Shown here: piece by piece, positions 1 through 64,000 of the stretch | Numbering within the stretch: position 1 is the first letter of the stretch | Layout: the number at the start of each line of letters is the position of its first letter | Assembly: GCF_027497195.1 (NCBI RefSeq) | Contig: NZ_CP114905.1 | Span: 3,706,001-3,770,000 of the forward strand | Reading direction: 5' to 3' | Length of the DNA: 64,000 nt | DNA from: Streptomyces sp. WMMC500 | GTDB taxonomy: Bacteria; Actinomycetota; Actinomycetes; Streptomycetales; Streptomycetaceae | The notes under the pieces: model-generated | The model's input: the letters and a program-made list of their open reading frames with translations, nothing else | Databases searched by the model: none | What the model was told of the DNA's origin: nothing | Translations under genes and position numbers: made by a program

Positions 1-414
1 GATGAGCGACTCGCGGCTGCTGTCGGCCAGCTCGTACTCGTTGGTCATGGTCAGCGCCCGGGTCGGGCACGCCTCGACGCACAGCCCGCACAGGATGCAG
101 CGCAGGTAGTTGATCTGGTAGACGCGGCCGTAGCGCTCACCCGGCGAGTAGCGCTCCTCCTCGGTGTTGTCCGCGCCCTCGACGTAGATCGCGTCCGCCG
201 GACAGGCCCACGCGCACAGCTCGCAGCCGATGCACTTCTCCAGCCCGTCCGGGTGCCGGTTGAGCTGGTGGCGGCCGTGGAAGCGGGGCGCCGTCGGCTT
301 CTTGTACTCGGGGTACTGCTCGGTCAGCCGCTTCTTGAACATGGCCTTGAAGGTCACGCCGAAGCCGGCCAGCGGGTTGACGAAACCCTGCTTGTCCTTC
401 TTCTCGTCAGCCAT
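1..414 (-). CDS. nuoI: NADH-quinone oxidoreductase subunit I (partial)
   Basis: Peripheral-arm subunit of complex I carrying two [4Fe-4S] clusters (N6a/N6b) that pass electrons towards quinone. The gene runs off the left edge, so only the first 138 residues are present. Two ferredoxin-type motifs are visible: C61-x2-C64-x2-C67-x3-C71 followed by P, and C106-x2-C109-x2-C112-x3-C116 followed by P. The ATG at 414 lies inside the end of nuoH (8-bp overlap), which supports this start and translational coupling. It is the last gene of the nuoA-to-I run seen here; nuoJ-N would be expected beyond the edge. Confidence 0.97.
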
Positions 415-1789
415 TGTCGGCCTCCTCAGTGTCGCCTCCGGGGCCGTTCGTGCCCACCAGCTCGCGCTCGCGGCGCGACGGGCGGCGGGGCACGGGCGGC
501 AGGGTCTGACCCGGCAGCGGCGGCACGGGGTAGCCGCCCTCCGTGGGGTCGAACTCCGGCTTGGGCTTGGCCGCCTCGCGGGCGGCCTCCTCCTTCTCCT
601 TGCGGTCGCGGAACATGTCCGCGACGAAGGACAGCAGCAGGATCACCAGCAGCCCGCCGGCGATGTAGAGCACGATCTCGGTGAAGTCCACGTCCTCGTT
701 GCGCAGCGCCCGGACGGTGGCGACCAGCATCAGCCAGACCATGGAGACCGGGATGAGGACCTTCCAGCCCAGCTTCATGAACTGGTCGTAGCGCACCCGT
801 GGGAGCGAGCCGCGCAGCCAGACGAAGCCGAAGAGGCACACGACGACCTTGCCGGTGAACCACAGCATCGGCCACCAGCCGGTGTTGGCGCCCTCCCACA
901 CGGTGCTGATCGGCGCGGGCGCGCGCCAGCCGCCGAGGAAGAGCGTGACCGCCACCGCGGAGAGCGTCACCATGTGCACGTACTCGGAGAGCATGAACAT
1001 CGCGAACTTGATCGACGAGTACTCGGTGGAGTAACCGGCGACCAGGTCGCCCTCGGACTCCGGCATGTCGAAGGGCAGCCGGTGCGACTCGCCGACCATC
1101 GCGACGAGGTAGACGAGGAACGACACCGGCAGCAGGATCGCGAACCACCGGTCGTCCTGGGCCGCGACGATCTCCGAGGTCGACAGCGACCCGGAGTAGA
1201 GGAACACCGCGGCGAAGGACAGGCCCATCGCGACCTCGTACGAGATCACCTGGGCCGTCGCGCGGACGCCGCCGAGCAGCGGGTACGTCGAGTTGGACGC
1301 CCAGCCGGCGAGGACGACGCCGTAGGCGGCGATGGAGGCGGTGGCCAGCACGTACAGCATGGCGACCGGGAGGTCCGTGAGCTGCAGCGCGGTGCGCTCG
1401 CCGAAGATCGACACCTGGTTGTCGGCGGGGCCGAAGGGGATGACCGCGATGGCCATGAAGGCGGGGATGGCGGCGAGGAGCGGCGCCAGGATGTAGACCG
1501 CCTTGTCGGCGCCCTTGACGATGATGTCCTCTTTGAGCATCAGCTTCACGCCGTCGGCGAGCGACTGCAGCAGGCCCCAGGGGCCGTGCCGGTTCGGGCC
1601 GATGCGGAGCTGCATCCAGCCCAGGACCTTGCGCTCGAAGACGATCGAGATGAGGACCGTCACCATCAGGAACGCGAAGCAGAAGACGGCCTTGAGGAGG
1701 ATCAGCCACCAGGGGTCGCCCCCGAAGTAGCCGAGTTCGTCCGCGGCGAGGACGCTTGCGCCGTGCGCCGCGGGTGCGCTTGCGATCAC
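407..1789 (-). CDS. nuoH: NADH-quinone oxidoreductase subunit H
   Basis: Membrane subunit at the junction of the two arms of complex I, forming part of the quinone pocket. 460 residues from a GTG start. The protein is almost entirely hydrophobic helices, with the conserved NuoH core ([21 protein letters not shown] near residue 50; [15 protein letters not shown] around residue 240). The last 60 or so residues are a charged and proline-rich cytoplasmic tail longer than in E. coli, as is usual in actinobacteria. A 52-bp gap separates it from nuoG upstream and it overlaps nuoI by 8 bp, so it belongs to the same operon. Confidence 0.97.
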
Positions 1790-1841
1790 CGTCGTGCCTC
1801 CGTCGTGTACGCAGCTACGCAGGTTCGCGTCCGCATCGCGG

Positions 1842-4313
1842 TCACGCTTCGACCTCCTTGGATACGGCGGAAACCTGAACCAGGTCGCCGGGGTTCGCGC
1901 CCGTCGCCGCGGCCACGCCCGGGGTCGTCGACTGCAGCGGCAGCCACACGACCTGGTCGGGCAGCTCCGCGGTGACCCGCAGGGGGAGCGTCACCGTGCC
2001 GGTGGGGCCGGTGACCGCCAGCGGGTCGCCGTCGACGACGCCCGTGGCCTCCGCGGTGGCGGGCGAGAGCCGGGCCGCCGCCTCGTGGCGGGTGCCGGCC
2101 AGGGCGTCCTCGCCCTCCTGCAGCCTGCCCTCGTCGAGCAGCAGCCGGTGGCCTGCGAGCACCGCCTGGCCGGCGCCGGGCTGCGGCAGCGGCGCGGCGC
2201 GGTCGTCGGGCGGGGTGGGGCGCGGTCCTTCGGCGCGGACGCCGAGGCGGCGCAGCTCGGCCCGTGCCGTACGGGCGTCGGGCAGGCCCAGGTGGACGTC
2301 GAGGGCGTCGGCGAGCATGTGCAGCACGCGCATGTCCGCGGGGGCGAGCCGGCGGGTCATCTGGTCCGGCTTCAGCGCGGCCTCGAAGGGGCGGAGCCGG
2401 CCTTCCCAGTTGACGAACGTGCCCTGCTTCTCCGCGACCGCGGCCACCGGGAAGACCACGTCGGCCCGCTCGGTGACCTCGCTGGGCCGCTGCTCCAGGC
2501 TGACCACGAACTCGGCCCGGTCCAGCGCCTCGCGGGCCTTCGCCGGGTCCGGCAGGTCGGTGAGCGTGACGCCGCCGACGACCAGCGCGCCGATGTCGCC
2601 GGCCGCCGCGGCGTCGAGGATCTCGCCGGTGTCGCGGCCGCGCGAGCTCGGCAGTTCAGCCAGGCCCCACGCGGCGGCGGTCTCGCGGCGCGCCTCGGGG
2701 TCGGTGCCGGACCGGCCGCCGGGCAGCATCCCGGGCAGCGCACCGGCCTCGATCGCGCCGCGCTCGCCGGCGCGGCGCGGGATCCAGGCGAGGGTGGCGC
2801 CGGTGGCCTCCGCCGTACGCACCACGGCGGACAGCGCGCCGCGCACGCCCGCCAGCCGCTCGCCGACGAGGATCACCGCGCCCTCCTGGCGCAGCGCGTC
2901 GGAGGCGGCCTTGCCGTCCTCGCCGAGGCCCGCCCCGGAGCCGAGGGCGTCGAGCCAGCTCGGCTCGGTGCCGGGGGCGGCCGGCAGCAGCGTGCCGCCG
3001 GCCTTCGTCAGGCCGCGGGTGGCGAAGGGAGCGATCGCGTAGACCTTCAGGCCCTTCTTGCGCCACGCCTTGCGCAGCCGGAGGAAGACGCCGGGCGCCT
3101 CCTCCTCGGCCTCCAGACCGGCGAGCAGCACCGCGGGCGCCTTCTCCAGCGCCGCGTAGGTGACGCCGCGTCCGCTGCCCGCGACCCGCGCGGCCAGGAA
3201 CTCGGTCTCCTCGGCGCTGTGCACCCGGGCGCGGAAGTCGATGTCGTTGGTGCCGAGCGCGGCGCGCGCGAACTTCGCGTAGGCGTAGGAGTCCTCCAGC
3301 GTCAGCCGCCCGCCGGTGAGCACCCCGGCGCGCCCGCGGGCCGCCGCCAGTCCTGCCGCCGCGGCGCGCAGCGCCTCGGGCCAGCTCGCCGGCTGCAGCT
3401 CACCGCTGTCGTCGCGGACCAGCGGGTGGGTGAGCCGGTCGGGCATCTGCGCGTAGCGGAAGCCGAAGCGGCCCTTGTCGCACATCCACTCTTCGTTGAC
3501 CTCGGGGTCGTTGTCGGCGAGCCGCCGCATGACCTTGCCGCGCCGGTGGTCGGTGCGCGTGGCGCAGCCGCCTGCGCAGTGCTCGCAGACGGACGGCGAG
3601 GAGATCAGGTCGAAGGGGCGCGAGCGGAAGCGGTACATCTTCGAGGTGAGCGCGCCCACCGGGCAGATCTGGATGGTGTTGCCCGAGAAGTACGACTCGA
3701 AGGGCACGCCCTCGCCCGTACCGACCTGCTGCAGCGCGCCGCGGTCCAGCATCTCGATCATCGGGTCGCCCGCGACCTGGTTGGAGAACCGGGTGCAGCG
3801 CGCGCACAGCACGCAGCGCTCGCGGTCGAGCAGCACCTGCGTGGAGATCGGCACGGGCTTCTCGAAGGTGCGCTTCTGGCCGTCGAAGCGGGTCTCGGCC
3901 TGCCCCGCGGACATCGCCTGGTTCTGCAGCGGGCACTCGCCGCCCTTGTCGCAGACCGGGCAGTCCAGCGGGTGGTTGATGAGCAGCAGCTCCATCACGC
4001 CGCGCTGCGACTTCTCGGCCACGGCGGAGGTGAGCTGGGTCCTGACGACCATCCCGTCGGTGCAGGTGATGGTGCAGGACGCCGACGGCTTGCGCTGGCC
4101 CTCGATCTCGACGATGCACTGGCGGCAGGCGCCGACCGGGTCGAGCAGCGGGTGGTCGCAGAAGCGCGGGACCTCGATGCCGAGTTGCTCGGCGGCCCGG
4201 ATGACCAGGGTGCCCTTGGGCACGCTGACCTCGGCGCCGTCGATGGTCAGGGTGACCATGTTCTCCGGGGCGGCAGCCTTCTCCGCTGCCTTCTCCGGCT
4301 CCGTGACGGTCAC
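1842..4313 (-). CDS. nuoG: NADH-quinone oxidoreductase subunit G
   Basis: Large iron-sulfur subunit of complex I, 823 residues. I chose the GTG at 4313 because it overlaps the nuoF stop as GTGA; the longer open frame upstream is a shadow of nuoF. The N-terminus has the [2Fe-2S] cysteines (FCDHP...GACRQC...C), then the His-plus-three-Cys cluster ([18 protein letters not shown]), then two ferredoxin-like 4Fe-4S sets ([14 protein letters not shown]). A molybdopterin-oxidoreductase-type C-x2-C-x3-C...C cluster ([10 protein letters not shown] ... WMCDKGRF) opens the large C-terminal domain. That extra N7-type cluster is present as in E. coli-type NuoG. Confidence 0.97.
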
Positions 4314-5656
4314 GCGGACACCTCCTGGTGGTTCGTGGAGCCGGGGGTGTCGGCCCAGGCGGTGGACTTGGCCGGGTCGAAGGGGCAGCCACCGCCGATG
4401 ACGTGCTGCTCGTACTCCTCGCGGAAGTACTGCAGCGAGGAGAAGATCGGCGCGGCGGCGCCGTCGCCGAGGGCGCAGAACGACTTGCCGTTGATGTTGT
4501 CGGCGATGTCGTTGAGCTTGTCGAGGTCGGCGAGGGAGCCCTTGCCGGCCTCGATGTCGCGGAGCAGTTGGACGAGCCAGTACGTGCCCTCGCGGCAGGG
4601 CGTGCACTTGCCGCAGGACTCGTGCTCGTAGAACTCGGTCCAGCGGGTGACCGCCCGGACCACGCAGGTCGTCTCGTCGAAGCACTGCAGCGCCTTGGTG
4701 CCGAGCATGGAGCCGGCGCCGCCGACGCCCTCGTAGTCGAGGGGGACGTCCAGGTGCTCGTCGGTGAGCATCGGGGTGGACGAGCCGCCGGGGGTCCAGA
4801 ACTTCAGCCGGTGGCCGGGGCGCATGCCGCCGCCCATGTCGAGCAGTTGGCGCAGCGTGATGCCGAGCGGCGCCTCGTACTGGCCGGGGCGGGCGACGTG
4901 ACCGGAGAGCGAGTACAGCGTGAAGCCCGGGGACTTCTCGCTGCCCATCGTCCGGAACCACTCCTTGCCCTTGTTCATGATCGCGGGAACGGACGCGATG
5001 GACTCGACGTTGTTCACCACAGTGGGGCAGGCGTAGAGGCCCTCGACGGCCGGGAAGGGGGGACGCAGCCGGGGCTGGCCGCGGCGGCCCTCCAGCGAGT
5101 CGAGCAGCGCGGTCTCCTCACCGCAGATGTACGCGCCGGCGCCGGCGTGCACCGTGACCTCCAGGTCGAGCCCGGAGCCGAGGATGTCCTTGCCGAGCAA
5201 GCCCGCGGCGTACGCCTCGCGCACCGCCTCGTGCAGCCTGCGCAGCACCGGCACGACCTCGCCGCGCAGGTAGATGAACGCGTGGTTGGACCGGAACGCG
5301 TGGCAGGCGATGACGATGCCCTCGATGAGGGAGTGCGGGTTGGCGAAGAGCAGCGGGATGTCCTTGCAGGTGCCCGGCTCCGACTCGTCGGCGTTGACGA
5401 CGAGGTAGTGCGGCTTGCCGTCGCCCTGCGGGATGAACTGCCACTTCATGCCGGTGGGGAAGCCCGCGCCGCCCCGGCCGCGCAGGCCGGAGTCCTTGAC
5501 GTACGCGATGACGTCGTCGGGCGGCATCGCGAGCGCCTTGCGCAGCCCCTCGTAGCCCTCGTTGCGCCGGTACGTCTCCAGGGTCCAGGACTCGGGGTGG
5601 TCCCAGAAGGCGGAGAGCACCGGGGTCAGCAGCTTCTCCGGCGAGTCGACGGTCAT
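4310..5656 (-). CDS. nuoF: NADH-quinone oxidoreductase subunit F
   Basis: NADH-oxidising subunit that binds FMN and one [4Fe-4S] cluster. About 448 residues. Visible signatures are the glycine-rich nucleotide loop ([15 protein letters not shown] near residue 65), the FMN region ([12 protein letters not shown]), and the cluster ligands [13 protein letters not shown] near residue 350. The ATG at 5656 overlaps the nuoE stop by one base (TGATG); an in-frame GTG at 5659 is an equally coupled alternative (GTGA), so the start is uncertain by one codon. It overlaps nuoG by 4 bp. Confidence 0.97.
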
Positions 5657-6555
5657 CACGCGCCCTCCTCCTCGGTGGGCTCATCCGCGGACGCGGAGTG
5701 CGGGTGCGCCGGGTCGGACGCGGAGGTCTGCTGCGGCGCGTCGTGCGAACTGGGGTGGCCGGCGGGCGGCTGGTCCGCCAGCGCGTCCGGCGGCGGGCTC
5801 TGCGGGTGCGGCTCGGCGCGCTGGGTGACCACGCGCGCGGCCGGCTCCTCGCCCTTGGCCATGCGCAGCCCGATGAGCGAGGCGGGGCCCGCGCCGCCGG
5901 ACTCCTCGACGGCGCCGGGGCGCTGGTCGGGGAAGCCGGCCAGGATGCGCGCGGTCTCCTTGAACGTGCAGAGCTTCGCGCCGCGGGTGGGGTGTACGTC
6001 GTTGCCCGCGCGCAGGTCGTCCACGAGCCGCTTGGCGGACTCGGGCGTCTGGTTGTCGAAGAACTCCCAGTTGACCATCACCACGGGGGCGAAGTCGCAG
6101 GCGGCGTTGCACTCGATGTGCTCCAGGGTGACCTTGCCGTCCTCGGTGGTCTCCTGGTTGCCGAGGTCCAGGTACGCCTTCAGCTCGTCGAAGATGGCGT
6201 CGCCGCCCATGACCGCGCAGAGCGTGTTGGTGCAGACCCCGACCTGGTAGTCGCCCGAAGGTTTGCGCCGGTACATGGTGTAGAAGGTGGCGACCGCGGT
6301 CACCTCGGCGGCGGTCAGGTCCAGCATCTCGGCGCAGAACTGCATGCCGGTGCGGGTGACGTGCCCCTCCTCCGACTGCACCAGGTGCAGCATCGGCAGC
6401 AGCGCCGAACGGCTGTCCGGATACCGGGCGATGATCTCCCGGGCATCCGTTGCCAGCCGCTCGCGCACCTCGGCCGGGTAGTCGGGGGCGGGCAACTGGG
6501 GCATGCCCAGCGGGACGGCCGCCTGGCTGCTCACGTCGCGTTCCGCTGTCGTCAT
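5656..6555 (-). CDS. nuoE: NADH-quinone oxidoreductase subunit E
   Basis: Carries the [2Fe-2S] cluster N1a next to FMN. 299 residues from the ATG at 6555, which overlaps the nuoD stop (ATGA). The thioredoxin-like ferredoxin core has its cysteines in CTNTLC and ECNAAC. The family core is about 165 residues; here an extra C-terminal stretch of some 70 residues rich in Ala, Pro, Glu, His and Ser follows. This low-complexity tail is unlikely to be part of the cluster fold. Confidence 0.96.
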
Positions 6556-7880
6556 CGGTCGACGCCTCCCAGCACGGGGTCGAGGGATGCGATGGCCACG
6601 ATCACGTCGGCCACCTGGCCACCCTCGGTCAGGGCCGCGATGGCCTGCAGGTTCACGAACGAGGGCTCGCGGAAGTGCACCCGGAACGGGCGGGTGGCGC
6701 CGTCGCTGACGGCGTGCACACCCAGTTCGCCCTTGGGTGACTCCAACGCCACGTACGCCTGCCCGGGCGGCACCCGGAAGCCCTCGGTGACCAGCTTGAA
6801 GTGGTGGATCAGGGCCTCCATCGAGGTCCCCATGATGTTCTTGATGTGGTCCAGCGAGTTGCCGAGGCCGTCGGGCCCCAGCGCGAGCTGTGCGGGCCAG
6901 GCGATCTTCTTGTCGGCGACCATCACCGGGCCGGGCTCCAGCCGGTCCATGCACTGCTCGACGATCCGCAGCGACTGGCGCATCTCCTCCAGCCGGATGA
7001 GGAAGCGGCCGTAGGCGTCGGCGGTGTCGGCGGTGGGGACGTCGAAGTCGTACGTCTCGTAGCCGCAGTACGGGTCCGTCTTGCGCAGGTCGTGGGGCAG
7101 CCCCGTGGCGCGCAGCACCGGGCCCGTGACGCCCAGGGACATGCAGCCGGCCAGGTCCAGATGCGCGATGTTCTGCATCCGGGCCTTGAACGCGGGGTTG
7201 TTGGTGGCCAGCTTGTCGTACTCCGGGAAGTTCTTGCGGAGCGTCTTGAGCGTCTCGCGGATGGAGTCGACGGCGCCCGGGGGCAGGTCCTGCGCGAGGC
7301 CGCCCGGGCGGATGAACGCGTGGTTCATCCGCAGGCCGGTGATCAGCTCGAACAGGTCGAGGACCAGCTCACGGTCGCGGAAGCCGTAGATCATGACCGT
7401 GGTGGCGCCCAGCTCCATGCCGCCGGTGGCGATGGCCACCAGGTGGGAGGCGATCCGGTTCAGCTCCATGAGCAGCACCCTTATGACGGTGGCCCGGTCG
7501 GGGACCTCGTCGGTGATGCCGAGCAGCTTCTCCACCGCCATGCAGTACCCGGCCTCGTTGAAGAACGAGGTCAGGTAGTCCATGCGGGTCACGAAGGTGG
7601 AGCCCTGGGTCCAGGTGCGGTACTCGAGGTTCTTCTCGATGCCCGTGTGCAGATAGCCGATCCCGCAGCGGGTCTCCGTCACGGTCTCGCCGTCGATCTC
7701 CAGGATGAGCCGCAGCACGCCGTGGGTGGAGGGGTGCTGCGGGCCCATGTTGACGACGATCCGCTCGTCGTCGGCCCGGTGGACCGACTCGACGACCTCG
7801 TCCCAGTCGCCGCCGGTGACGGTGTAGACGGTGCCCTCGGTGGTCTCCCGGGCGGCCCCGGTCGCGTGGGTGGTGCTCAT
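6552..7880 (-). CDS. nuoD: NADH-quinone oxidoreductase subunit D
   Basis: 49-kDa-type subunit that lines the quinone reduction site together with NuoB. 442 residues from the ATG at 7880, overlapping the nuoC stop by 4 bp. The family motif [12 protein letters not shown] occurs near residue 45, and the conserved blocks [16 protein letters not shown] and [12 protein letters not shown] follow. The C-terminus ends in the conserved DPVLGGVDR. The frame continues upstream of 7880 only as a shadow of nuoC. Confidence 0.97.
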
Positions 7881-8616
7881 CGGTACGACCTCCGCTGGTC
7901 GGGAGCCGGGATCTGGGCGCCCTTGTACTCGACGGGGATGCCGCCGAGGGGGTAGTCCTTGCGCTGCGGATGGCCCTGCCAGTCGTCCGGCATGAAGATC
8001 CGGGTCAGGGCCGGGTGGCCGTCGAAGACGATGCCGAAGAAGTCGTAGACCTCGCGCTCGTGCCAGTCGTTCGTCGGGTAGACCTCCACGACGGACGGGA
8101 TGTGCGGGTCGTCGTCGGGCGCGCTGACCTCGACCCGGAGCAGCCGGGTGTGGGTGAGCGAACGCAGGTGGTACACCGCGTGCAGCTCGCGGCCCTTGTC
8201 CCCGGGGTAGTGCACGCCGGAGACGCCGGTACACAGCTCGAAGCGCAGCGCGGGGTCGTCGCGCAGGGTCCGCATGACGCGCAGCAGGTGCTTGCGGTCG
8301 ACGTGGAAGGTCAGCTCGCCGCGGTCGACGACGGTCTTCTCGATGGCGTTCTCGGGGAGGAGCCCCTGCTCGTCGAGGGCGCCCTCCAGCTCGTCCGCGA
8401 CCTCGTCGAACCAGCCGCCGTACGGGCGCACGGACTCGCCGGGCAGCCGGACGCCGCGCACCAGGCCGCCGTAGCCGGAGGTGTCGCCGGCGCCGCTCTC
8501 GGCGCCGAACATGCCGCGCTGGACGCGGATGGTCTCGCCCTGGTCGCCGCGGCGGCCCGGCAGGTTCTCCGCGTTCAGATCCTGGTCGGGGTTCACCCCG
8601 TCCGCGTTCTCCTCGC

Positions 8617-8620
<4 letters not shown>
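7877..8620 (-). CDS. nuoC: NADH-quinone oxidoreductase subunit C
   Basis: 30-kDa-type peripheral subunit, 247 residues. The GTG at 8620 is chosen because it overlaps the nuoB stop (GTGA). The conserved block [16 protein letters not shown] followed by [22 protein letters not shown] identifies the family. The first 60 or so residues are charged and variable, typical of actinobacterial NuoC. The separate NuoC and NuoD genes show that this is not the fused NuoCD arrangement of enterobacteria. Confidence 0.96.
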
Positions 8621-9171
<551 letters not shown>

Positions 9172-9183
9172 TCGTGGTGCCTC

Positions 9184-9543
9184 CTAGTCCCATTCCAGTC
9201 CGCCGCGCCGCCACACGTAGGCGTAGGCGACGAAGACAGTGAGCACGAAGAGCAGCATCTCGACGAGCCCGAAGATCCCCAGAGCGTCGAAGGAGACGGC
9301 CCAGGGGTAGAGGAAGACGATCTCGATGTCGAAGATGATGAACAACATCGCCGTCAGGTAGTACTTGACCGGGAAGCGGCCCCCGCCGGGCGGCTGCGGT
9401 GTCGGCTCGATGCCGCACTCGTACGCCTCGAGCTTGGCCCGGTTGTAGCGCTTCGGACCCACGAGCGCCGCCGCGACCACGGAGAACACCGCGAAGGCCG
9501 TCGCAATGGCTCCGAGCACGAGGATCGGCGTGTATACGTTCAC
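9184..9543 (-). CDS. nuoA: NADH-quinone oxidoreductase subunit A
   Basis: First gene of the complex I operon. It encodes a 119-residue membrane protein with three transmembrane helices and the family signatures YECGIEPT, KYYLTAMLFIIFDIEIVFLYPWA and a C-terminal YVWRRGGLEWD. The GTG at 9543 fits the family N-terminus; reading further upstream adds an unrelated charged segment. A purine-rich GGAGAGGAG lies upstream as a possible ribosome binding site. The regulatory region just beyond 9600 contains a likely Rex operator. Confidence 0.95.
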   Translation of the reverse strand: MNVYTPILVLGAIATAFAVFSVVAAALVGPKRYNRAKLEAYECGIEPTPQPPGGGRFPVKYYLTAMLFIIFDIEIVFLYPWAVSFDALGIFGLVEMLLFVLTVFVAYAYVWRRGGLEWD

Positions 9544-9627
9544 CGCTGCCCCGCTCCTCTCCAGTCGACGATGACTGCCTGCCAGTCCACACCGGACTCG
9601 CGTTCCTGCCCCACCAAGATCGCTCAC

Positions 9628-9645
9628 ATGTGAGGCAGTTCACAA
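9628..9645. promoter_or_regulatory. Putative Rex operator upstream of nuoA
   Basis: The 18-mer ATGTGAGGCAGTTCACAA keeps both half-sites (TGTGA and TTCACAA) of the Streptomyces Rex consensus TTGTGAACGCGTTCACAA and matches 13 of 18 positions, with mismatches mainly in the central spacer. Rex is an NADH/NAD+-sensing repressor known in Streptomyces to control respiratory genes, and nuo is an expected target. The site is about 85 bp upstream of the nuoA start. It overlaps the 12-bp palindrome CTCACATGTGAG at 9623-9634. No binding data are available here. Confidence 0.6.
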
Positions 9646-9656
9646 GCCCTACTGAT

Positions 9657-9671
9657 GGGCATCTTATGCCC
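9657..9671 (-). promoter_or_regulatory. Candidate nuoA promoter -10 within an inverted repeat
   Basis: GGGCATCTTATGCCC is a perfect 6-bp inverted repeat with a 3-bp centre. Read on the minus strand it contains TAAGAT, which fits a TANNNT -10 box. A transcript starting a few bases downstream would place the Rex-like site right at the start region, suitable for repression. The -35 is not convincing. Confidence 0.35.
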
Positions 9672-10251
9672 ACTGCGCTGTGATCTGTGACACGGGGGTC
9701 CCCTACGGCTTTGTGATCTTAAACACCCGGCGATCGATCGGACGGACGAATGCCCGCCGGACGGCGCCCGCGGTGCGAAGAAACGATCACCGGACCTCCG
9801 CCGGCGGCGAGCAACCGCAGGTCAGCGCCGCGAGGACCGTGGGGTTCGTGGCGCGGGTGATTTCACGGTGGCGCGGCCGGGGGCGAATTCGAGCGCGGCC
9901 GCGCTCAATTGTTTTCCGGGCCTCCGGGCGCTTGCGCGGGCCCTCTCAAGGCCCCCGAGCGGAGCACGGGACGCCCGACCCGACCGGAGTGATTTGGACC
10001 ACAGCGGGGCTTCCGGGGCAACCGTCCTCGCTTGGTTTGCGGCGGGAGAAGTGATAACCGTCCGGCAACGTTCGGCGCGCGGCCCAAATGCCGTGCGTAT
10101 CGGGCGGGTAACGACGCACGGGTCGCCGCGCATCGGAGAGCGTCGGGGGAACACACCGCCCAAATGCCCCATTTCACTGACGGGGCGGCCAAGTGTGGCG
10201 CATCCCACGACTGTTGAAAGACGGACCTTCCCCCTGATAGCGCTGGTGTTC
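9672..10251. other. Divergent intergenic region nuoA / NlpC-P60 gene
   Basis: About 580 bp without a believable gene. The reading frames that cross it lack normal codon bias. It holds a perfect 16-bp palindrome at 9891-9906 and must contain the promoter and leader of the NlpC/P60 gene at 10252. I looked for the cyclic-di-AMP (ydaO-type) riboswitch that precedes some Streptomyces wall hydrolase genes and could not recognise it. Confidence 0.5.
9891..9906. repeat. Perfect 16-bp palindrome
   Basis: GAGCGCGGCCGCGCTC is self-complementary along its full length and is bracketed by AATTC and AATTG. It has no loop, so it looks more like a protein-binding site than an RNA hairpin. It includes the NotI site GCGGCCGC at 9895-9902. 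Confidence 0.5.
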
Positions 10252-11094
10252 ATGTCCCGTAAACCGCACATACCCAGCCACCGGAAACCCCGGCGCCGGC
10301 AGGCCCCCGCGTGGGTCGTCCGCACCGGAGTCGCCGGTGGCGCCCTCGGCACGATGGTCGCGACGGCGGCGTCCGCTCCCGCCCTCGGCGACAGCAGCAG
10401 GACCACCGGGCCGACGGCCACGGAGTCGACCGCAGAACTCCCCGCCGTGAACGTGAGCACGGCGCTCTCCACCGGCGTCGAGCAGAGCGCCGACGCCACC
10501 CAGACCGCGGCCCTGCGCCTCGAACTGCGCACGGAGGCGCAGGAGGCCGCCCAGGACGCCCGCAAGGCGGCCGCGAAGGCCAAGAAGGAGGCGGAGGCCC
10601 GCGCCGCCGCCGAGGAGCGCGCCCGCGAGCGGGCAGCGGCCCGCGCGGCGGAGCGCGAGGAACTGGCCACGGCCTCCGCCGCGCCCGCCGCCGAGTCCAC
10701 CCAGGCCGCCGAGACCCCCGCGGCGGCCCCGGCCGCGTCGGGCAGCGTCGGCACGGTGCTGGACTTCCTCAACGCCCAGCTCGGCAAGGCGTACGTCCTG
10801 GGGGGCACGGGCCCGTCCTCGTACGACTGCTCGGGCCTGACCCAGGCGGCGTTCCGCCAGGTGGGCGTGGAGCTCCCCCGCACCGCCGCGGAGCAGTCCA
10901 CGGTCGGCACCCCGGTCGCGGTCTCCGACGTCCAGCCGGGCGACCTGGTCTTCTGGGGCGGCACCGGCTCGGCGTACCACGTGGCCGTGTACGTCGGCGA
11001 CGGCAAGTACCTGGACGCGGCCAACCCGTCGAAGGGCGTGGTGATCCAGGAGATGTCGTACTACATGCCCACCTCGGCCGCCCGGGTCCTCTGA
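10252..11094 (+). CDS. Secreted NlpC/P60 peptidoglycan hydrolase
   Basis: Cell-wall endopeptidase, 280 residues. The ATG at 10252 gives an N-terminus with a basic stretch (RKPRRRQ) and a hydrophobic, Ala-rich export signal. An Ala/Glu/Lys/Arg-rich coiled-coil segment follows (about residues 80-145), as in RipA-type hydrolases. The last 115 residues are the NlpC/P60 domain with the catalytic Cys in SSYDCSGLTQAAF and the His in AYHVAVYVGDGKYLDA. It is transcribed away from nuo and ends at a strong hairpin terminator. Confidence 0.9.
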   Translation: MSRKPHIPSHRKPRRRQAPAWVVRTGVAGGALGTMVATAASAPALGDSSRTTGPTATESTAELPAVNVSTALSTGVEQSADATQTAALRLELRTEAQEAAQDARKAAAKAKKEAEARAAAEERARERAAARAAEREELATASAAPAAESTQAAETPAAAPAASGSVGTVLDFLNAQLGKAYVLGGTGPSSYDCSGLTQAAFRQVGVELPRTAAEQSTVGTPVAVSDVQPGDLVFWGGTGSAYHVAVYVGDGKYLDAANPSKGVVIQEMSYYMPTSAARVL

Positions 11095-11124
11095 GCCGCT
11101 CCCCGGACCCTCCGCACGACGCGA

Positions 11125-11154
11125 GAGCCCCCGCCGGACGCCCGGCGGGGGCTC
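11125..11154. terminator. Intrinsic terminator hairpin
   Basis: A perfect 13-bp GC-rich stem (GAGCCCCCGCCGG paired with CCGGCGGGGGCTC) with the 4-nt loop ACGC lies between the convergent ends of the NlpC/P60 gene and the HD-domain gene. It lacks a T-run but is typical of Streptomyces terminators and could serve both strands. Confidence 0.8.
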
Positions 11155-11173
11155 CGCGCCTGCGTGTATCGCT

Positions 11174-11749
11174 CTACCGCAGATAGGTGCGCTGCCAGTC
11201 CGCCGAGCTCATGCCCTGGGCGGCGTCGGCGAGCGCTATGGCGGACGCCGTCTTCAGCCTCGCCCGCGTGCTGTCCACCCATTCCTGGGCGTTGCCATAG
11301 CCCTGTTCGAGATACTCCATGCCCTGCAGCATGCACTCCAGTCGGTCCGCGTCATGCGCCACGATGACCTCGACCGAGTCGCCGTTCTCGTACTCGTCGA
11401 CGACCGCCTGAATCCCCGCGGCCACGGCGGGATGCGCGTCCGCGAGCTGGTCGGCGGTCACGTCCTCGTTCTTCGCCGCGCTGAGGTAGCGGCGTCCCAC
11501 CCATGGGATGTCGCCGACACGGGTCTCCTGGGTGTCATGGAAGGTGCACAGAAGCGCCACCTTGGCGGGGTCGGCACCCTCGAGCATGGCCAGCACCGCA
11601 CCGATGACCGCGGTACGGAAGCTGTGCTCGGCGACGGTCTCGGGGTCCTTCACGCCGACGATCCACCAGCCGGTGCGCCGCGCCCGCTTCAGGGTTCCCA
11701 TCTCCAGCAGGTAGCCCACGGAGCCCTTGGCGAGGGCGTCATCGGTCAT
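11174..11749 (-). CDS. HD-domain phosphohydrolase (YfbR/HDDC2-like)
   Basis: 191 residues. Metal-binding HD motifs are visible: EHSFRTAV near residue 41, HDTQETRVGD near residue 70, and VAHDADRLE near residue 130. This is the pattern of 5'-deoxynucleotidase-like HD_3 proteins that dephosphorylate deoxynucleoside monophosphates. The substrate is inferred from family resemblance only. The gene lies just downstream of the frameshifted regulator on the same strand. Confidence 0.8.
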   Translation of the reverse strand: MTDDALAKGSVGYLLEMGTLKRARRTGWWIVGVKDPETVAEHSFRTAVIGAVLAMLEGADPAKVALLCTFHDTQETRVGDIPWVGRRYLSAAKNEDVTADQLADAHPAVAAGIQAVVDEYENGDSVEVIVAHDADRLECMLQGMEYLEQGYGNAQEWVDSTRARLKTASAIALADAAQGMSSADWQRTYLR

Positions 11750-11771
11750 AAGGTTTCTTCCCTCCGATAGG

Positions 11772-12838
11772 TCATGGCCTGCTCAGCCTCAGACCGTAAT
11801 GCAAGGAATCCAGTTCGCGCCGGGCCCGTCGGGACACACGGTCGGTGTCAAGCAGCACGGCGACCCGACGCCGGAGATCCCCTTGGTGGTCTGTCGCGAG
11901 GAGACCGGGATGGGAAGCGACGAGGGCCCATACCGAGTGGACGTTGAGGTCCACGCACCCGAGTGCGGGATCGAGACGGTCTGCGAGTCGTCGCAGCAGC
12001 GCCCCGGGATCCCAGGAGCGAGGTGCCGGGTCGGCCATGAACGAGTCGTCGGATCGTGGCAAACGGTCCAGCCCGAGCCAGTGTGCCCAGTAGTTGAGGT
12101 TGGCGGTCTCGCCGGCGTCGCTGCTCATCCCACGCTCGATGAAGGCGTGGAGCATCTCGACGTCGCCGTGCCGGGTCAGGGAGGTGGCCAGAGAGCGCGC
12201 ATCGGACCAGGCCGGCGCCCACGCGGAGTGGGTGAGCCGCGTCGCCCGGCGGCTTTGCATCGCGCCGAGCCATGCGTGCGTATCGGGAGCGGAGTCGTAG
12301 CTGCACAGGTACAGGGCCTGGCGGCGGAGCAGTGCGCCCTCCTCGCCGGCGCCGTCGGCCAGCTCCGCGGACCGGCGGAGGTGGTCGAAGAACCGCCGCC
12401 GCTCGTCGAAGCTCAGCGACGGTGCGGCGGGCGCCGGCCCCCGCCGTCTCGGCACATGCCTGGCGGGCTGGGGCAGGGCTGCCGGAGCCGACCCGTTGAT
12501 CGCCCACGTGAGCATGTGGGTCGCCGAGCGGGTGAAGACCCATCCCGCCAGTGGGTGGTCACGGAAGTCCGCATTCGCGCGTCCGGCCTCCAACGCATAG
12601 CCGATCACCGAATCGGCATCCATGGCGGCGTCCAAGAGCACCAGCAGCGCGGGATCCGCGCCGGTCCTCAGCAGATGCCGACGCAGGGAGAGGAACTGCG
12701 CCGCGGGAATCGCGGTCAGCGGGCGGCGGCCTGACTCCCCCCCTGGACCGTTGTCGAGTCGACGCCGAGATCCTCCGCCAGCTCGCACTGGGTGCGTGGA
12801 AGCCGCTCCCGGGCGACCTTGAAGAGGTGCCCCGTCAC
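11772..12838 (-). pseudogene. XRE-family regulator, split by a one-base frameshift
   Basis: A GTG at 12838 starts a helix-turn-helix segment (HLFKVARERLPRTQ, then ELAEDLGVDSTTVQG). That frame stops within 16 codons after a run of seven G (12737-12743 on this strand). The next frame continues with ESGRRPLTAIPAAQFLSLRRHLL and about 320 more residues of an alpha-helical, ligand-domain-like region ending at 11772. Joining VQG to the expected WESGRRPL needs one inserted T in the G run (GGGTGGG to GGGGGGG). So this is a single-base loss in a homopolymer, either a real mutation or a sequencing error. The rest of the gene is undamaged. Confidence 0.75.
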
Positions 12839-13116
12839 GACCCCGCCGCGGGGCCGCGTTCGCGAACCCTGCGCACCGGTCGGTGTTCCCTCACCTCTGC
12901 GAGACCCAGTCGGCGTCATGGCTCGCTCCCCGCGTGTCCGGGCCCTGAGTAACTCGTACCTTGCGTCAGTTTCGTGCCCCGCTCAGTCACCGTACGTTCG
13001 TAGCCCGGTGAACAAGCGCGGTAACGCACGCCTCAGCGTAGTCGCGCTGAGCGACCGCAGGCATACAGATCGTGCTTTCCCGCTCCACGTGACGACACCC
13101 AGGACAGAGGAGATCG

Positions 13117-13620
13117 GTGACGACGGTGGCACAGCACTTGCAGAACGCCGACACGCACACCGTCCACGAGTGGGCGATGCGTTACACCATGGTCAAGCGG
13201 TCAGTGCGGCTGACGCGCATCCACACCCGCCGCACACTGACCGGTTGGAGCTGGCACGGAGACATCGATGACGCTGTCCTCGTCGTTTCCGAACTGGTGA
13301 CGAACGCGGTCCAGCACGGTCGTCTGGCCGGGCACCTGCTCGCGTTGCGCCTCACGCTCCTCGAATGCGGCGCCCTGGTGATCGACGTCTCCGACCCGGT
13401 TCCGGGCTTCCCGAACTTCGCCGGTGCCCTCGCCCGGGATGCCGATCCACCGCACCGCGAGCGGGGGCGCGGCCTGCTTGTCGTGGCCCGGCTCGGCGGC
13501 GAGATCACCTGGTTCGAGCGGCGGTTCTGCGGCAAGACCGTACGCGCACGCCTCGCCGGCACGCGGGCCTGCCGGCGCTGCGACGACGGCTTGTGCACCA
13601 ATTCCCAAGGGGGCCCGTAG
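13117..13620 (+). CDS. ATP-binding regulatory protein (anti-sigma kinase-like, HATPase_c)
   Basis: 167 residues with the GHKL ATPase boxes of the RsbW/SpoIIAB-like family so common in Streptomyces: SELVTNAVQHG (N box, near residue 60), VIDVSDPVPGFPN (G1) and RGRGLLVVARLG (G2). Such proteins usually bind and inhibit a sigma factor or phosphorylate an anti-anti-sigma factor; no partner lies beside it. The GTG at 13117 has a GAGGAG ribosome binding site. The C-terminus has a small Cys cluster (CRRCDDGLC), which may bind metal. It is convergent with the truncated reductase fragment. Confidence 0.85.
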   Translation: MTTVAQHLQNADTHTVHEWAMRYTMVKRSVRLTRIHTRRTLTGWSWHGDIDDAVLVVSELVTNAVQHGRLAGHLLALRLTLLECGALVIDVSDPVPGFPNFAGALARDADPPHRERGRGLLVVARLGGEITWFERRFCGKTVRARLAGTRACRRCDDGLCTNSQGGP

Positions 13621-13639
13621 GTGATGCCACCGCAAATGG

Positions 13640-13874
13640 TTACGCGCGGGGGGCTACCTTCGTCAGGCCGTTGATGATGCGGTCCATGGCGTCGCCGCCC
13701 TGGGGGTCCGTGAGGTTCGCCAGCAGTTTGAGGGCGAAGCGCATGAGGACCGGGTGGGTCAGGCCGCGTTCCGTGGCGAGCTTCATGACCTTCGGGTTGC
13801 CAATGAGGCGGACGAAGGCGCGGCCCAACTGGTAGTACCCGCCGTAGGTGTCCTTGAGGACCTTCGGGTAGCGC
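13640..13874 (-). pseudogene. Detached 3' end of geranylgeranyl-reductase-family gene
   Basis: The last 76 or so codons of the reductase at 16349-17647 are repeated here in the same orientation, ending VAPRA and a TAA stop at 13640. The final codons differ from those of the intact gene (CGC GCG TAA against CGA GCT TGA) although the amino acids are the same. This copy carries no N-terminal part; at 13875 the sequence changes abruptly into low-GC DNA belonging to the restriction module. An open frame running upstream to 13942 is fortuitous. Confidence 0.85.
13647..13874. repeat. 228-bp direct repeat, left copy (flank of R-M module)
   Basis: Matches 16355-16582 at 226 of 228 positions (differences at 13745 and 13802). 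The two copies are 2,708 bp apart and bracket the two restriction-modification genes. The right boundary coincides with AGCGCTCAGCGCT (13870-13882), a palindrome occurring twice in tandem. Confidence 0.95.
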
Positions 13875-13964
13875 TCAGCGCTAGGTTCGGACGCAAGTCC
13901 ACGATGGCAACGTGGGCGCTGCAGGGGGAGCACATCGGACACTGACGTGGCACCGCCCTCCGGG

Positions 13965-15107
13965 CTACGGACGAAGCTCAGGAAGATACTCAGCGAGCTT
14001 CACCGTGATGCGGTCACGAAGTCTGTCAACGGAACCGCCGGCCTCGAGGAGTGCCTCCGGCGCGACCTCCAACGCGAAGTAGGCCAGAGTTGGGGCATCA
14101 GTGCCGATGACCCGCCAGAGATTCAGTTTGTTGGGCGTCTGCGTCGCGGAAACCTCAGTGTCGAAGACGTAGATCCATGCTTGCGGAGATTCTTCAAGAT
14201 CAACATCGGGCTTGCTGAGCCGATAAGTTCCATCCGGCGCTGGAATCAATTCAGGCGCACCGAGGTGCTTTTGCCAGCTACCCCAAACAGCGCGAGGAAT
14301 CGCGAAAATGCATCCCGCCGAGGTATCATGCGCGCCCACCTGAAACTTCAGAATCATCTGATAGAAGGTACGCTTGAAGATGTTCGAGTAGTTTGGACCT
14401 TCGACACGCTCAGCAAGCAGGTGCCGGTGACCATCGATCTGCTGCTTGAACTCATCGGGATACATACGCAGGTTCTCACTGATATTACGAACAGCCTGCT
14501 CGTATGTCCCATGAAAGTCAGCAGTCTGAATCTCGAAGATCCCGTACTTCCCTACACACAACGATCCGGCCGAATCCTTAATTACCTCAACCATTGTTGA
14601 GTCAAACGAAAAGGCCGGAGAGCGTTCGGTTTCGCTAAGCTTAATCTCACCACCGAGATTGTTCTGGAAGTAGACTATTGTCGGCTGGCCAGCAGCAACG
14701 CGATCACGCAGCTTTTCAATTTCCACATCCTTTTCAAGGAGAGGGGCCGGCGTGAGAGTGATTTCGTCAGCGATGTCGTACTCGAAGAGGCGGTGCGCGG
14801 CGTCACGGAGCATAGCCGTGTCGAGAGCACGAAAGGGGCACGCCAGCCAGTCCTGGCGCTCAGGGCTGCGTCTACTGATGCTGCTGATCGTACATACGCC
14901 TCGCGACTTCCCATCGTTTCTCTCGACCTTCACACACTGATAGTCCGTTCCCGTGGCTTCGGTGAGAAAAGGGCAACGCTGCGCTTGCTGATCACGGATG
15001 CTGGTGTCCGTCTGTGCGACCTCGGGATAGAGTCGGTGCCCGTACCACTCGGCGATAAAGTTGCTGGGCGCCTTCTTCTTCCGAGGCGTCCCTTTGGACT
15101 TCGACAT
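13965..15107 (-). CDS. NotI-family type II restriction endonuclease
   Basis: 380 residues. The N-terminal block NFIAEWYGHRLYPEV, the segment CPFLT, DWLACPFRALD and the block EGPNYSNIFKRTFYQM closely resemble NotI as I remember it. NotI is a PD-(D/E)XK enzyme with an unusual iron-Cys4 fold; four matching cysteines are seen at residues 45, 58, 72 and 90. The conserved acidic and Gln block EIQTADFHGTY fits the catalytic region. The start ATG abuts the methyltransferase stop (TGAATG). Base composition is clearly lower in GC than the neighbours, a sign of transfer. The recognition site is likely GC-rich, GCGGCCGC or a related sequence, but this cannot be read from the sequence. Confidence 0.88.
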   Translation of the reverse strand: MSKSKGTPRKKKAPSNFIAEWYGHRLYPEVAQTDTSIRDQQAQRCPFLTEATGTDYQCVKVERNDGKSRGVCTISSISRRSPERQDWLACPFRALDTAMLRDAAHRLFEYDIADEITLTPAPLLEKDVEIEKLRDRVAAGQPTIVYFQNNLGGEIKLSETERSPAFSFDSTMVEVIKDSAGSLCVGKYGIFEIQTADFHGTYEQAVRNISENLRMYPDEFKQQIDGHRHLLAERVEGPNYSNIFKRTFYQMILKFQVGAHDTSAGCIFAIPRAVWGSWQKHLGAPELIPAPDGTYRLSKPDVDLEESPQAWIYVFDTEVSATQTPNKLNLWRVIGTDAPTLAYFALEVAPEALLEAGGSVDRLRDRITVKLAEYLPELRP

Positions 15108-16211
15108 TCAAGACCCCGATTCACTGGATTCGACTTCTGGAATGTCGATCGCAAGCTGCCCGAGAATTTGATCGGCGTTCCTTTTAGCTGCATCGCAAAA
15201 CTCAGAATTGAGCTCAAAGCCGATAGCCCTCCGGCCTGTTTGAGCAGAGACCGTCAACGATCTCCCGGTGCCACAGAACGGGTCAAGAACTGTTCCCCCG
15301 GGTGGACAGGAACTAAGGATGCGCGGCCTGATGAGGGAAATCGGGAAGGTTGCCGAATGACCGTCTGATCCCGACCGGACATGAGTGGTCACGACATCGC
15401 TTTCGTTCCCCTCTACGACCTGGAAGTCGTAGTAGGCCGGCTCTGTGTCCTCGTATCCAGCTTCGTCGAACTCGTAGAAGGCAACATCGCGTGCTCCTTC
15501 TTCCACTTGCGCCATATCGTAGTGGTACTTCGGGCGTCCTTCCTTTGCCCGCTTGACGAAGTGAAAGAAGTGTTCATGGGAAAGCCGTAGTCTATCCTTT
15601 TCGGGACGCGGAGGAACATTCGGCTTGTGCCAGATCAAATCATTCCTGAGAATCCATCTGCGCTCTTGCATTGCAATAGCGAAGCGCGCAGGAACCATTA
15701 GGAGCTGCTTCTCCTGCCGGTATCCCCCCATGGGTGTCCGTCGCCGAGATCGTGGATTGTCACCCAGCCCTTGCCTGCCGTCGTGCCGAATGCTCGACCA
15801 GCGTGCGAAGTAGGTGTCGCCAACGTTGATCCACATACTGCCTTCGGCCTTGAGCGCCTGCGCTCCCCGCTGGAGGATCTCAACGAGATGACCGATGAAC
15901 CACTCAGGGAGGGGCTCAAGGCCCAAAACCCCCCCGTGCTCGCGGTACCACTCGTACGGAGGCACGTCGGTCTGCACCCTGGAGGAGTCTTCGGCAAGCC
16001 ACTCCTTCAAGATTTCCTCGTTGTGCTCCTGACCATAGGTTCGGAGACCCCAGTACGGTGGTGAAGTGATCAACAGGTCGATAGACTCGTCCGGCAGATC
16101 CGCCATGAGGTCATACGAGTCGCCGTGACGTACCTCGATCACGTCATCACTGGCACCCGCCCGATCCAGGTCGGACGTTCTGCCCTCTTCAACCCCTACC
16201 TGCGTAACCAC
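15108..16211 (-). CDS. DNA methyltransferase of the NotI-like system
   Basis: 367 residues. Motif IV is TSPPYW near residue 50 and the AdoMet motif DPFCGTGRSL comes near residue 307. This order marks a beta-class amino-methyltransferase, and SPPY rather than DPPY favours N4-cytosine methylation. It would protect host DNA from the adjoining NotI-like nuclease. It precedes and directly abuts the nuclease gene, so protection would be made first. The GTG at 16211 is the longest start; a GTG at 16142 just before the conserved region is an alternative. GC content is low for this genome. Confidence 0.88.
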   Translation of the reverse strand: MVTQVGVEEGRTSDLDRAGASDDVIEVRHGDSYDLMADLPDESIDLLITSPPYWGLRTYGQEHNEEILKEWLAEDSSRVQTDVPPYEWYREHGGVLGLEPLPEWFIGHLVEILQRGAQALKAEGSMWINVGDTYFARWSSIRHDGRQGLGDNPRSRRRTPMGGYRQEKQLLMVPARFAIAMQERRWILRNDLIWHKPNVPPRPEKDRLRLSHEHFFHFVKRAKEGRPKYHYDMAQVEEGARDVAFYEFDEAGYEDTEPAYYDFQVVEGNESDVVTTHVRSGSDGHSATFPISLIRPRILSSCPPGGTVLDPFCGTGRSLTVSAQTGRRAIGFELNSEFCDAAKRNADQILGQLAIDIPEVESSESGS

Positions 16212-16348
16212 AAGGAGATCCTAGTAGGTTGGAGTGACAGCCGTGGCCATCAATGCTTCGGGAGCCAACCGGGGACGATGAGGGCTCTTCATCGGCATCC
16301 CCCCTCGCCTCGCAGGTTCGGGTGCCGGGTGGTGCGGGTGCGCGATTC

Positions 16349-17647
16349 TCAAGCTCGGGGGGCTACCTTCGTCAGGCCGTTGATGATGCGGTCCATGGCG
16401 TCGCCGCCCTGGGGGTCCGTGAGGTTCGCCAGCAGTTTGAGGGCGAAGCGCATCAGGACCGGGTGGGTCAGGCCGCGTTCCGTGGCGAGCTTCATGACCT
16501 TCGGGTTGCCGATGAGGCGGACGAAGGCGCGGCCCAACTGGTAGTACCCGCCGTAGGTGTCCTTGAGGACCTTCGGGTAGCGCCGCAGGGCCAGCTCGCG
16601 CTGGGCGTAAGTCGCGCGGCTGTGGGCCTGGACGACGACGTCCGCGACGATCTGGCCGGACTCCATCGCGTACGCGATGCCCTCGCCGTTGAACGGGTTG
16701 ACCATGCCGCCGGCGTCGCCGACGAGGAGCAGGCCGCGGTCGTAGTGCGGCTGCCGGTTGAAGGCCATAGGGAGGGCGGCACCGCGGATGGGGCCCGTCA
16801 TGTTGTCCGGGGTGTAGCCCCACTCCTCCGGCATCGAGGCGCACCACGCCTTGAGCACGTCGCGCCAGTCCAGCTCCTTGAAGGCGGACGAGGAGTTGAG
16901 GATGCCGAGGCCGACGTTGGACGTGCCGTCGCCCATGCCGAACACCCAGCCGTACCCGGGCAGCAGCCGGTCCTCGGGGCCGCGCTTGTCCCACAGCTCC
17001 AGCCAGGACTCCAGGTAGTCGTCCTCGTGCCGCGGGGAGGTGAAGTACGTCCGCACGGCCACGCCCATCGGGCGCTTCTCGTTGCGGTGCAGGCCCATGG
17101 CCAGCGAGAGCCGCGAGGAGTTGCCGTCGGCGGCGATGACCAGCGGGGCGTGGAAGGTGACGGGCGTCTTCTCCTCGCCGAGCCTGGCGTGGACGCCCGT
17201 GATCCGGCCCGTGCGCTCGTCGATGACCGGCTGTCCGACGTTGCACCGCTCGTAGAGCTGCGCGCCCGCCTTCTGCGCCTGCTGCGCGAGCTGCTGGTCG
17301 AAGTCGTCGCGCTTGCGCACCAGCCCGTAGTCGGGGTAGGCGGCCAGCTCCGGCCAGTCGAGCTGCAGCCTGTTGCCCCCGGCGATGATCCGCAGGCCCT
17401 TGTTCCGCAGCCAGCCGGCCTCTTCCGAGACGTCGATGCCCATGGCGACGAGCTGCTTCGTCGCCCGCGGGGTGAGCCCGTCGCCGCAGACCTTCTCGCG
17501 GGGGAACGCCGTCTTCTCCAGGAGCAGGACGTCGAGCCCGGCCTTGGCGAGGTAGTACGCGGTCGTCGAGCCGGCCGGCCCGGCCCCGACGACGATCACA
17601 TCGGCACTGCGGGTGGACTCAGAGGCGTCGGTCACGGCGGCTCCCAT
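16349..17647 (-). CDS. Geranylgeranyl reductase family FAD-dependent oxidoreductase
   Basis: 432 residues. The FAD-binding loop DVIVVGAGPAGSTTAYYLAKAG opens the protein, the family motif EKVCGDGLTPRA follows near residue 55, and LLVGDAGGMVNPFNGEG comes near residue 300. Members reduce isoprenoid double bonds, for example on menaquinone side chains or lipids, and the setting between nuo and menaquinone genes suits such a role, though that is inference. The 3' end lies in a 228-bp repeat. Its last codons (CGA GCT TGA) probably came in with the restriction module, yet the C-terminus APRA is preserved. Confidence 0.9.
   Translation of the reverse strand: MGAAVTDASESTRSADVIVVGAGPAGSTTAYYLAKAGLDVLLLEKTAFPREKVCGDGLTPRATKQLVAMGIDVSEEAGWLRNKGLRIIAGGNRLQLDWPELAAYPDYGLVRKRDDFDQQLAQQAQKAGAQLYERCNVGQPVIDERTGRITGVHARLGEEKTPVTFHAPLVIAADGNSSRLSLAMGLHRNEKRPMGVAVRTYFTSPRHEDDYLESWLELWDKRGPEDRLLPGYGWVFGMGDGTSNVGLGILNSSSAFKELDWRDVLKAWCASMPEEWGYTPDNMTGPIRGAALPMAFNRQPHYDRGLLLVGDAGGMVNPFNGEGIAYAMESGQIVADVVVQAHSRATYAQRELALRRYPKVLKDTYGGYYQLGRAFVRLIGNPKVMKLATERGLTHPVLMRFALKLLANLTDPQGGDAMDRIINGLTKVAPRA
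16355..16582. repeat. 228-bp direct repeat, right copy (3' end of intact reductase gene)
   Basis: Partner of 13647-13874, 99 percent identical. It is the final 228 bp or so of the complete reductase gene, so the gene remains functional despite the insertion. The repeat ends two codons before the stop, after which the two copies diverge. Confidence 0.95.
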
Positions 17648-17825
17648 ATAACGCGGGTCGTTCCCCGCAGTCTAAGTGCCGCCTCCGACACCGCCGCGCG
17701 CGCCCCGGGGCGCGACAGCGCGTCGACCTAGCACACTCAAGCACGCGAGGTAGCAGCTTCCGGACCGTCTGGCGGGGGCTCGGCGTCCGGCGCTAGTGTG
17801 AGCTTCGGCCGTGCAGCGGCCCCGG

Positions 17826-17860
17826 CTCTGCCGACAGCCCGTGACTGTCGGTTTCCAGAG
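17826..17860. repeat. Inverted repeat in the 17648-17964 intergenic region
   Basis: CCGACAG at 17831-17837 pairs with CTGTCGG at 17845-17851, with outer CTCTG/CAGAG arms. The 317-bp region around it lies between the reductase start and the gene at 17965 (divergent). It also contains TAGTGT, a possible -10 box, near 17793. No gene is seen. Confidence 0.4.
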
Positions 17861-17964
17861 CCCGAAGGTGCGTCGCATTCTGCACAACCGTTCGCTTCTT
17901 CCTGCGTTCGCCCTGGTAGGCGTGCCGGGTCACGGGTCTGTCGCGCCAGAGTCAGGACGACACA

Positions 17965-18627
17965 GTGGTGAGGAACCACCGCCGTAAGTATGAGGCGAAG
18001 CAGCGCCAGGCGGACACCGGCGAGAGCTATCAGGTCGCGCTCAACGCGGTGCGTAACGACACCCACTTCGCCGCCGCCCTCCTCATCGCACGACGGGCTT
18101 TCAGCGCGGACGACAAGGCGGAGGTGGACCGCTTCGGGGTCCAGTGGCTGGGGCTGGACCCGCGGGAACTCGATGCGATGCGGATCGCTTTGGAGCGCGT
18201 ACTGCTGGACATACGCCCCGGCGACGGCGTCACACCCGACCAGGCAGAGGTGCGGCGGCGGCTGAAGTCCACGCACGAGCGCTGGCAGCGCTTCCAGCAG
18301 GAACCGGTACGCGGTGCGCTGGTCCTGGCGGGCGAGAACGAGGTACGAGACCTCTGTCGTTCGGTGCATCCACTGCTGGTGAGCGACGCGGCTGTCCATG
18401 CGGTAACGCTGGCCAGCGAGCTGGACGACCACCGGTTCGCGGTGGCGTTCGCGAAGCTCGACCCCGCGGCGCAGACCGTCGCGAAGACGTGGGCCTTCCT
18501 GGGCTCCTCCTGGCAGGCCGCGGCCGTCTTCTGGGGTCTCCCGCCCGACTACGGGGAATCGGTCAGACACCATCTCAAGATCAGCGCCAAGCGCTTCACG
18601 GGCCCGCGGAGGAGGCGGGTGGAGTGA
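17965..18627 (+). CDS. Hypothetical protein, predicted soluble
   Basis: 220 residues, function not recognised. A basic N-terminus (NHRRKYEAKQRQ) is followed by predicted helices without membrane segments and a basic C-terminus (GPRRRRVE). The start is a GTG preceded by AGGACGA. Codon use is normal for the genome, so the gene is real. It overlaps the next gene by 4 bp (GTGA), so the two are translated together. Confidence 0.7.
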   Translation: MVRNHRRKYEAKQRQADTGESYQVALNAVRNDTHFAAALLIARRAFSADDKAEVDRFGVQWLGLDPRELDAMRIALERVLLDIRPGDGVTPDQAEVRRRLKSTHERWQRFQQEPVRGALVLAGENEVRDLCRSVHPLLVSDAAVHAVTLASELDDHRFAVAFAKLDPAAQTVAKTWAFLGSSWQAAAVFWGLPPDYGESVRHHLKISAKRFTGPRRRRVE

Positions 18628-18884
18628 CACTGCACATTGCTCCGATCAACGCGCTGGTTTTCGTGCTCGGCTGCGTCGTAGCCCACCTCGTTTACGCCCG
18701 CGGCAGAAAAGCCCAGCCCCATCGCACTCCGGGGCCAGAGCAACTAGCCGCGGCCATCGCCTCAGGCGCGGCGGTCGTCGCGAGTCTGGCTGTCCTGCTC
18801 GGAGTCGGCGACGGGCCGGGTGCCGTGCCGCCGGGTGGAGAGCCGTCTCCGGGCGTGTCGTCGCCGGCAACGCCTCCGCCATAA
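18624..18884 (+). CDS. Small two-helix membrane protein, coupled to upstream gene
   Basis: 86 residues. A hydrophobic N-terminal helix (ALVFVLGCVVAHLVYARG) and a second one (AAAIASGAAVVASLAVLLGVG) flank a short basic loop, and the C-terminal 20 residues are rich in Pro, Gly and Ser. The GTG at 18624 overlaps the preceding stop. The pairing with a soluble protein suggests a two-part unit; its function is unknown. Confidence 0.65.
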   Translation: MTLHIAPINALVFVLGCVVAHLVYARGRKAQPHRTPGPEQLAAAIASGAAVVASLAVLLGVGDGPGAVPPGGEPSPGVSSPATPPP

Positions 18885-18908
18885 GGCACGTGCCCCGAGG
18901 CCGCGGGT

Positions 18909-19604
18909 TCAGTCCGGGGCGTAGCCGCGGTGGAGGGCGACGATGCCGCCGCTCAGGTTGCGCCACGCCGGGCGGGTCCAGCCGGCGGCGGCGAGGCGGG
19001 CCGCCAGCGCGGGCTGGTCCGGCCAGGCGCGGATGGACTCCGCGAGGTACACGTACGCGTCCGGGCTGCTGCTCACCCGCTCGGCGATCGGCGGCAGCGC
19101 GCGCATCAGGTACTCCGTGTAGACCGTCCGGAACGGCGCCCAGGTGGGGTGCGAGAACTCGCAGACCACCAGCCGCCCGCCCGGCCGCGTCACCCGCCGC
19201 ATCTCGCGCAGCGCCGCGTCCGTCTCCTGGACGTTCCGCAGCCCGAAGGAGATCGTGACCGCGTCGAACACCCCGTCCGCGAACGGCAGCCGCGTCGCGT
19301 CCCCCGCCGTCAGCGGCAGCCGCGGGTGGCGCCGCTTGCCCTCGCGCAGCATCCCCAGCGAGAAGTCGCACGGCACCACGTACGCGCCCGCCGCCGTGAA
19401 CGGCAGCGACGACGTGCCCGTACCCGCCGCCAGATCCAGCACCCGCTGCCCCGGCCGCGCGTCGACCGCGCGGGCGACCGCCTTACGCCACAGCCGGGCC
19501 TGGCCGAGGGAGAGCACGTCGTTGGTGAGGTCGTAGTTCGCGGCGACGTCGTCGAACATCGCGGCCACCTCGCGCGGCTGCTTCTCCAGGGTCGCGCGCG
19601 TCAC
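18909..19604 (-). CDS. menG: Demethylmenaquinone methyltransferase
   Basis: Last step of menaquinone synthesis: AdoMet-dependent C-methylation of the naphthoquinone ring. 231 residues from the GTG at 19604, which overlaps the mqnC stop by 4 bp. UbiE/MenG hallmarks are [18 protein letters not shown] at the N-terminus, [15 protein letters not shown] (AdoMet loop, near residue 52) and [14 protein letters not shown] motif TISFGLRNV. Its operon with mqnC ties it to the futalosine route. Confidence 0.95.
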
Positions 19605-20797
19605 CGGTCGGCCTCCACCAGCGTCAGCTCGGGGTGCGCCGTGCCGCCCTCGATGGCGGTGGACGACAGGTGCGACACGACGCGGTCGTCGACGGGGTCG
19701 TGCGCCGGGTCGTCGTGCACCACAAGATGCTCGTATGTTGTCGCACGCTGCGCCGGCACCCGGTCCGCGCCCCGGATCATCTCGATGATCTCGCGCAGGT
19801 TCGAACGGTGCCGCGCCCCGGCGGAGGACACCACGTTCTCCTCCAGCATCACCGAGCCGAGGTCGTCCGCGCCGTAGTGCAGCGTCAACTGGCCGGCGTC
19901 CTTGCCGGTCGTCAGCCAGGAGCCCTGGATGTGCGCCACGTTGTCGAGGAAGATCCGCGCGATGGCGATCATCCGGAGGTACTCCAGCGTGGTCGCCTGC
20001 GTGCGGCCCTTCAGCTTGTTGTTCTCCGGCTGGTACGTGTACGGGATGAACGCCCGGAACCCGCCGGTGCGGTCCTGCACGTCGCGGATCATCCGCAGGT
20101 GCTCGATCCGCTCCGCGTTCGTCTCGCCCGTGCCCATCAGCATCGTGGACGTCGACTCCACGCCCAGGCCGTGCGCGGTCTCCATGATCTCCAGCCACCG
20201 CTCGCCGCTCTCCTTGAGCGGCGCGATGGCCTGCCGCGGCCGGGCGGGCAGCAGTTCGGCGCCGGCGCCGGCGAAGGAGTCCAGGCCGGCGGCGTGGATG
20301 CGGCGGATGGCGTCCTCGGCGGTGGTGCCGGAGATGCGGGCCATGTGCTCGACCTCGGAGGCGCCGAGGGAGTGGATGACGAGCTGCGGGTACGCCTTCT
20401 TGATCGCGGAGAAGTGCTCCTCGTAGTACTCCACGCCGAAGTCGGGGTGGTGGCCGCCCTGGAACATGATCTGCGTGCCGCCGAGCCGCACGGTCTCCTC
20501 GCAGCGGCGCAGGATGTCGTCCAGACCGCGGACCCAGCCCTTGTCCTTGGCGGTGGGCGGCGCGTAGAAGGCGCAGAACTTGCAGGCGGTGACGCAGACG
20601 TTGGTGTAGTTGATGTTCCGCTCGATGATGTACGTCGCGATGTGCTCGGTCCCGGCGTAGCGCCGGCGGCGTACGGCGTCGGCGGCGGCGCCCAGCGCGT
20701 GCAGCGGGGCGGAGCGGTACAGGTCGAGGGCCTCGCCGGGGGTGACGCGGCCGCCCTCGGCGGCGCGGTCCAGGACTGCCTGCAGATCGGTGGTCAA
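19601..20797 (-). CDS. mqnC: Cyclic dehypoxanthine futalosine synthase
   Basis: Radical-SAM enzyme of the futalosine menaquinone pathway that cyclises dehypoxanthine futalosine. 398 residues. The cluster motif is CVTACKFC near residue 66, followed by the conserved [15 protein letters not shown] and [12 protein letters not shown]. The start appears to be a TTG (20797), which matches the family N-terminus [14 protein letters not shown]; no ATG or GTG fits better. It is the first gene of the mqnC-menG pair. Confidence 0.95.
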
Positions 20798-20926
20798 GGT
20801 GACCGGCCCCTTCCGCGAGTGATGCGTACGAGCGGACCCCAGCCTACGCGGAGCGGATCGCCGGCTCCGGCGCAGGGGGAGGGCGGTGGTGCGGAGGGAG
20901 GGCGGCCGGGGACGCCCGTCCGCCGC

Positions 20927-22768
20927 TCAGCCGGAGCCCTTCGTCAGCGTCGCGCGCGGGTTGCCCGACGCCTCCGCGTCGGAGCGGTACTCGACCGTCG
21001 TGCCGCCCTTGTGCGTCAGCGTGACCGTCGACTCACCCGGGGCGCAGACGCCCTCGCTGTTCTCCCGCGCCGGGTCGTCCTCCTCGTGGAGGGTGAGCGT
21101 GGTGTCGGTGGCGGCGGTGAGCTTGGCGCGGCTGTAGCAGTGCGCGACGTCGTAGAGGGAGTAGTCGAAGTACGCGACGTACTCGCCCTTGCCACCCTGC
21201 TTGATCTCCACGCTGACGTCGCCGTTCGGCACGCCGTCCTCCTGGATGACCTCGCCCTTCCAGCCGCCGGCGAACTTCTCCGGTACGCCGTCGACCGCCG
21301 CCCCCGTCGGCTCCTGGGAGGGGCTCTCGCTCTCCTCGCCGGTGTCGCCGCCCGTACCGCCGCCGGTGGTCTCGCTGCCGCCACCGGTGCCGCCGCCGGT
21401 GCCGCCGCCGTCCGCGGCGGCGCCGGTGGGGGTGTCTCCGGCCTGTGAGCCCTTCTCGTCGCCGTCCAGCAGGCCGGGGACGAAGAACAGGCCGAGCATC
21501 AGCGCCGCGAGGGCACCGGCGACGGAGAGCACCAGGGTGCAACTGAACCGGCGCGAGCGCAGGCCGACTTCCGCGCGCCGCTCGGGCGCCGTCGCCGCGG
21601 CTGCGCCGAAGGCGGCGGCTCCGCCGGCCGCGGGACCGCCGGGCGTAGCACCGGCGGTCCCGGCGCCCGCGGTCCCGGCGCCCGGTCCGCCCGGCGGCGT
21701 CGCGCCCGGCGGCGTCGGCGGGCCCGCCGCGCCCGCCGCGCCCGCCCCCGGCGCCGTCCCGTCCAGCACCGGCGGCGGCCCGAACGCCCCGGGCCCGTAC
21801 TCCGCCTGCTGGAGCGGCACCGGCCCCGACGGCAGCCCGTCGTTCCGCCGCTCCGGCGCCGCCGCGGGCTGCGCCTCCATCGCCAGCAGCTCCACCGCGC
21901 GCCGGCTGATCTGCTCCGTGACCGGCGGCGGCAGCCATCCGGGCCGTACGAGGTGCGCCGCCTCGCCGCCCGCCGTCAGCCTGCCCACCACCTCCGCCGG
22001 CGCCGGCCGCGCCGCCGGGTCCTTCGCCAGGCACGCGAGGGCCAGATCCGCCAGCTCGCCGGTCAGGCCGTGCAGTTGCGGCTCCTCGTGCACCACCAGA
22101 TACAGCAGCGTGGGCGCGCTGTCGCCCGGGAACGGCGACTGCCCGGTGGCGGCGAAGACCAGCACGGCGCCGAGGCTGAAGACGTCGCCTTCGCCCGTGA
22201 CGGGCCGGCCGAGTATCTGCTCGGGCGACATGTAGCCGGGCGAGCCGACCGAGGCGCCGGACGCGGTCAGCGAGGCGGTGCCGTCGGTGGCGCGGGCGAT
22301 GCCGAAGTCGATGAGCCGGGGGCCGTCGAGGGTCAGCAGGACGTTGGAGGGCTTCACGTCGCGGTGGACGAGCCCGAGCCCGTGCACCGCCGCCAGCGCC
22401 TCCGCGAGGCCCGCGCCCATGGGGCGCAGCGTCTCCTCGGGCAGCGGCCCGTGTTCGGCGACGGCGTCGCTGAGGCTGGGCCCGGCGACGTACCCGGTGG
22501 CGACCCACGGCACGTCGTCGTCAGGACCGGCGTCCAGCACCGGTGCGGTCCACGCGCCGCCGACGCGCCGCGCGGCCTCGACCTCGCGGCGGAAGCGGGT
22601 GCGGAACTCGTCGTCGTGCGCGAAGTGCGGATGAACGAGCTTGACGGCCACGGTCGCGCCGCCCGGGCTGCGGCCCAGGAAGACCCGGCCCATGCCGCCG
22701 GAGCCGAGCCGGCCCAGCACCCGGTACGGCCCGACGACCTCGGGATCACCGCTCTGTACTGGCTGCAT
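20927..22768 (-). CDS. Transmembrane serine/threonine protein kinase
   Basis: 613 residues. The N-terminal 270 residues are a Hanks-type kinase: glycine loop LGSGGMGRVFLG, HRDVKPSNVLL (catalytic Asp near residue 135), DFGIA and the SPGYMSPEQ activation segment. A long Pro/Gly/Ala linker leads to a single membrane helix at about residues 410-435. A Gly/Thr-rich stalk and a C-terminal extracellular domain of about 115 residues follow. The architecture resembles PknB-like receptors but there are no PASTA repeats; the sensor domain is not recognised. ATG at 22768 with a GGGGGGAG ribosome binding site. Confidence 0.93.
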   Translation of the reverse strand: MQPVQSGDPEVVGPYRVLGRLGSGGMGRVFLGRSPGGATVAVKLVHPHFAHDDEFRTRFRREVEAARRVGGAWTAPVLDAGPDDDVPWVATGYVAGPSLSDAVAEHGPLPEETLRPMGAGLAEALAAVHGLGLVHRDVKPSNVLLTLDGPRLIDFGIARATDGTASLTASGASVGSPGYMSPEQILGRPVTGEGDVFSLGAVLVFAATGQSPFPGDSAPTLLYLVVHEEPQLHGLTGELADLALACLAKDPAARPAPAEVVGRLTAGGEAAHLVRPGWLPPPVTEQISRRAVELLAMEAQPAAAPERRNDGLPSGPVPLQQAEYGPGAFGPPPVLDGTAPGAGAAGAAGPPTPPGATPPGGPGAGTAGAGTAGATPGGPAAGGAAAFGAAAATAPERRAEVGLRSRRFSCTLVLSVAGALAALMLGLFFVPGLLDGDEKGSQAGDTPTGAAADGGGTGGGTGGGSETTGGGTGGDTGEESESPSQEPTGAAVDGVPEKFAGGWKGEVIQEDGVPNGDVSVEIKQGGKGEYVAYFDYSLYDVAHCYSRAKLTAATDTTLTLHEEDDPARENSEGVCAPGESTVTLTHKGGTTVEYRSDAEASGNPRATLTKGSG

Positions 22769-22858
22769 GCGCTCCCCCCGGACCCGCCCGCCTACGGTCC
22801 CCGCGTAGGCCCCTCCTGTGGCCGATCCTGTGGCCGGCCCCGCTTAGGCTGCCCCAGC

Positions 22859-23770
<912 letters not shown>

Positions 23771-23813
23771 TCACCGGAGCGTGATCCTTTCCCTACCGGG
23801 CCGGGCTCGCGCG

Positions 23814-23850
23814 TGCTAGGCTCGGCAGCAAGTTGCAGTTTGGTTTCCTT
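23814..23850 (+). promoter_or_regulatory. Cold-shock gene promoter and leader element (copy 1)
   Basis: A stretch starting TGCTAGGCT, followed by a GGC-GC core and GTTGCAGTT, is shared with the region upstream of the second cold-shock gene at 51297. TAGGCT (23817-23822) fits a -10 box. The start of the coding region is 130 bp further on, so the conserved part is probably the promoter plus the first bases of a long 5' leader. Confidence 0.55.
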
Positions 23851-23952
23851 GCAGTACCGTGCCTGCGGAGATTCTGACGCCGCGGGCATGTGTCGTTTTC
23901 AGGCTTCTTCGAGGCTCTGGGGCAGGGCGACCCTTTGGCCCAAGGAGGGCTC

Positions 23953-24156
23953 ATGGCTACCGGAACCGTCAAGTGGTTCAACGCTGAAAAGGGCTTCGGC
24001 TTCATCGCCCAGGACGGCGGCGGTCCCGATGTCTTCGTCCACTACACCGCTATCAACGCCCAAGGCTTCCGCTCGCTCGAAGAGAACCAGCAGGTGACCT
24101 TCGACGTGCAGCAGGGCCCGAAGGGTCCGCAGGCGGCGAACGTCTCCCCGTCGTGA
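23953..24156 (+). CDS. Cold-shock protein, CspA family
   Basis: 67-residue single-stranded nucleic acid binding protein with the RNP1-like KGFGFIAQD and RNP2-like VFVHYTAI motifs. The ATG at 23953 follows an excellent AAGGAGGG ribosome binding site. A long leader precedes it and a T-rich terminator follows at once. A second family member lies at 51476, with a similar promoter element. Confidence 0.95.
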
Positions 24157-24180
24157 CGCACGCCCCACGCTGACCTGAGG

Positions 24181-24208
24181 AACCCCCGTCATCCTGGCGG
24201 GGGTTTTC
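24181..24208 (+). terminator. Intrinsic terminator of the cold-shock gene
   Basis: AACCCCCG pairs with CGGGGGTT around a 9-nt loop and is followed by TTCTC. It is a classical hairpin with a short T-run, 25 bp after the stop codon. Confidence 0.8.
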
Positions 24209-24250
24209 TCATGCCCGGACTGTCGGTGGGGCCGGATACGGTGGCGTCGT

Positions 24251-25249
24251 ATGAGCGACGCGGAGACGGGCACCGAGCCCGGGCACGAGACGGACACGGC
24301 GGCGGGGGACGGGCCTGCGGGTGATCCCGCGGGCGGCGCCGCCGGGATCACCGCCGAGCTGATCCGCGAGCTGCTGCGCGACCAGCACCCCGACCTCGCC
24401 GGCCACCCCCTCAGCCTCGGCGCCCGCGGCTGGGACAACCAGCTCTGGCGGCTCGGCGACGACCTCGCCGTACGGCTCCCGTGGGCGACGGAGTCCGCCG
24501 ACGAGCTGCTGCGCAAGGAGCACGCCTGGCTCCCGGAGCTGGCCCCGCTCCTGCCGCTGCCCGTGCCCGTGCCGCAGCGCCTGGGCGAGCCCTCCGCGCG
24601 CTTCCCGCGCCCCTGGATCGTCACCACCTGGGTCCCCGGCACCCCCGCCGACCGCGCCCCGGTCACCCGCGGCCCGGCCGCCGCCGACGCCCTGGCCGCC
24701 TTCCTGACCGCGCTGCACCGCCCCGCCCCCGGCGGTGCCCCCGCCGGCCGGGGCCGCGGCGGACCGCTCGCCGAGGCGGCCGAGTGGTTCGGGCAGCGGC
24801 TCGCCGAGGCGGTCGGGCTGGGGCTCGTCGCGGACGCCGACGCCGTACGGGCCGTCTGGGACGACGCCGTCGCCGCGCCGGTCTGGGCCGGGCCCCCGCT
24901 GTGGCAGCACGGCGACCTGCACCCCGCGAACGTCCTCACCCGCGACGGGACCCTGTGCGGCGTCGTCGACTTCGGCGACCTGTGCGCCGGCGACCCCGCC
25001 CTCGACCTCGCCGCCGCGTGGATCCTGCTCCCCGACGACGCCGCGGCCGACCGCTTCCACGCCGCGTACGGACCGGGCGTCGACGCGGCGACGCTGCGCC
25101 GCGCCCGCGGCGTCGCGGTGGCGCGCGCGCTGGGCGGGCTGCTCATAGGCGAGGCGGGCGTACGGGGCCGGGCGGGCGGCAAGGAGACGTGGGGTCCGCC
25201 GGCGGAGGCGTCGCTGCGCCGCCTGCTGGCGGCCGCGGCACGGGGGTAG
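24251..25249 (+). CDS. Aminoglycoside phosphotransferase-family protein
   Basis: 332 residues. The catalytic loop is WQHGDLHPANVL (near residue 220) and the metal site VVDFGDLCAGDPALDLA near residue 240; both are intact. The first 35 residues are acidic and low in complexity. Families of this kind phosphorylate small molecules (antibiotics, sugars, choline), and nothing here fixes the substrate. It is convergent with the acyl-CoA ligase. Confidence 0.85.
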   Translation: MSDAETGTEPGHETDTAAGDGPAGDPAGGAAGITAELIRELLRDQHPDLAGHPLSLGARGWDNQLWRLGDDLAVRLPWATESADELLRKEHAWLPELAPLLPLPVPVPQRLGEPSARFPRPWIVTTWVPGTPADRAPVTRGPAAADALAAFLTALHRPAPGGAPAGRGRGGPLAEAAEWFGQRLAEAVGLGLVADADAVRAVWDDAVAAPVWAGPPLWQHGDLHPANVLTRDGTLCGVVDFGDLCAGDPALDLAAAWILLPDDAAADRFHAAYGPGVDAATLRRARGVAVARALGGLLIGEAGVRGRAGGKETWGPPAEASLRRLLAAAARG

Positions 25250-25284
25250 GCCGCGCCCCCGGGTCCGGAGTCCCCGGTCGGGGG

Positions 25285-27261
25285 TCAGCGTTCGGCCGCG
25301 TACAACTCGTCGATGACGTGCCCGAAGTCCCGTACGATCGCCGCCCGTCTCAGCTTCATCGACGGCGTCACGTGCCCGCCCGCCTCCGTGAAGTCCGCCG
25401 GCAGCACCGCGAACCGGCGGATCGACTCCGCGCGCGAGACCAGCTCGTTCGCCTCGTCCACCGCCCGCTGGAGGTCGGCGCGGAGCAGCGGGTCGCGGAG
25501 GAGTTCGGCGCCCGGGACGTACTCGCGCTTGCGCATCATCCGCCAGTGCCGCAGCCCCTCGGGGTCGAGGGTGAGGAGCGCCGCGACGTACGGGCGGTCG
25601 TCGCCGACGACGAGGCACTGGCTGACCAGCGGGTGCGCCCGCAGCCGGTCCTCCAGGGGCGCGGGCGCGAGGTTCTTGCCGGAGGCGGTGACGATCAGGT
25701 CCTTCTTCCGGCCGGTGATCGTCAGGTAGCCGTCGGCGTCCAGTTCGCCGATGTCGCCGGTGGCGAACCAGCCCTCGTCGGTGTCGAGCCGGGTGACGCC
25801 GGCCTCGGCGTCCCAGTAGCCGGAGAACAGGTGCCCGCCCCGCACCAGCACCTCGCCGTCGTGCGCGATGCGTATCCCGGTGCCCGGCAGCGGCCAGCCG
25901 ACGGTGCCGAAGCGGGGCTTCAGCGGCGGGGTGACGGTGGCGGCGGCGGTGGTCTCGGTGAGCCCGTACCCCTCGAAGACCATGACGTCGGCGCCCGCGT
26001 AGAAGGCGGCGAGGCGGCGGCCGAGCGGGGAGCCGCCGCAGATCGCGTACTTGACGCGGCCGCCGAGCGCGGCCCGGATGCGGCGGTAGACGAGCGCGTC
26101 GTACAGCTTGCGCAGCGCCCTGAGGCCCGCCCCCGGGCCCGGGCCCTCGCCGTGCAACTCGGCCTCGATGGCCTCGGCGTAGCGGACGGCGACCTTCGCG
26201 GCGCGGTCGAAGGAGGCGGCGCGGCCGATGCCTTCGGCGGTGGCGCGGCCGGTGTTGTAGACCTTTTCGAGGACGTACGGGATGCCGACGAAGAAGGTCG
26301 GGCGGAAGCCGGCGAGGTCGCGCAGCAGGTCGTCGGTCTGGATGCTGGGCGCGTGGCCGAGCTTGACGCGGGCACGCAGGCAGCCGACGGCGGTCATGCG
26401 GCCGAGGACGTGGGAGAGGGGGAGGAAGAGGAGGGTGGACGGGGGGTCTTCGGTGACGGCGGTGAAGAGGGGGTAGAGCAGCTCGATGGCGTTGTCGACC
26501 TCGGCGAGGAAGTTGCCGTGGGTGAGGACGCAGCCCTTGGGCAGGCCGGTGGTGCCGGAGGTGTAGATGACGGTGGCGACGTGGGCCGGGCCGAGGCCGG
26601 CGCGGCGCTGGCGGACCAGGGTGTCGGGGACGTCCCGGCCGGCGGCGGCGAGCTGGCCGAGGATGCCGGTGTCGAGCTGCCAGAGGTGGGCCAGGTGCGG
26701 CAGGTTCTGGCGCCGGCCGCTGATCAGCCGGGCCTGGTCGACGCTCTCGACGGCGCAGGCGATGGAGCCGGAGTCGTGCAGGATGTGGCGGGCCTGGATG
26801 GCGGAGGACGTCGGGTAGACGGGCACGGTGATGAGGCCGGCGGCCCAGGCGGCGAAGTCCAGCAGGGTCCACTCGTACGTCGTACGCGACATGATCGCGA
26901 TCCGGTCGCCGGGGCGCAGCCCGTACACGATGAGGCCCTTCGCGACGGCGAGCACGTGCTCGGCGAACTCGGCGGCGGTCACGTCGACCCAGGTCCCGTC
27001 GGGGCCGGGGCGGGCGAGCACGGGGGCGTCGGGCTCGTGGGCGGCGTTGTCGAAGGGGATGTCGGCGAGCGAGCCCTGCGTGACGTGCGGCGCGGCGGGC
27101 GGTACGACGGCTTCGCGGACGCCGCCGGCGTCGGCGCGGACGGCGGGGGGCAGCAGCGCGGGGACGGCGGTGCCGGGGAGAAGCCTGGAGTTGATCTCCT
27201 TGAGGTACTGCGACTGGGGAGCGGGCGGCCGGGGGTGCTGCTGTGGTACGGACTGCGTCAT
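25285..27261 (-). CDS. Long-chain acyl-CoA ligase (AMP-forming)
   Basis: 658 residues of the adenylate-forming superfamily. The P-loop is YTSGTTGLPKGCVLTHGN, the second core motif GYGLTETTA, and the C-terminal hinge motif GWFATGDIGELDADGYLTITGRKKD. The length and the N-terminal half match FadD15-like enzymes that activate fatty acids. The ATG at 27261 has GGAG six bases upstream; frames further upstream lack coding character. Confidence 0.92.
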   Translation of the reverse strand: MTQSVPQQHPRPPAPQSQYLKEINSRLLPGTAVPALLPPAVRADAGGVREAVVPPAAPHVTQGSLADIPFDNAAHEPDAPVLARPGPDGTWVDVTAAEFAEHVLAVAKGLIVYGLRPGDRIAIMSRTTYEWTLLDFAAWAAGLITVPVYPTSSAIQARHILHDSGSIACAVESVDQARLISGRRQNLPHLAHLWQLDTGILGQLAAAGRDVPDTLVRQRRAGLGPAHVATVIYTSGTTGLPKGCVLTHGNFLAEVDNAIELLYPLFTAVTEDPPSTLLFLPLSHVLGRMTAVGCLRARVKLGHAPSIQTDDLLRDLAGFRPTFFVGIPYVLEKVYNTGRATAEGIGRAASFDRAAKVAVRYAEAIEAELHGEGPGPGAGLRALRKLYDALVYRRIRAALGGRVKYAICGGSPLGRRLAAFYAGADVMVFEGYGLTETTAAATVTPPLKPRFGTVGWPLPGTGIRIAHDGEVLVRGGHLFSGYWDAEAGVTRLDTDEGWFATGDIGELDADGYLTITGRKKDLIVTASGKNLAPAPLEDRLRAHPLVSQCLVVGDDRPYVAALLTLDPEGLRHWRMMRKREYVPGAELLRDPLLRADLQRAVDEANELVSRAESIRRFAVLPADFTEAGGHVTPSMKLRRAAIVRDFGHVIDELYAAER

Positions 27262-27391
27262 GGGGGACTCCGTGACGTTCGCGTCGGCTCGGTAAGACTC
27301 GCCGGGCGGCAACGGACGCCGCATTCTCGCGAACACCCGGCCACTCCGCCAGAGGACGCCGCACCCGGTACTCCCGGTTCCGCTTGCGCCG

Positions 27392-27814
27392 TCAGCGGAC
27401 GACGGTGAAGGCCCGTTCCCCCGCGTGCGCGTCCTCCCCGCGCAGCGCCCCGACGGCGACGGCGACGAGGGCGGACCCGACGAAGGTCCCCATCAGGATC
27501 AGCGCGACCCCGACGGCGAAGAGCCCGCTGTTGTCGTCCGACCAGTCGTGGTACGAGGCGAAGGTCAGCCCGGCGGTGGACCCCAGCACGGCGGGCACGA
27601 AGTGCCGCACGTACGCGACGACGACCACGGCGACGAGCACCGTCCCCACCAGCCCGCCGACCTGCCACGCCGCGTACGGCCCGCCGCCCGCCTCCGCCTC
27701 GCCGCCGCGCTCCTGGTCCCAGCCGAGCCAGGCGGCCCAGGCGCCGCCGGCGGCGGCGGTGAGGAGGGCGAGGGAGAGCAGTCGGAACAGAAGAAGACGC
27801 AGCACTGGATGCAT
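27392..27814 (-). CDS. Small integral membrane protein
   Basis: 140 residues with three clear membrane helices (about residues 9-30, 48-68 and 97-122), and a central loop with conserved-looking aromatic residues (SYHDWSDDNSG). No family recognised. It lies upstream of the ligase gene on the same strand and may be co-transcribed with it. Confidence 0.65.
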   Translation of the reverse strand: MHPVLRLLLFRLLSLALLTAAAGGAWAAWLGWDQERGGEAEAGGGPYAAWQVGGLVGTVLVAVVVVAYVRHFVPAVLGSTAGLTFASYHDWSDDNSGLFAVGVALILMGTFVGSALVAVAVGALRGEDAHAGERAFTVVR

Positions 27815-27894
27815 GCCACCAGCGTCACGGCCGGCGCGGGGGCCGAGCCAGAGCGAAGGTACTCAGCCGCACCTGAGTAGAAACCCGGAGCCCC

Positions 27895-28482
27895 TCACTC
27901 CGCGGCCTCCGCGGACTCCGCCGCCTCCGCCCGTTCCGCCAACTCCGCCGACTCCCCGGGCCGACCCGGCGCCATCGACTCCCCGGGCCCACCCGACTCC
28001 GCCGCCTCTCCCGACTCTCCCACCGCTCGCCGGAAGACCTGCCGCGAACCGCCCTCGGGCCCGGGCGGGGCGTCCTCGGCGGGGCTGAACCCGAGCCGCT
28101 CGTAGAAGACCCGCGCCCCACTGGCCGCGGCCCCGGGGTGATCACCCCCGAACGTCACCACCTCGATGCACCCAGGCCCCCGCCCCCGTACGAACCGCCC
28201 CTCCGCCTCCGCCATCAACGCCTGCCCGACCCCCCGCCCCCGCACCTTCTCCGAAACGACGAGCCAGTGCACCCGATACACCGGCGCCCGCCCCCCGAAC
28301 AGCAGCCCCCCGACGACCTCGTCCCCGGAAACGGCGACGAGCGCGGCACCCCGCCGGATGTGCTCCGTCACCGCATCGTGAAACCCGGACTCCCCGACCA
28401 TGGGCCCGAACCACTGCTCCACCTCGGCGGCAAGCCCGAGAAACCCCGAAAAGTCCCGCTCCCCCGCAACTCTGACGATCAC
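27895..28482 (-). CDS. GNAT-family N-acetyltransferase with repetitive acidic tail
   Basis: 195 residues. The acetyl-CoA binding loop is RGRGVGQALM (near residue 83) and the C-terminal GNAT strand is ARVFYERLGFSP. After about residue 150 the protein becomes a tail of Glu/Ala/Ser/Gly repeats (GESGEAAESGG, GESAELAERAEAAESAEAAE) outside the catalytic fold. Substrate unknown. GTG start at 28482. Confidence 0.85.
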   Translation of the reverse strand: MIVRVAGERDFSGFLGLAAEVEQWFGPMVGESGFHDAVTEHIRRGAALVAVSGDEVVGGLLFGGRAPVYRVHWLVVSEKVRGRGVGQALMAEAEGRFVRGRGPGCIEVVTFGGDHPGAAASGARVFYERLGFSPAEDAPPGPEGGSRQVFRRAVGESGEAAESGGPGESMAPGRPGESAELAERAEAAESAEAAE

Positions 28483-28620
28483 CCACGCAGTCTGACAGAC
28501 CCCCCACCGCCGGGGCCCGGCCGGGAGAGGCGTCGAGCGGCCCGAAGTGAGTAGCCCCAGCGAGGGAGTTCGTAGGGGAGGACTCGGAACGCGTCACCGG
28601 GGAACCGCACTTCCGTGTGC

Positions 28621-28644
28621 GGGTACGGGTGCGTACCCGTACCC
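28621..28644. promoter_or_regulatory. Inverted-repeat operator of toxin-antitoxin pair
   Basis: GGGTACGGGT and ACCCGTACCC form a perfect 10-bp inverted repeat with a 4-bp spacer, ending 25 bp before the antitoxin start. A ribbon-helix-helix antitoxin would be expected to bind such a site and repress its own operon. Confidence 0.6.
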
Positions 28645-28669
28645 TGGATCAGTGGGAAGGAGTCTGCCG

Positions 28670-28927
28670 ATGCCCGACGCCAACGTCCGCATCCCCGAGG
28701 AAGCCAAGGACCGACTCGCCGCCGTCGCGGCGGCCGAAGGTATGTCCCTGCGCGCCTACCTGGCCCGCCTCGCCGAGGGCCTGCTCACCCCGGCAGAACG
28801 TGCCGAACGGGCGGAGAAGGCCCGGGAGACGCTCAGGGCGTGGAACGGATACGCGCCCACCGCGGCCGAGCAGCAAGACCTCGACAGCGAGTTGGACCGC
28901 CGCCTGGCCCGAGCGACCGGCCTGTGA
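28670..28927 (+). CDS. Antitoxin, ribbon-helix-helix type
   Basis: 85 residues. The N-terminal NVRIPEEAKDRLAAVAAAEGMSLRAYLARL fold (given in pieces: NVRIPEEAKDRL, then SLRAYLARLAEGLL) is a ribbon-helix-helix DNA-binding unit, followed by an acidic/helical tail that would neutralise the toxin. ATG with GGAAGGAG upstream. It overlaps the next gene by 4 bp, the usual antitoxin-toxin layout. Confidence 0.8.
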   Translation: MPDANVRIPEEAKDRLAAVAAAEGMSLRAYLARLAEGLLTPAERAERAEKARETLRAWNGYAPTAAEQQDLDSELDRRLARATGL

Positions 28928-29301
28928 CCGACTTGCACATCGTCCTGGACGACACCGCGATGGCGTCGGCCGGCCAGGGCAACGTCCTCGCGTCCCGGCT
29001 CATCCACCGGGCTCACGCCGAACCGGGCTGGTTCCTCTACGCACCGGCGTGCGCACTCGTGGAAGCCGACCGGAGGCGGCCGGGAACAGCCGAGCATCTC
29101 GCAGCCCTGCCAGGCGTCACCGTCCTGGACCTGGACCTGCCCGCCGCCCTGGCCGTGGCACAGCAGGAGACCTGGGCCGCGGCCCACAGCGCGCACGCGG
29201 CCCGTCCCACCCCGGACCGTCCCGACGGGGCAGTACTGGCCACCGCCGACCCGCGGCGGTGGGAGGGCGAACAGGTGCGGGTTCTGGACCTCAGCGACTG
29301 A
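28924..29301 (+). CDS. PIN-like toxin
   Basis: 125 residues from a GTG overlapping the antitoxin stop (GTGA). An acidic pair near the start (VLDDTAM), a Glu in the ALVEADRR helix and Asp residues in PDGAVLATADPRRW fit a diverged PIN-domain RNase fold. Together with the ribbon-helix-helix partner it makes a VapBC-like module. The assignment rests on layout and sparse motifs. Confidence 0.65.
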   Translation: MTDLHIVLDDTAMASAGQGNVLASRLIHRAHAEPGWFLYAPACALVEADRRRPGTAEHLAALPGVTVLDLDLPAALAVAQQETWAAAHSAHAARPTPDRPDGAVLATADPRRWEGEQVRVLDLSD

Positions 29302-29547
29302 AGTGCCCCGCCCCCACACCCAGGCAGGACGTCGGCCGACCGAACCCACCGCAATCAAGATCAACGGTCAGATGGACGCCACCTTCGTGGGCACTTGGAC
29401 GGATGCACTGCGGCCATATAGCCGCCAGGCGACGCGCCCTTCTCCAAGTCGACCGGGTCCGGTCGTGCGGAGCCGGCCGCTTCGGCGCGCGCCTCGAAGA
29501 TCGCCGGGACTCCTGCTTTCTATCAGACAGATCATAAAATCTGCCGC

Positions 29548-30501
29548 ATGTCTGAGACCGACGACCTTGCCCCGGGTGACGGGCCGACCACCAACGTCTC
29601 CGTCTCCTTCCACGCCGGCACGATCGGCGCGGTGCGGTCCCGTGTCGGAAAGCTAGGCGTCTCGGCCTACATCGAGGCGGCAGCCCAGCGTCAGATCGAG
29701 CGCGACAACCTCCAAGAACTCATCGACGACCACTTCTCCCGCCACGGCGACCTCACCGCCGAAGAGCTCGCGGCCGCCGAAGCCGAGCTCTTCGTACCGC
29801 CACCGGGGCCGATGGCCAAGGGCGCGATACGTGAGTCGCACCCTCGTGCTGGACGGCGAAAGGCTGTCCCTGCTCGTTCAGGACGACCAGACGTCCCGGA
29901 GAATCTTCAGCGTCGTCGTGTCATCGCTGCGAGTGTGATCGAGAAGGTACAGGTCTTCAGGGTCGGCCAAAGGGCACCGCAAGCTGCCAGAGCTGGACTC
30001 AATCGAGATCACGCCGCGCAGCGCAGGCCGCTTCGGGTCGTATCAGGCGGGTATCCACGAGGGCCACCAGGGCGGGATGTTGCTTGCCGGGCAGAGACCG
30101 GAGTCTCCGGGATACCCGTCCAGCGTGCCGTAAGACGCGAACGCCGCCCACCCGACAAGCAGGGAGACCTCCAGTGCGATAGGCACCACGGTGAGGACGG
30201 CCGCCTTCCGGGAGTGGGGCCGAACCAGGCACCACAGGCCCCCCGAGGCGATCGCGGCGGCGAGGGTACAGCCGAGCAGGGTGGCGGGGGCTTCGAAGGA
30301 GATGAGGCCGAAACGGTGGCCCGGCTCGTTCCCGGCGTCGCAGTAGACGCGCGAGCGCATGATGAGCGAGACCGCGAGGGCCCCGCACAGCGCTCCTGTC
30401 AGCGGAGCCAGCCAGAAGACGGGCAGGAAGCGGCGCGACGGCCATCTGGTGTGCCCAATGGTCATCATGACGCCCCACCCGGACGAACGGTTGTGCAATG
30501 A
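29548..30501 (+). CDS. Antitoxin-like protein; only the first 95 residues look genuine
   Basis: The N-terminal segment reads as an antitoxin (TTNVSVSFHAGTIGAVRSRVGKLG, here cited as TTNVSVSFHAGTIGAV; then SAYIEAAAQRQIERDNLQEL and an acidic tail AAEAELF). Codon bias is normal up to about 29835. Beyond that the frame stays open to 30501 but has the composition of an antisense shadow, and it overlaps the minus-strand membrane gene. The normal stop was probably lost when the downstream toxin was truncated. The true end is unknown. Confidence 0.5.
   Translation: MSETDDLAPGDGPTTNVSVSFHAGTIGAVRSRVGKLGVSAYIEAAAQRQIERDNLQELIDDHFSRHGDLTAEELAAAEAELFVPPPGPMAKGAIRESHPRAGRRKAVPARSGRPDVPENLQRRRVIAASVIEKVQVFRVGQRAPQAARAGLNRDHAAQRRPLRVVSGGYPRGPPGRDVACRAETGVSGIPVQRAVRRERRPPDKQGDLQCDRHHGEDGRLPGVGPNQAPQAPRGDRGGEGTAEQGGGGFEGDEAETVARLVPGVAVDARAHDERDREGPAQRSCQRSQPEDGQEAARRPSGVPNGHHDAPPGRTVVQ
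29831..29938 (+). pseudogene. Truncated PIN-type toxin remnant
   Basis: A GTG at 29831, near the end of the recognisable antitoxin, starts SRTLVLDGERLSLLVQDDQ, the usual beginning of Streptomyces PIN toxins. It ends after 35 residues at a TGA (29936-29938); the catalytic remainder is absent. The pair is therefore a broken toxin-antitoxin unit. Confidence 0.6.
30043..30468 (-). CDS. Small membrane protein, four helices
   Basis: 141 residues from the ATG at 30468 (a TTG at 30498 is possible). Hydrophobic segments near residues 13-33, 50-72, 80-103 and 110-125 give a four-helix profile; the C-terminus is CPASNIPPWWPSWIPA. No family recognised. Amino-acid pattern and codon bias support this strand over the opposing frame. 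Confidence 0.6.
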   Translation of the reverse strand: MMTIGHTRWPSRRFLPVFWLAPLTGALCGALAVSLIMRSRVYCDAGNEPGHRFGLISFEAPATLLGCTLAAAIASGGLWCLVRPHSRKAAVLTVVPIALEVSLLVGWAAFASYGTLDGYPGDSGLCPASNIPPWWPSWIPA

Positions 30502-30509
30502 ACCCTCCG

Positions 30510-30773
30510 CTACCGAGCGGGCGGGTGGATTCCATCGAAATCAGGCCGCGCAGCGCTGAGTCGGGCCCGGAGGCGGAACCTCTCGCTCTGTACCCCAGGC
30601 CGGACCGGTCCGCCGCAGGGCCGCTTCCGCAGCGTGATGTCGATACGCCGGGAGCCACCGGGCTGCGCACGCCGCGCGTCGGGAACAGCGTGGTTGACGA
30701 CGTTCCCGACCAGCTCACCAATCACCAGCTCTGCATCATCCGCAAGCCAGGACAGGCCCCAATTGTCCGGCAC
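30510..30773 (-). pseudogene. Fragment of an anti-sigma-like HATPase protein
   Basis: The N box ELVGNVVNHAVPDARRA is intact, and the frame can be followed upstream as SDFLRAARKLVTSVPDNWG but without a start codon before a stop. After RRIDITLRK the sequence no longer resembles the family, so the G1 and G2 boxes are missing. It is a decayed fragment of a Streptomyces-type ATP-binding regulator. Confidence 0.6.
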
Positions 30774-30918
30774 CGACGTGACCAGCTTCCGCGCCGCGCG
30801 CAGGAAATCGGACGCTTCCGCATGGAGGGTTCAGCGCCCGGAACTGCTCCACCGGCGGGGCAAGGGCCGCAGCCTGGGGGCCGCCGGACTCGCCGTGGGC
30901 GCGGGGGATTCCCTCCAA

Positions 30919-31530
30919 TTACTCGCTGATAGGAATTCCGAACTTGCCGATCCTCTTGGGCACATCCTCAACAGCGTCCGCATCCGTGAACCGCCAGAGA
31001 AGAAAATCTCCATCTCCCCCGGGGCGGTAATAGCCATCGAGTTCCTCGCCAGACTCCAGGGCTTGAGCTGTGTGATGCAGCAATGACGTAATGGAACTCC
31101 ACATTGGATGTGCGGAGCGGAGATCCGCCCCCTCCTTGTCGTGCTCGCGGATGTGCCGATCTTTCCAGTTTCTGGCGTCGAGATACAGCTCACCGCCGCA
31201 CCCATCAGTGGCGAACTGTACATAGTGCGCAGAAAAGGGATGATAATCGCTACCAGCCCAGACACTTACTTTCACTTCCCATGCCTTCACAATCTCAAGC
31301 GTGCTGAGCATCCCGAAGTGCGGTGGGAGGGTAAAGGCTCCGCTGCCGTTGTGATAGCGAAGGGACTCGGAAACCTCGGGGGGCAGACGAACGCCAAGTC
31401 GGCCCTCCACAAGAGCAATGTCTCGTTCGGTTGCGGGCGGAGCAAGTTCGCGCATTTCGTCGCGGTCGCGAAGCCATGACTCAATGCGCGACCAGGAATG
31501 ACCGATTGAATTCACCGTGAGCCACTCCAT
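30919..31530 (-). CDS. SMI1/KNR4 (SUKH) family protein
   Basis: 203 residues. The SUKH core is visible in ALVEGRLGVRLPPEVSESLRYHNG and later in GDFLLWRFTD. Such proteins often act as immunity proteins against secreted polymorphic toxins, but no toxin lies beside it. ATG start. Base composition is lower in GC than the backbone, suggesting acquisition. It lies among gene fragments but is itself intact. Confidence 0.85.
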   Translation of the reverse strand: MEWLTVNSIGHSWSRIESWLRDRDEMRELAPPATERDIALVEGRLGVRLPPEVSESLRYHNGSGAFTLPPHFGMLSTLEIVKAWEVKVSVWAGSDYHPFSAHYVQFATDGCGGELYLDARNWKDRHIREHDKEGADLRSAHPMWSSITSLLHHTAQALESGEELDGYYRPGGDGDFLLWRFTDADAVEDVPKRIGKFGIPISE

Positions 31531-31732
31531 TCATGACTGATACATCAATGGGATTTTCCGGGCGGACGACGACCGGGGCGGAGGGCAGTCGGAACAAGGC
31601 GTTCTCGCCGAAGCGGATCAGCTCCGCGCCCGTGTCGCTCAGGCGAGCGGACCGGCAGGCGGCAGCCATCACCCGTTCTGCTCGTGCCGACGTGAATCCC
31701 TCTTCCGATGCCCGAGCAGCGTCCGACGCCAT
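31481..31732 (-). pseudogene. 5' fragment of a phosphotransferase (APH-family) gene
   Basis: The segment AACRSARLSDTGAELIRFGENALFRLP followed by VVVRPE (cited in parts) is the typical start of a Streptomyces APH-like kinase, up to and including the beta-hairpin of the N-lobe. After that the frame leaves the family and ends within the SUKH gene start. Catalytic motifs are absent. Confidence 0.55.
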
Positions 31733-31859
31733 GCCGGTACCAGCTCCCCTCGTCGCGCGCGGTCAGCCGGTGCGCGCCCGGAGTCAACAACCCCACGCGC
31801 ACCGGGCACGACACCGACCGTACCCACGAGCTGCAGGGCTGACGAGGGTGCACAGGCGG

Positions 31860-31894
31860 ACGCCCGCAGCCCTGCTGCTGCGGGGTGCGGGCGT
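31860..31894 (-). terminator. Terminator of the original symporter locus
   Basis: ACGCCCGCA pairs with TGCGGGCGT (9 bp) around a further GC-rich inner stem, 20 bp beyond the TAA of the detached symporter 3' end at 31915. Its position suggests that this is the native end of the locus. Confidence 0.6.
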
Positions 31895-31914
31895 CGCGTG
31901 GGTGGGCGTTGTGG

Positions 31915-32072
31915 TTACGCCGCTGCTGTGACCGGGGTCTTGGGCCCGGTGGCGTCCACCGGGTCCGGGTCGTCCAGGTCGAAGCTGGTGGCGTTGTCGT
32001 ACATGTCGCGGTCCAGGATCTTCTCCTGCGACGCGACCAGCACCGGGATCACCGCCTGGCCCGCGACGTTCG
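31915..32072 (-). pseudogene. Detached 3' end of the symporter gene
   Basis: About the last 52 codons of the cation symporter gene (33121-34476) are repeated here in the same orientation. They read through SFDLDDPDPVDATGP to VTAAA and a TAA stop. The intact gene instead ends DDPEARDDAIPAAEKEPATVAA (cited in parts) and TGA, so both copies have complete but different C-termini. The copy begins abruptly at 32072, beside a hairpin. Confidence 0.85.
31964..32072. repeat. 109-bp direct repeat, left copy (flank of toxin-antitoxin module)
   Basis: Identical to 33179-33287 except at position 32059, with an offset of 1,215 bp. The interval between the copies contains one intact antitoxin-toxin pair and about 330 bp of unassigned DNA. 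Confidence 0.95.
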
Positions 32073-32402
32073 CAGCCGGACCTCATGCAGGCATGTTGGT
32101 CCGGCCGGGGAGAAGAAGAAGGACCACCCGTGTGAGCTGCGTTGGAGGAAGGTCGTCTGGGAGGCCACAGAACGCCTTGCGGCGGCGGCCGAGAGGGCGT
32201 ACGGCGCTGCAGTCGACGTGAGGATCGCGTCGGTGTCGTACTCAGCCGCCAAGCGACGTTCACCGCATCGGCCAGGCCGGGATGGCGGCTTGTCCCGCGA
32301 TGTTCATGACCGCGCGAGCCCTTGTCTCCCTGTCCTGACAGTCAGCCAAAGGTCCACTGCGCGAGCCTCATGTGAGAGCAATATTCACAACAACCCCATG
32401 TT
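32073..32402. other. Unassigned junction DNA with a hairpin
   Basis: No gene is recognisable. Directly at the repeat boundary is a double inverted repeat (32076-32104): CCGGACC pairs with GGTCCGG and inside it CATGC pairs with GCATG. This could be a trace of the recombination that made the junction, or a terminator. Confidence 0.5.
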
Positions 32403-32415
32403 CTGTACACTACAG
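32403..32415. promoter_or_regulatory. Operator-like palindrome at antitoxin start
   Basis: CTGTACACTACAG (CTGTA-CAC-TACAG) ends two bases before the antitoxin ATG and contains TACACT, a possible -10 box. A related site, CTGTACAG, precedes the homologous antitoxin at 38474. The shared position and half-site CTGTA suggest autoregulation by related antitoxins. Confidence 0.5.
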
Positions 32416-32417
32416 CC

Positions 32418-32717
32418 ATGTCTGACACGTACGCGATCGCCGAAGCCCGCGGAAAACTCGGCGAACTCGCCCGCCGCGCCGCCCAGCACGAACACATCAC
32501 CCTGACCGATCGTGGCGTCCCCACCGCCGTCCTCATCTCGCCCGCCGAACTCGCCGACCTCGAAGACGCCCTGGTCATCGCCAAACTCGAGCGCGACCGG
32601 GCCCTCGGCATCGCCAGGCCGGGCATCCCGCACGCCGAGGTCAAGAAGATGCTCGGCTTCACTGACGCCGAACTCACCGAAGCCGCCGAGCGCATCGCCG
32701 ACGAGAACGGCCGGTGA
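32418..32717 (+). CDS. Phd/YefM-family antitoxin
   Basis: 99 residues. The Phd/YefM fold is shown by YAIAEARGKLGELARRAAQHE followed by ITLTDRGVPTAVLIS and a helical, acidic C-terminus. It binds DNA as a dimer and covers the toxin. The gene sits immediately after an operator-like palindrome with almost no leader, and overlaps the toxin gene by 4 bp. A homologue is at 38474. Confidence 0.88.
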   Translation: MSDTYAIAEARGKLGELARRAAQHEHITLTDRGVPTAVLISPAELADLEDALVIAKLERDRALGIARPGIPHAEVKKMLGFTDAELTEAAERIADENGR

Positions 32718-32980
32718 GCGGCTACGCCGTCGTCTGGGAGCTCGATGCCACCAACAAGGTGGCCGGATACCTCGGGGACGCGACCACCCCTGAGACCCGC
32801 CGCAGCCTCGCCGAGGTGTACGTGCGCGTCGACGAGCTCGCTGAGAATCCCTGCCCACCCGACTCCCACTCCTGGGGCCCGGATCACCGCAGACTGCACC
32901 ACGGCATGTGGCGCATCCTCTACCGCGTCGACAAGGCCGCCCGCACGATCTACGTCGAGCACGTCGGCCGCCGCCGCTAG
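32714..32980 (+). CDS. RelE/ParE-family toxin
   Basis: 88 residues from a GTG overlapping the antitoxin stop. The RelE-like ending is HRRLHHGMWRILYRVDKAART then VEHVGRRR, with the basic and aromatic residues used for mRNA cleavage on the ribosome. A homologous toxin lies at 38722. With its antitoxin it fills most of the DNA between the two symporter 3' ends. Confidence 0.85.
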   Translation: MSGYAVVWELDATNKVAGYLGDATTPETRRSLAEVYVRVDELAENPCPPDSHSWGPDHRRLHHGMWRILYRVDKAARTIYVEHVGRRR

Positions 32981-33120
32981 CCGGCGGACAGATGGCGTAC
33001 GGCCCGTCCCGGCAGAGGAAGACGTCATCGAGCAGGTACGGCCGCCCCTGACGAGAGCGCAGACGCCCGGTTCCCGCACCCCACTTGGCTGGTGCGAGCA
33101 CCGGTGCGTCGTGGCGTGGG

Positions 33121-34476
33121 TCAGGCAGCTACCGTCGCCGGCTCCTTCTCCGCGGCCGGTATGGCGTCGTCACGCGCTTCCGGGTCGTCCAGGTCGAAGC
33201 TGGTGGCGTTGTCGTACATGTCGCGGTCCAGGATCTTCTCCTGCGACGCGACCAGCACCGGGATCACCGCCTGACCCGCGACGTTCGTCGCCGTGCGGAC
33301 CATGTCCAGGATCGGGTCGATCGCCAGGAGCAGGCCCACGCCCTCCAGGGGGAGGCCCAGGGTGGAGAGGGTCAGGGTGGTCATGATGGTGGCGCCCGTG
33401 AGGCCCGCGGTGGCGGCGGAGCCGATGACCGAGACGAAGGCGATCAGGATGTAGTCCTGGATGCCCAGGGAGACGTCGAAGATCTCGGCGATGAAGATGG
33501 CCGCCAGGGCCGGGTAGATCGCGGCGCAGCCGTCCATCTTCGTCGTCGCGCCGAAGGGGACCGCGAAGGAGGTGTACTCCTGCGGGACGCCGAGGCGTTC
33601 GGTGACCTTCTTGGTGACCGGCATGGTGCCGACCGAGGAGCGCGAGACGAAGGCGAGCTGGAGTGCCGGCCAGGCGCCGCGGAAGAACTGGACGGGGTTG
33701 ACCTTGGCGACCGTGGCCAGCAGGAGCGGGTAGACGCCGAAGAGGACCAGGGCGCAGCCGATGTAGACGTCGGCGGTGAAGGTCGCGTACTTGCTGATCA
33801 GGTTCCAGCCGTAGTCGGCGATCGCGAAGCCGATGAGGCCCACGGTGCCGAGCGGGGCGAGGCGGATGACCCACCACAGCGCCTTCTGCAGCAGCTCCAG
33901 AATCGTTTCGCTGAACGCGATGAGCGGCTGGGCCTTCTCGCCGAGCTTCAGGGCGGCGACGCCGAGGGCGGCGGCCATGAAGACGATCTGCAGCACGTTC
34001 AGTTCGGTGAAGGGCGTGATGACGTCGGTCGGGATGATTCCGGTGAGGAAGTCGATCCACGAGCCGCTCTCCTCCGGGGCCGCGCCGTCCTTCGGGGACA
34101 GGTCCGTGCCGGAGCCGGGGTTGGTGAGCAGGCCGATGGTCAGGCCGATGGCGACCGCGATCAGGGAGGTGGCGAAGAACCACAGCAGCGTGCGGGTCGC
34201 GAGGCGGGCGGCGTTGTTGACGTTCCGCAGGTTGGTGATCGACACCAGGATGGCGAAGAACACCAGCGGGGCGACCGCGAGCTTGAGCAGTTGGACGAAG
34301 ATGGTGCCGATCTGGTCCAGGGTGTCCTTCAGCCAGGCGACGTCGCCGGTACGGGCGGCCCAGCCGAGGAGCACGCCGAGGACGAGGCCGGCGAGGATCT
34401 GGGCCCAGAAGGGCACCTTGGGTATCCGGAAGCCGCTGCGCGGCTGCGCGGTGGGGGCGGGGGTGGGTGTGGACAC
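33121..34476 (-). CDS. Dicarboxylate/amino acid:cation symporter (DAACS family)
   Basis: Sodium- or proton-coupled importer in the glutamate/dicarboxylate/cystine carrier family. 451 residues, with about eight helices and two re-entrant loops; the substrate motifs are SSVGTMPVT (serine-rich loop) and FGATTKMDGCAAIYP, the latter with the conserved MDG/CA pattern. Substrate is uncertain. A Cys-containing leader peptide upstream makes cystine (TcyP-like) an attractive candidate, by inference. GTG start. Its 3' end is a 109-bp repeat, and the present C-terminal codons probably came with the toxin-antitoxin module. Confidence 0.88.
   Translation of the reverse strand: MSTPTPAPTAQPRSGFRIPKVPFWAQILAGLVLGVLLGWAARTGDVAWLKDTLDQIGTIFVQLLKLAVAPLVFFAILVSITNLRNVNNAARLATRTLLWFFATSLIAVAIGLTIGLLTNPGSGTDLSPKDGAAPEESGSWIDFLTGIIPTDVITPFTELNVLQIVFMAAALGVAALKLGEKAQPLIAFSETILELLQKALWWVIRLAPLGTVGLIGFAIADYGWNLISKYATFTADVYIGCALVLFGVYPLLLATVAKVNPVQFFRGAWPALQLAFVSRSSVGTMPVTKKVTERLGVPQEYTSFAVPFGATTKMDGCAAIYPALAAIFIAEIFDVSLGIQDYILIAFVSVIGSAATAGLTGATIMTTLTLSTLGLPLEGVGLLLAIDPILDMVRTATNVAGQAVIPVLVASQEKILDRDMYDNATSFDLDDPEARDDAIPAAEKEPATVAA
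33179..33287. repeat. 109-bp direct repeat, right copy (inside intact symporter gene)
   Basis: Partner of 31964-32072 (108 of 109 identical). It ends about 20 codons before the stop of the intact gene, and beyond that point the two C-termini diverge while both remain in frame. Confidence 0.95.
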
Positions 34477-34587
34477 GGGCGTCTCCGTGACTGGGCGCGC
34501 CGGGCCGGTGCCCGTGGCCGCGCACGGTGGCGGGGCAGGGGGCGGCAGGCGCGCGTCTGCTACTGGGGAGTGGGGTTCGTAAACCGG

Positions 34588-34683
34588 TCAGAGCGTGCGG
34601 GACTGGCCGCTCTGACATGCCGCGGACAGGCAGCGGCAGAGATCGACGTGCAGGCGCGCCACGAGCAGCGGGCTCGTGGGCAT
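34588..34683 (-). CDS. Putative Cys-containing leader peptide
   Basis: 31 residues: the core LLVARLHVDLCRCLSAACQ matches the short actinobacterial leader peptides of the form R-x-H-V/I-D-L that precede sulfur-related operons. Three Cys codons (TGC, TGC, TGT) occur within eight positions. The ATG is at 34683 (an in-frame ATG at 34707 is possible) and the stop is 112 bp before the symporter start. Ribosome stalling at these codons could regulate the symporter in response to cysteine supply. Confidence 0.55.
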   Translation of the reverse strand: MPTSPLLVARLHVDLCRCLSAACQSGQSRTL

Positions 34684-34773
34684 GCGCAGCGCGGCTACCG
34701 TCGTCATGACGAGAAGACTAACACTCCCACTTTGACTTTCCCATAGTGCGGCTTTGGTGAGAGCCGTCACGCC

Positions 34774-35103
34774 CTACGCAGCGCCCGACGCACCCGACGC
34801 GCCCCGCGCCTCGTCGTCCGCCTCGTCCTCCCGGCTGCGGTTCGCCGCCAGCCGGTCCTTCGACTTCTGCACCCGGCCCACGATCTGCTCCGACATCTCC
34901 TCCCGCTGCCTGCGCAGCAGGATGAAGCTCAGCGGCGCGGAGACGACGATCGCGAGCAGCATGACCCACAGGTAGTTCGAGTCGCCCAGGCCCGCCGGGA
35001 GGGCGCGGATCCGGACCAGGACGGCGAGGATCACGAACGACGCGACGAAGACGCCGAGGCGCATGGCGGTGTAGCGGACGGCGGGGTTCGGCTTGGGGGT
35101 CAC
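34774..35103 (-). CDS. DUF4229-like small membrane protein
   Basis: 109 residues. Two helices (LGVFVASFVILAVLVRI and NYLWVMLLAIVVSAPLSFILL) are followed by a charged, coiled-coil-like tail (RRQREEMSEQIVGRVQKSKD) and an Ala/Gly end. The pattern RYTAMRLGVFV is that of DUF4229. The GTG at 35103 is preferred because AGAGAAG lies at good spacing; a TTG at 35112 is too close to it. Function unknown. Confidence 0.8.
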   Translation of the reverse strand: MTPKPNPAVRYTAMRLGVFVASFVILAVLVRIRALPAGLGDSNYLWVMLLAIVVSAPLSFILLRRQREEMSEQIVGRVQKSKDRLAANRSREDEADDEARGASGASGAA

Positions 35104-35193
35104 GGCTGACAACTTCTCTCTGCTCTCTGCTCCGTCGGTCAGGGTGGTGCGGTGTGCGGCCCGTAGGGGGCCAGGGCGCGCGTGCGGCGCGTA

Positions 35194-35721
35194 TCAAGTA
35201 TGCAGCGGCAGCCACATCGTGATGTCGTCGCGGTAGTCGTCCTCGGCCACGCGTATCGCGTCCGGCACGCGGCCGACCTCCTTGTAGCCGCAGGACGCGT
35301 AGAAGTTGTCGACCCCCGTCCCGCCCCGGCACGTCAGCCGGATCCCCCGGATCCCCGGCAGTCGGCGCGCCGCGTCCGCCGCGGCGGCCATCAGGTTGCG
35401 GCCCTCGCCCGTGCCCTGGCGGTCGGGGTGAACCATCACGGTGTAGAGCCAGCACCAATGCCGCATCAGGCGATGCGTGTTGAGCGTCAGGAAGGCGGTC
35501 CCGGCCGGGCGGCCCGCCGCGTCCAGGGCGGCGAGCAGGTGGGTGCGGCCCTCCGCCATGGCCGCGAGGTGCTTGACCAGCTCCGGGCGGATGTCCGCGG
35601 CCGTCACCGGGGGTACGAAGCCCACGGCGCCGCCCGCGTTGCTGACGTCGGCCCAGAGCGTGCATATGCCGTCCCGCAGCGCAGGGGTGATCGCCGGGTC
35701 CAGCTCGTAGCGCAGGGTCAT
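35194..35721 (-). CDS. GNAT-family N-acetyltransferase
   Basis: 175 residues. The acetyl-CoA loop is DRQGTGEGRNLM (near residue 100), and YTVMVHP and FYASCGYKEVGRVPDAI complete the GNAT fold. The ATG at 35721 starts 7 bp after the stop of the MqnE-like gene, so the two share a transcript. Substrate unknown. Confidence 0.85.
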   Translation of the reverse strand: MTLRYELDPAITPALRDGICTLWADVSNAGGAVGFVPPVTAADIRPELVKHLAAMAEGRTHLLAALDAAGRPAGTAFLTLNTHRLMRHWCWLYTVMVHPDRQGTGEGRNLMAAAADAARRLPGIRGIRLTCRGGTGVDNFYASCGYKEVGRVPDAIRVAEDDYRDDITMWLPLHT

Positions 35722-35728
35722 CGCGTCC

Positions 35729-36346
35729 TCAGAAGCGCATCGGCTGCGGCGTCTCGCGCCGCTCCGGATCCGGGCCCTCGTGCTCGCGGACCGCGGCGTA
35801 GCGCGCGTCGCGCTCGACCGGGTGCAGGCCGGCGTCCTGGATCAGCTCGACGAGTTCGCCGGCCGGGAGGGTGTCGGCCGCCTCCGGCGCCGGGGCGAAG
35901 TCGTCCGCGCCGTGCACCAGCGCGAGCTGCGCCGTCTGCGTGCCGTACGCGGTCCACGCGGCCCGTACGTGCGGCACGTTGTCCAGCAGCAGCCGCGCCA
36001 CCGCGAACGTCTTCAGCACCTCCGCGCCCGTGACCCGCCCCGCCGCCAGCGGCACGACCGCCAGCAGGCCGGCGCCGGCGTCCTGCCGGTCGCGCAGGGC
36101 CAGGAGCGCGTCGACGGTCTCCGCCGCGGAGCCCTCGCCGTACGACACCGCCGCCACCGGGTCGGAGGGGGCCGCGGACGTCGCGAAATACCCGCGCTCC
36201 CCGTGCCGCCGGGTCCGCGCCTCGTGCGCGAGCCCGCCCAGCCACGCCAGGTCACCGCTCCCGTACAGCGCGACGCCGTCCTCCCGGCTCAGCCGCGCGC
36301 CGCCGCGCGCCTTCTCAGCCAGCTCGCGCCTGAGCCCTGCGTCCAC
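35729..36346 (-). CDS. MqnE-like protein lacking the radical-SAM core
   Basis: 205 residues against about 385 for aminofutalosine synthase MqnE. The N-terminus (LRRELAEKARGGARLSREDG, WLGGLAHEARTRRHG) and C-terminus (GAEVLKTFAVARLLLDNVPHV, QTAQLALVHGADDF, ending ETPQPMRF) align with MqnE. The central part with the CxxxCxxC cluster motif is gone and the protein has no cysteine at all. The reading frame and conserved ends are intact, so this is domain loss rather than fresh decay. The GTG at 36346 has GGGAGG upstream. It sits beside the AsnC regulator and UbiX/UbiA/UbiD genes, where mqnE is expected. Confidence 0.8.
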   Translation of the reverse strand: MDAGLRRELAEKARGGARLSREDGVALYGSGDLAWLGGLAHEARTRRHGERGYFATSAAPSDPVAAVSYGEGSAAETVDALLALRDRQDAGAGLLAVVPLAAGRVTGAEVLKTFAVARLLLDNVPHVRAAWTAYGTQTAQLALVHGADDFAPAPEAADTLPAGELVELIQDAGLHPVERDARYAAVREHEGPDPERRETPQPMRF

Positions 36347-36409
36347 GCCGCGCCTCCCAGCCCGTAAGTCACGTTCCTGCGCATCTGCGCGCATCCGAGC
36401 CTACGCGGC

Positions 36410-36862
36410 CTACTCCTCGGCGATCTGCCCCACCCTGCTCTCCCACATCGTGGACAGCACCACCGTCGTCGCCGTCTGCGAGACGCCCGAGATGCGCGAC
36501 AGCCGCCTGACCGTCTTCCCCAGCCCGTCCACGTCCGGCGCCCGCACCTTGAGCATGAACGAGTCCGCCCCGGCGATGAAGAAGCAGTCCTCGATCTCCG
36601 GCAGGTCCCGCAGCCGGTCCGCGACGTCGTCGTGGTCCACGGCCTCGGCGAGCGAGATCCCGATGAGCGCGGTGACGCCCAGGCCCAACTGGGCGGCGTC
36701 GACCGTGGCGCGGTAGCCGGTGATCACTCCGGCGGACTCCAGGCGGTTGATCCGGTCCGTGACGCTGGGTCCGGAGAGCCCCACGAGCCGGCCCAGCTCG
36801 GCGTACGAGGCCCGGCCGTTCTCCCGCAGTGCCTGGATGAGCTGTCTGTCGACGGCGTCCAT
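36410..36862 (-). CDS. Lrp/AsnC-family transcriptional regulator
   Basis: 150 residues. The N-terminal helix-turn-helix (LIQALRENGRASYAELGRLV) is followed by the RAM ligand-binding domain with GVTALIGISLAEAVDHDD. The ATG at 36862 gives the standard family start MDAVDRQLIQAL; a TTG at 36874 would add four residues. It lies between the MqnE-like gene and the flavin prenyltransferase gene, and may regulate this menaquinone cluster. Confidence 0.9.
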   Translation of the reverse strand: MDAVDRQLIQALRENGRASYAELGRLVGLSGPSVTDRINRLESAGVITGYRATVDAAQLGLGVTALIGISLAEAVDHDDVADRLRDLPEIEDCFFIAGADSFMLKVRAPDVDGLGKTVRRLSRISGVSQTATTVVLSTMWESRVGQIAEE

Positions 36863-36959
36863 GTGCGATCTCAAGCCTTCCGTGCTGCTGTACCGGCGGA
36901 AACCGGCGGTGTCGGCTGTGTGGCTGTGTGCCTGTGCGGCTCTGTGGCTGTGTCGTGCG

Positions 36960-37700
36960 TCAGCGGGGGCGGCGCCCCAGCTCCCCTTCCCATCTGCGAT
37001 AGAGCTTGTGCGCCACGCCCGCGGCGTCCAGGGCGCGGCCGGCGACGAAGTCCACGAGGTCCTGGATGCCGGTGGCCCCGGCGTAGAAGGCCGGCGCGGC
37101 CGGGAGCACCACGGCGCCCGCCTCGTCCAGGGCGACCATCTGCCGCAGCGTCGGCCCGGGCAGCGGCGTCTCCCGTACGACGACGACCAGCGGCCGGCCC
37201 TCCTTCAGCGTCACGCTCGCCGCGCGCTGCAGCAGGTCCTTGGAGAGCCCGAGCGCGATGCCGGCGACCGCGGCCGTCGACGCCGGGACGACGATCATGC
37301 CCTTCACGGGGTACGAACCGGAGGAGGGCCCGGCCGCCAGATCCCCGGCCGCCCAGTGCCGTACGTCCGCCAGATCCGGCTCGGCGCCGAACGCGCCGGG
37401 CCGGCCGTCGGCGCCGGCGGCGAGCCAGCGCCGCAGGTCGTCGCGCCAGTGCGCGTCGCGGAACGGGCCCCCGGTCTCGTCCAGCACCGTCAGCCGCGCG
37501 GCCCGGCTGACGACGAGGTCGACGGCCTCCCCGGCGTGCAGCAGCGCGCGCAGCACGGCGGCTGCGTACGGGGTCCCGGAGGCCCCGGAGACGCCGACGA
37601 CCCAGGGCCGGCGTCGACCCCGGCCGGGCCGTTCGGCGTACGGCTCCTCGTACGACTGCCCGTGCGGGTCCTCGTACGGCGTCTGGTGCGGCGGCTCCAC
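36960..37700 (-). CDS. UbiX-family flavin prenyltransferase (menaquinone pathway)
   Basis: 246 residues. It makes the prenylated FMN cofactor that UbiD-type decarboxylases need. Family motifs are VVGVSGASGTPYAAAVLRAL near residue 34, PASTAAVAGIALGLSKDLLQRAA and VVVRETPLPGPTLRQM. The first 30 residues are a Pro/Tyr/Glu-rich extension. GTG start. The partner UbiD-like gene lies at 39904, with the rhomboid gene and a toxin-antitoxin pair between. Confidence 0.9.
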   Translation of the reverse strand: MEPPHQTPYEDPHGQSYEEPYAERPGRGRRRPWVVGVSGASGTPYAAAVLRALLHAGEAVDLVVSRAARLTVLDETGGPFRDAHWRDDLRRWLAAGADGRPGAFGAEPDLADVRHWAAGDLAAGPSSGSYPVKGMIVVPASTAAVAGIALGLSKDLLQRAASVTLKEGRPLVVVVRETPLPGPTLRQMVALDEAGAVVLPAAPAFYAGATGIQDLVDFVAGRALDAAGVAHKLYRRWEGELGRRPR

Positions 37701-37791
37701 GCGGCGAGCCTATCCGGCCACGGGAACCGAGGCGCATGCCGCCTGCGTTTCTCCCTAACGAGGACACACTGGTCCGAAGGGGGCTCGGGTG

Positions 37792-38442
37792 ATGTACGAA
37801 CCTTACGGGCGCGGCACCCCCGCCGCGCGGCCGCGGCGGGCGGCACGACCGCCGCGCGGGCGAATATACGTGAAGCGCGCCGCGCTGCTGATGCTCGCGT
37901 GGGTGGCGCTGCTGTGGGTGCTGGAGGCCGTCGACCAGGCGGGCGGCAACGAGCTGGACAGGTACGCGATCACGCCGCGCGAGTTCGGTGAGCTGCGGGA
38001 CGTGCTCCCGGCGTCGTTCATGCACTTCGGCTGGGACCACCTGTCGGCGAACACGGGGCCGCTGCTGGTGCTCGGCTTCATCGCGGCGATACGCGGGGTC
38101 GGCCGGTTCGTCGGCGTGGCCGCGGTGATCATGCTGGTGAGCGGGCTCGGGGTGTGGCTGGTCTCACCCGCGGGGTCGAACACGGCGGGTGCGTCGGGCG
38201 TCGTCTTCGGCCTCTTCGGCTACGTGGTGGTGCGCGGCTTCGTCGACCGGCGCATGGCCGACGTGCTGATCGGCATCGTGGTCGCGTTGGTGTACGGCTC
38301 GATGGTGTGGGGCGCCCTGCCGACGGACCAGGTCGTGGAGCAGTCGATCTCCTGGCAGGCCCACCTCTTCGGCCTGCTGGGCGGGGTGCTGGCGGCGTTC
38401 TACTTCAGCGACCGCAGGCGAATGGCGAGCGGAGCGGGCTGA
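37792..38442 (+). CDS. Rhomboid-family intramembrane serine protease
   Basis: 216 residues, six helices. The catalytic serine is in GASGVVFGLFGY (Ser near residue 135) and the histidine in SWQAHLFGLLGG (near residue 190); the first-loop motif is SFMHFGWDHLSANT. It cleaves transmembrane segments of unknown targets. The ATG at 37792 is preferred; a GTG at 37789 directly precedes it. Confidence 0.9.
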   Translation: MYEPYGRGTPAARPRRAARPPRGRIYVKRAALLMLAWVALLWVLEAVDQAGGNELDRYAITPREFGELRDVLPASFMHFGWDHLSANTGPLLVLGFIAAIRGVGRFVGVAAVIMLVSGLGVWLVSPAGSNTAGASGVVFGLFGYVVVRGFVDRRMADVLIGIVVALVYGSMVWGALPTDQVVEQSISWQAHLFGLLGGVLAAFYFSDRRRMASGAG

Positions 38443-38458
38443 GGCGGAGTGGCATCTT

Positions 38459-38466
38459 CTGTACAG
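38459..38466. promoter_or_regulatory. Operator-like palindrome before second Phd-type antitoxin
   Basis: CTGTACAG lies seven bases before the antitoxin ATG and resembles CTGTACACTACAG at 32403-32415. TACAGT within the same stretch could serve as a -10 box, giving a very short leader. Confidence 0.45.
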
Positions 38467-38473
38467 TTGATGC

Positions 38474-38725
38474 ATGAGTGAGACACTGCCCATCGCACAG
38501 GCACGCAGCCGGTTCGGCGCGCTCGTCCGCCGTGCCGCTCTCGGCCGCGAGCGCACCATCATCACCGACCACGGCGAGCCAGCCGCCATGATCGTCGGCA
38601 TAGGGGACATCGAGGACCTCGAAGACGCCCTCGCCGTCGCGCAGTACGAAGCCCGCAAGGCCCGCGGCGAGGACACGTACGTGCCGCACGACGAGGTGCG
38701 CAAACGGCTGGGATTCGACACGTGA
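38474..38725 (+). CDS. Phd/YefM-family antitoxin (second copy)
   Basis: 83 residues. It begins SETLPIAQARSRFGALVRRAA and has ITDHGEPAAMIVGIGDIEDLEDAL, homologous to the antitoxin at 32418. The C-terminus HDEVRKRLGFDT parallels the HAEVKKMLGFT of the other copy. It overlaps the toxin gene by 4 bp. Confidence 0.88.
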   Translation: MSETLPIAQARSRFGALVRRAALGRERTIITDHGEPAAMIVGIGDIEDLEDALAVAQYEARKARGEDTYVPHDEVRKRLGFDT

Positions 38726-38973
38726 GCCACGGGGTCGTCTGGGAGACCGACGCCTTGAACGCCGCCGCGGGCTTCCTCGATGACGACCCCGCCGGGCTCC
38801 GGGCGCTCTTCGACGGCATCGACGCCCTCGCTACGGAGCAGCGCCCGAAGAACTCGGCTCCCTGGGGCGGTGACAAGCGACGACTAGGGGTCGGCCGCTA
38901 CCGGGCGATCTACCGCATCGACGACGGCAGGGTCACCGTGCTCGTACTCCACGTCGGCCGCACCGCGGAGTGA
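38722..38973 (+). CDS. RelE/ParE-family toxin (second copy)
   Basis: 83 residues from a GTG overlapping the antitoxin stop. DKRRLGVGRYRAIYRIDDGR and VLHVGR are the RelE-type core. It is related to the toxin at 32714 but diverged, so cross-talk with the other antitoxin is possible yet not certain. The pair is inserted between the rhomboid gene and mqnP. Confidence 0.85.
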   Translation: MSHGVVWETDALNAAAGFLDDDPAGLRALFDGIDALATEQRPKNSAPWGGDKRRLGVGRYRAIYRIDDGRVTVLVLHVGRTAE

Positions 38974-38986
38974 CGACGGCGACGTG

Positions 38987-39907
38987 TCACAGACTGAGGT
39001 CGCGTACGAAGAGGTCCGTCGCCGCGCAGCAGAAGAGGACGATGCCGATCACGCCGTTCAGCGTGAAGAACGCCCGGTTCAGCCGGCTCAGGTCGTCCGG
39101 GCGCACGATGGCGTGCTCGTACGCGAACACCCCCGCCACCACCGCCAGGCCCACCCAGAACGGCGCGCCCGCGTCCGTCGCCAGCGCGTACCAGACGAGC
39201 AGCGCCATCGTCACGACGTGCGCCGCCCGCGCCCCGTACAGCGCCCCGGCAACGCCGAAGCGGGCCGGGACCGAGCGGATGCCCTGGGCGCGGTCGCTGT
39301 CGACGTCCTGGCAGGCGTAGATCAGGTCGAAGCCGCCGATCCAGATGCCCACCGCGAGCCCCAGCAGCACCGCGGGCCACGACCACTCCCCCGTCACCGC
39401 CAGCCACGCGCCGATCGGCCCGATCGCCTGGGCGAGCCCCAGGATCGCGTGCGGGTAGTTCGTGAACCGCTTGCCGTACGGATAGACCACCATCGGCACG
39501 GCCGCGACCGGCGCCAGCGCCAGGCACAGCGGGTTCAGCAGCGCCGCGGCGCCGAGGAAGATCGCCAGCGCGATCAGCGCACCCGTCCACGCCGAGCGGA
39601 CGGAGACCGCGCCGGTGACCAGTTCGCGGTGCGCGGTGCGCGGGTTGCGGCCGTCGATCTCGCGGTCGATGATCCGGTTCGCGGCCATCGCGAACGTCCG
39701 CAGCGCCACCATCGCGACCGTGACGAGCAGCAGCGTCCCCCACTCGACGGTCCCGTCGCCGTCGACCAGCATCGCCGTCAGCGCGGCGATGTACGCGAAC
39801 GGCAGCGCGAAGACCGAGTGCTCGATCATCACCAGCCGCAGAAAAGCGCGTACCGCGCTGCCCGGCCGGGCGGGACCCGGGCCGACGACGCTCCCCGCGG
39901 CCGTCAC
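38987..39907 (-). CDS. mqnP: Menaquinone biosynthesis prenyltransferase (UbiA family)
   Basis: 306 residues, about eight to nine helices. The two Asp-rich motifs NRIIDREIDGRNPRTAHREL (near residue 78) and YACQDVDSDRAQGI bind the prenyl diphosphate. It attaches the polyprenyl chain to the naphthoate-type intermediate of the futalosine route. The GTG at 39907 overlaps the UbiD-like gene stop by 4 bp. Confidence 0.92.
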   Translation of the reverse strand: MTAAGSVVGPGPARPGSAVRAFLRLVMIEHSVFALPFAYIAALTAMLVDGDGTVEWGTLLLVTVAMVALRTFAMAANRIIDREIDGRNPRTAHRELVTGAVSVRSAWTGALIALAIFLGAAALLNPLCLALAPVAAVPMVVYPYGKRFTNYPHAILGLAQAIGPIGAWLAVTGEWSWPAVLLGLAVGIWIGGFDLIYACQDVDSDRAQGIRSVPARFGVAGALYGARAAHVVTMALLVWYALATDAGAPFWVGLAVVAGVFAYEHAIVRPDDLSRLNRAFFTLNGVIGIVLFCCAATDLFVRDLSL

Positions 39908-41349
39908 AGGCCGTACTCCCGCCAGCGCGCGTCGACCTTCGCCGCCGTGGCCGGATCGGAGACGACCATGTCCGGCCAGCCGCGCGTGTAGCCCTCCTCG
40001 GGCAGCTTCGCGGTGGCGTCGATGCCCGCCTTGCCGCCCCAGAACTGCTGGTAGGAGGCGTGGTCGAGGTGGTCCACCGGGCCCTCGACGACGGACAGGT
40101 CGCGGGCGTAGTCGGTGTTGCCGAGTGCCCGCCAGGCGACCTCCTGGAGGTCGTGCACGTCGCAGTCGGCGTCGACGACGACGATCAGCTTGGTCAGCGA
40201 CATCATGTGCGCGCCCCAGATCGCGGACATCACCTTCTGCGCGTGCTTCGGGTACTTCTTGTCGATCGAGACGATCGCGCAGTTGTGGAAGCCGCCCGCC
40301 TCCGGCAGGTGGTAGTCCACGATGTCCGGCACGATCACCTTCAGCAGTGGCAGGAAGAACCGCTCGGTGGCCCGCCCCAGCGGCCCGTCCTCGGTCGGCG
40401 GGCGGCCGACGACGATGGACTGCAGCAGCGGGCGGCGGCGCATCGTGACGGCGTCGATGGTCAGGGCGGGGAACGGCTCCTGCGGGGTGTAGAAGCCGGT
40501 GTGGTCGCCGAACGGGCCCTCCGGCAGCTCCCTGCCGGGCTCCAGCCAGCCTTCGAGCACCACTTCGGCGTGCGCGGGGACCTGGAGCGGCACGGTCTTG
40601 CAGTCGACCATCTCGACGCGTTTGCCGCCGATGAAGCCGGCGAGCATGTACTCGTCCATGTCGCCGGGCAGCGGCGCGGTCGCCGCGTACGTCACGGCCG
40701 GCGGGCAGCCGAAGGCGATGGCCACGGGCAGCTTCTCGCCGCGGCGGGCGGCGACCTGGTAGTGGTTGCGGCTGTCCTTGTGGATCTGCCAGTGCATGGC
40801 GATGGTGCGGCGGTCGTGGCGCTGGAGGCGGTAGAGGCCGAGGTTGCGGACGCCGGTCTCGGGGTCCTTGGTGTGGGTGAGGCCCAGGTTGTAGAAGGAC
40901 CCGCCGTCCTGGGGCCAGGTGAAGAGCGCGGGGATCGTGTCGAGGTCGACGTCGTCGCCGGTGAGCACGACCTCCTGCACGGGGCCGTCCTTCGCCTTCC
41001 GCGGCGGCACGTGCGCCATGGAGCCGAGCTTGCCGAACGCCTCGCGTACACCAGTGAAGCCCTGCGGCAGCTCGGGCTTGAGCAGCCCGCCGATGCGCTC
41101 GCCGATCTCCGCGTACGAGGTGAGGCCGAGGGCTTTGAGGAGCCGGCGGTCGGTGCCGAAGACGTTCATCGCCAGGGGCATGGCGGAGCCCTTGACGTTC
41201 TCGAAGAGGAGGGCGGGGCCGCCGGCCTTGTTCACGCGGTCGGTGATCTCGCCGACTTCGAGGTACGGATCGACCTCGGCCTTGATGCGCTTGAGGTCGC
41301 CGTCGCGCTCGAGGGCCCGCAGCAGCGAGCGGAGATCGTCGTAAGCCAT
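39904..41349 (-). CDS. UbiD-family decarboxylase (menaquinone biosynthesis)
   Basis: 481 residues. A prenyl-FMN-dependent decarboxylase that acts in the late futalosine pathway along with the UbiX and UbiA proteins encoded nearby. Family blocks include AYDDLRSLLRALERDGDLKRI, GPFGDHTGFYTP, the E-x2-R/E-x3 region GRATERFFLPLLK, and YARDLSVVEGPVDHLDHASY. The ATG at 41349 gives the family N-terminus; the longer frame upstream is Pro/Arg-rich non-coding sequence. Confidence 0.93.
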   Translation of the reverse strand: MAYDDLRSLLRALERDGDLKRIKAEVDPYLEVGEITDRVNKAGGPALLFENVKGSAMPLAMNVFGTDRRLLKALGLTSYAEIGERIGGLLKPELPQGFTGVREAFGKLGSMAHVPPRKAKDGPVQEVVLTGDDVDLDTIPALFTWPQDGGSFYNLGLTHTKDPETGVRNLGLYRLQRHDRRTIAMHWQIHKDSRNHYQVAARRGEKLPVAIAFGCPPAVTYAATAPLPGDMDEYMLAGFIGGKRVEMVDCKTVPLQVPAHAEVVLEGWLEPGRELPEGPFGDHTGFYTPQEPFPALTIDAVTMRRRPLLQSIVVGRPPTEDGPLGRATERFFLPLLKVIVPDIVDYHLPEAGGFHNCAIVSIDKKYPKHAQKVMSAIWGAHMMSLTKLIVVVDADCDVHDLQEVAWRALGNTDYARDLSVVEGPVDHLDHASYQQFWGGKAGIDATAKLPEEGYTRGWPDMVVSDPATAAKVDARWREYGL

Positions 41350-41581
41350 GCGCCCCAGTATCCGCCAGGGGCCCCGCACGTTCGGCGAAGGGGTACGCAG
41401 CGGGGCGCGGGCAGGGGGCGGGGCCGGTGCGGGGCCGGTGCGGGGGCGATGCGGGCGGCGCTGCCGGGGTGCCGGCGCCACGGACTACGCTGGACGGACC
41501 GCGGGGTCCGTACGGGACCGCACAGAACCCGGCGCGGGAAACCGCCGCATCCCCGCGCCACCGCACGTCGAAGGGCCGCAC

Positions 41582-42001
41582 ATGCTCAGGTATCTGCCGT
41601 TTCTCCTGGTCCTGGCAGTGTGGATCTACGCGTTCATCGACTGCCTGAACACCCCGGAGAAGGAAGTACGGAACCTGCCCAAGCTGGTCTGGGTGGCGAT
41701 CATCGTGCTCTTCGGCTCGGTGCTCTTCGGTCCGCTGGCGTGGCTGGTCGGCGGCCGGCCGCGGGGCCGCCCGGTGATCGCCGGCGAGGGCGCCGGCGGG
41801 GGCGCGGGGCGGCCGGGGCGGCGCGGCCGGTGGGTGGCGCCCGACGACAACCCGGACTTCCTCCGCTCGCTGGAGGAGGACCGGCAGGAGGAGCAGCGGC
41901 GGGAGGAGCGGCGGCGCCGGGAGGAGAAGGACGAGCGCGGCCGGGAGCGGGACGAGGAAGGCCCGGAAGGGCGCCAGGGACCCGACGGGGACCGTCGCTG
42001 A
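41582..42001 (+). CDS. PLDc_N-domain membrane protein (first of a tandem pair)
   Basis: 139 residues. Two membrane helices (LRYLPFLLVLAVWIYAFID and LVWVAIIVLFGSVLFGPLAWLVGG) form the PLDc_N domain, and the conserved WVAPDDNPDFLRSL precedes a highly charged Glu/Arg tail. No phospholipase catalytic domain is present; the function is unknown. The next gene is a paralogue. Confidence 0.85.
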   Translation: MLRYLPFLLVLAVWIYAFIDCLNTPEKEVRNLPKLVWVAIIVLFGSVLFGPLAWLVGGRPRGRPVIAGEGAGGGAGRPGRRGRWVAPDDNPDFLRSLEEDRQEEQRREERRRREEKDERGRERDEEGPEGRQGPDGDRR

Positions 42002-42071
42002 GACGTTAACCTGACGCGGAGACGCAGTGGGGGCCAAGGCGAAGCCCCGCGACATTCAGGGGGTTTGCCGC

Positions 42072-42470
42072 GTGCTCCGCTACCTGCCGTTCATGATCTT
42101 CCTCGGCGTGGTGATCTACGCGCTGATCGACTGCGCGACCACGAAGAAGGAGGACGCCAAGCACCTCCCCAAGGTCGCCTGGCTCATCCTCATCGTCCTG
42201 TTCCCGCTGCTGGGTTCCCTGGGCTGGCTGATAGCGGGCCGGAACCGCCGCCGCCCCTCGGCCGCGGGCGGGCGCGCCGGCGGGGGGTCCGGCGGGGGCA
42301 CCGGGGGCGGACGGCGCTCGACGTGGGTGGCGCCGGACGACAACCCGGAGTTCCTGAAGAAGCTGGGCGACGAGAACGCGAAAGACGACAGCAACGAGGG
42401 CACTGAGGACGACGGGGACGAGAAGGGCGACGGGGACGGCAGGCGGGACGGCGGCCCGCGCAAGGACTGA
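42072..42470 (+). CDS. PLDc_N-domain membrane protein (second of a tandem pair)
   Basis: 132 residues, paralogue of the preceding gene: LRYLPFMIFLGVVIYALIDC, two helices, then WVAPDDNPEFLKKLG and an acidic Asp/Gly/Glu tail in place of the Arg/Glu tail. The GTG at 42072 aligns with the neighbour's start; a GTG at 42027 would add 15 residues. The opposite tails might pair, but that is speculation. Confidence 0.8.
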   Translation: MLRYLPFMIFLGVVIYALIDCATTKKEDAKHLPKVAWLILIVLFPLLGSLGWLIAGRNRRRPSAAGGRAGGGSGGGTGGGRRSTWVAPDDNPEFLKKLGDENAKDDSNEGTEDDGDEKGDGDGRRDGGPRKD

Positions 42471-42623
42471 CCCGAAGGTGCCGGCGTAGAACCGTAGCCC
42501 CCTACGCCCAGCGTGACGCGGCTCACACCCGCCCCTGTCACGTACCGCCCCGGCCGTCTGTCCCATGGTCGCTCCCGCGCTCCCGCGAGGAGCCGCAGAC
42601 CGGACAGACCACCGGAGGCCCAG

Positions 42624-43898
42624 ATGCCCACTCACCCCCGCGGCCACCGCATCGTCGTCGTCGGCGCCGGTTACACCGGCATGTTCGCCGCCGTACGCAC
42701 CGCCCACCGCACCCGCCGCCTCGGCGCCCGGATCACGCTCGTGAACCCCTCGCCGCGGTTCACCGAGCGGCTGCGCATGCATCAGGTCGCCGCCGGGCAG
42801 CGGCTCGCCGACCACCGCATCGCGGACCTGCTCGCCGGCACCGGCGTCGAGTTCGTGGAGGGCCGTGCCGTGGCGATCGACCCCCGGGCGCGGCGGGTGA
42901 CGGTCGAACGGACCGCCCGGGGCGGTTCCGGCGACGGACCGGCCGCGCGGCGCGGGGTCACCGACGTTCCGTACGACACCCTCGTCTACGCCCTCGGCAG
43001 CGTCACCGACGTCACCCGCGTCCCGGGCGCCGACACGCACGCCGTGACGCTCGACGACCCGCGCGCCGCCCACGCGTTCGGCGTCCGCCTCGCCGCCCTG
43101 GCCGCGGCCGGCGGCCGGGTCACCGTCAGCGGCGGCGGCCTCACCGGCGTCGAGGCCGCGGCCGAACTCGCCGAAAGCCACCCGGGTCTTGAGGTCACGC
43201 TCCTCAGCCGCGGCGTACCCGGCGCGATGATGGGCGACCGGGCGCGCGCGCATCTGGACCGCGCGCTGGCTCGTCTGGGCGTGACGGTACGCGCCGGGGC
43301 CGACGTCACGAAGGTGCTGCCCGGCGCCGTCGAACTGGCCGGTGGCGAGCAGGTGCCGTCCGATCTGACCCTGTGGACCGCGGGCGTACGGGTGTCCGGG
43401 CTCGCGGCCCGCGCCGGGATCGAGACGGACGCGCGCGGGCTGGTCGTGGTGGACGACCGGCTGCGGTCGGTGTCGCACCCGGAGGTGTACGCGATCGGGG
43501 ACGCGGCGGCCGTGCGCCAGGCGTGGGGGCAGGTGCACGGCACCTGCCAGAGCGGGTTGCCCACGGCGCAGCACGTCGCGGACGCCCTCGCGCGGACGCT
43601 GCGGGGGCGGGCGGTGAAGCGGTTCCGGTTCGGGTACTTCCACCAGCCGGTGAGCCTGGGGCGGCGGGACGCGGTGATCCAGTTCACGTACGCGGACGAC
43701 GCGCCGCGGCGGGTGTACCTGCGGGGGCGGTGGGCGGTGCGTTACAAGGAGGCGGTCAGCTCAAGCCCGGTGATGATGTACCGGCTGGGCAGGCGGATGA
43801 ACGTCCGCGCGGTGCTGTCCCGGGGCGGACGGGCGACGCGGCGTGCGGCGCGGCGCGGCTCGTACGACGGCACCCTGCGGGTGGCGGGGGGACGGTGA
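42624..43898 (+). CDS. NDH-2-like FAD/NAD(P)-dependent oxidoreductase
   Basis: 424 residues with two Rossmann domains: HRIVVVGAGYTGMFAAVRT for FAD and VTVSGGGLTGVEAAAELAE for NAD(P)H, and the FAD-closing EVYAIGDAAAV. It resembles type II NADH dehydrogenases and related pyridine nucleotide-disulfide reductase family enzymes without a redox-active Cys pair. ATG at 42624 with CCGGAGG. The ECF sigma factor gene that follows is often linked with such oxidoreductases. Confidence 0.88.
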   Translation: MPTHPRGHRIVVVGAGYTGMFAAVRTAHRTRRLGARITLVNPSPRFTERLRMHQVAAGQRLADHRIADLLAGTGVEFVEGRAVAIDPRARRVTVERTARGGSGDGPAARRGVTDVPYDTLVYALGSVTDVTRVPGADTHAVTLDDPRAAHAFGVRLAALAAAGGRVTVSGGGLTGVEAAAELAESHPGLEVTLLSRGVPGAMMGDRARAHLDRALARLGVTVRAGADVTKVLPGAVELAGGEQVPSDLTLWTAGVRVSGLAARAGIETDARGLVVVDDRLRSVSHPEVYAIGDAAAVRQAWGQVHGTCQSGLPTAQHVADALARTLRGRAVKRFRFGYFHQPVSLGRRDAVIQFTYADDAPRRVYLRGRWAVRYKEAVSSSPVMMYRLGRRMNVRAVLSRGGRATRRAARRGSYDGTLRVAGGR

Positions 43899-43938
43899 TG
43901 GCGTTGCCGCGCGGCGGGAGCGCAGAGAGCATGGGGCG

Positions 43939-44964
43939 ATGAGCGGCAAGGAGCGGGAGACCGGGCCCGCATCCCCGGCGGGTGACTCGGCGGGCGACCC
44001 GCCCCCCGGCCACCCGCCCCCCGGCGACCCGTTCTCCGACCACCACCGGCTCCTCTTCGGCACCGCGTACCGCCTCCTCGGCAGCGTCGCCGACACCGAG
44101 GACGTACTCCAGGACGCCTGGCTGGCCTGGCACAGGACCGACCGCACCGCCGTCCGCAACCCCCGCGCGTACCTCGTCCGCACCGTCACCAATCTCTCCC
44201 TCAACCGCCTCACCTCCGCCCGCGCCACCCGCGAGCGCTACGTCGGCCCCTGGCTCCCCGAGCCGCTGCTCACCTCGCCCGACGTCGCCGACGAGGCCGA
44301 ACTGGCGGAGAGCGTCTCGACCGCGATGCTCGTCGTGCTGGAGACGCTCTCGCCCGTCGAGCGCGCGGTGTTCGTGCTCCGCGAGGCGTTCGGCTTCTCG
44401 CACGCCGAGATCGCCGGGTTCCTCGACCGCCCCGAGCCGACCGTCCGCCAGATCGCCCGCCGCGCCCGCGCCCACGTGGACTCCCGGCGCCCCCGCTTCG
44501 ACGCCGACGCCGACCGTCGTACGGAGGTCACCACCCGCTTCATGGCCGCTGCCGCCGGCGGCGACCTCAACGCAGTCATGGAACTGCTCGCCCCCGACGT
44601 CACTGCCTGGACCGACGGCGGCGGCGTGGTCGCCGCGGCCCGGCGCCCGCTGCACGGGCCGGACCACGTGGCCCGCTGGCTGCTCGGCGTACTGCGCAAG
44701 CCGATCTCGACGGACGTACGCCTGCGGCCCGCGACGATCAACGGCGAGGCGGGGATCCTCATCGACCAGTCCGGCACGGTGATCGGGACCCTGTCGTACG
44801 ACCTCACCGCCGGCCTCGTACGCCACCTGCACATCCAACTGAACCCGGCCAAACTCCGCGGCCTGCACGGCAGTCCCCCCGGCCGGCGATCACCCGGGTG
44901 CGGGTCTACCGTCGAGGTGTCCCCACCGGCGGGACAAGACGACGGGAGTGAGCGCCATGAGTGA
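43939..44964 (+). CDS. ECF41/SigJ-type sigma factor
   Basis: 341 residues. Region 2 is LLFGTAYRLLGSVADTEDVLQ and region 4 is SPVERAVFVLREAFGFSHAEI. An additional C-terminal SnoaL-like domain of about 150 residues carries the ECF41 marks WTDGGGVV and LNPAKL. In this group the C-terminal domain replaces an anti-sigma factor and both inhibits and enables the sigma. ECF41 genes usually control an adjacent oxidoreductase or similar gene, here the one at 42624. ATG at 43939. Confidence 0.88.
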   Translation: MSGKERETGPASPAGDSAGDPPPGHPPPGDPFSDHHRLLFGTAYRLLGSVADTEDVLQDAWLAWHRTDRTAVRNPRAYLVRTVTNLSLNRLTSARATRERYVGPWLPEPLLTSPDVADEAELAESVSTAMLVVLETLSPVERAVFVLREAFGFSHAEIAGFLDRPEPTVRQIARRARAHVDSRRPRFDADADRRTEVTTRFMAAAAGGDLNAVMELLAPDVTAWTDGGGVVAAARRPLHGPDHVARWLLGVLRKPISTDVRLRPATINGEAGILIDQSGTVIGTLSYDLTAGLVRHLHIQLNPAKLRGLHGSPPGRRSPGCGSTVEVSPPAGQDDGSERHE

Positions 44965-45301
44965 CCTTGCGTGGGTGCCCGAGTCCTGCACGCTGCCCAC
45001 CGCCGAGCGGCCCCTGCGGATCGCCGAGTGGGACGCGCTGTTCGCGGAGCCGGCGGCCCCGCCGTCCCGGCCGGACCCCCTGCGGCTGCGGGTGGTACTG
45101 GCCGGCGGGCCGGGGGTCGAGGAGCGGGTGCGGGAGCTGGCGGCACGGGAGAGCGGCTGCTGCTCGTTCTTCACCTTCGCCACCGGCCGCGACGAGGACG
45201 ATGCGGCCGCCCTGCTGTGGCTCGACATCGCCGTGGACGAGGCGCACGCGACCGTCCTCGACGCCCTCGCCGCCCGGATCGCCGCCGCGACGGCGCGCTG
45301 A
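44957..45301 (+). CDS. Hypothetical protein with a conserved CC motif
   Basis: 114 residues. Family-like blocks WVPESCTLPTAERPLRIAEWD and ARESGCCSFFTFA are visible, recurring in actinobacterial proteins often placed near regulators. The Cys pair could bind metal or sense redox state. The ATG at 44957 overlaps the sigma gene end by 8 bp and has GGGAG upstream. Confidence 0.75.
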   Translation: MSDLAWVPESCTLPTAERPLRIAEWDALFAEPAAPPSRPDPLRLRVVLAGGPGVEERVRELAARESGCCSFFTFATGRDEDDAAALLWLDIAVDEAHATVLDALAARIAAATAR

Positions 45302-45355
45302 GCCCGGACCTGCGGGGCGGGTGGCCGCCGCCGCAGCCGGCCGCTCCGGTACGGC

Positions 45356-46138
45356 TCACCCCGGCCGGCGCGCGGCGGCGGGGCGTTCCATGGCCGTGTC
45401 CAGATGGGCGATGACGGCCGGTACGTCGTCGCTTTCGGTGCTCGCGATCAGTTGCAGCGCCGGACGGACGAGCCCGCCCGGGCGGGCGATCAGCCGGGCG
45501 AGCACCTCGGCCCGCACGTCGAGCCGTTCGAGGGTGGCCGCGCGCTCCTCCTCGCTCTGGCCGGCGAGCAGCACGGCGTTGTGCCACGCCTCCTCGCGGG
45601 ACTGGCGGACGCTGAAGTCGAGGATCCGCTCGTCGGTACGGGCCCCGACCTGGTCCAGCAGCGACATCAGCGGCGACAGGTCGCCGATCGCGTCCTGCAC
45701 CTTCAGCACCACCCCCGCCAGGATGTCGTTGATCAGCAGGAAGTCGCGCCGCAGCGAGTGGATGCCGGCGCCCGGGGCGGTCCGCGCGGCGGCGATGGCC
45801 AGGTCGAGGTTGATGTGCGCGTTCACCCCGAGGATCACGTGCTGGATGATGACGGTGTCGGCGTCGTCGAGCAGCCCGAACGCCTCCCGCCAGCAGCGCG
45901 GCCCGCTCCGGTCGCGGCGCCACGCGTCGTACGCGTCGAAGTAGCGGTTGCCGAAGAGCGTGTCGAAGCGGTCCATGCGGGGCCCGTCGTCGAACCGCCC
46001 CTCCTGTATGGCCGTACGCACCTCGACGGTCACCTGCCGGTACAACGCCGCGAAGTATCCGGCCCGGTCACCGGCCGCGCGGGCCTGCCCCACGATCTCC
46101 GCGAGCTCCTCCACGACTTCGTCGATGTTCTCCGCCAC
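45356..46138 (-). CDS. DUF5995-like protein
   Basis: 260 residues, mostly helical. Blocks such as RYFDAYDAWRRDRSGPRCWREAF, HVILGVNAHINLDLAIAAA and DFLLINDILAGVVLKVQDAI fit DUF5995, with several histidines and acidic residues that could bind metal. Function unknown. The GTG at 46138 has GGGAG in front; a TTG at 46147 is possible. Confidence 0.75.
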   Translation of the reverse strand: MAENIDEVVEELAEIVGQARAAGDRAGYFAALYRQVTVEVRTAIQEGRFDDGPRMDRFDTLFGNRYFDAYDAWRRDRSGPRCWREAFGLLDDADTVIIQHVILGVNAHINLDLAIAAARTAPGAGIHSLRRDFLLINDILAGVVLKVQDAIGDLSPLMSLLDQVGARTDERILDFSVRQSREEAWHNAVLLAGQSEEERAATLERLDVRAEVLARLIARPGGLVRPALQLIASTESDDVPAVIAHLDTAMERPAAARRPG

Positions 46139-46259
46139 CGCACCCAACTCCCTCTCCAGGTCGACTGATCCCGCGCCGGAACCGTCCTACCACCGCCGCC
46201 CGGGGAGGGGCCCCCGGCCGGGCGCGGGCACGGCCCCGGCCGGCTGGTGAGGGCGGCGG

Positions 46260-47171
46260 TCAGGCCGGCGTGGCGGGGTGGGGTTCGCGGGGTTCGCGGG
46301 GTTCGCCGTGGAAGACCTGCCGGGCATGCCAGTCGCGGTGAGCGGCGGCCACGGGACGTACGCCGGGCTGCGGACCGACGAGCGGCCGGCCCGCGAGGGC
46401 GACGACGTACGCGCGGGCGGCGGGGCTGTGGCCGACGAAGCGCTGGGAGACCAGGATGCGTTGGCCGTCTCCCACGCCGAGGACGCCTTTGTCGAAGAGC
46501 TTGTGGTGCAGCGCGCACAGGCACAGCCCGTTCTCGATCTCGTCGGGCCCGCCGAACGCCCACCACCGCACGTGGGCGGCCTCCAGCCCGACCGGCACCG
46601 CGCCGATCCTGCCGTCGTACCCGCAGAAGGCGCACCGGTACTCGTAGGCGGTCAGCACCAGTTCCCGCATCCGCGGGTCGCGCCGCCCGCGTACCGCCGG
46701 GGACTGCCCGGCCTGCGCCGGCTCCAGCCCCAGGCCGACGGCTTCGCAGAGTTCCCCGTGCAGGGAGGGCGGGAAGTGCAGGTCGAGCAGGCGTCGGGCT
46801 ATCTTGCCGAGCAGGTCCGGCTCACGCCGCAGTGCCGCCCTCAGGTCGGGCGCGAGCCGCCCGGTGGCCCCGGCCGCGCGAAGGTCCCGTACCCCGGTGC
46901 CGGGGCTGCCCGGTCCGCGAGCGGTGCGGACTTCCCAGACGCCGTCGCTGACCAGGTGGTGGAAGGGGTAGGCGGGCGTCGTCCTGTGGGGCGGCCCGTA
47001 CTCGGTCAGCAGGCGCTGCAGGTCGCGCTCCACCGCGGTGTACGGCAGGCCGCCGTCGGCGTCCTCCTGGAACCGGCCGAGGGCGTACAAGAGCAGAAGC
47101 GGCTTGTGCGGAGCGCGCGTTCCGCTCCTGGTCCACTGCCTCAGCTTCGCGATCCGCTCCAGCCAGTCCAT
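46260..47171 (-). CDS. Phosphorothioated-DNA-binding HNH restriction endonuclease
   Basis: 303 residues. The N-terminal half resembles the sulfur-binding domain family (RAPHKPLLLLYALGRFQ, YPFHHLVSDGVWEV), and the C-terminal half is an HNH nuclease (CAFCGYDG near residue 178, EAAHVRWWAFGGPDEIENGL, CALHHKLFDKG). This is the layout of type IV McrA-like enzymes that cut phosphorothioate-modified DNA. The host should lack the dnd modification. ATG at 47171. Confidence 0.85.
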   Translation of the reverse strand: MDWLERIAKLRQWTRSGTRAPHKPLLLLYALGRFQEDADGGLPYTAVERDLQRLLTEYGPPHRTTPAYPFHHLVSDGVWEVRTARGPGSPGTGVRDLRAAGATGRLAPDLRAALRREPDLLGKIARRLLDLHFPPSLHGELCEAVGLGLEPAQAGQSPAVRGRRDPRMRELVLTAYEYRCAFCGYDGRIGAVPVGLEAAHVRWWAFGGPDEIENGLCLCALHHKLFDKGVLGVGDGQRILVSQRFVGHSPAARAYVVALAGRPLVGPQPGVRPVAAAHRDWHARQVFHGEPREPREPHPATPA

Positions 47172-47223
47172 GGCGGCCGATGGTAAGGGACCGGCTCCGG
47201 ACGACGATCTACTTGAAGACGAC

Positions 47224-47682
47224 TTACTTGAAGACGACGCGCCAGGCGCTGCCCTCGGTCCAGTGCTTCTGGATCAGTTCGTGCTCCGGCACCACGAGGG
47301 CGGCCCTGTCGTTGACGAATCCAGCCGGGACCAGGGGCTCCCGTTCGGTGATCCGCCCCGCCGTCAGCCGGAGGTCGAGCGTCAACAGCCCTTCGTCCGT
47401 ACGCCTGGCCATGGTCTGCCGGACGTAGGTGATCTGCGCGGGGTCGCTGCTCCGGACGGCGATGCAGTACAGCCGCTGCGTGCCGTGGATCGTCGAGTTG
47501 GTGTCGCCGTCGTGGAAGGAGCAGCCGGCGAGCCGCTGCGGGTCCAGGGCGGCGAAAAGGATCCGGTAGGCGGCCTGTCCGTAGGACCCTCCGCCCAGAT
47601 CGTCGATGTCGAAGAGGATGCCGACCTCGTGCGCGGCGGATGTGCCGCCCGCCCGTCGTGCCTTCCTTCTGAACAGTCCCAC
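47224..47682 (-). CDS. Hypothetical protein
   Basis: 152 residues, not recognised. A basic N-terminus (GLFRRKARR) precedes an alpha/beta-looking region without membrane segments. The GTG at 47682 has GAGGGGG upstream. The C-terminus HWTEGSAWRVVFK is compact and codon use is normal, so the gene is likely real. It lies upstream of the HNH nuclease gene on the same strand. Confidence 0.6.
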   Translation of the reverse strand: MGLFRRKARRAGGTSAAHEVGILFDIDDLGGGSYGQAAYRILFAALDPQRLAGCSFHDGDTNSTIHGTQRLYCIAVRSSDPAQITYVRQTMARRTDEGLLTLDLRLTAGRITEREPLVPAGFVNDRAALVVPEHELIQKHWTEGSAWRVVFK

Positions 47683-47790
47683 GGCTACCCCCTCGTGGAC
47701 GAGTGCTCCGGGCGAGTACTCGGACACTAGGCGGGCCGGACAGGGACCCCTCCCGACGCGGATGCAGCCGGGCGGCGCGTGCGGTCCGCC

Positions 47791-48597
47791 CTACGGCTTG
47801 CGGGCGACACCGCAGTGGATCGCCGCCTTCTCCGGCGCACCGGCCGTCGCCGGCCCGGGCCGCCACAGCGGGGTCGACACCACACCCGGCTCGACCAGCT
47901 CCAGGCCGTCGAAGTACGCGGTGATCTGCTCGACGCTGCGGTTGGTGTACTCGTGGCCGGGGTTGCTTCTGTTGAACTCCTCGACCGCGTGCAGCCGCGC
48001 CGGGTCGGTGGTGTCGCCGTCGCTGATCACCAGGTACGACCCGGGGCAGACCGCCTCCAGAACCGCCGCCCGGATCTCCCCCACCCGGTCGAGGTCGGGG
48101 ATGTTGCCGAAGATGCCGAGCATCACCACCCCCACCGGCCGGGCGAAGTCCAGCGTCTGCGCCGCCCGGTCGAGGACGCCGCCGATGTCGCGCACGTCGG
48201 CGTCGACGTACGCGCAGGCCCCCTCCGGGCTGGAGGTCAGCAGCGCCTGGGCGTGCGCCAGGACGATCGGATCGTTGTCGACGTACACGATCCGGCAGGC
48301 CGGGTCCACGCGCTGGGCGACCTCATGGGTGTTGTCGTTGGCCGGCAGCCCGCTGCCGAGGTCGAGGAACTGACGGACGCCCGCCTCCCGCGTCAGGAAC
48401 CGCACGGCCCGGCGCAGGAACGCCCGCTGCTGGCGGGCGTCGACCACGATCCCGGGAAAGACCCTCCGGACGGCGTCGCCGGCTTCCCGGTCGGCCGCGT
48501 AGTGGTTCTTCCCGCCGAGCCAGTAGTCCCACATCCGCGCAGAGTGGGCCACACTCCGGTCCACGCGGGCGTTCCCGTCCGCCAGTTCGTCCGGCAC
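47791..48597 (-). CDS. SAM-dependent methyltransferase (Methyltransf_19 type)
   Basis: 268 residues. The family signature is the N-terminal SARMWDYWLGGKNHYAADREAG, followed by the AdoMet loop FLDLGSGLPANDNTHEVAQ and YVDNDPIVLAHAQALL. These proteins are numerous in Streptomyces, and their substrate is unknown. GTG start. The first copy of the 3'-end repeat family begins 19 bp beyond its start. Confidence 0.88.
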   Translation of the reverse strand: MPDELADGNARVDRSVAHSARMWDYWLGGKNHYAADREAGDAVRRVFPGIVVDARQQRAFLRRAVRFLTREAGVRQFLDLGSGLPANDNTHEVAQRVDPACRIVYVDNDPIVLAHAQALLTSSPEGACAYVDADVRDIGGVLDRAAQTLDFARPVGVVMLGIFGNIPDLDRVGEIRAAVLEAVCPGSYLVISDGDTTDPARLHAVEEFNRSNPGHEYTNRSVEQITAYFDGLELVEPGVVSTPLWRPGPATAGAPEKAAIHCGVARKP

Positions 48598-48615
48598 GTG
48601 GTCCTCCCGGTGAGC

Positions 48616-48665
48616 CGCAGGTCAGGGCCAGACCCCACAGTACGGCTGGTTGCGGGCTCGTGCAG
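48616..48665. repeat. 3'-end repeat family, copy 1 (most diverged)
   Basis: CGCAGGTCAGGGCCAGACC, then CAGTACGGCTGGT and CTCGTGCAG match 59337-59387, the 3' end of the gene at 59343, including seven bases beyond its stop codon. The copies differ by a few substitutions and one missing base. It marks the left edge of the accessory block and probably retains the ancestral 3' flank. Confidence 0.75.
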
Positions 48666-48782
48666 GCCGACGACGCGACGTGAAGAAATCCCGTGCGACC
48701 TGCAACCTGGCTCGGGGTCGCACGTCTATCGGGGTGTAGGCGCGCTGGAGCAGAAGTTCGTCCACCCGATTCGAGGAGTGCT

Positions 48783-49127
48783 ATGTCCGCACGTCACGTC
48801 ACCGACCGCCGTGTTCCCCGGAGGCGGCTTCGTACGGGGCTGGCGGCTTCAGCCGCCGCCGCCGCGCTGATCGCCGGCGGCGCCGGGGGTGTGCAGGCCG
48901 ACACGGCCGAGCAGACCCCGGATCCTGTCAGCGCACACCTGCAGGCCGTCCCGGAGCACGAAGTCGTGAACCCCGACGGCGACCACCTCCAAGCCGTCCC
49001 CGAGCACGAAGTCGTGAACCCCGACGGCGACCACCTCCAAGCCGTCCCCGAGCACGAAGTCGTGAACCCCGACGGCGACCACCTCCAAGCCATCCCCGAG
49101 CACGAAGTTCCGGGGGCGGCTCGATAG
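48783..49127 (+). CDS. Secreted peptide with tandem 16-residue repeats
   Basis: 114 residues. An Arg-rich start (DRRVPRRRLR) and an Ala-rich hydrophobic segment form an export signal, with likely cleavage after VQA at residue 39. The mature part is a short spacer plus three exact 16-residue repeats (HLQAVPEHEVVNPDGD) and a partial fourth (HLQAIPEHEV), ending PGAAR. It has no cysteine. Nothing similar is known to me. The regular repeats suggest a multicopy secreted peptide or a surface polymer. It is followed by an ECF sigma gene and a one-helix membrane protein gene. ATG chosen because the signal peptide starts there. Confidence 0.75.
   Translation: MSARHVTDRRVPRRRLRTGLAASAAAAALIAGGAGGVQADTAEQTPDPVSAHLQAVPEHEVVNPDGDHLQAVPEHEVVNPDGDHLQAVPEHEVVNPDGDHLQAIPEHEVPGAAR
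48936..49109 (+). repeat. 48-bp tandem repeat within the secreted peptide gene
   Basis: Three full 48-bp units (48936, 48984, 49032) and a partial unit from 49080. Units two and three are identical; unit one differs at three positions (all silent), and the partial unit at one. The near-identity points to recent or ongoing copy-number change by slippage or recombination. Confidence 0.95.
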
Positions 49128-49142
49128 GGCGGTCCTGCGGAA

Positions 49143-49169
49143 GGGGCGCCGGGGCAAACCCGGCGCCCC
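49143..49169 (+). terminator. Terminator hairpin after the repeat peptide gene
   Basis: A perfect 11-bp stem (GGGGCGCCGGG with CCCGGCGCCCC) and a 5-nt loop GCAAA, 15 bp after the peptide stop and 21 bp before the sigma gene start. It may act as a terminator or attenuator between the two genes. Confidence 0.7.
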
Positions 49170-49190
49170 GACCCAGCGTTCAGGAGTGTC

Positions 49191-49838
49191 ATGACGCCAG
49201 CGACGTTTCCGGCCGCCCGTGCCTGCCCCCACCCCCGCGCCCGCGCCCGCACGCTGCGCCGCGGCTGGTGGCGGCTGCTGCGCAGCCGACCGGAGCGGGG
49301 GAGTCCGCCGCCCGGCGCCGGGCGGGCCGCGGCGCTCCCGTCCGCCGACGGGAACCCCGGGATCGACGCGCTCTACTACCACCGTCGCCTGGAACTCGTG
49401 CGCCTCGCGCTTCTTCTCGTCGACGATCTGCCCACCGCCGAGGACGTCGTCCAGGACGCCTTCGCCGCGCTCTTCCGCAAGCACGGGACGCGGTTGAGAG
49501 GGCTGGACGACCCGGAGGCGTACCTGCGTACGAGCGTGGTGAACCGGGCGCGTTCCGTGCTGCGGCGGCGCAGGACGGCACGCGCGTACACGCCCGAGCG
49601 GGAGCGACACGTACCGCCTGCCGACGAGCACGTCCTGCTCGACGAGGAGCACCGCGAGGTGCTTGCCGCGCTGCGGCGGCTCACCCGGCGCCAGCGCGAG
49701 GTGCTCGTTCTGCGCTACTGGTCCCACCTCACCGAGGCGCAGATCGCCGACGCCCTCGGGCTGTCGCGTGGCACGGTCAAGTCCACGGCCAGCCGCGCCC
49801 TGGACGCCCTGGGCCGGCAGTTGGGGGTGTCCCGATGA
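49191..49838 (+). CDS. ECF sigma factor (SigE/SigM-like)
   Basis: 215 residues. A basic N-terminal extension of about 55 residues precedes region 2 (DALYYHRRLELVRLALLLVDD and AEDVVQDAFAALFRKHG) and region 4 (RRLTRRQREVLVLRYWSHLTEAQIADALG, cited as QREVLVLRYWSHLTEAQIA). AGGAG sits six bases before the ATG. It overlaps the next gene by 4 bp, the usual layout of sigma and anti-sigma. It may control the neighbouring secreted peptide gene. Confidence 0.85.
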   Translation: MTPATFPAARACPHPRARARTLRRGWWRLLRSRPERGSPPPGAGRAAALPSADGNPGIDALYYHRRLELVRLALLLVDDLPTAEDVVQDAFAALFRKHGTRLRGLDDPEAYLRTSVVNRARSVLRRRRTARAYTPERERHVPPADEHVLLDEEHREVLAALRRLTRRQREVLVLRYWSHLTEAQIADALGLSRGTVKSTASRALDALGRQLGVSR

Positions 49839-50218
49839 ACGGAACGGGAGGACCGGATCCCGCTTCCGAGCCCTCTCAGTCGCGGGAGGCGCTCGAACAC
49901 CGCCTGCGAGCCGCGCTGGACGCTCGCGCGCTGAGCCTCGGCTGGAGCGATCTACGGGCCGCCTCCCCGCCGTCGGCACGTGCGCCGGGAACGGGCTTCG
50001 CGCGCGGCACGCGCGTCCCGGCACGTGCCGCCGCCGCCCTGCTGCTCCTCGCGGTGGCGGCCGTGGTCGCGTACGCCCTGCTGGCACTCGGCGCGGGACG
50101 GCAAGTCGAGCCCGCCCGGTCCCCGACCCCGCGGCCCTGCACCGCGCAGCTCTGTGCCGAAGAAGAACCCCGGCCCTCCGCCCCCGGGCACACCGAACCG
50201 GCAGGTCAGCGCCCCTGA
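49835..50218 (+). CDS. One-helix membrane protein, candidate anti-sigma factor
   Basis: 127 residues from the ATG at 49835 overlapping the sigma stop. The N-terminal cytoplasmic part (about 65 residues) has a helical ALEHRLRAALDARALSLGW segment, then one membrane helix (AAALLLLAVAAVVAYALLAL) and a Pro-rich outside tail with a Cys pair (CTAQLC). The topology and coupling fit an anti-sigma factor, but no zinc-binding ZAS motif (H-x3-C-x2-C) is present. Confidence 0.65.
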   Translation: MNGTGGPDPASEPSQSREALEHRLRAALDARALSLGWSDLRAASPPSARAPGTGFARGTRVPARAAAALLLLAVAAVVAYALLALGAGRQVEPARSPTPRPCTAQLCAEEEPRPSAPGHTEPAGQRP

Positions 50219-50339
50219 GGCCGGGCCCGCCGACTGCTCGCCCCGGTGCTGTCGTCCCGTGATGGCCCTCTACCGCCCGTCAGGCGATCGACGCTGTCAT
50301 GCGCGCCCGCGCCGGCAAGGACGCGGCGGCCAGGAGACT

Positions 50340-50377
50340 TCAGGGCCAGACCAGGCAGTACGGCTGGTGACCGGCCT
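50340..50377. repeat. 3'-end repeat family, copy 2 (shortest)
   Basis: TCAGGGCCAGACCAGGCAGT and the following bases match 59343-59380 at 36 of 38 positions, covering the last 12 codons and stop of the gene at 59343. The similarity ends abruptly at 50378. The 226 bp between 50219 and 50444 hold no gene otherwise. Confidence 0.8.
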
Positions 50378-50444
50378 ACGGACTCGGCACGACGCGCGGG
50401 CCCTCAGCCCGGCGTCGGAGATTCTTTTCGCCAACTGGGCGAAG

Positions 50445-51140
50445 TCACTGCCGGACCCGTTCGGGGGCCGGGCACGGGCAGAGGGGGCCGCGGATGCGGT
50501 CATGGTGTTGAGTCCCTTTTCGGCGGTACGTTATGTGATCTCCCACCTGTCGTCCCGGGGGACGGCGGCGAGGCGGAGACGGGAGGACATCGGGGATCTC
50601 CTCCCGGCGGGGCCACCACCCGTGTTCGCAGCGCGATGTGTTCGCGGATCCTGCCCCGTACCATCGGCCGGCGGTCGCCGAGGGCCAGGGGAAGGTGGGG
50701 GTGAGCGGGGGCCCGAGCGGCAGGGTGACCTTGCCGCCGGCGTCCTCGTGCCATGCCCCGTCCTGGACTTCCCGGACCCGGGTGACGAGGCCGTCGACGA
50801 CATCGACGACGGCGCGAAGTAACGCCCGCTTGTCGCGGGCGACGGTGAAGCCCATGCGGTCGGCGTCACGTTGGCCCCGGCTGTCCTCGCCGTGGCCTGT
50901 CTCGCCGTATCGCCCCTTCGTGGTGCGGCAGCCGCGGTAGACGACCATGACCACACCCGCGGCGCGTTCACACGCCCGAACGGTCCTGGGATCCAGCCCC
51001 AGCAGGGTCGCCGCCTGACTGACTCCACCGGCTCTCGCGACGATCGCGCGGATCACCCTCGCGTACTCGGTGCCGAGCACCCGCTGCCGGGTTCGATTGT
51101 GTGCACCCGATCGAGAAGATCGCGCATGCGAGTCCTTCAT
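50445..51140 (-). CDS. Hypothetical protein, possibly frameshifted near its end
   Basis: 231 residues, not recognised. The coding nature is clear between about 50700 and 51070 from the strong G/C third positions: YARVIRAIVARAGGVSQAATL then LGLDPRTVRACERAAG look like a helix-turn-helix. DADRMGFTVARDKRALLRAV and ADVVDGLVTRVREVQDGAWHE-type text follow. After about 50650 another frame reads REHIALRTRVVAPPGGD, so a late frameshift is possible. Perhaps a small DNA-binding protein. Confidence 0.5.
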   Translation of the reverse strand: MKDSHARSSRSGAHNRTRQRVLGTEYARVIRAIVARAGGVSQAATLLGLDPRTVRACERAAGVVMVVYRGCRTTKGRYGETGHGEDSRGQRDADRMGFTVARDKRALLRAVVDVVDGLVTRVREVQDGAWHEDAGGKVTLPLGPPLTPTFPWPSATAGRWYGAGSANTSRCEHGWWPRREEIPDVLPSPPRRRPPGRQVGDHITYRRKGTQHHDRIRGPLCPCPAPERVRQ

Positions 51141-51296
51141 GGCATGGGCCGTAGGCCCTTACGCCCCATGGGATGTATTTCCCGTGCCGACGTCAAAGCC
51201 GGAGATCACGGGAGGCCAAAAGCGGGCCGCGCCCCGCCCCCGGTCTGCCCCGGACTCCCTGGGGGAGCAGCGGAACGCAGGGTCGCGGGTGGTCCG

Positions 51297-51333
51297 TGCT
51301 AGGCTGGGCGGCAGTTGCAGTTGTGGTTCCCAT
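51297..51333 (+). promoter_or_regulatory. Cold-shock gene promoter and leader element (copy 2)
   Basis: TGCTAGGCTGGGCGGC followed by AGTTGCAGTTGTGGTTCC parallels 23814-23850. TAGGCT at 51300-51305 is the probable -10. The rest of the 335-bp gap from 51141 to 51475 is leader sequence with no gene. Confidence 0.55.
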
Positions 51334-51475
51334 GTACTTTGTGTGCGCCTGCTGGCTTTGAGCTTCAGGCGCATTTCTGTTTTTTCGGTGCTTTCCGGAC
51401 CTGGTAATCATCGCGGCGACGCGGGATCGCGCACCGTGCGGATCTCCGGCACAGCCACCAAAAGGAGAAAAAGAC

Positions 51476-51679
51476 ATGGCCACCGGCACCGTGAAGTGGT
51501 TCAACAGTGAAAAGGGCTTCGGCTTCATCGCCCAGGACGACGGCGGCGCCGACGTCTTCGCCCATCACTCCAACATCAACGCTCAGGGCTTCCGCGAACT
51601 GGCCGAGGGCCAGAAGGTGGAGTTCGACGCCGTGCAGGGGCAGAAGGGTCTGCAGGCGGAGAACATCACCCTCATCTGA
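51476..51679 (+). CDS. Cold-shock protein, CspA family (second copy)
   Basis: 67 residues with [20 protein letters not shown], the RNP1 and RNP2 nucleic-acid binding motifs. It differs from the copy at 23953 mainly in the second half. The ATG follows AAAAGGAGAAAAAG, a strong purine-rich binding site. A DEAD-box RNA helicase gene comes next on the same strand, and the two together form a plausible RNA-unwinding cold-response pair inside an accessory cassette. Confidence 0.95.
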
Positions 51680-51711
51680 ACCCTGATCCGAGGACGTGGC
51701 GCAAGTCACGA

Positions 51712-51745
51712 GCACGGGCCGGCGCCGCAGGGCGCGGGCCCGTGC
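51712..51745 (+). terminator. Terminator of the second cold-shock gene
   Basis: GCACGGGCC pairs with GGCCCGTGC and the inner bases continue the stem (GCGCC with GGCGC). It lies 32 bp after the stop, before the helicase gene. Confidence 0.75.
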
Positions 51746-51870
51746 CCCGCGGCCGGAGCGCTCCTCGCACCGCGCCGCCGTTCGCCCATTCCCCGGCCCG
51801 TTCCTGCGGCTTCCGTGCGGCTCGTCACCGCCGGGATCTCCTCGACACGCGCCGTGACGACGGAGGTTCC

Positions 51871-53334
51871 ATGAACCGCAGTGCGCCCCGTGCCCCCGAC
51901 AATCCGGCCCGTCGCCGTTCGCGTGGTCAGACTGCCCGCCGATCCGGCCGCCGGAAACCCGCCGCCGCGCAGGGTGAGTTCGCGCTGCCCGCGAACACCA
52001 CTCCCCCGCTGCCCCCGGTCGCGTCGTTCGCCGACCTGGACATGCCGCCCGTACTGCTGACGACGCTGCGTCATCAGGGGGTGAGGGTTCCGTTCCCCAT
52101 CCAAGCGGCCACCCTTCCCGACTCCCTCGCCGGCCGGGACGTCCTCGGCCGCGGCCGCACCGGCTCGGGCAAGACCCTGGCCTTCGGTCTGGCCCTGCTT
52201 GCCCGTACCACCGGCCGGCGTGCCACCCCCCGCCGCCCGCTCGCGCTCGTCCTGGTGCCCACCCGCGAACTGGCCCAGCAGGTCACCGAGGCTCTCACCC
52301 CCTACGCCCGGGCGGCGCATCTGCGGCTCGCCACGGTGGTCGGCGGCATGTCCCTGGCGCGGCAGGCCGCCGCGCTGCGCGACGGCGCCGAGGTGCTCGT
52401 GGCCACCCCGGGGCGGCTGCGGGATCTGACCGACCGCGGGCACTGCCACCTGGACCAGGTACGTATCACGGTGCTGGACGAAGCGGACCAGATGGCCGAT
52501 ATGGGCTTCCTGCCCCAGGTCACCGCCCTGCTACGGCAGGTGCGGGCGGACGGCCAGCGGATGCTGTTCTCGGCCACGCTGGACCGCAACGTCGACCGGC
52601 TGGTACGGGGCTTCCTCACCGACCCCGTCGTCCACTCGGTCGACCCGCCCGCCGCGACCGTGGCGACGATGGAGCACCACGTGCTGCACGTCACGGACGG
52701 CGACAAGCGCACGGCCGCCACCCACATCGCCGCCCGCGACGGCCGCGTGCTGCTGTTCCTGCACACCAAGCGCGCCGTCGACCGGCTGACCCGGCACCTG
52801 CGGGCCAACGGGATAAAGGCCGCGGCGCTACACGGCGGCAAGTCCCAGTCCCAGCGCAACCGCACCCTTGAGCAGTTCAAGTCCGGCGACGTCACCGCGC
52901 TGGTCGCCACCAACGTCGCCGCCCGCGGAATCCACATCGACGACCTCGACCTGGTCGTCAACGTCGACCCGCCGGCCGACCACAAGGACTACCTCCACCG
53001 CAGCGGCCGCACCGCCCGCGCAGGCGAGTCCGGCACCGTCGTGACCCTCGTCCTGCCCGACCAGCGCCGCGAGATGAACCGGCTGACCACCGCCGCCGGC
53101 ATCACCGCACACACCACCCGCATTCAGCCCGGCAGCACGGAACTCGCCCGCATCACCGGTGCCCGCACACCCGCCGGTGTCCCCGTCACCCCCGCGGCAG
53201 CCGCCGTGACGCCCGTGAAACGCAAGGGCTCGGGAGGACGCCGCGGCCGGCGCGGCAACCCCGCCCTGACCCAGCGCGCCTCCTTCCGCACCGGCTTCCC
53301 GGAGAAGACAGCGCCGCGCAGGGCGGCGGCGTAG
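51871..53334 (+). CDS. DEAD-box ATP-dependent RNA helicase
   Basis: 487 residues. Motif I GRTGSGKT near residue 95, Ia PTRELAQQ, II LDEADQ near residue 203 (DEAD), III SAT near residue 234, and VI HRSGRTARAG near residue 376 are all intact; the Q motif region is VPFPIQAATLPD. Basic N- and C-terminal tails ([26 protein letters not shown]) would add RNA affinity. ATG at 51871 with CGGAGG. It lies directly after the cold-shock gene in the same cassette. Confidence 0.93.
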   Translation: MNRSAPRAPDNPARRRSRGQTARRSGRRKPAAAQGEFALPANTTPPLPPVASFADLDMPPVLLTTLRHQGVRVPFPIQAATLPDSLAGRDVLGRGRTGSGKTLAFGLALLARTTGRRATPRRPLALVLVPTRELAQQVTEALTPYARAAHLRLATVVGGMSLARQAAALRDGAEVLVATPGRLRDLTDRGHCHLDQVRITVLDEADQMADMGFLPQVTALLRQVRADGQRMLFSATLDRNVDRLVRGFLTDPVVHSVDPPAATVATMEHHVLHVTDGDKRTAATHIAARDGRVLLFLHTKRAVDRLTRHLRANGIKAAALHGGKSQSQRNRTLEQFKSGDVTALVATNVAARGIHIDDLDLVVNVDPPADHKDYLHRSGRTARAGESGTVVTLVLPDQRREMNRLTTAAGITAHTTRIQPGSTELARITGARTPAGVPVTPAAAAVTPVKRKGSGGRRGRRGNPALTQRASFRTGFPEKTAPRRAAA

Positions 53335-53501
53335 CGCCACAGCACCGCCAGGGCACCACGCTGGTGGAGGAGGCCGGGCGGCAGCACGACGTCCGTAACC
53401 CGTGCCGCTCCAGCTCGGTGAAGCCGACGCCATCGACTTCGCTCGCGGGCACCAAGCCCCGGCGGGTCTGATTCACCGCATCGGCGAGACCTCTTCGACC
53501 G

Positions 53502-53578
53502 TCAGGGCCAGACGAGGCAGTACGGCTAGTGGCCGGCCTCGTGCAGTCTGTCGGCGAACTCCTGCCATTCGTGGAGCC
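53502..53578. repeat. 3'-end repeat family, copy 3
   Basis: Matches 59342-59418 at 74 of 77 positions (differences at 53515, 53529 and 53536). It encodes the last 25 residues of the gene at 59343 plus its stop, and begins abruptly at 53578. Confidence 0.9.
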
Positions 53579-54004
53579 AATGATCACAGCGGATCGCTGA
53601 CCTGCGACGATGCACCGATATCGCCGGTGACCAGCGATATCCAGCTTCAGCAGTTGGGGCTGATCACCGGCATTTTCGACCAACGGGACCGAGCCGGGGC
53701 GAACCACTGCACCGGACCTCGCGCAGAAGATCGGGCATGTCCTGGTGTGCTGCCGTGTATGCCGCGGTGTCCCGGAGCCGGTAGACGCAACGCATGTCGC
53801 TCCACAGCTCGGCCGAGGAGCACGGGGTGCCGGTGAACACCGGGGCCAGGTCGTAGCGGCACAGCCCCCCGTGCGGTCGCGGCGGCCGAGACCACAATTA
53901 GTTGCCGCCCCAAACCGCGTCGTACAGGCGGCCGATCAGGTGGTTGGGGCGCGCAGTGCAGAACGGACGCGATCTGATTGATCAGCGCCGTCCGTTCCGG
54001 CTCC
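53579..54004. other. Decayed accessory DNA
   Basis: No complete gene. On the minus strand from 53897 to about 53665 a short frame (GLCRYDLAPVFTGTPCSSAE, RCVYRLRDTAAYTAAHQD) has coding-like codon use but no recognisable start, end or family, and similarity to a second frame near 53650 suggests a frameshifted relic. Confidence 0.5.
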
Positions 54005-54290
54005 GCAGCTGGTGCCGGACCAGTTGTGGGAGTTGTTCCGGGACCGTGCGCTGCTGGCTGAGATCGTCTTTGTGGCGACAACCGGCTGTACCTGGCGACA
54101 ACTGCCGCCGTCCTGCGGCGCCTCCGGGTAGACGGTGCAACGGCCCTTCACCGGCACGTCATCTTCGGCTGCTCCGGCCTGCCCATCTCGATCGGCATCT
54201 CCACCGCCAACGTGCACGACAGTCAGGCCATCGCAGGGCTTATGCCGGGCATCCCGCCGATTCCGCTCTCGCTACGGCCCTACGTTCGGT
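54005..54290 (+). pseudogene. IS5-family transposase remnant
   Basis: A first fragment reads LVPDQLWELFRDRALLAEIV and TTGCTWRQLPPSCGAS, the usual start of IS5-type transposases. After a deletion another frame reads GLPISIGISTANVHDSQAIA and GIPPIPLSL, part of the catalytic region around the first Asp. The middle and the C-terminus are missing. It abuts the end of the NB-ARC gene. Confidence 0.75.
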
Positions 54291-56490
54291 TCTGCCATTG
54301 TGTGAGGTAGTTCCGGGTCCGGAGGGTGTCGGGATGGTCGAGGCCCAGCACGCGCTCGCAGTCGGCAAGGAGTTCCACGAATGCGATTGCGGCGCCTGCC
54401 GGGTCTCCTGCCTCGCCGCGCCACCGAGCGACGTTGCTCCGTGCGGTCAACGTCTGGCGGTGGTCTGCGCCCATCACCTCGGTTACCTGTTCAAGCAGCC
54501 GCTCGAACTCCGACGCTGCACCCGCCGCGTCGCCTGCTCTTCCTCGCCAGAACGCGAGGTTGTTCCGGGCGGCGAGGGTGTAAGGGTGATGGGAGCCGAG
54601 CAGTCGTTCGTCGTCTTTCACCAGTTCGGCGAGGGCTCTGACGGCTCCATCCGGGTCTCCTGCCTCGCCTTTCCAGGACGCCATACTGTTCCGGGCGTTG
54701 AGCGTGTCCTGGTGGTCGGGTCCCTGTGCAGCTTGCCGGAGGGCCAGTAGTTCCTCGAATGCGGAGGCCGTGCCCGCCGCGTCACCTGCCTTTCCCCGCC
54801 AGTACGCCAGAGAACCTCTGGTGGTGAGGGTGTTCGGGTCATTCGGCCCCAGTACTCGAAGGTGGAGGGGCAGCAGTTCTTCGTAGGCCCGTACGGCTCC
54901 GGCCGCGTCACCGGCATGCCCGCGCCACCGGGCAAGGTTGTGCCGGCAGACGAGAACACCGGGATGGTCCGGGTGGAAGTGTCGCAGCCAGTCGGACAGC
55001 AGCTCTTCGTACGCCCTTGCGGCGCCCGCGGCATCGCCTGCCTCCCCGAGCCATTGCGCGGCATGGTCCCGGGCAGTTAGGCAGCCGATGCGGTGTGGCC
55101 CCAACTGGCATGCAGCCTCCTGTGCCAAAGAGCTGAAGTAATCGCGGGCAGCGGCGGCCTGACCGGATTCACCGAGGCTGACACCCGTGCGGTAGAGGAT
55201 GTCGAGACCGTCGCGATACCTCCACAGGTCATCTTGGCTCCGGCTGATGAAGACGCCAGCGTTGGCGCGGAGCGCCTGTGCCAGGCGCCTGTCTCTTTCG
55301 ACGGCGGGCCAGACGGTGATCAGGGCTTTGGCGACGGTGTGGGCGAGACATGCAGACTGTTCGCGATCGAGGCTGTCCCAGGTCGCCCGTTGGATGAGTT
55401 GGTGAACGCGAACGGCTTGGTGGGGGGTGGTTGGGCTGTGGTCGATAAGGCTGAGCCGGTGGAGGGCCCGCAGCGCAAGCACGGCGTCTTCGGCCGAGAC
55501 CTGGGCCGATGCCTGGGTGTCACCCCTATAGGGGGTGCGGTGCTCGGTGAGGTGTGCAAGGGCGGGCTGGGAGGTGAGGACCGTGGCGGGGATGCCGTTG
55601 GGGTCGAGCAGGGCTGCCAGGTGGAGCATGGTGCGCGCCAGTCCCGCCGGAGGGATCTTGTTGGCGTGTTCGATGGATAGGGCCCAGGTTGCGGCGACGG
55701 TGGAGGTTTGGTCGTCGGGCAGAGCGTCGTCTTCGGGGATGAGGTCGGCAAGTTTCCTCTTCTGGTCCGCCAGCAGGTCGCGGTAGGCGGCGCAGGGTAG
55801 GAGTGTGTCGGTGAGGTAGGCCGCGGCCTGGGACAGTGCCAGCGGAAGGTACCCCAGGTCGCGGGCGAGACTGACGAGTTGGTCGTCGGGTTCGCTGCGG
55901 CCGTAGGTGTTCAGGGCGTCGGTGAGGTAGGCGACCGCTTCGGCTTCGGTGAACAGACCGACGGTCACCACGCGGCCCCGGCCCGTCAGGGCGGCATCCC
56001 GGCGGCGGGTGGTGACCAGGGTTCGCCCGGTCGGGGAGGCGGGTGGCCATAGGCCCCGCACATGGGCGGGATTGGTGACGTCGTCCAGGACGACCAGCCA
56101 GCGGCACGGCCTGATGCCGGGTTTGGGCTGGAGCCAGGCCAGGAAGGTTCGCGTGGCCTGCTCGGCGTTGCCGGTGTCGGCGCCGCACAGTTCCTCGCCG
56201 GCTTGGGCGTAGCCGGCCACGATCGTGTCGCGGCTGCCGGCGCTGATCCAGATCAGCACATCCACCCCACCGGGCTCGGGTCCGAGTTGCCAGGCGGTGC
56301 GGGCGTAGTCGGCCGCCAGCTGGATCTTACCGACACCGCCCATCCCGGACAACACCTGGGACAGCACCGCAGTGCCGTCCTCGGCGACCGCCTCCCGCAG
56401 TTGCTCGGCATTCTCGCGGTGCTGGAAGGCCCCGGCCTGCGGTGGAATCGTCCCGACCTGGTGCGGCCAGGTCGCCGGTGAACGAGGCAC
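54280..56490 (-). CDS. NB-ARC ATPase with tetratricopeptide repeats
   Basis: 736 residues of STAND/AP-ATPase type. An N-terminal VGTIPPQAGAFQHRENAEQL block leads to the P-loop GMGGVGKIQLAADYA (near residue 48), Walker B WLVVLDDV and the TLVTTRR sensor. The C-terminal 330 residues are about six 42-residue kinesin-light-chain-type TPRs (for example GDAAGAVRAYEELLPLHLRV, LGPNDPNTLTTRGSLAYWRG). The P-loop Thr that follows GK is Ile here, by a single base change (ACC to ATC). In front of the GTG at 56490 the same frame reads SGGSIAVGGDVHGDVTLK without a start codon, so the N-terminus may be damaged. Confidence 0.85.
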   Translation of the reverse strand: MPRSPATWPHQVGTIPPQAGAFQHRENAEQLREAVAEDGTAVLSQVLSGMGGVGKIQLAADYARTAWQLGPEPGGVDVLIWISAGSRDTIVAGYAQAGEELCGADTGNAEQATRTFLAWLQPKPGIRPCRWLVVLDDVTNPAHVRGLWPPASPTGRTLVTTRRRDAALTGRGRVVTVGLFTEAEAVAYLTDALNTYGRSEPDDQLVSLARDLGYLPLALSQAAAYLTDTLLPCAAYRDLLADQKRKLADLIPEDDALPDDQTSTVAATWALSIEHANKIPPAGLARTMLHLAALLDPNGIPATVLTSQPALAHLTEHRTPYRGDTQASAQVSAEDAVLALRALHRLSLIDHSPTTPHQAVRVHQLIQRATWDSLDREQSACLAHTVAKALITVWPAVERDRRLAQALRANAGVFISRSQDDLWRYRDGLDILYRTGVSLGESGQAAAARDYFSSLAQEAACQLGPHRIGCLTARDHAAQWLGEAGDAAGAARAYEELLSDWLRHFHPDHPGVLVCRHNLARWRGHAGDAAGAVRAYEELLPLHLRVLGPNDPNTLTTRGSLAYWRGKAGDAAGTASAFEELLALRQAAQGPDHQDTLNARNSMASWKGEAGDPDGAVRALAELVKDDERLLGSHHPYTLAARNNLAFWRGRAGDAAGAASEFERLLEQVTEVMGADHRQTLTARSNVARWRGEAGDPAGAAIAFVELLADCERVLGLDHPDTLRTRNYLTQWQNRT

Positions 56491-56627
56491 CTTCAGCGTA
56501 ACGTCGCCGTGGACATCTCCGCCAACAGCGATACTGCCGCCCGACGCGACGGCGCTGACCCATCGTGGAGGAGCGGCCGGGTCAGGTGGCCGACCGCGGG
56601 GTGGGCTTGTGTGCGCCGGGTCTCCGC

Positions 56628-57089
56628 TCAGCCCTGGGGCGGAGTCGGCATCGAAGGGTGGCTGATGCTCGCGTTTCCGTGCAGGACGCCAGTGGCGATA
56701 GAGCCGCCCTCGGCGGTGATATGCGTGTCCCGCCCGGCGGCCAGGCCACCATCCCCGGCCGACGCCCCACCATCGGGCGGCGCATGCTCATCCAGCAACG
56801 CTCGCAGTACGCGGCCGGCCTCGTCCCGCTCATTCTCCTGAAGGCTTTCCAGCAAGTCCTGGAACCTGCCCCGCCACATCGCCTCATGCACGAGCAGAGG
56901 CTGGCCGTCTCCACGTTCGGCGGCCGCAGCCAGTTCGGCGGCCGTGGCGTCCAAGCGCCGCATGGCCGCCTGCTCCCGCTCGGCATCGCCTCGTCCGAAC
57001 CAGCCAGCCACCCTGGTACGGAAACTGATCCAGGCATCCGTGCCCGCTGCCTGCGCCACGGCCGCACCACCCGCGGCAGCCAACGCCAT
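56628..57089 (-). CDS. Hypothetical protein paired with the NB-ARC gene
   Basis: 153 residues, Ala-rich. A hydrophobic N-terminus (ALAAAGGAAVAQAAG) is followed by a helical region (REQAAMRRLDATAAELAAAA), and then by a Gly/Ala tail with the effector-like pattern GRDTHITAEGGSIATGVLHG. The text GGSIA-x-G recurs in the damaged N-terminus of the NB-ARC protein, which suggests that the two work together. The ATG at 57089 has GAGGGGG upstream. Confidence 0.65.
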   Translation of the reverse strand: MALAAAGGAAVAQAAGTDAWISFRTRVAGWFGRGDAEREQAAMRRLDATAAELAAAAERGDGQPLLVHEAMWRGRFQDLLESLQENERDEAGRVLRALLDEHAPPDGGASAGDGGLAAGRDTHITAEGGSIATGVLHGNASISHPSMPTPPQG

Positions 57090-57299
57090 CAGCGCCCCCT
57101 CAATCAACCTGCCATCCCTCCCCGACCCGAACCGGTGGTCCTGCGTGCCACCGTAGCGCCCTGCCAGGAAGCGGCGCAGCGCTCTCACATTCGCCGGCTA
57201 AGGGCTGTCCCGCAATGATCGGTTGAGTGCAAACGAGGCGGACAACCTGCTGTCGGTGGATGCTGGGGCGGTGTGAGCAGACCCGCCTATGCTTCCGCC

Positions 57300-57935
57300 A
57301 TGCAGCAGCCTGGAGCCGTAGCGATTGTCGATGACCTGGTTGCGGCGTTCCCACACCAGCTTGCCAATGACGTTCGCGCGGTCTCGGCGGTCATGCCGGC
57401 CGCCCGGATCGCCCCCGTGTCACCGTTCTCGGTGTATGTGGGCGACCAAGCCGTCGCCATTCCGTACCGGATCTATCAGGATGAGCCGCCCGTCGACGTG
57501 GTGCGCGCGCTGACGGGAGTGCAGCAGGCGATCCTTCACTGCCTGTACTCACGGCACAGCGACGGACGGGTCCGCCAGCGTCACCTCGAACGCATCGCCA
57601 GTTCCGACGAGCCGTGGGCGGTGCCGTTCGTGGTGCAGTTGGCCGGCGAGTACGTCTTGGAGATCTTGGAGTGCATCCAGCACGGCCTTTCCGACCTGCT
57701 CTCCAAGCGGCCTGCCCAGCGGCTGGCGTACGGAGACTTCATCGCGCAGAATCCGTGGTTCTTCGCGAGGACCGAGCGCCGGGTGGTGAGCTACTGGTCC
57801 TGCTATTACCGGTGGAGGTTCCCCGTGTTCGGCACCTACCCGGGCTGCCATCTGCTGGATTTGCTGCGAGCCGCTGCAGTCGACCGCACGGGCAGGCCAT
57901 GGCCCCGCCACACGCCGCCGGACTATCGGAGATGA
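57300..57935 (+). CDS. Hypothetical protein
   Basis: 211 residues, predicted soluble alpha/beta. Conserved-looking text includes AIVDDLVAAFPHQLANDVRAV, AILHCLYSRHSDGRVRQRHLE and the aromatic SYWSCYYRWRFPVFGTYPGC. Its function is not recognised, though such proteins are scattered in Streptomyces. ATG at 57300 preferred over a GTG at 57273. It is divergent from the NB-ARC unit. Confidence 0.65.
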   Translation: MQQPGAVAIVDDLVAAFPHQLANDVRAVSAVMPAARIAPVSPFSVYVGDQAVAIPYRIYQDEPPVDVVRALTGVQQAILHCLYSRHSDGRVRQRHLERIASSDEPWAVPFVVQLAGEYVLEILECIQHGLSDLLSKRPAQRLAYGDFIAQNPWFFARTERRVVSYWSCYYRWRFPVFGTYPGCHLLDLLRAAAVDRTGRPWPRHTPPDYRR

Positions 57936-57947
57936 ATACGGTCGTCG

Positions 57948-58305
57948 TCACCCGGTGAGTGCGAGGTTGTGCAGGTGGGCGATGCCGAGCATCGCGTGAT
58001 GGACGCCGTCGCCTCTCAGTCGGCAGTCGCGAAGGATCTTCCACGTCTTCATGCGAGCGAAGACGTGCTCGACATGGGCCCGGACCTGCTTGTGGGACTT
58101 GTTGTGCGCCTGCTTCCAGGCGGGCAGATCCTCGTCCTTCGTGTGGCGGCGATGTGGGATGACCAGCCCTGTTCCTCGGTAGCCGCCATCGGCGATGGTG
58201 GTCGTGGTGCCAACGGCGGTCCTGGCGCCGGACTCGCTCCAGGCGCGGCAGTCGTTGCGGTTGCCGGGCAAGGGCTGGCCGACGACGACCAGGCGCGTGG
58301 CTGCT
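57948..58305 (-). pseudogene. IS5-family transposase C-terminal fragment
   Basis: Reads GQPLPGNRNDCRAWSESGAR, TTIADGGYRGTGLVIPHRR, KSHKQVRAHVEHVFARMKTW and HHAMLGIAHLHNLALTG, the second half of a DDE transposase with the final Glu. The N-terminal half is absent. The fragment at 54005 comes from the same broad family but the other half and strand, so the two could flank a former composite unit. Confidence 0.8.
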
Positions 58306-58368
58306 CTCCGCGCATCCGCCCCGGCCCGGGTTGGTCGGGGCGGTTCGCCTGTAGTCCTTGAGGTCCCC

Positions 58369-59193
58369 ATGCCCATGCCCCGCGTCCTCTGGGACGATCT
58401 GCCGTCCGCCGCCCGGAGCGCGGTGCAGTACCGCACCGGGCCGGTGCTCGAAGCCCGCACCACCGGGGGCGGGGTGAACTCCGGCATCGCCACGGCGCTC
58501 ACCACCGCCAGCGACGAGGTGTTCGTCAAGGGTGTACCGACCAGCCATCCGCAGATCCCCACCCAGCACCGCGAGGCCGCAAGTCGCGCCGTACCTGCCG
58601 CCGTCCTGTCCGCGGCTGCTCTGGCGCGTTCAAGCCGCCGGGCTGGGACCTGCTCGGTTACGAACGACTGCACGGCAGGCACGCCGACTACCCCCGGCTC
58701 CCCGGATCTTCCGGCGGTCGCCGCCGCCGTCACCGAATTGCAGCGCACCGCGTGCCCGGACGGCGATCTCCTGCCACTCAAGCGCGCGGATCAGCGGTGG
58801 GACTCCTACGCCGACGCCGGGACTGCCGAGCTGTTCACCGGCGGCACGCTCCTGCACACCGACCTCGCCCCGCACAACGTCCTCGTAGACAAGCGGGCGC
58901 ACCTCATCGACTGGGCCTGGCCGACCCGCGGGGCCGCCTGGATCGACCCGGCTGTACTGATCCTGCGCCTGATGGAGGCCGGCCACACCGCAGCCGACGC
59001 CGATGCCTTCGCCCACCGCTGGTTCCCGTCCTGGGCGACAGCACCGACCACGGCCGTGACCGCCTTCTCCACGGCGTGCGCACGCATGTGGGACGAGATC
59101 GCCCGCCACGACCCGCAGGAGTGGAAGAAGAACATGGCCCGCCTCGCGCACGACTGGCTGACGCACTGGGAGCACACCCCGCACACCGCCTGA
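58369..59193 (+). CDS. Aminoglycoside phosphotransferase-like gene with compensating frameshifts
   Basis: The open frame of 274 residues has a proper N-terminus (PRVLWDDLPSAARSAVQ), VNSGIATALTTASDEVFVKG, and intact catalytic text LLHTDLAPHNVLVD and LIDWAWPTRGAAWIDPAVL. Between about 58575 and 58705, however, the family-like sequence moves through the other two frames (VAPYLPPSCPRLLWRVQAAG, then WDLLGYERLHGRHADYP) before returning. Three small indels thus garble about 40 residues while keeping the frame open. It may be a pseudogene, or these may be sequence errors. Confidence 0.6.
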   Translation: MPMPRVLWDDLPSAARSAVQYRTGPVLEARTTGGGVNSGIATALTTASDEVFVKGVPTSHPQIPTQHREAASRAVPAAVLSAAALARSSRRAGTCSVTNDCTAGTPTTPGSPDLPAVAAAVTELQRTACPDGDLLPLKRADQRWDSYADAGTAELFTGGTLLHTDLAPHNVLVDKRAHLIDWAWPTRGAAWIDPAVLILRLMEAGHTAADADAFAHRWFPSWATAPTTAVTAFSTACARMWDEIARHDPQEWKKNMARLAHDWLTHWEHTPHTA

Positions 59194-59341
59194 CCCCCGC
59201 CCCGGGCGGCTGGCCGCCGCGCCCGCGACGCATGCACGGCCTCCTGCATGTCCCCCGAAGTGCCCTGGCGGCCTGATCACCGCCTTCGTGAGACCCCTGA
59301 GGCCCCTCCCGCAACCGAGACCGTAACCCACTAAAACGCAG

Positions 59342-59418
59342 GTCAGGGCCAGACCAGGCAGTACGGCTGGTGGCCCGCCTCGTGCAGTCTGTCGGCGAAC
59401 TCCTGCCATTCGTGGAGC
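59342..59418. repeat. 3'-end repeat family, copy 4 (end of the intact host gene)
   Basis: The last 77 bp of the gene at 59343, including its stop. Shorter or diverged copies lie at 53502, 50340 and 48616, all in direct orientation. Confidence 0.9.
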
Positions 59419-59804
59419 ATCCGGTAGACGTCGAAGGCGTCGCGGGGGCCGCCGCGGTCGGGAACCGTGGACCAGATGAAGGCGGCGGCGCCGACCTCTT
59501 CCTCGCCGATGCCGCGGAGGGGGTCGACGACCGTCATGGGGAGGCGGACCACCGCGTAGTCGGGGTGGAGGACGACGAGTTCCAGGGGCGGGACCTTGTG
59601 GAGCGGTATGCCCTCGATGCCGGTGAGGACCATCGCGGACATCGTCTCGGGCTTGACCTTGGCGAAGAGCCCGCCCTGGCCGAGTTCGTCCCCGCCCAGC
59701 TCCTCCGGGCGCATCGAGATGGGCACGCGGGCCGCCGTCGCGCCGTCGGGCGCGCCGAAGTACTTGTACGTCACGCCGCCAGACCGGCCGTCGTTCTTGT
59801 TCAC
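59343..59804 (-). CDS. Conserved hypothetical protein; host gene of the repeat family
   Basis: 153 residues. It begins near [20 protein letters not shown] and includes [20 protein letters not shown] and [20 protein letters not shown], ending YCLVWP. No catalytic motif is recognised; it is probably a small Streptomyces-specific soluble protein. Starts: GTG at 59804 with GAGGGC upstream is taken; a GTG at 59774 would remove ten residues. It is divergent from hemL. Its 3' end occurs four times in the window. Confidence 0.7.
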
Positions 59805-60029
59805 GCCCTCGCCGCCGTGGTTCACCCGGCGATGGCGTCCGGACCTGGCACGCCGGGGCCCTCGGTCATCGGTCCCCTCGCCCAGTTCGCCACCGCGATG
59901 CATATCTCCACCCGACTGCTCTCAGATGTGCACTGCCCCCGCCGCGCAACCCGATCATCGTCTCAGCTACATCCCCAGCAACGCGCCCGCGAAACACCCC
60001 GGCGCGGGTCGTCTTGCGACTCTGAGACC

Positions 60030-61370
60030 ATGGTTTGCGTGACCTATCCGTACCAGGCTCCAGTCTCGCAGAAGCTCTTCGACCGTGCGGCCGCCGTGAC
60101 GCCGGGCGGCGTGAACTCTCCGGTGCGCGCGTTCCGCGCCGTGGGCGGTACGCCCCGGTTCATGGTGTCGGGGAAGGGTCCGTACCTGACCGATGCCGAC
60201 GGCCGGGAGTACGTCGACCTCGTCTGCTCGTGGGGACCGATGATCCTCGGCCACGCGCATCCCGAGGTGACCGCCGCGGTGCAGGAGGCCGTCGCGCGGG
60301 GGACGTCTTTCGGCACTCCGGGCGCGGGTGAGGTGGCGCTCGCGGAGGAGATCGTCTCCCGGGTCACCCCCGCTGAGCAGGTACGACTCGTCTCGTCGGG
60401 CACCGAGGCGACGATGTCGGCGATCCGGCTGGCGCGCGGGTTCACCGGGCGGGCGAAGGTCGTGAAGTTCGCCGGCTGTTACCACGGGCACGTCGACGCG
60501 CTGCTCGCCGCGGCCGGCTCCGGGGTGGCCACCCTCGGGCTGCCGGACACACCGGGGGTCACCGGCGCGCAGGCCGGCGAGACGCTCGTGCTGCCTTATA
60601 ACGATTTGGCAGCCGTCCGCGCGGCGTTCGAGGAGCACCCCGGCGACATCGCCTGCGTGATCACCGAGGCGTCGCCCGGGAACATGGGTGCGGTGCCGCC
60701 GCTGCCCGGCTTCAACCAGGGCCTGAAGGACCTGTGCGCCGAGCACGGCGCGCTGTACGTGTCCGACGAGGTGATGACCGGCTTCCGTACCTCCAAGGCC
60801 GGCTGGTACGGCGTCGACGGCGTGACGCCGGACCTGATGACCTTCGGCAAGGTCATGGGCGGCGGCTTCCCCGCCGCCGCGTTCGGCGGCCGGGCGGACG
60901 TCATGGCGCGGCTCGCGCCCGCCGGGCCCGTGTACCAGGCGGGCACGCTCTCCGGGAACCCCGTCGCCACCGCCGCCGGGCTCGCGCAGCTCCGGCTGCT
61001 GGACGACGCGGCGTACGCGGCCCTGGACGCCGTCTCGCGGCAGCTCCGGCAGCTCGTCACGGAGGCGCTGAGCAAGGAGGGTGTGGCGCACCGGGTGCAG
61101 GCGGCGAGCAACATGTTCTCCGTCTTCTTCACCGACCCCGACTCCCCCGTGACCGACTACGAGGGCGCGAAGGCGCAGCGGACGGAGCAGTTCACGGCCT
61201 TCTTCCACGCGATGCTCGCCGAGGGCGTGTACCTGCCGCCGTCCGCCTTCGAGTGCTGGTTCGTCTCCACGGCCCTGGACGAGGGCGCGGTGGAGCGGAT
61301 CGCCCGCGCGCTGCCGGTCGCGGCCCGCGCCGCGGCCGAAGCGGGGGGCGGTTCCCGGGGTGGCGGGTAG
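60030..61370 (+). CDS. hemL: Glutamate-1-semialdehyde 2,1-aminomutase
   Basis: PLP enzyme converting glutamate-1-semialdehyde to 5-aminolevulinate for heme. 446 residues. Motifs: [37 protein letters not shown], and the PLP lysine in [18 protein letters not shown] (near residue 274). Starts: ATG at 60030 or GTG at 60039, the latter nearer the usual family N-terminus; the difference is three residues. It leads into a block of heme and cytochrome genes. Confidence 0.95.
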
Positions 61371-61381
61371 GACGTTCCAAA

Positions 61382-62101
61382 ATGGCTGACATGCGCGGTA
61401 AAGATGAAGGGAATCTCACCGTCGTGCACGTGGTACGGCACGGTGAGGTCCACAACCCCGACGGCGTCCTCTACGGCCGCAACCCCGGCTACCACCTCTC
61501 GGACCTGGGCCGCCGGATGGCCGAGCGCGTGGCCGAGCACCTCGCCCACCGCGACGTCCGGTACGTCGTCGCCTCCCCGCTGGAGCGCGCGCAGGAGACC
61601 GCCGCGCCCGTCGCGAAGTCGCACGGCCTGACGGCCGCCACCGACGACCGGCTCATCGAGGCGGCCAACGTCTTCGAGGGCAAGGCGTTCGGCGTGGGGG
61701 ACGGCGCGCTGCGCAGGCCGGCGAACTGGAAGTACTTCACCAACCCCCTCCGCCCCTCCTGGGGCGAGCCGTACATCGAGCAGGTCGTCCGGATGATGGG
61801 CGCGCTGCAGTCCGCGCGCGAGGCCGCCCGAGGCCACGAGGCGGTCTGCGTCAGCCACCAGTTGCCGATCTGGGTGCTGCGCAGCTTCGCCGAGGGGCGG
61901 CGGCTGTGGCACGACCCGCGGTCGCGGCAGTGCACGCTGGCGTCGCTGACGACGTTCACGTTCGACGGCGACGACATCGTCTCCGTCGGCTACAGCGAGC
62001 CCGCCCGCGACCTCGTGCCGCCGCACCTCCTCGCGGGGGCGCAGCGCAGGTTCGGCCGAGGCGCCATCCGCGGTGCGGCGGCCAACGCCCCGCGGGCGTA
62101 G
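61382..62101 (+). CDS. Histidine phosphatase family protein
   Basis: 239 residues of the phosphoglycerate-mutase-like superfamily. The phosphohistidine motif is VVRHGEVHNP near residue 19, the partner region SPLERAQETA, and the second catalytic His is in AVCVSHQLPIW. Only 11 bp separate it from hemL, and the same hemL-phosphatase-ccs order is common in Streptomyces. Substrate unknown. Confidence 0.9.
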   Translation: MADMRGKDEGNLTVVHVVRHGEVHNPDGVLYGRNPGYHLSDLGRRMAERVAEHLAHRDVRYVVASPLERAQETAAPVAKSHGLTAATDDRLIEAANVFEGKAFGVGDGALRRPANWKYFTNPLRPSWGEPYIEQVVRMMGALQSAREAARGHEAVCVSHQLPIWVLRSFAEGRRLWHDPRSRQCTLASLTTFTFDGDDIVSVGYSEPARDLVPPHLLAGAQRRFGRGAIRGAAANAPRA

Positions 62102-62301
62102 GGCGTAGGGCGTGGAGCGAGGGACGCAGAGGGCGGGGAGCGCGGGGCGCGTACCGCATGGGTCCGGCTCCAGGGCTCACCGTCCCCCGGCTTCCGGTTT
62201 CCCGCCCCGTACGCGGACCCATGAGCAGCCCCTCTTCCCCGCCGCCCCGCGCTAGAGGGGGGTGGAGAAGATCCCTCTCCGGCCCATGCGAAACTTTTCA
62301 C

Positions 62302-62901
62302 ATGATTTCTGCGAGGAGGCTCCACCGCCGGACCCTCGCGGCCGCCGCCGCGGCCGCAGCCGGCGCGCTGGTGCTGACCGCGTGCGGCGACGACGCGACG
62401 TCCTCCGGCGGCAACACGCAGTTCGTCAGCGGCACCGGGCAGCTCACCACGGTCAAGGCGAGCGAGCGCCTCGCCGCCCCGGACATCTCCGGCGAGACCA
62501 CCGACGGCGGGGAGCTGGCGCTCTCCGACTACCGCGGCAAGATCGTCGTCCTCAACGTGTGGGGCTCCTGGTGCGCCCCCTGCCGCGCCGAGGCGCCGAA
62601 CCTGCGCAAGGTCTCCGAGGACACCGCGGACCGCGGCGTGCGGTTCGTGGGCATCAACACCCGCGACCTCGACGTGGCCAACGCCGAGGCGTTCGACCGC
62701 TCCTTCGGCATCGAGTACCCGAGCCTGTACGACCCGTCCGGCAAGCTGATCCTGAAGTTCCCGAAGAACAGCCTGTCGCCGCAGGCCATCCCCTCCACGC
62801 TCATCCTCGACCGGCAGGGGAAGATCGCCGTACGGGCCCTCAAGCCGCTCTCCGAGAAGGAGCTGCGCGAGGCGCTCGAACCGGTCATCGAGGAGAAGTG
62901 A
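62302..62901 (+). CDS. TlpA/ResA-like thiol-disulfide lipoprotein
   Basis: 199 residues. A lipoprotein signal with lipobox LTAC (Cys28) is followed by a thioredoxin-like domain with the active-site WCAPC at residues 90-94 and the cis-Pro region QAIPSTLILD. It reduces apocytochrome c cysteines before heme attachment, taking electrons through CcdA. It is 10 bp upstream of ccdA. Confidence 0.93.
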   Translation: MISARRLHRRTLAAAAAAAAGALVLTACGDDATSSGGNTQFVSGTGQLTTVKASERLAAPDISGETTDGGELALSDYRGKIVVLNVWGSWCAPCRAEAPNLRKVSEDTADRGVRFVGINTRDLDVANAEAFDRSFGIEYPSLYDPSGKLILKFPKNSLSPQAIPSTLILDRQGKIAVRALKPLSEKELREALEPVIEEK

Positions 62902-62911
62902 CCTGACGCCC

Positions 62912-63667
62912 ATGGAGCCGAACCAGACCGTGCTGACCGGGGCCCTGCTGCTGGCCCTGCCGGTCGCGCTGCTCGGCGGCCTGGTGTCCTTCTTCTCCCC
63001 GTGCGTGCTGCCGCTCGTGCCCGGCTATCTCAGCTACGTCACCGGGGTCAGCGGCACCGACCTGGAGAACGCCCGCCGCGGCCGGATGGCCGCCGGCGCC
63101 GGGCTCTTCGTCCTCGGCTTCACCGCGGTCTTCGTCTCGACGGGGGCGTTCTTCGGCGGGGTCGGCAACAACCTGCTGGAGCACCGGGAGACGATCTCCA
63201 AGGTCGTCGGGGCGCTGACCATACTGCTCGGGCTGACGTTCATGGGGATACTGGGCGGCACCCTCGGCGGCCTCACGCAGCGGGAGTTCCGCATCCACAA
63301 GCGGCCCGCGGTGGGTCTCGCCGGGGCGCCGATGCTCGGCATGGTCTTCGGCATCGGCTGGACGCCGTGCATCGGGCCGACGCTGATGTCGGTGCTCGCG
63401 CTGTCCACGAACGAGGCCAGCGCCGGCCGCGGCGCGCTGCTGACGGTGGCGTACTGCCTGGGCCTGGGGCTGCCGTTCATCGTCGCCGCCATCGCCTTCC
63501 GGCGGGCGCTCGGAGCGTTCGCCTGGGTGAAGAAGCACTATGTGTGGGTCATGCGAGTCGGCGGCGGCATGCTCGTCGTGACCGGCATCCTGCTACTCAC
63601 CGGCGCCTGGGATCGCATCATCAACGAGATGCAGGTCTGGTCGTCGACCTTCACTGTGGGGATCTGA
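62912..63667 (+). CDS. ccdA: Cytochrome c biogenesis protein CcdA
   Basis: 251 residues, six membrane helices. The two redox cysteines lie in FFSPCVLPLVPGYLSYVTG and GWTPCIGPTL. It carries reducing equivalents across the membrane to the TlpA-like lipoprotein. It sits between the lipoprotein gene and resB in a single operon. Confidence 0.95.
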   Translation: MEPNQTVLTGALLLALPVALLGGLVSFFSPCVLPLVPGYLSYVTGVSGTDLENARRGRMAAGAGLFVLGFTAVFVSTGAFFGGVGNNLLEHRETISKVVGALTILLGLTFMGILGGTLGGLTQREFRIHKRPAVGLAGAPMLGMVFGIGWTPCIGPTLMSVLALSTNEASAGRGALLTVAYCLGLGLPFIVAAIAFRRALGAFAWVKKHYVWVMRVGGGMLVVTGILLLTGAWDRIINEMQVWSSTFTVGI

Positions 63668-63669
63668 CC

Positions 63670-64000
63670 ATGAGCACGACGGACGAACGCGAGCTGACTG
63701 CCGCCGCGTCCCAGTTGTCCACGGCGCCCGTCGACGACTCGCCGCAGAGTCCGCTGCCGCAGGGCGGCTCGTTCGGGCGCGAGCTGGTGGCGTGGGCGCG
63801 CTGGTTCTGGCGGCAGCTCACGTCGATGCGCGTGGCGCTGATACTGCTGTTCCTGCTGTCGCTCGGCTCGATTCCCGGCTCGCTCATCCCGCAGACGACG
63901 GTCGACGAGATCGCCGTCAACCGGTTCCGCGAGGAGCACGAGACGCTCGCGCCGATCTACGACAAGCTGCAGCTCTTCGACGTCTACAGCTCGGTGTGGT
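63670..64000 (+). CDS. resB: Cytochrome c biogenesis protein ResB (partial)
   Basis: First 110 codons; the gene runs off the right edge. After a hydrophilic N-terminus, WFWRQLTSMRVALILLFLLS is the first membrane helix of the ResB/Ccs1 family, followed by GSIPGSLIPQTTVD. ResB with CcsA makes up the system II heme ligation complex. The ATG is two bases after the ccdA stop. Confidence 0.93.
   Translation, partial: MSTTDERELTAAASQLSTAPVDDSPQSPLPQGGSFGRELVAWARWFWRQLTSMRVALILLFLLSLGSIPGSLIPQTTVDEIAVNRFREEHETLAPIYDKLQLFDVYSSVW

Follow-up and report, generated by a model that had tools for sequence, protein, structure and literature searches.

Restriction–modification (R-M) genes are widespread, though many of them have no recombinase, and the way in which they insert is a long-standing question. 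The window analysed here, a 64,000-nucleotide stretch of the genome of Streptomyces sp. WMMC500 (NZ_CP114905.1, positions 3,706,001 to 3,770,000), holds an R-M pair between two copies of the 3′ end of a menJ-like gene and raises that question in a specific form: how did the pair come to lie there? As near relatives are available and the two copies can be distinguished by their ends, it becomes testable whether those ends predated the insertion.

The R-M pair and the repeat that brackets it

A 231-bp direct repeat (13644–13874 and 16353–16583) with 98.7% identity brackets the R-M pair, and the duplicated 3′ end around two genes that the earlier note had described from the sequence is thus real. 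The full-length gene (16349–17647, minus strand, 432 aa) encodes a menJ-like protein of the geranylgeranyl reductase family (TIGR02032, E = 4e-87), scoring 234.8 bits against the MenJ model NF045655, under the equivalog cut-off of 700. Copy 2 of the repeat (16353–16583, minus strand) lies inside this gene and has the final codons CGA GCT TGA, as in the relative G047. Beyond the stop come approximately 18 bp (16331–16348, minus strand) resembling the downstream sequence of the relatives G047 and G222, followed by a stretch (16212–16330, minus strand) whose matches in the genus sample were all short (<45 bp), the whole distance from the methyltransferase gene to the stop of the full menJ being 137 bp. 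The methyltransferase gene (15108–16211, minus strand, 367 aa) has a TGA that immediately abuts the ATG of the nuclease gene (13965–15107, minus strand, 380 aa). A 90-bp spacer (13875–13964, minus strand), into which the menJ homology does not significantly continue, separates the nuclease stop from copy 1, a displaced menJ 3′ fragment (13640–13874, minus strand) with the final codons CGC GCG TAA and, as in the relative G050, an ATPase gene next to it. A longer homology of the fragment, upstream of the 231 bp, was convincing by eye and was rejected, shuffled sequences having equalled it in 500 of 2000 cases over 40 bp and in 420 of 2000 over 80 bp.

Aligned from their stops (13640 and 16349), the two copies show five differences over 235 sites, three of them in the final 8 bases and two internal. 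The three terminal differences leave APRA-stop unchanged throughout, bearing out the claim that both copies share a peptide end and a stop with different codons. The low GC content ascribed to the two genes was likewise confirmed (0.565 for the pair, 0.703 for menJ and 0.71 for the whole window). In the WMMC500 genome, a single 8.6-Mb contig, the menJ 3′ end had matches in these two places only (E ≤ 0.001). Furthermore, a search of the window for tRNA and tmRNA genes found none, and a simple promoter scan of 4.2 kb, uninformative for this organism, found nothing.

A profile of 23 nuclease homologues matched NotI (PDB 3bvq and 3c25) with an E value of 1.2e-108, positions 7–375 of the 389 profile positions aligning with 5–370, so that the homology is full-length. 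The NotI-family label given earlier was therefore right, the proof being the match to 3bvq; a Pfam search of the nuclease, with the Pfam NotI model included, gave no match. Residues C45, C58, C72, C90, D169, E192, and Q194 are invariant across the 23-sequence alignment; the latter three align with D160, E182, and Q184 of NotI, which we take to be catalytic, and the four cysteines align with those that are presumably metal-binding. Among the 120 of 1233 protein-database matches listed, several are named NotI family restriction endonuclease. The methyltransferase matched PF01555 (N6_N4_Mtase, E = 3.4e-35), had a Type II MTase as its best PADLOC match (E = 9.2e-156), and carries the motifs SPPY at residue 50 and DPFCGTG at residue 310; a homologue of it adjoins the nuclease in many, not all, of the 55 NotI-family loci examined. 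Avoidance of the NotI site, GCGGCCGC, was not found in the window (15 occurrences vs. 16.7 expected). Judged by sequence, the pair is an ordinary NotI-family R-M system, with intact genes and a predicted activity.

Related genomes and the two ends of menJ

The pair had been described as a module that had moved, and it is not part of the syntenic core of the genus: its nuclease was sporadic, being present in five of the 392 genomes of the genus sample, WMMC500 included. The four other genomes hold it in five places (L038 and L046–L049) at 58–63% identity, with no menJ-like gene detected in the surrounding stretches (tblastn, E ≤ 1e-5). Relatives at 71–77% identity occur in Streptomyces and Actinacidiphila among the 120 of 1233 protein-database matches listed. 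Relatives of the nuclease, at approximately 25% identity, were found in two of 72,556 plasmid records, none of 50,697 phage records matches it, and a scan of viral contigs yielded two loci, one of which (L101) has a terminase gene near the pair. No genome besides that of WMMC500 was found with an R-M pair adjoining menJ, and the donor allele discussed below is one that we thus infer. The menJ 3′ end itself had a match in 391 of the 392 genomes. Among 70 genomes with two or more such matches, a subset of all such genomes that was read place by place, a second long copy occurred in WMMC500 only, and the additional matches of the others were 27–93 bp long and lay elsewhere.

The three nearest relatives lacking the module, G050, G047, and G222, each have a single menJ 3′ end and no R-M genes there, agreeing with the expectation of one uninterrupted 3′ end in such strains; no relative lacking the module yet carrying both copies was seen. 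In G050, a draft of 1770 contigs and 82% completeness, window positions 11302–13884 and 16349–17707 align with a single contig in places that overlap, spanning one menJ end. G047 and G222 have the homologues of window positions 11158–11165 and 16331 separated by only about 4–12 bp, and these genomes lack at menJ not only the R-M genes but also a further insertion at the same spot (11159–13640, no strand assigned), missed by the earlier note and present in G050 (84%). This HD block comprises an HD-domain gene (11174–11749, minus strand), a 338-aa gene with no Pfam match (11772–12788, minus strand), and the HATPase gene (13117–13620, plus strand).

The menJ gene of G047 ends with CGA GCT TGA followed by GAATTCGCGCAC, that of G222 with CGG GCT TGA, also followed by GAATTCGCGCAC, and that of G050 with CGC GCG TGA. 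In the window, copy 2, belonging to the full gene, ends with CGA GCT TGA followed by GAATCGCGCAC, and copy 1, the fragment beside the ATPase gene, with CGC GCG TAA. Column 231 thus sets copy 1 and G050 against copy 2, G047, and G222; column 228 sets copy 1 and G050 against copy 2 and G047, with a third base in G222; and column 233 (the TAA) is private to copy 1. The argument from the menJ end types consists of two of three bases plus the approximately 18 bp downstream. Within the repeat, copies 1 and 2 are sisters (support 0.966) and have in common five alleles that G050, G047, and G222 lack, in keeping with the young age that the earlier note had attributed to the module. At columns 48, 102, and 105, both copies go with G050 against G047 and G222, copy 1 carries two private changes inside the repeat, and the likeness of copy 2 to G047 is restricted to its end. 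Any one of three processes could account for that G047-like end: a plain duplication of the target, gene conversion, or uptake from a donor of the same species.

The HD block goes with the G050 end type, not with the end type of the full gene. Beside an NlpC-like gene (named by eye), G050 keeps a remnant of the G047-type end, GTGTGCACGAATTCTCAAGC, which was absent from the WMMC500 genome. Its presence in G050 suggests that the HD/ATPase block there arrived by an insertion of its own at the menJ stop, which changed the gene end and involved no R-M genes. Going by this one remnant, the G047-type end, which is that of the full gene, is probably the older one in the clade. The proposal that one end is native and the other imported is thus upheld in that two end types were found, and the native end may be the one beside the R-M pair.

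Repeats around other NotI-family units

A single-protein search of genome contigs found no NotI-family loci, and an alignment search found 53. Fifty-five loci were examined (the window, L038, and L044–L096), of which 50 were usable, the nuclease being flanked in them by at least 300 bp (shorter side) and at least 1800 bp (longer side). Direct repeats of at least 40 bp, with at least 80% identity and a spacing of 0.3–6 kb, enclosed the nuclease in five of the 50 loci and hugged the R-M unit in four. The same 926,870 bp of loci held eight other such repeat pairs, in five loci, and the menJ repeat around the R-M pair exceeds chance expectation. The fifth locus, L086 (110 bp), is an island at a tmRNA gene that carries a phage-type integrase, and for that reason it stands outside the count of four; L055 stands outside it because its repeat, a 20-bp exact match where a GMC oxidoreductase gene ends, is under 40 bp. 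In addition to the window, the four comprise L054 of Actinomadura logoneensis, with a 96-bp repeat at a guanylate/adenylate cyclase-domain gene and an R-M unit that is oppositely directed; L056 of a Rhodospirillales MAG, with a 216-bp repeat at a Mg_chelatase/comM-type gene and a unit with a C5-type methyltransferase; and L088 of Ca. Nitricoxidireducens (Pseudomonadota), with a 46-bp repeat of 100% identity at an exonuclease III-type gene. In all four, the repeat corresponds to the 3′-terminal part of a complete gene and runs to within approximately 12 bp of its stop, a pattern (4/4) that is suggestive only. Each unit is at a different gene, and the hosts belong to the actinomycetes and the Pseudomonadota; tight gene-3′-end repeats thus occur more than once in the NotI family, which is new. 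Diverged gene sequence upstream of the fragment (menJ in the window) did not stand out from shuffled sequence at any of the four loci (the window, L054, L056, and L088).

In L056, the two comM copies are 82.2% identical to each other, and six close relatives (L123–L128) are 83.2–87.9% identical to the full copy and 85.0–89.7% to the fragment; more distant relatives (L129–L136) show 75.6–85.0% identity, and FastTree does not join the two copies. The copies thus resemble each other less than either resembles these six relatives, and this speaks against a recent duplication of the target at this locus. In G526 (L127), the gene found behind the L056 fragment comes immediately after a single comM end (90.8% over 710 bp), and G527 and G517 carry about 1.4 kb of other DNA at that comM spot. 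The distribution of L056 changes over codon positions (fragment, 5/2/10; full copy, 3/2/16) leans towards separate functional histories; it was set aside as proof, and the identities and the tree were used, because a functional full copy alone could explain much of it. The L054 copies share a 68-bp identical run between diverged edges; the fragment ends with AKS, resembling the AKP and TKP ends of L163 and L162, and the full gene with TRL, and the gene beside the fragment was not found next to the cyclase-domain gene in the relatives compared. The L088 copies are identical and thus uninformative, fitting plain duplication equally well.

Origin of the arrangement at menJ

By its architecture, the menJ setting belongs to the known class of R-M units flanked by long repeats. 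Considering the two end types, what is joined at this locus seems to be two alleles of the region downstream of menJ, either of which could have been the resident. The reading that we favour, with a probability of roughly 0.5, is one-sided homologous capture at the menJ 3′ end, completed on the other side by a non-homologous joint. One allele would have had the R-M unit approximately 18 bp past a menJ end of the G047/G222 type, and the other the HD/338-aa/ATPase block behind a menJ end of the G050 type. An exchange within the shared menJ sequence would have set one border, and the other would be a non-homologous joint at 13874/13875, approximately 225 bp inside menJ, or the point at which a circle had closed. 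This would leave a full-length menJ terminating as in one allele, the R-M pair, and a dead 3′ piece terminating as in the other allele, a structure that may be costly to lose, since cells without the methyltransferase would be attacked. Since the copies hardly differ in their interior, the alleles would have been conspecific, or the copies homogenized afterwards. Homology-facilitated illegitimate recombination (PMC3240628), which has been invoked for displaced immunity genes in Vibrio (PMC5361080), has, in the portions of these reports available to us, one homologous and one non-homologous border, with a displaced resident end downstream; there it was proposed for effector-immunity arrays, whereas here it would be read back from the end-state of a sequence. 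A single 5.2-kb insertion, bringing the HD block and the R-M pair together into a G047-type locus, is also conceivable, given that the G047-type flanks of both sides are together nearly complete, but it leaves unexplained why copy 1 is the sister of copy 2.

Insertion with long target duplication has been described for R-M genes (Nobusato et al., 2000; Furuta et al., 2010; via PMC1643837, PMC3874152, and PMC3031569), the duplications being, in the excerpts available, long, variable, and on the order of 100 bp, and those cases likewise have recombinase-less R-M genes between long direct repeats and relatives with a single copy. At menJ, the unit would have inserted and copied approximately 225 bp of the resident gene, the differing last codons being later changes or having been brought by the edge of the unit. 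The sister relationship of the menJ copies with their shared private alleles, the identical 46-bp repeat of L088, and the tight flanking in 4 of 50 NotI-family units would all fit, but two of the three end differences and the approximately 18 bp downstream resemble other relatives, and the L056 copies are not sisters. In comparison with the published cases, as far as these sources describe them, the locus thus differs in having copy ends that resemble two relatives, and L056 in having copies diverged like those of separate species, and we consider a target duplication at menJ unlikely. An equally improbable origin is a cassette flanked by attachment sites that has no integrase of its own and was mobilized in trans by an integrase using the menJ 3′ end. 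In cis-mobilizable elements, cargo flanked by attL and attR is moved by an integrase acting in trans. Integrase-less cargo between gene-end repeats is common to those elements and menJ, and the same window has such a case at a dicarboxylate symporter gene, but at menJ neither a recurrent start, nor a shared end sequence, nor an integrase was found. The second long menJ copy is unique among the 70 genomes read place by place, the tightly repeated NotI units occupy four different genes and share matches of only 7–12 bp at their ends, and neither gene of the unit encodes a recombinase. In this, menJ lacks the marks of the symporter array, which speaks against a site-specific system there. A Campbell-type single crossover with a pre-formed circle bearing the last 225 bp of menJ and the R-M pair would produce an identical arrangement, each end type lying on the side expected; it is nevertheless the least probable of these origins and a poor candidate, as no carrier was found (2 of 72,556 plasmid records, at approximately 25% identity, and 0 of 50,697 phage records) and the circle itself would require a non-homologous joint. 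The earlier note, which had put forward a circle of this kind and target duplication, is upheld in what it observed and only in part in how it interpreted it.

The end types at menJ and the L056 tree point to a fusion of two alleles in preference to target duplication, which is new. Tentatively, and with less confidence than for menJ itself, what is called insertion with long target duplication may, at least in the NotI family, be such a fusion: units lying behind a host gene would enter recipients by recombining one-sidedly within that gene, leaving behind the other allele's gene end in a displaced position, and R-M addiction would keep the product. The gene 3′ end would act as the port of entry because the homology stops near the stop codon. 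This reading of R-M repeats was not met in the parts of the literature that our search reached, and it could still have been published. If NotI-family units do anchor by homology at gene 3′ ends, long R-M repeats would record allele fusion and not a transposition-like step, and the donor allele could be sought by sequencing.

The same window also holds a repeat (31950–32078 and 33162–33293) made of 3′ sequence from a sodium:dicarboxylate symporter gene (PF00375, 33121–34476), enclosing genes for a Phd/YefM-type antitoxin and a ParE-type toxin (32418–32980). Behind the full symporter gene, G222 has three such 3′ fragments and G047 one, and all five fragments in the three genomes start at base 228 of the last 400 of the gene; G050 has only a 33-bp piece. 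A pattern search placed a 22-bp cassette end beside the fragment in the window, two of the three in G222, and that in G047, the cassette end at the third place in G222 being similar by eye. The locus thus looks like a site-specific cassette array. The inserts of G222 encode AAA_14/DUF4143, DUF4276 with AAA_21, and a protein that matches Arc weakly. That of G047 looks like an actinomycete integrative element, encoding a Resolvase/Recombinase protein (a serine recombinase), RepSA, FtsK/SpoIIIE, and GntR.

Surroundings of the menJ-like reductase gene

In G050, one of the nearest relatives, the HD/ATPase block (an HD gene, a gene encoding 338 aa and an ATPase gene; 11159-13640 in the window) stands between menJ and a relic of the G047-type menJ end, which consists of the last codons and the next ~18 bp as in the relatives G047 and G222. 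The relic adjoins an NlpC-like gene (locus L043 of G050, ~420-460), and the block represents a further insertion at the same menJ stop codon. No recombinase was found among the three recognised genes of the block. Upstream of menJ, the window contains a stretch of ~1.2 kb (17708-18908) with a 220-aa ORF (17965-18627), and the G050 homologues of positions 17707 and 18909 are only ~11 bp apart.

Toxin-antitoxin pair at the dicarboxylate symporter gene

At 31950-33293 in the window, a toxin-antitoxin pair separates a displaced 3' fragment of a dicarboxylate symporter gene from that gene's full 3' end. The pair comprises a Phd/YefM antitoxin gene (32418-32717) and a ParE-type toxin gene (32714-32980). 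This locus was compared with those of G222 (L210), G047 (L211) and G050 (L212). G222 has three further symporter 3' fragments and G047 has one; all four begin at the identical gene position as the window's fragment, and one cassette end is common to most of the fragments in the window, G222 and G047. The G222 inserts carry defence-like genes, and the G047 insert looks like an integrative element with a serine recombinase. The symporter locus resembles a serine integrase site at which integrase-less cassettes form an array.

Repeats and inserts at other loci

In G578 (L154, 927-5583), an insert divides an exonuclease III-type gene into two and carries HNH, Vsr and C5 methyltransferase genes, together with a second gene of the exonuclease III-type family in the opposite direction. 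The end of such a gene is duplicated in G555 (L152, 1119-5055; 106 bp, 75%), the repeats enclosing 3.7 kb with a short-chain dehydrogenase gene and other genes. In G543 (L155, 1980-3076), the duplicated end of an Mg_chelatase-type gene (142 bp, 98.6%) encloses 0.8 kb with a 190-aa ORF, for which no Pfam match was found. The window itself holds a 77-bp direct repeat (53501-53577 and 59342-59418; 96% identity) with a spacing of 5.8 kb.

NotI-type restriction-modification (R-M) genes were also observed in an island that encodes a phage-type integrase (L086, 5539-11370), bordered by a 110-bp repeat at the tmRNA gene end, and as a pair close to a terminase large-subunit gene in a viral contig (L101, 8966-11158).
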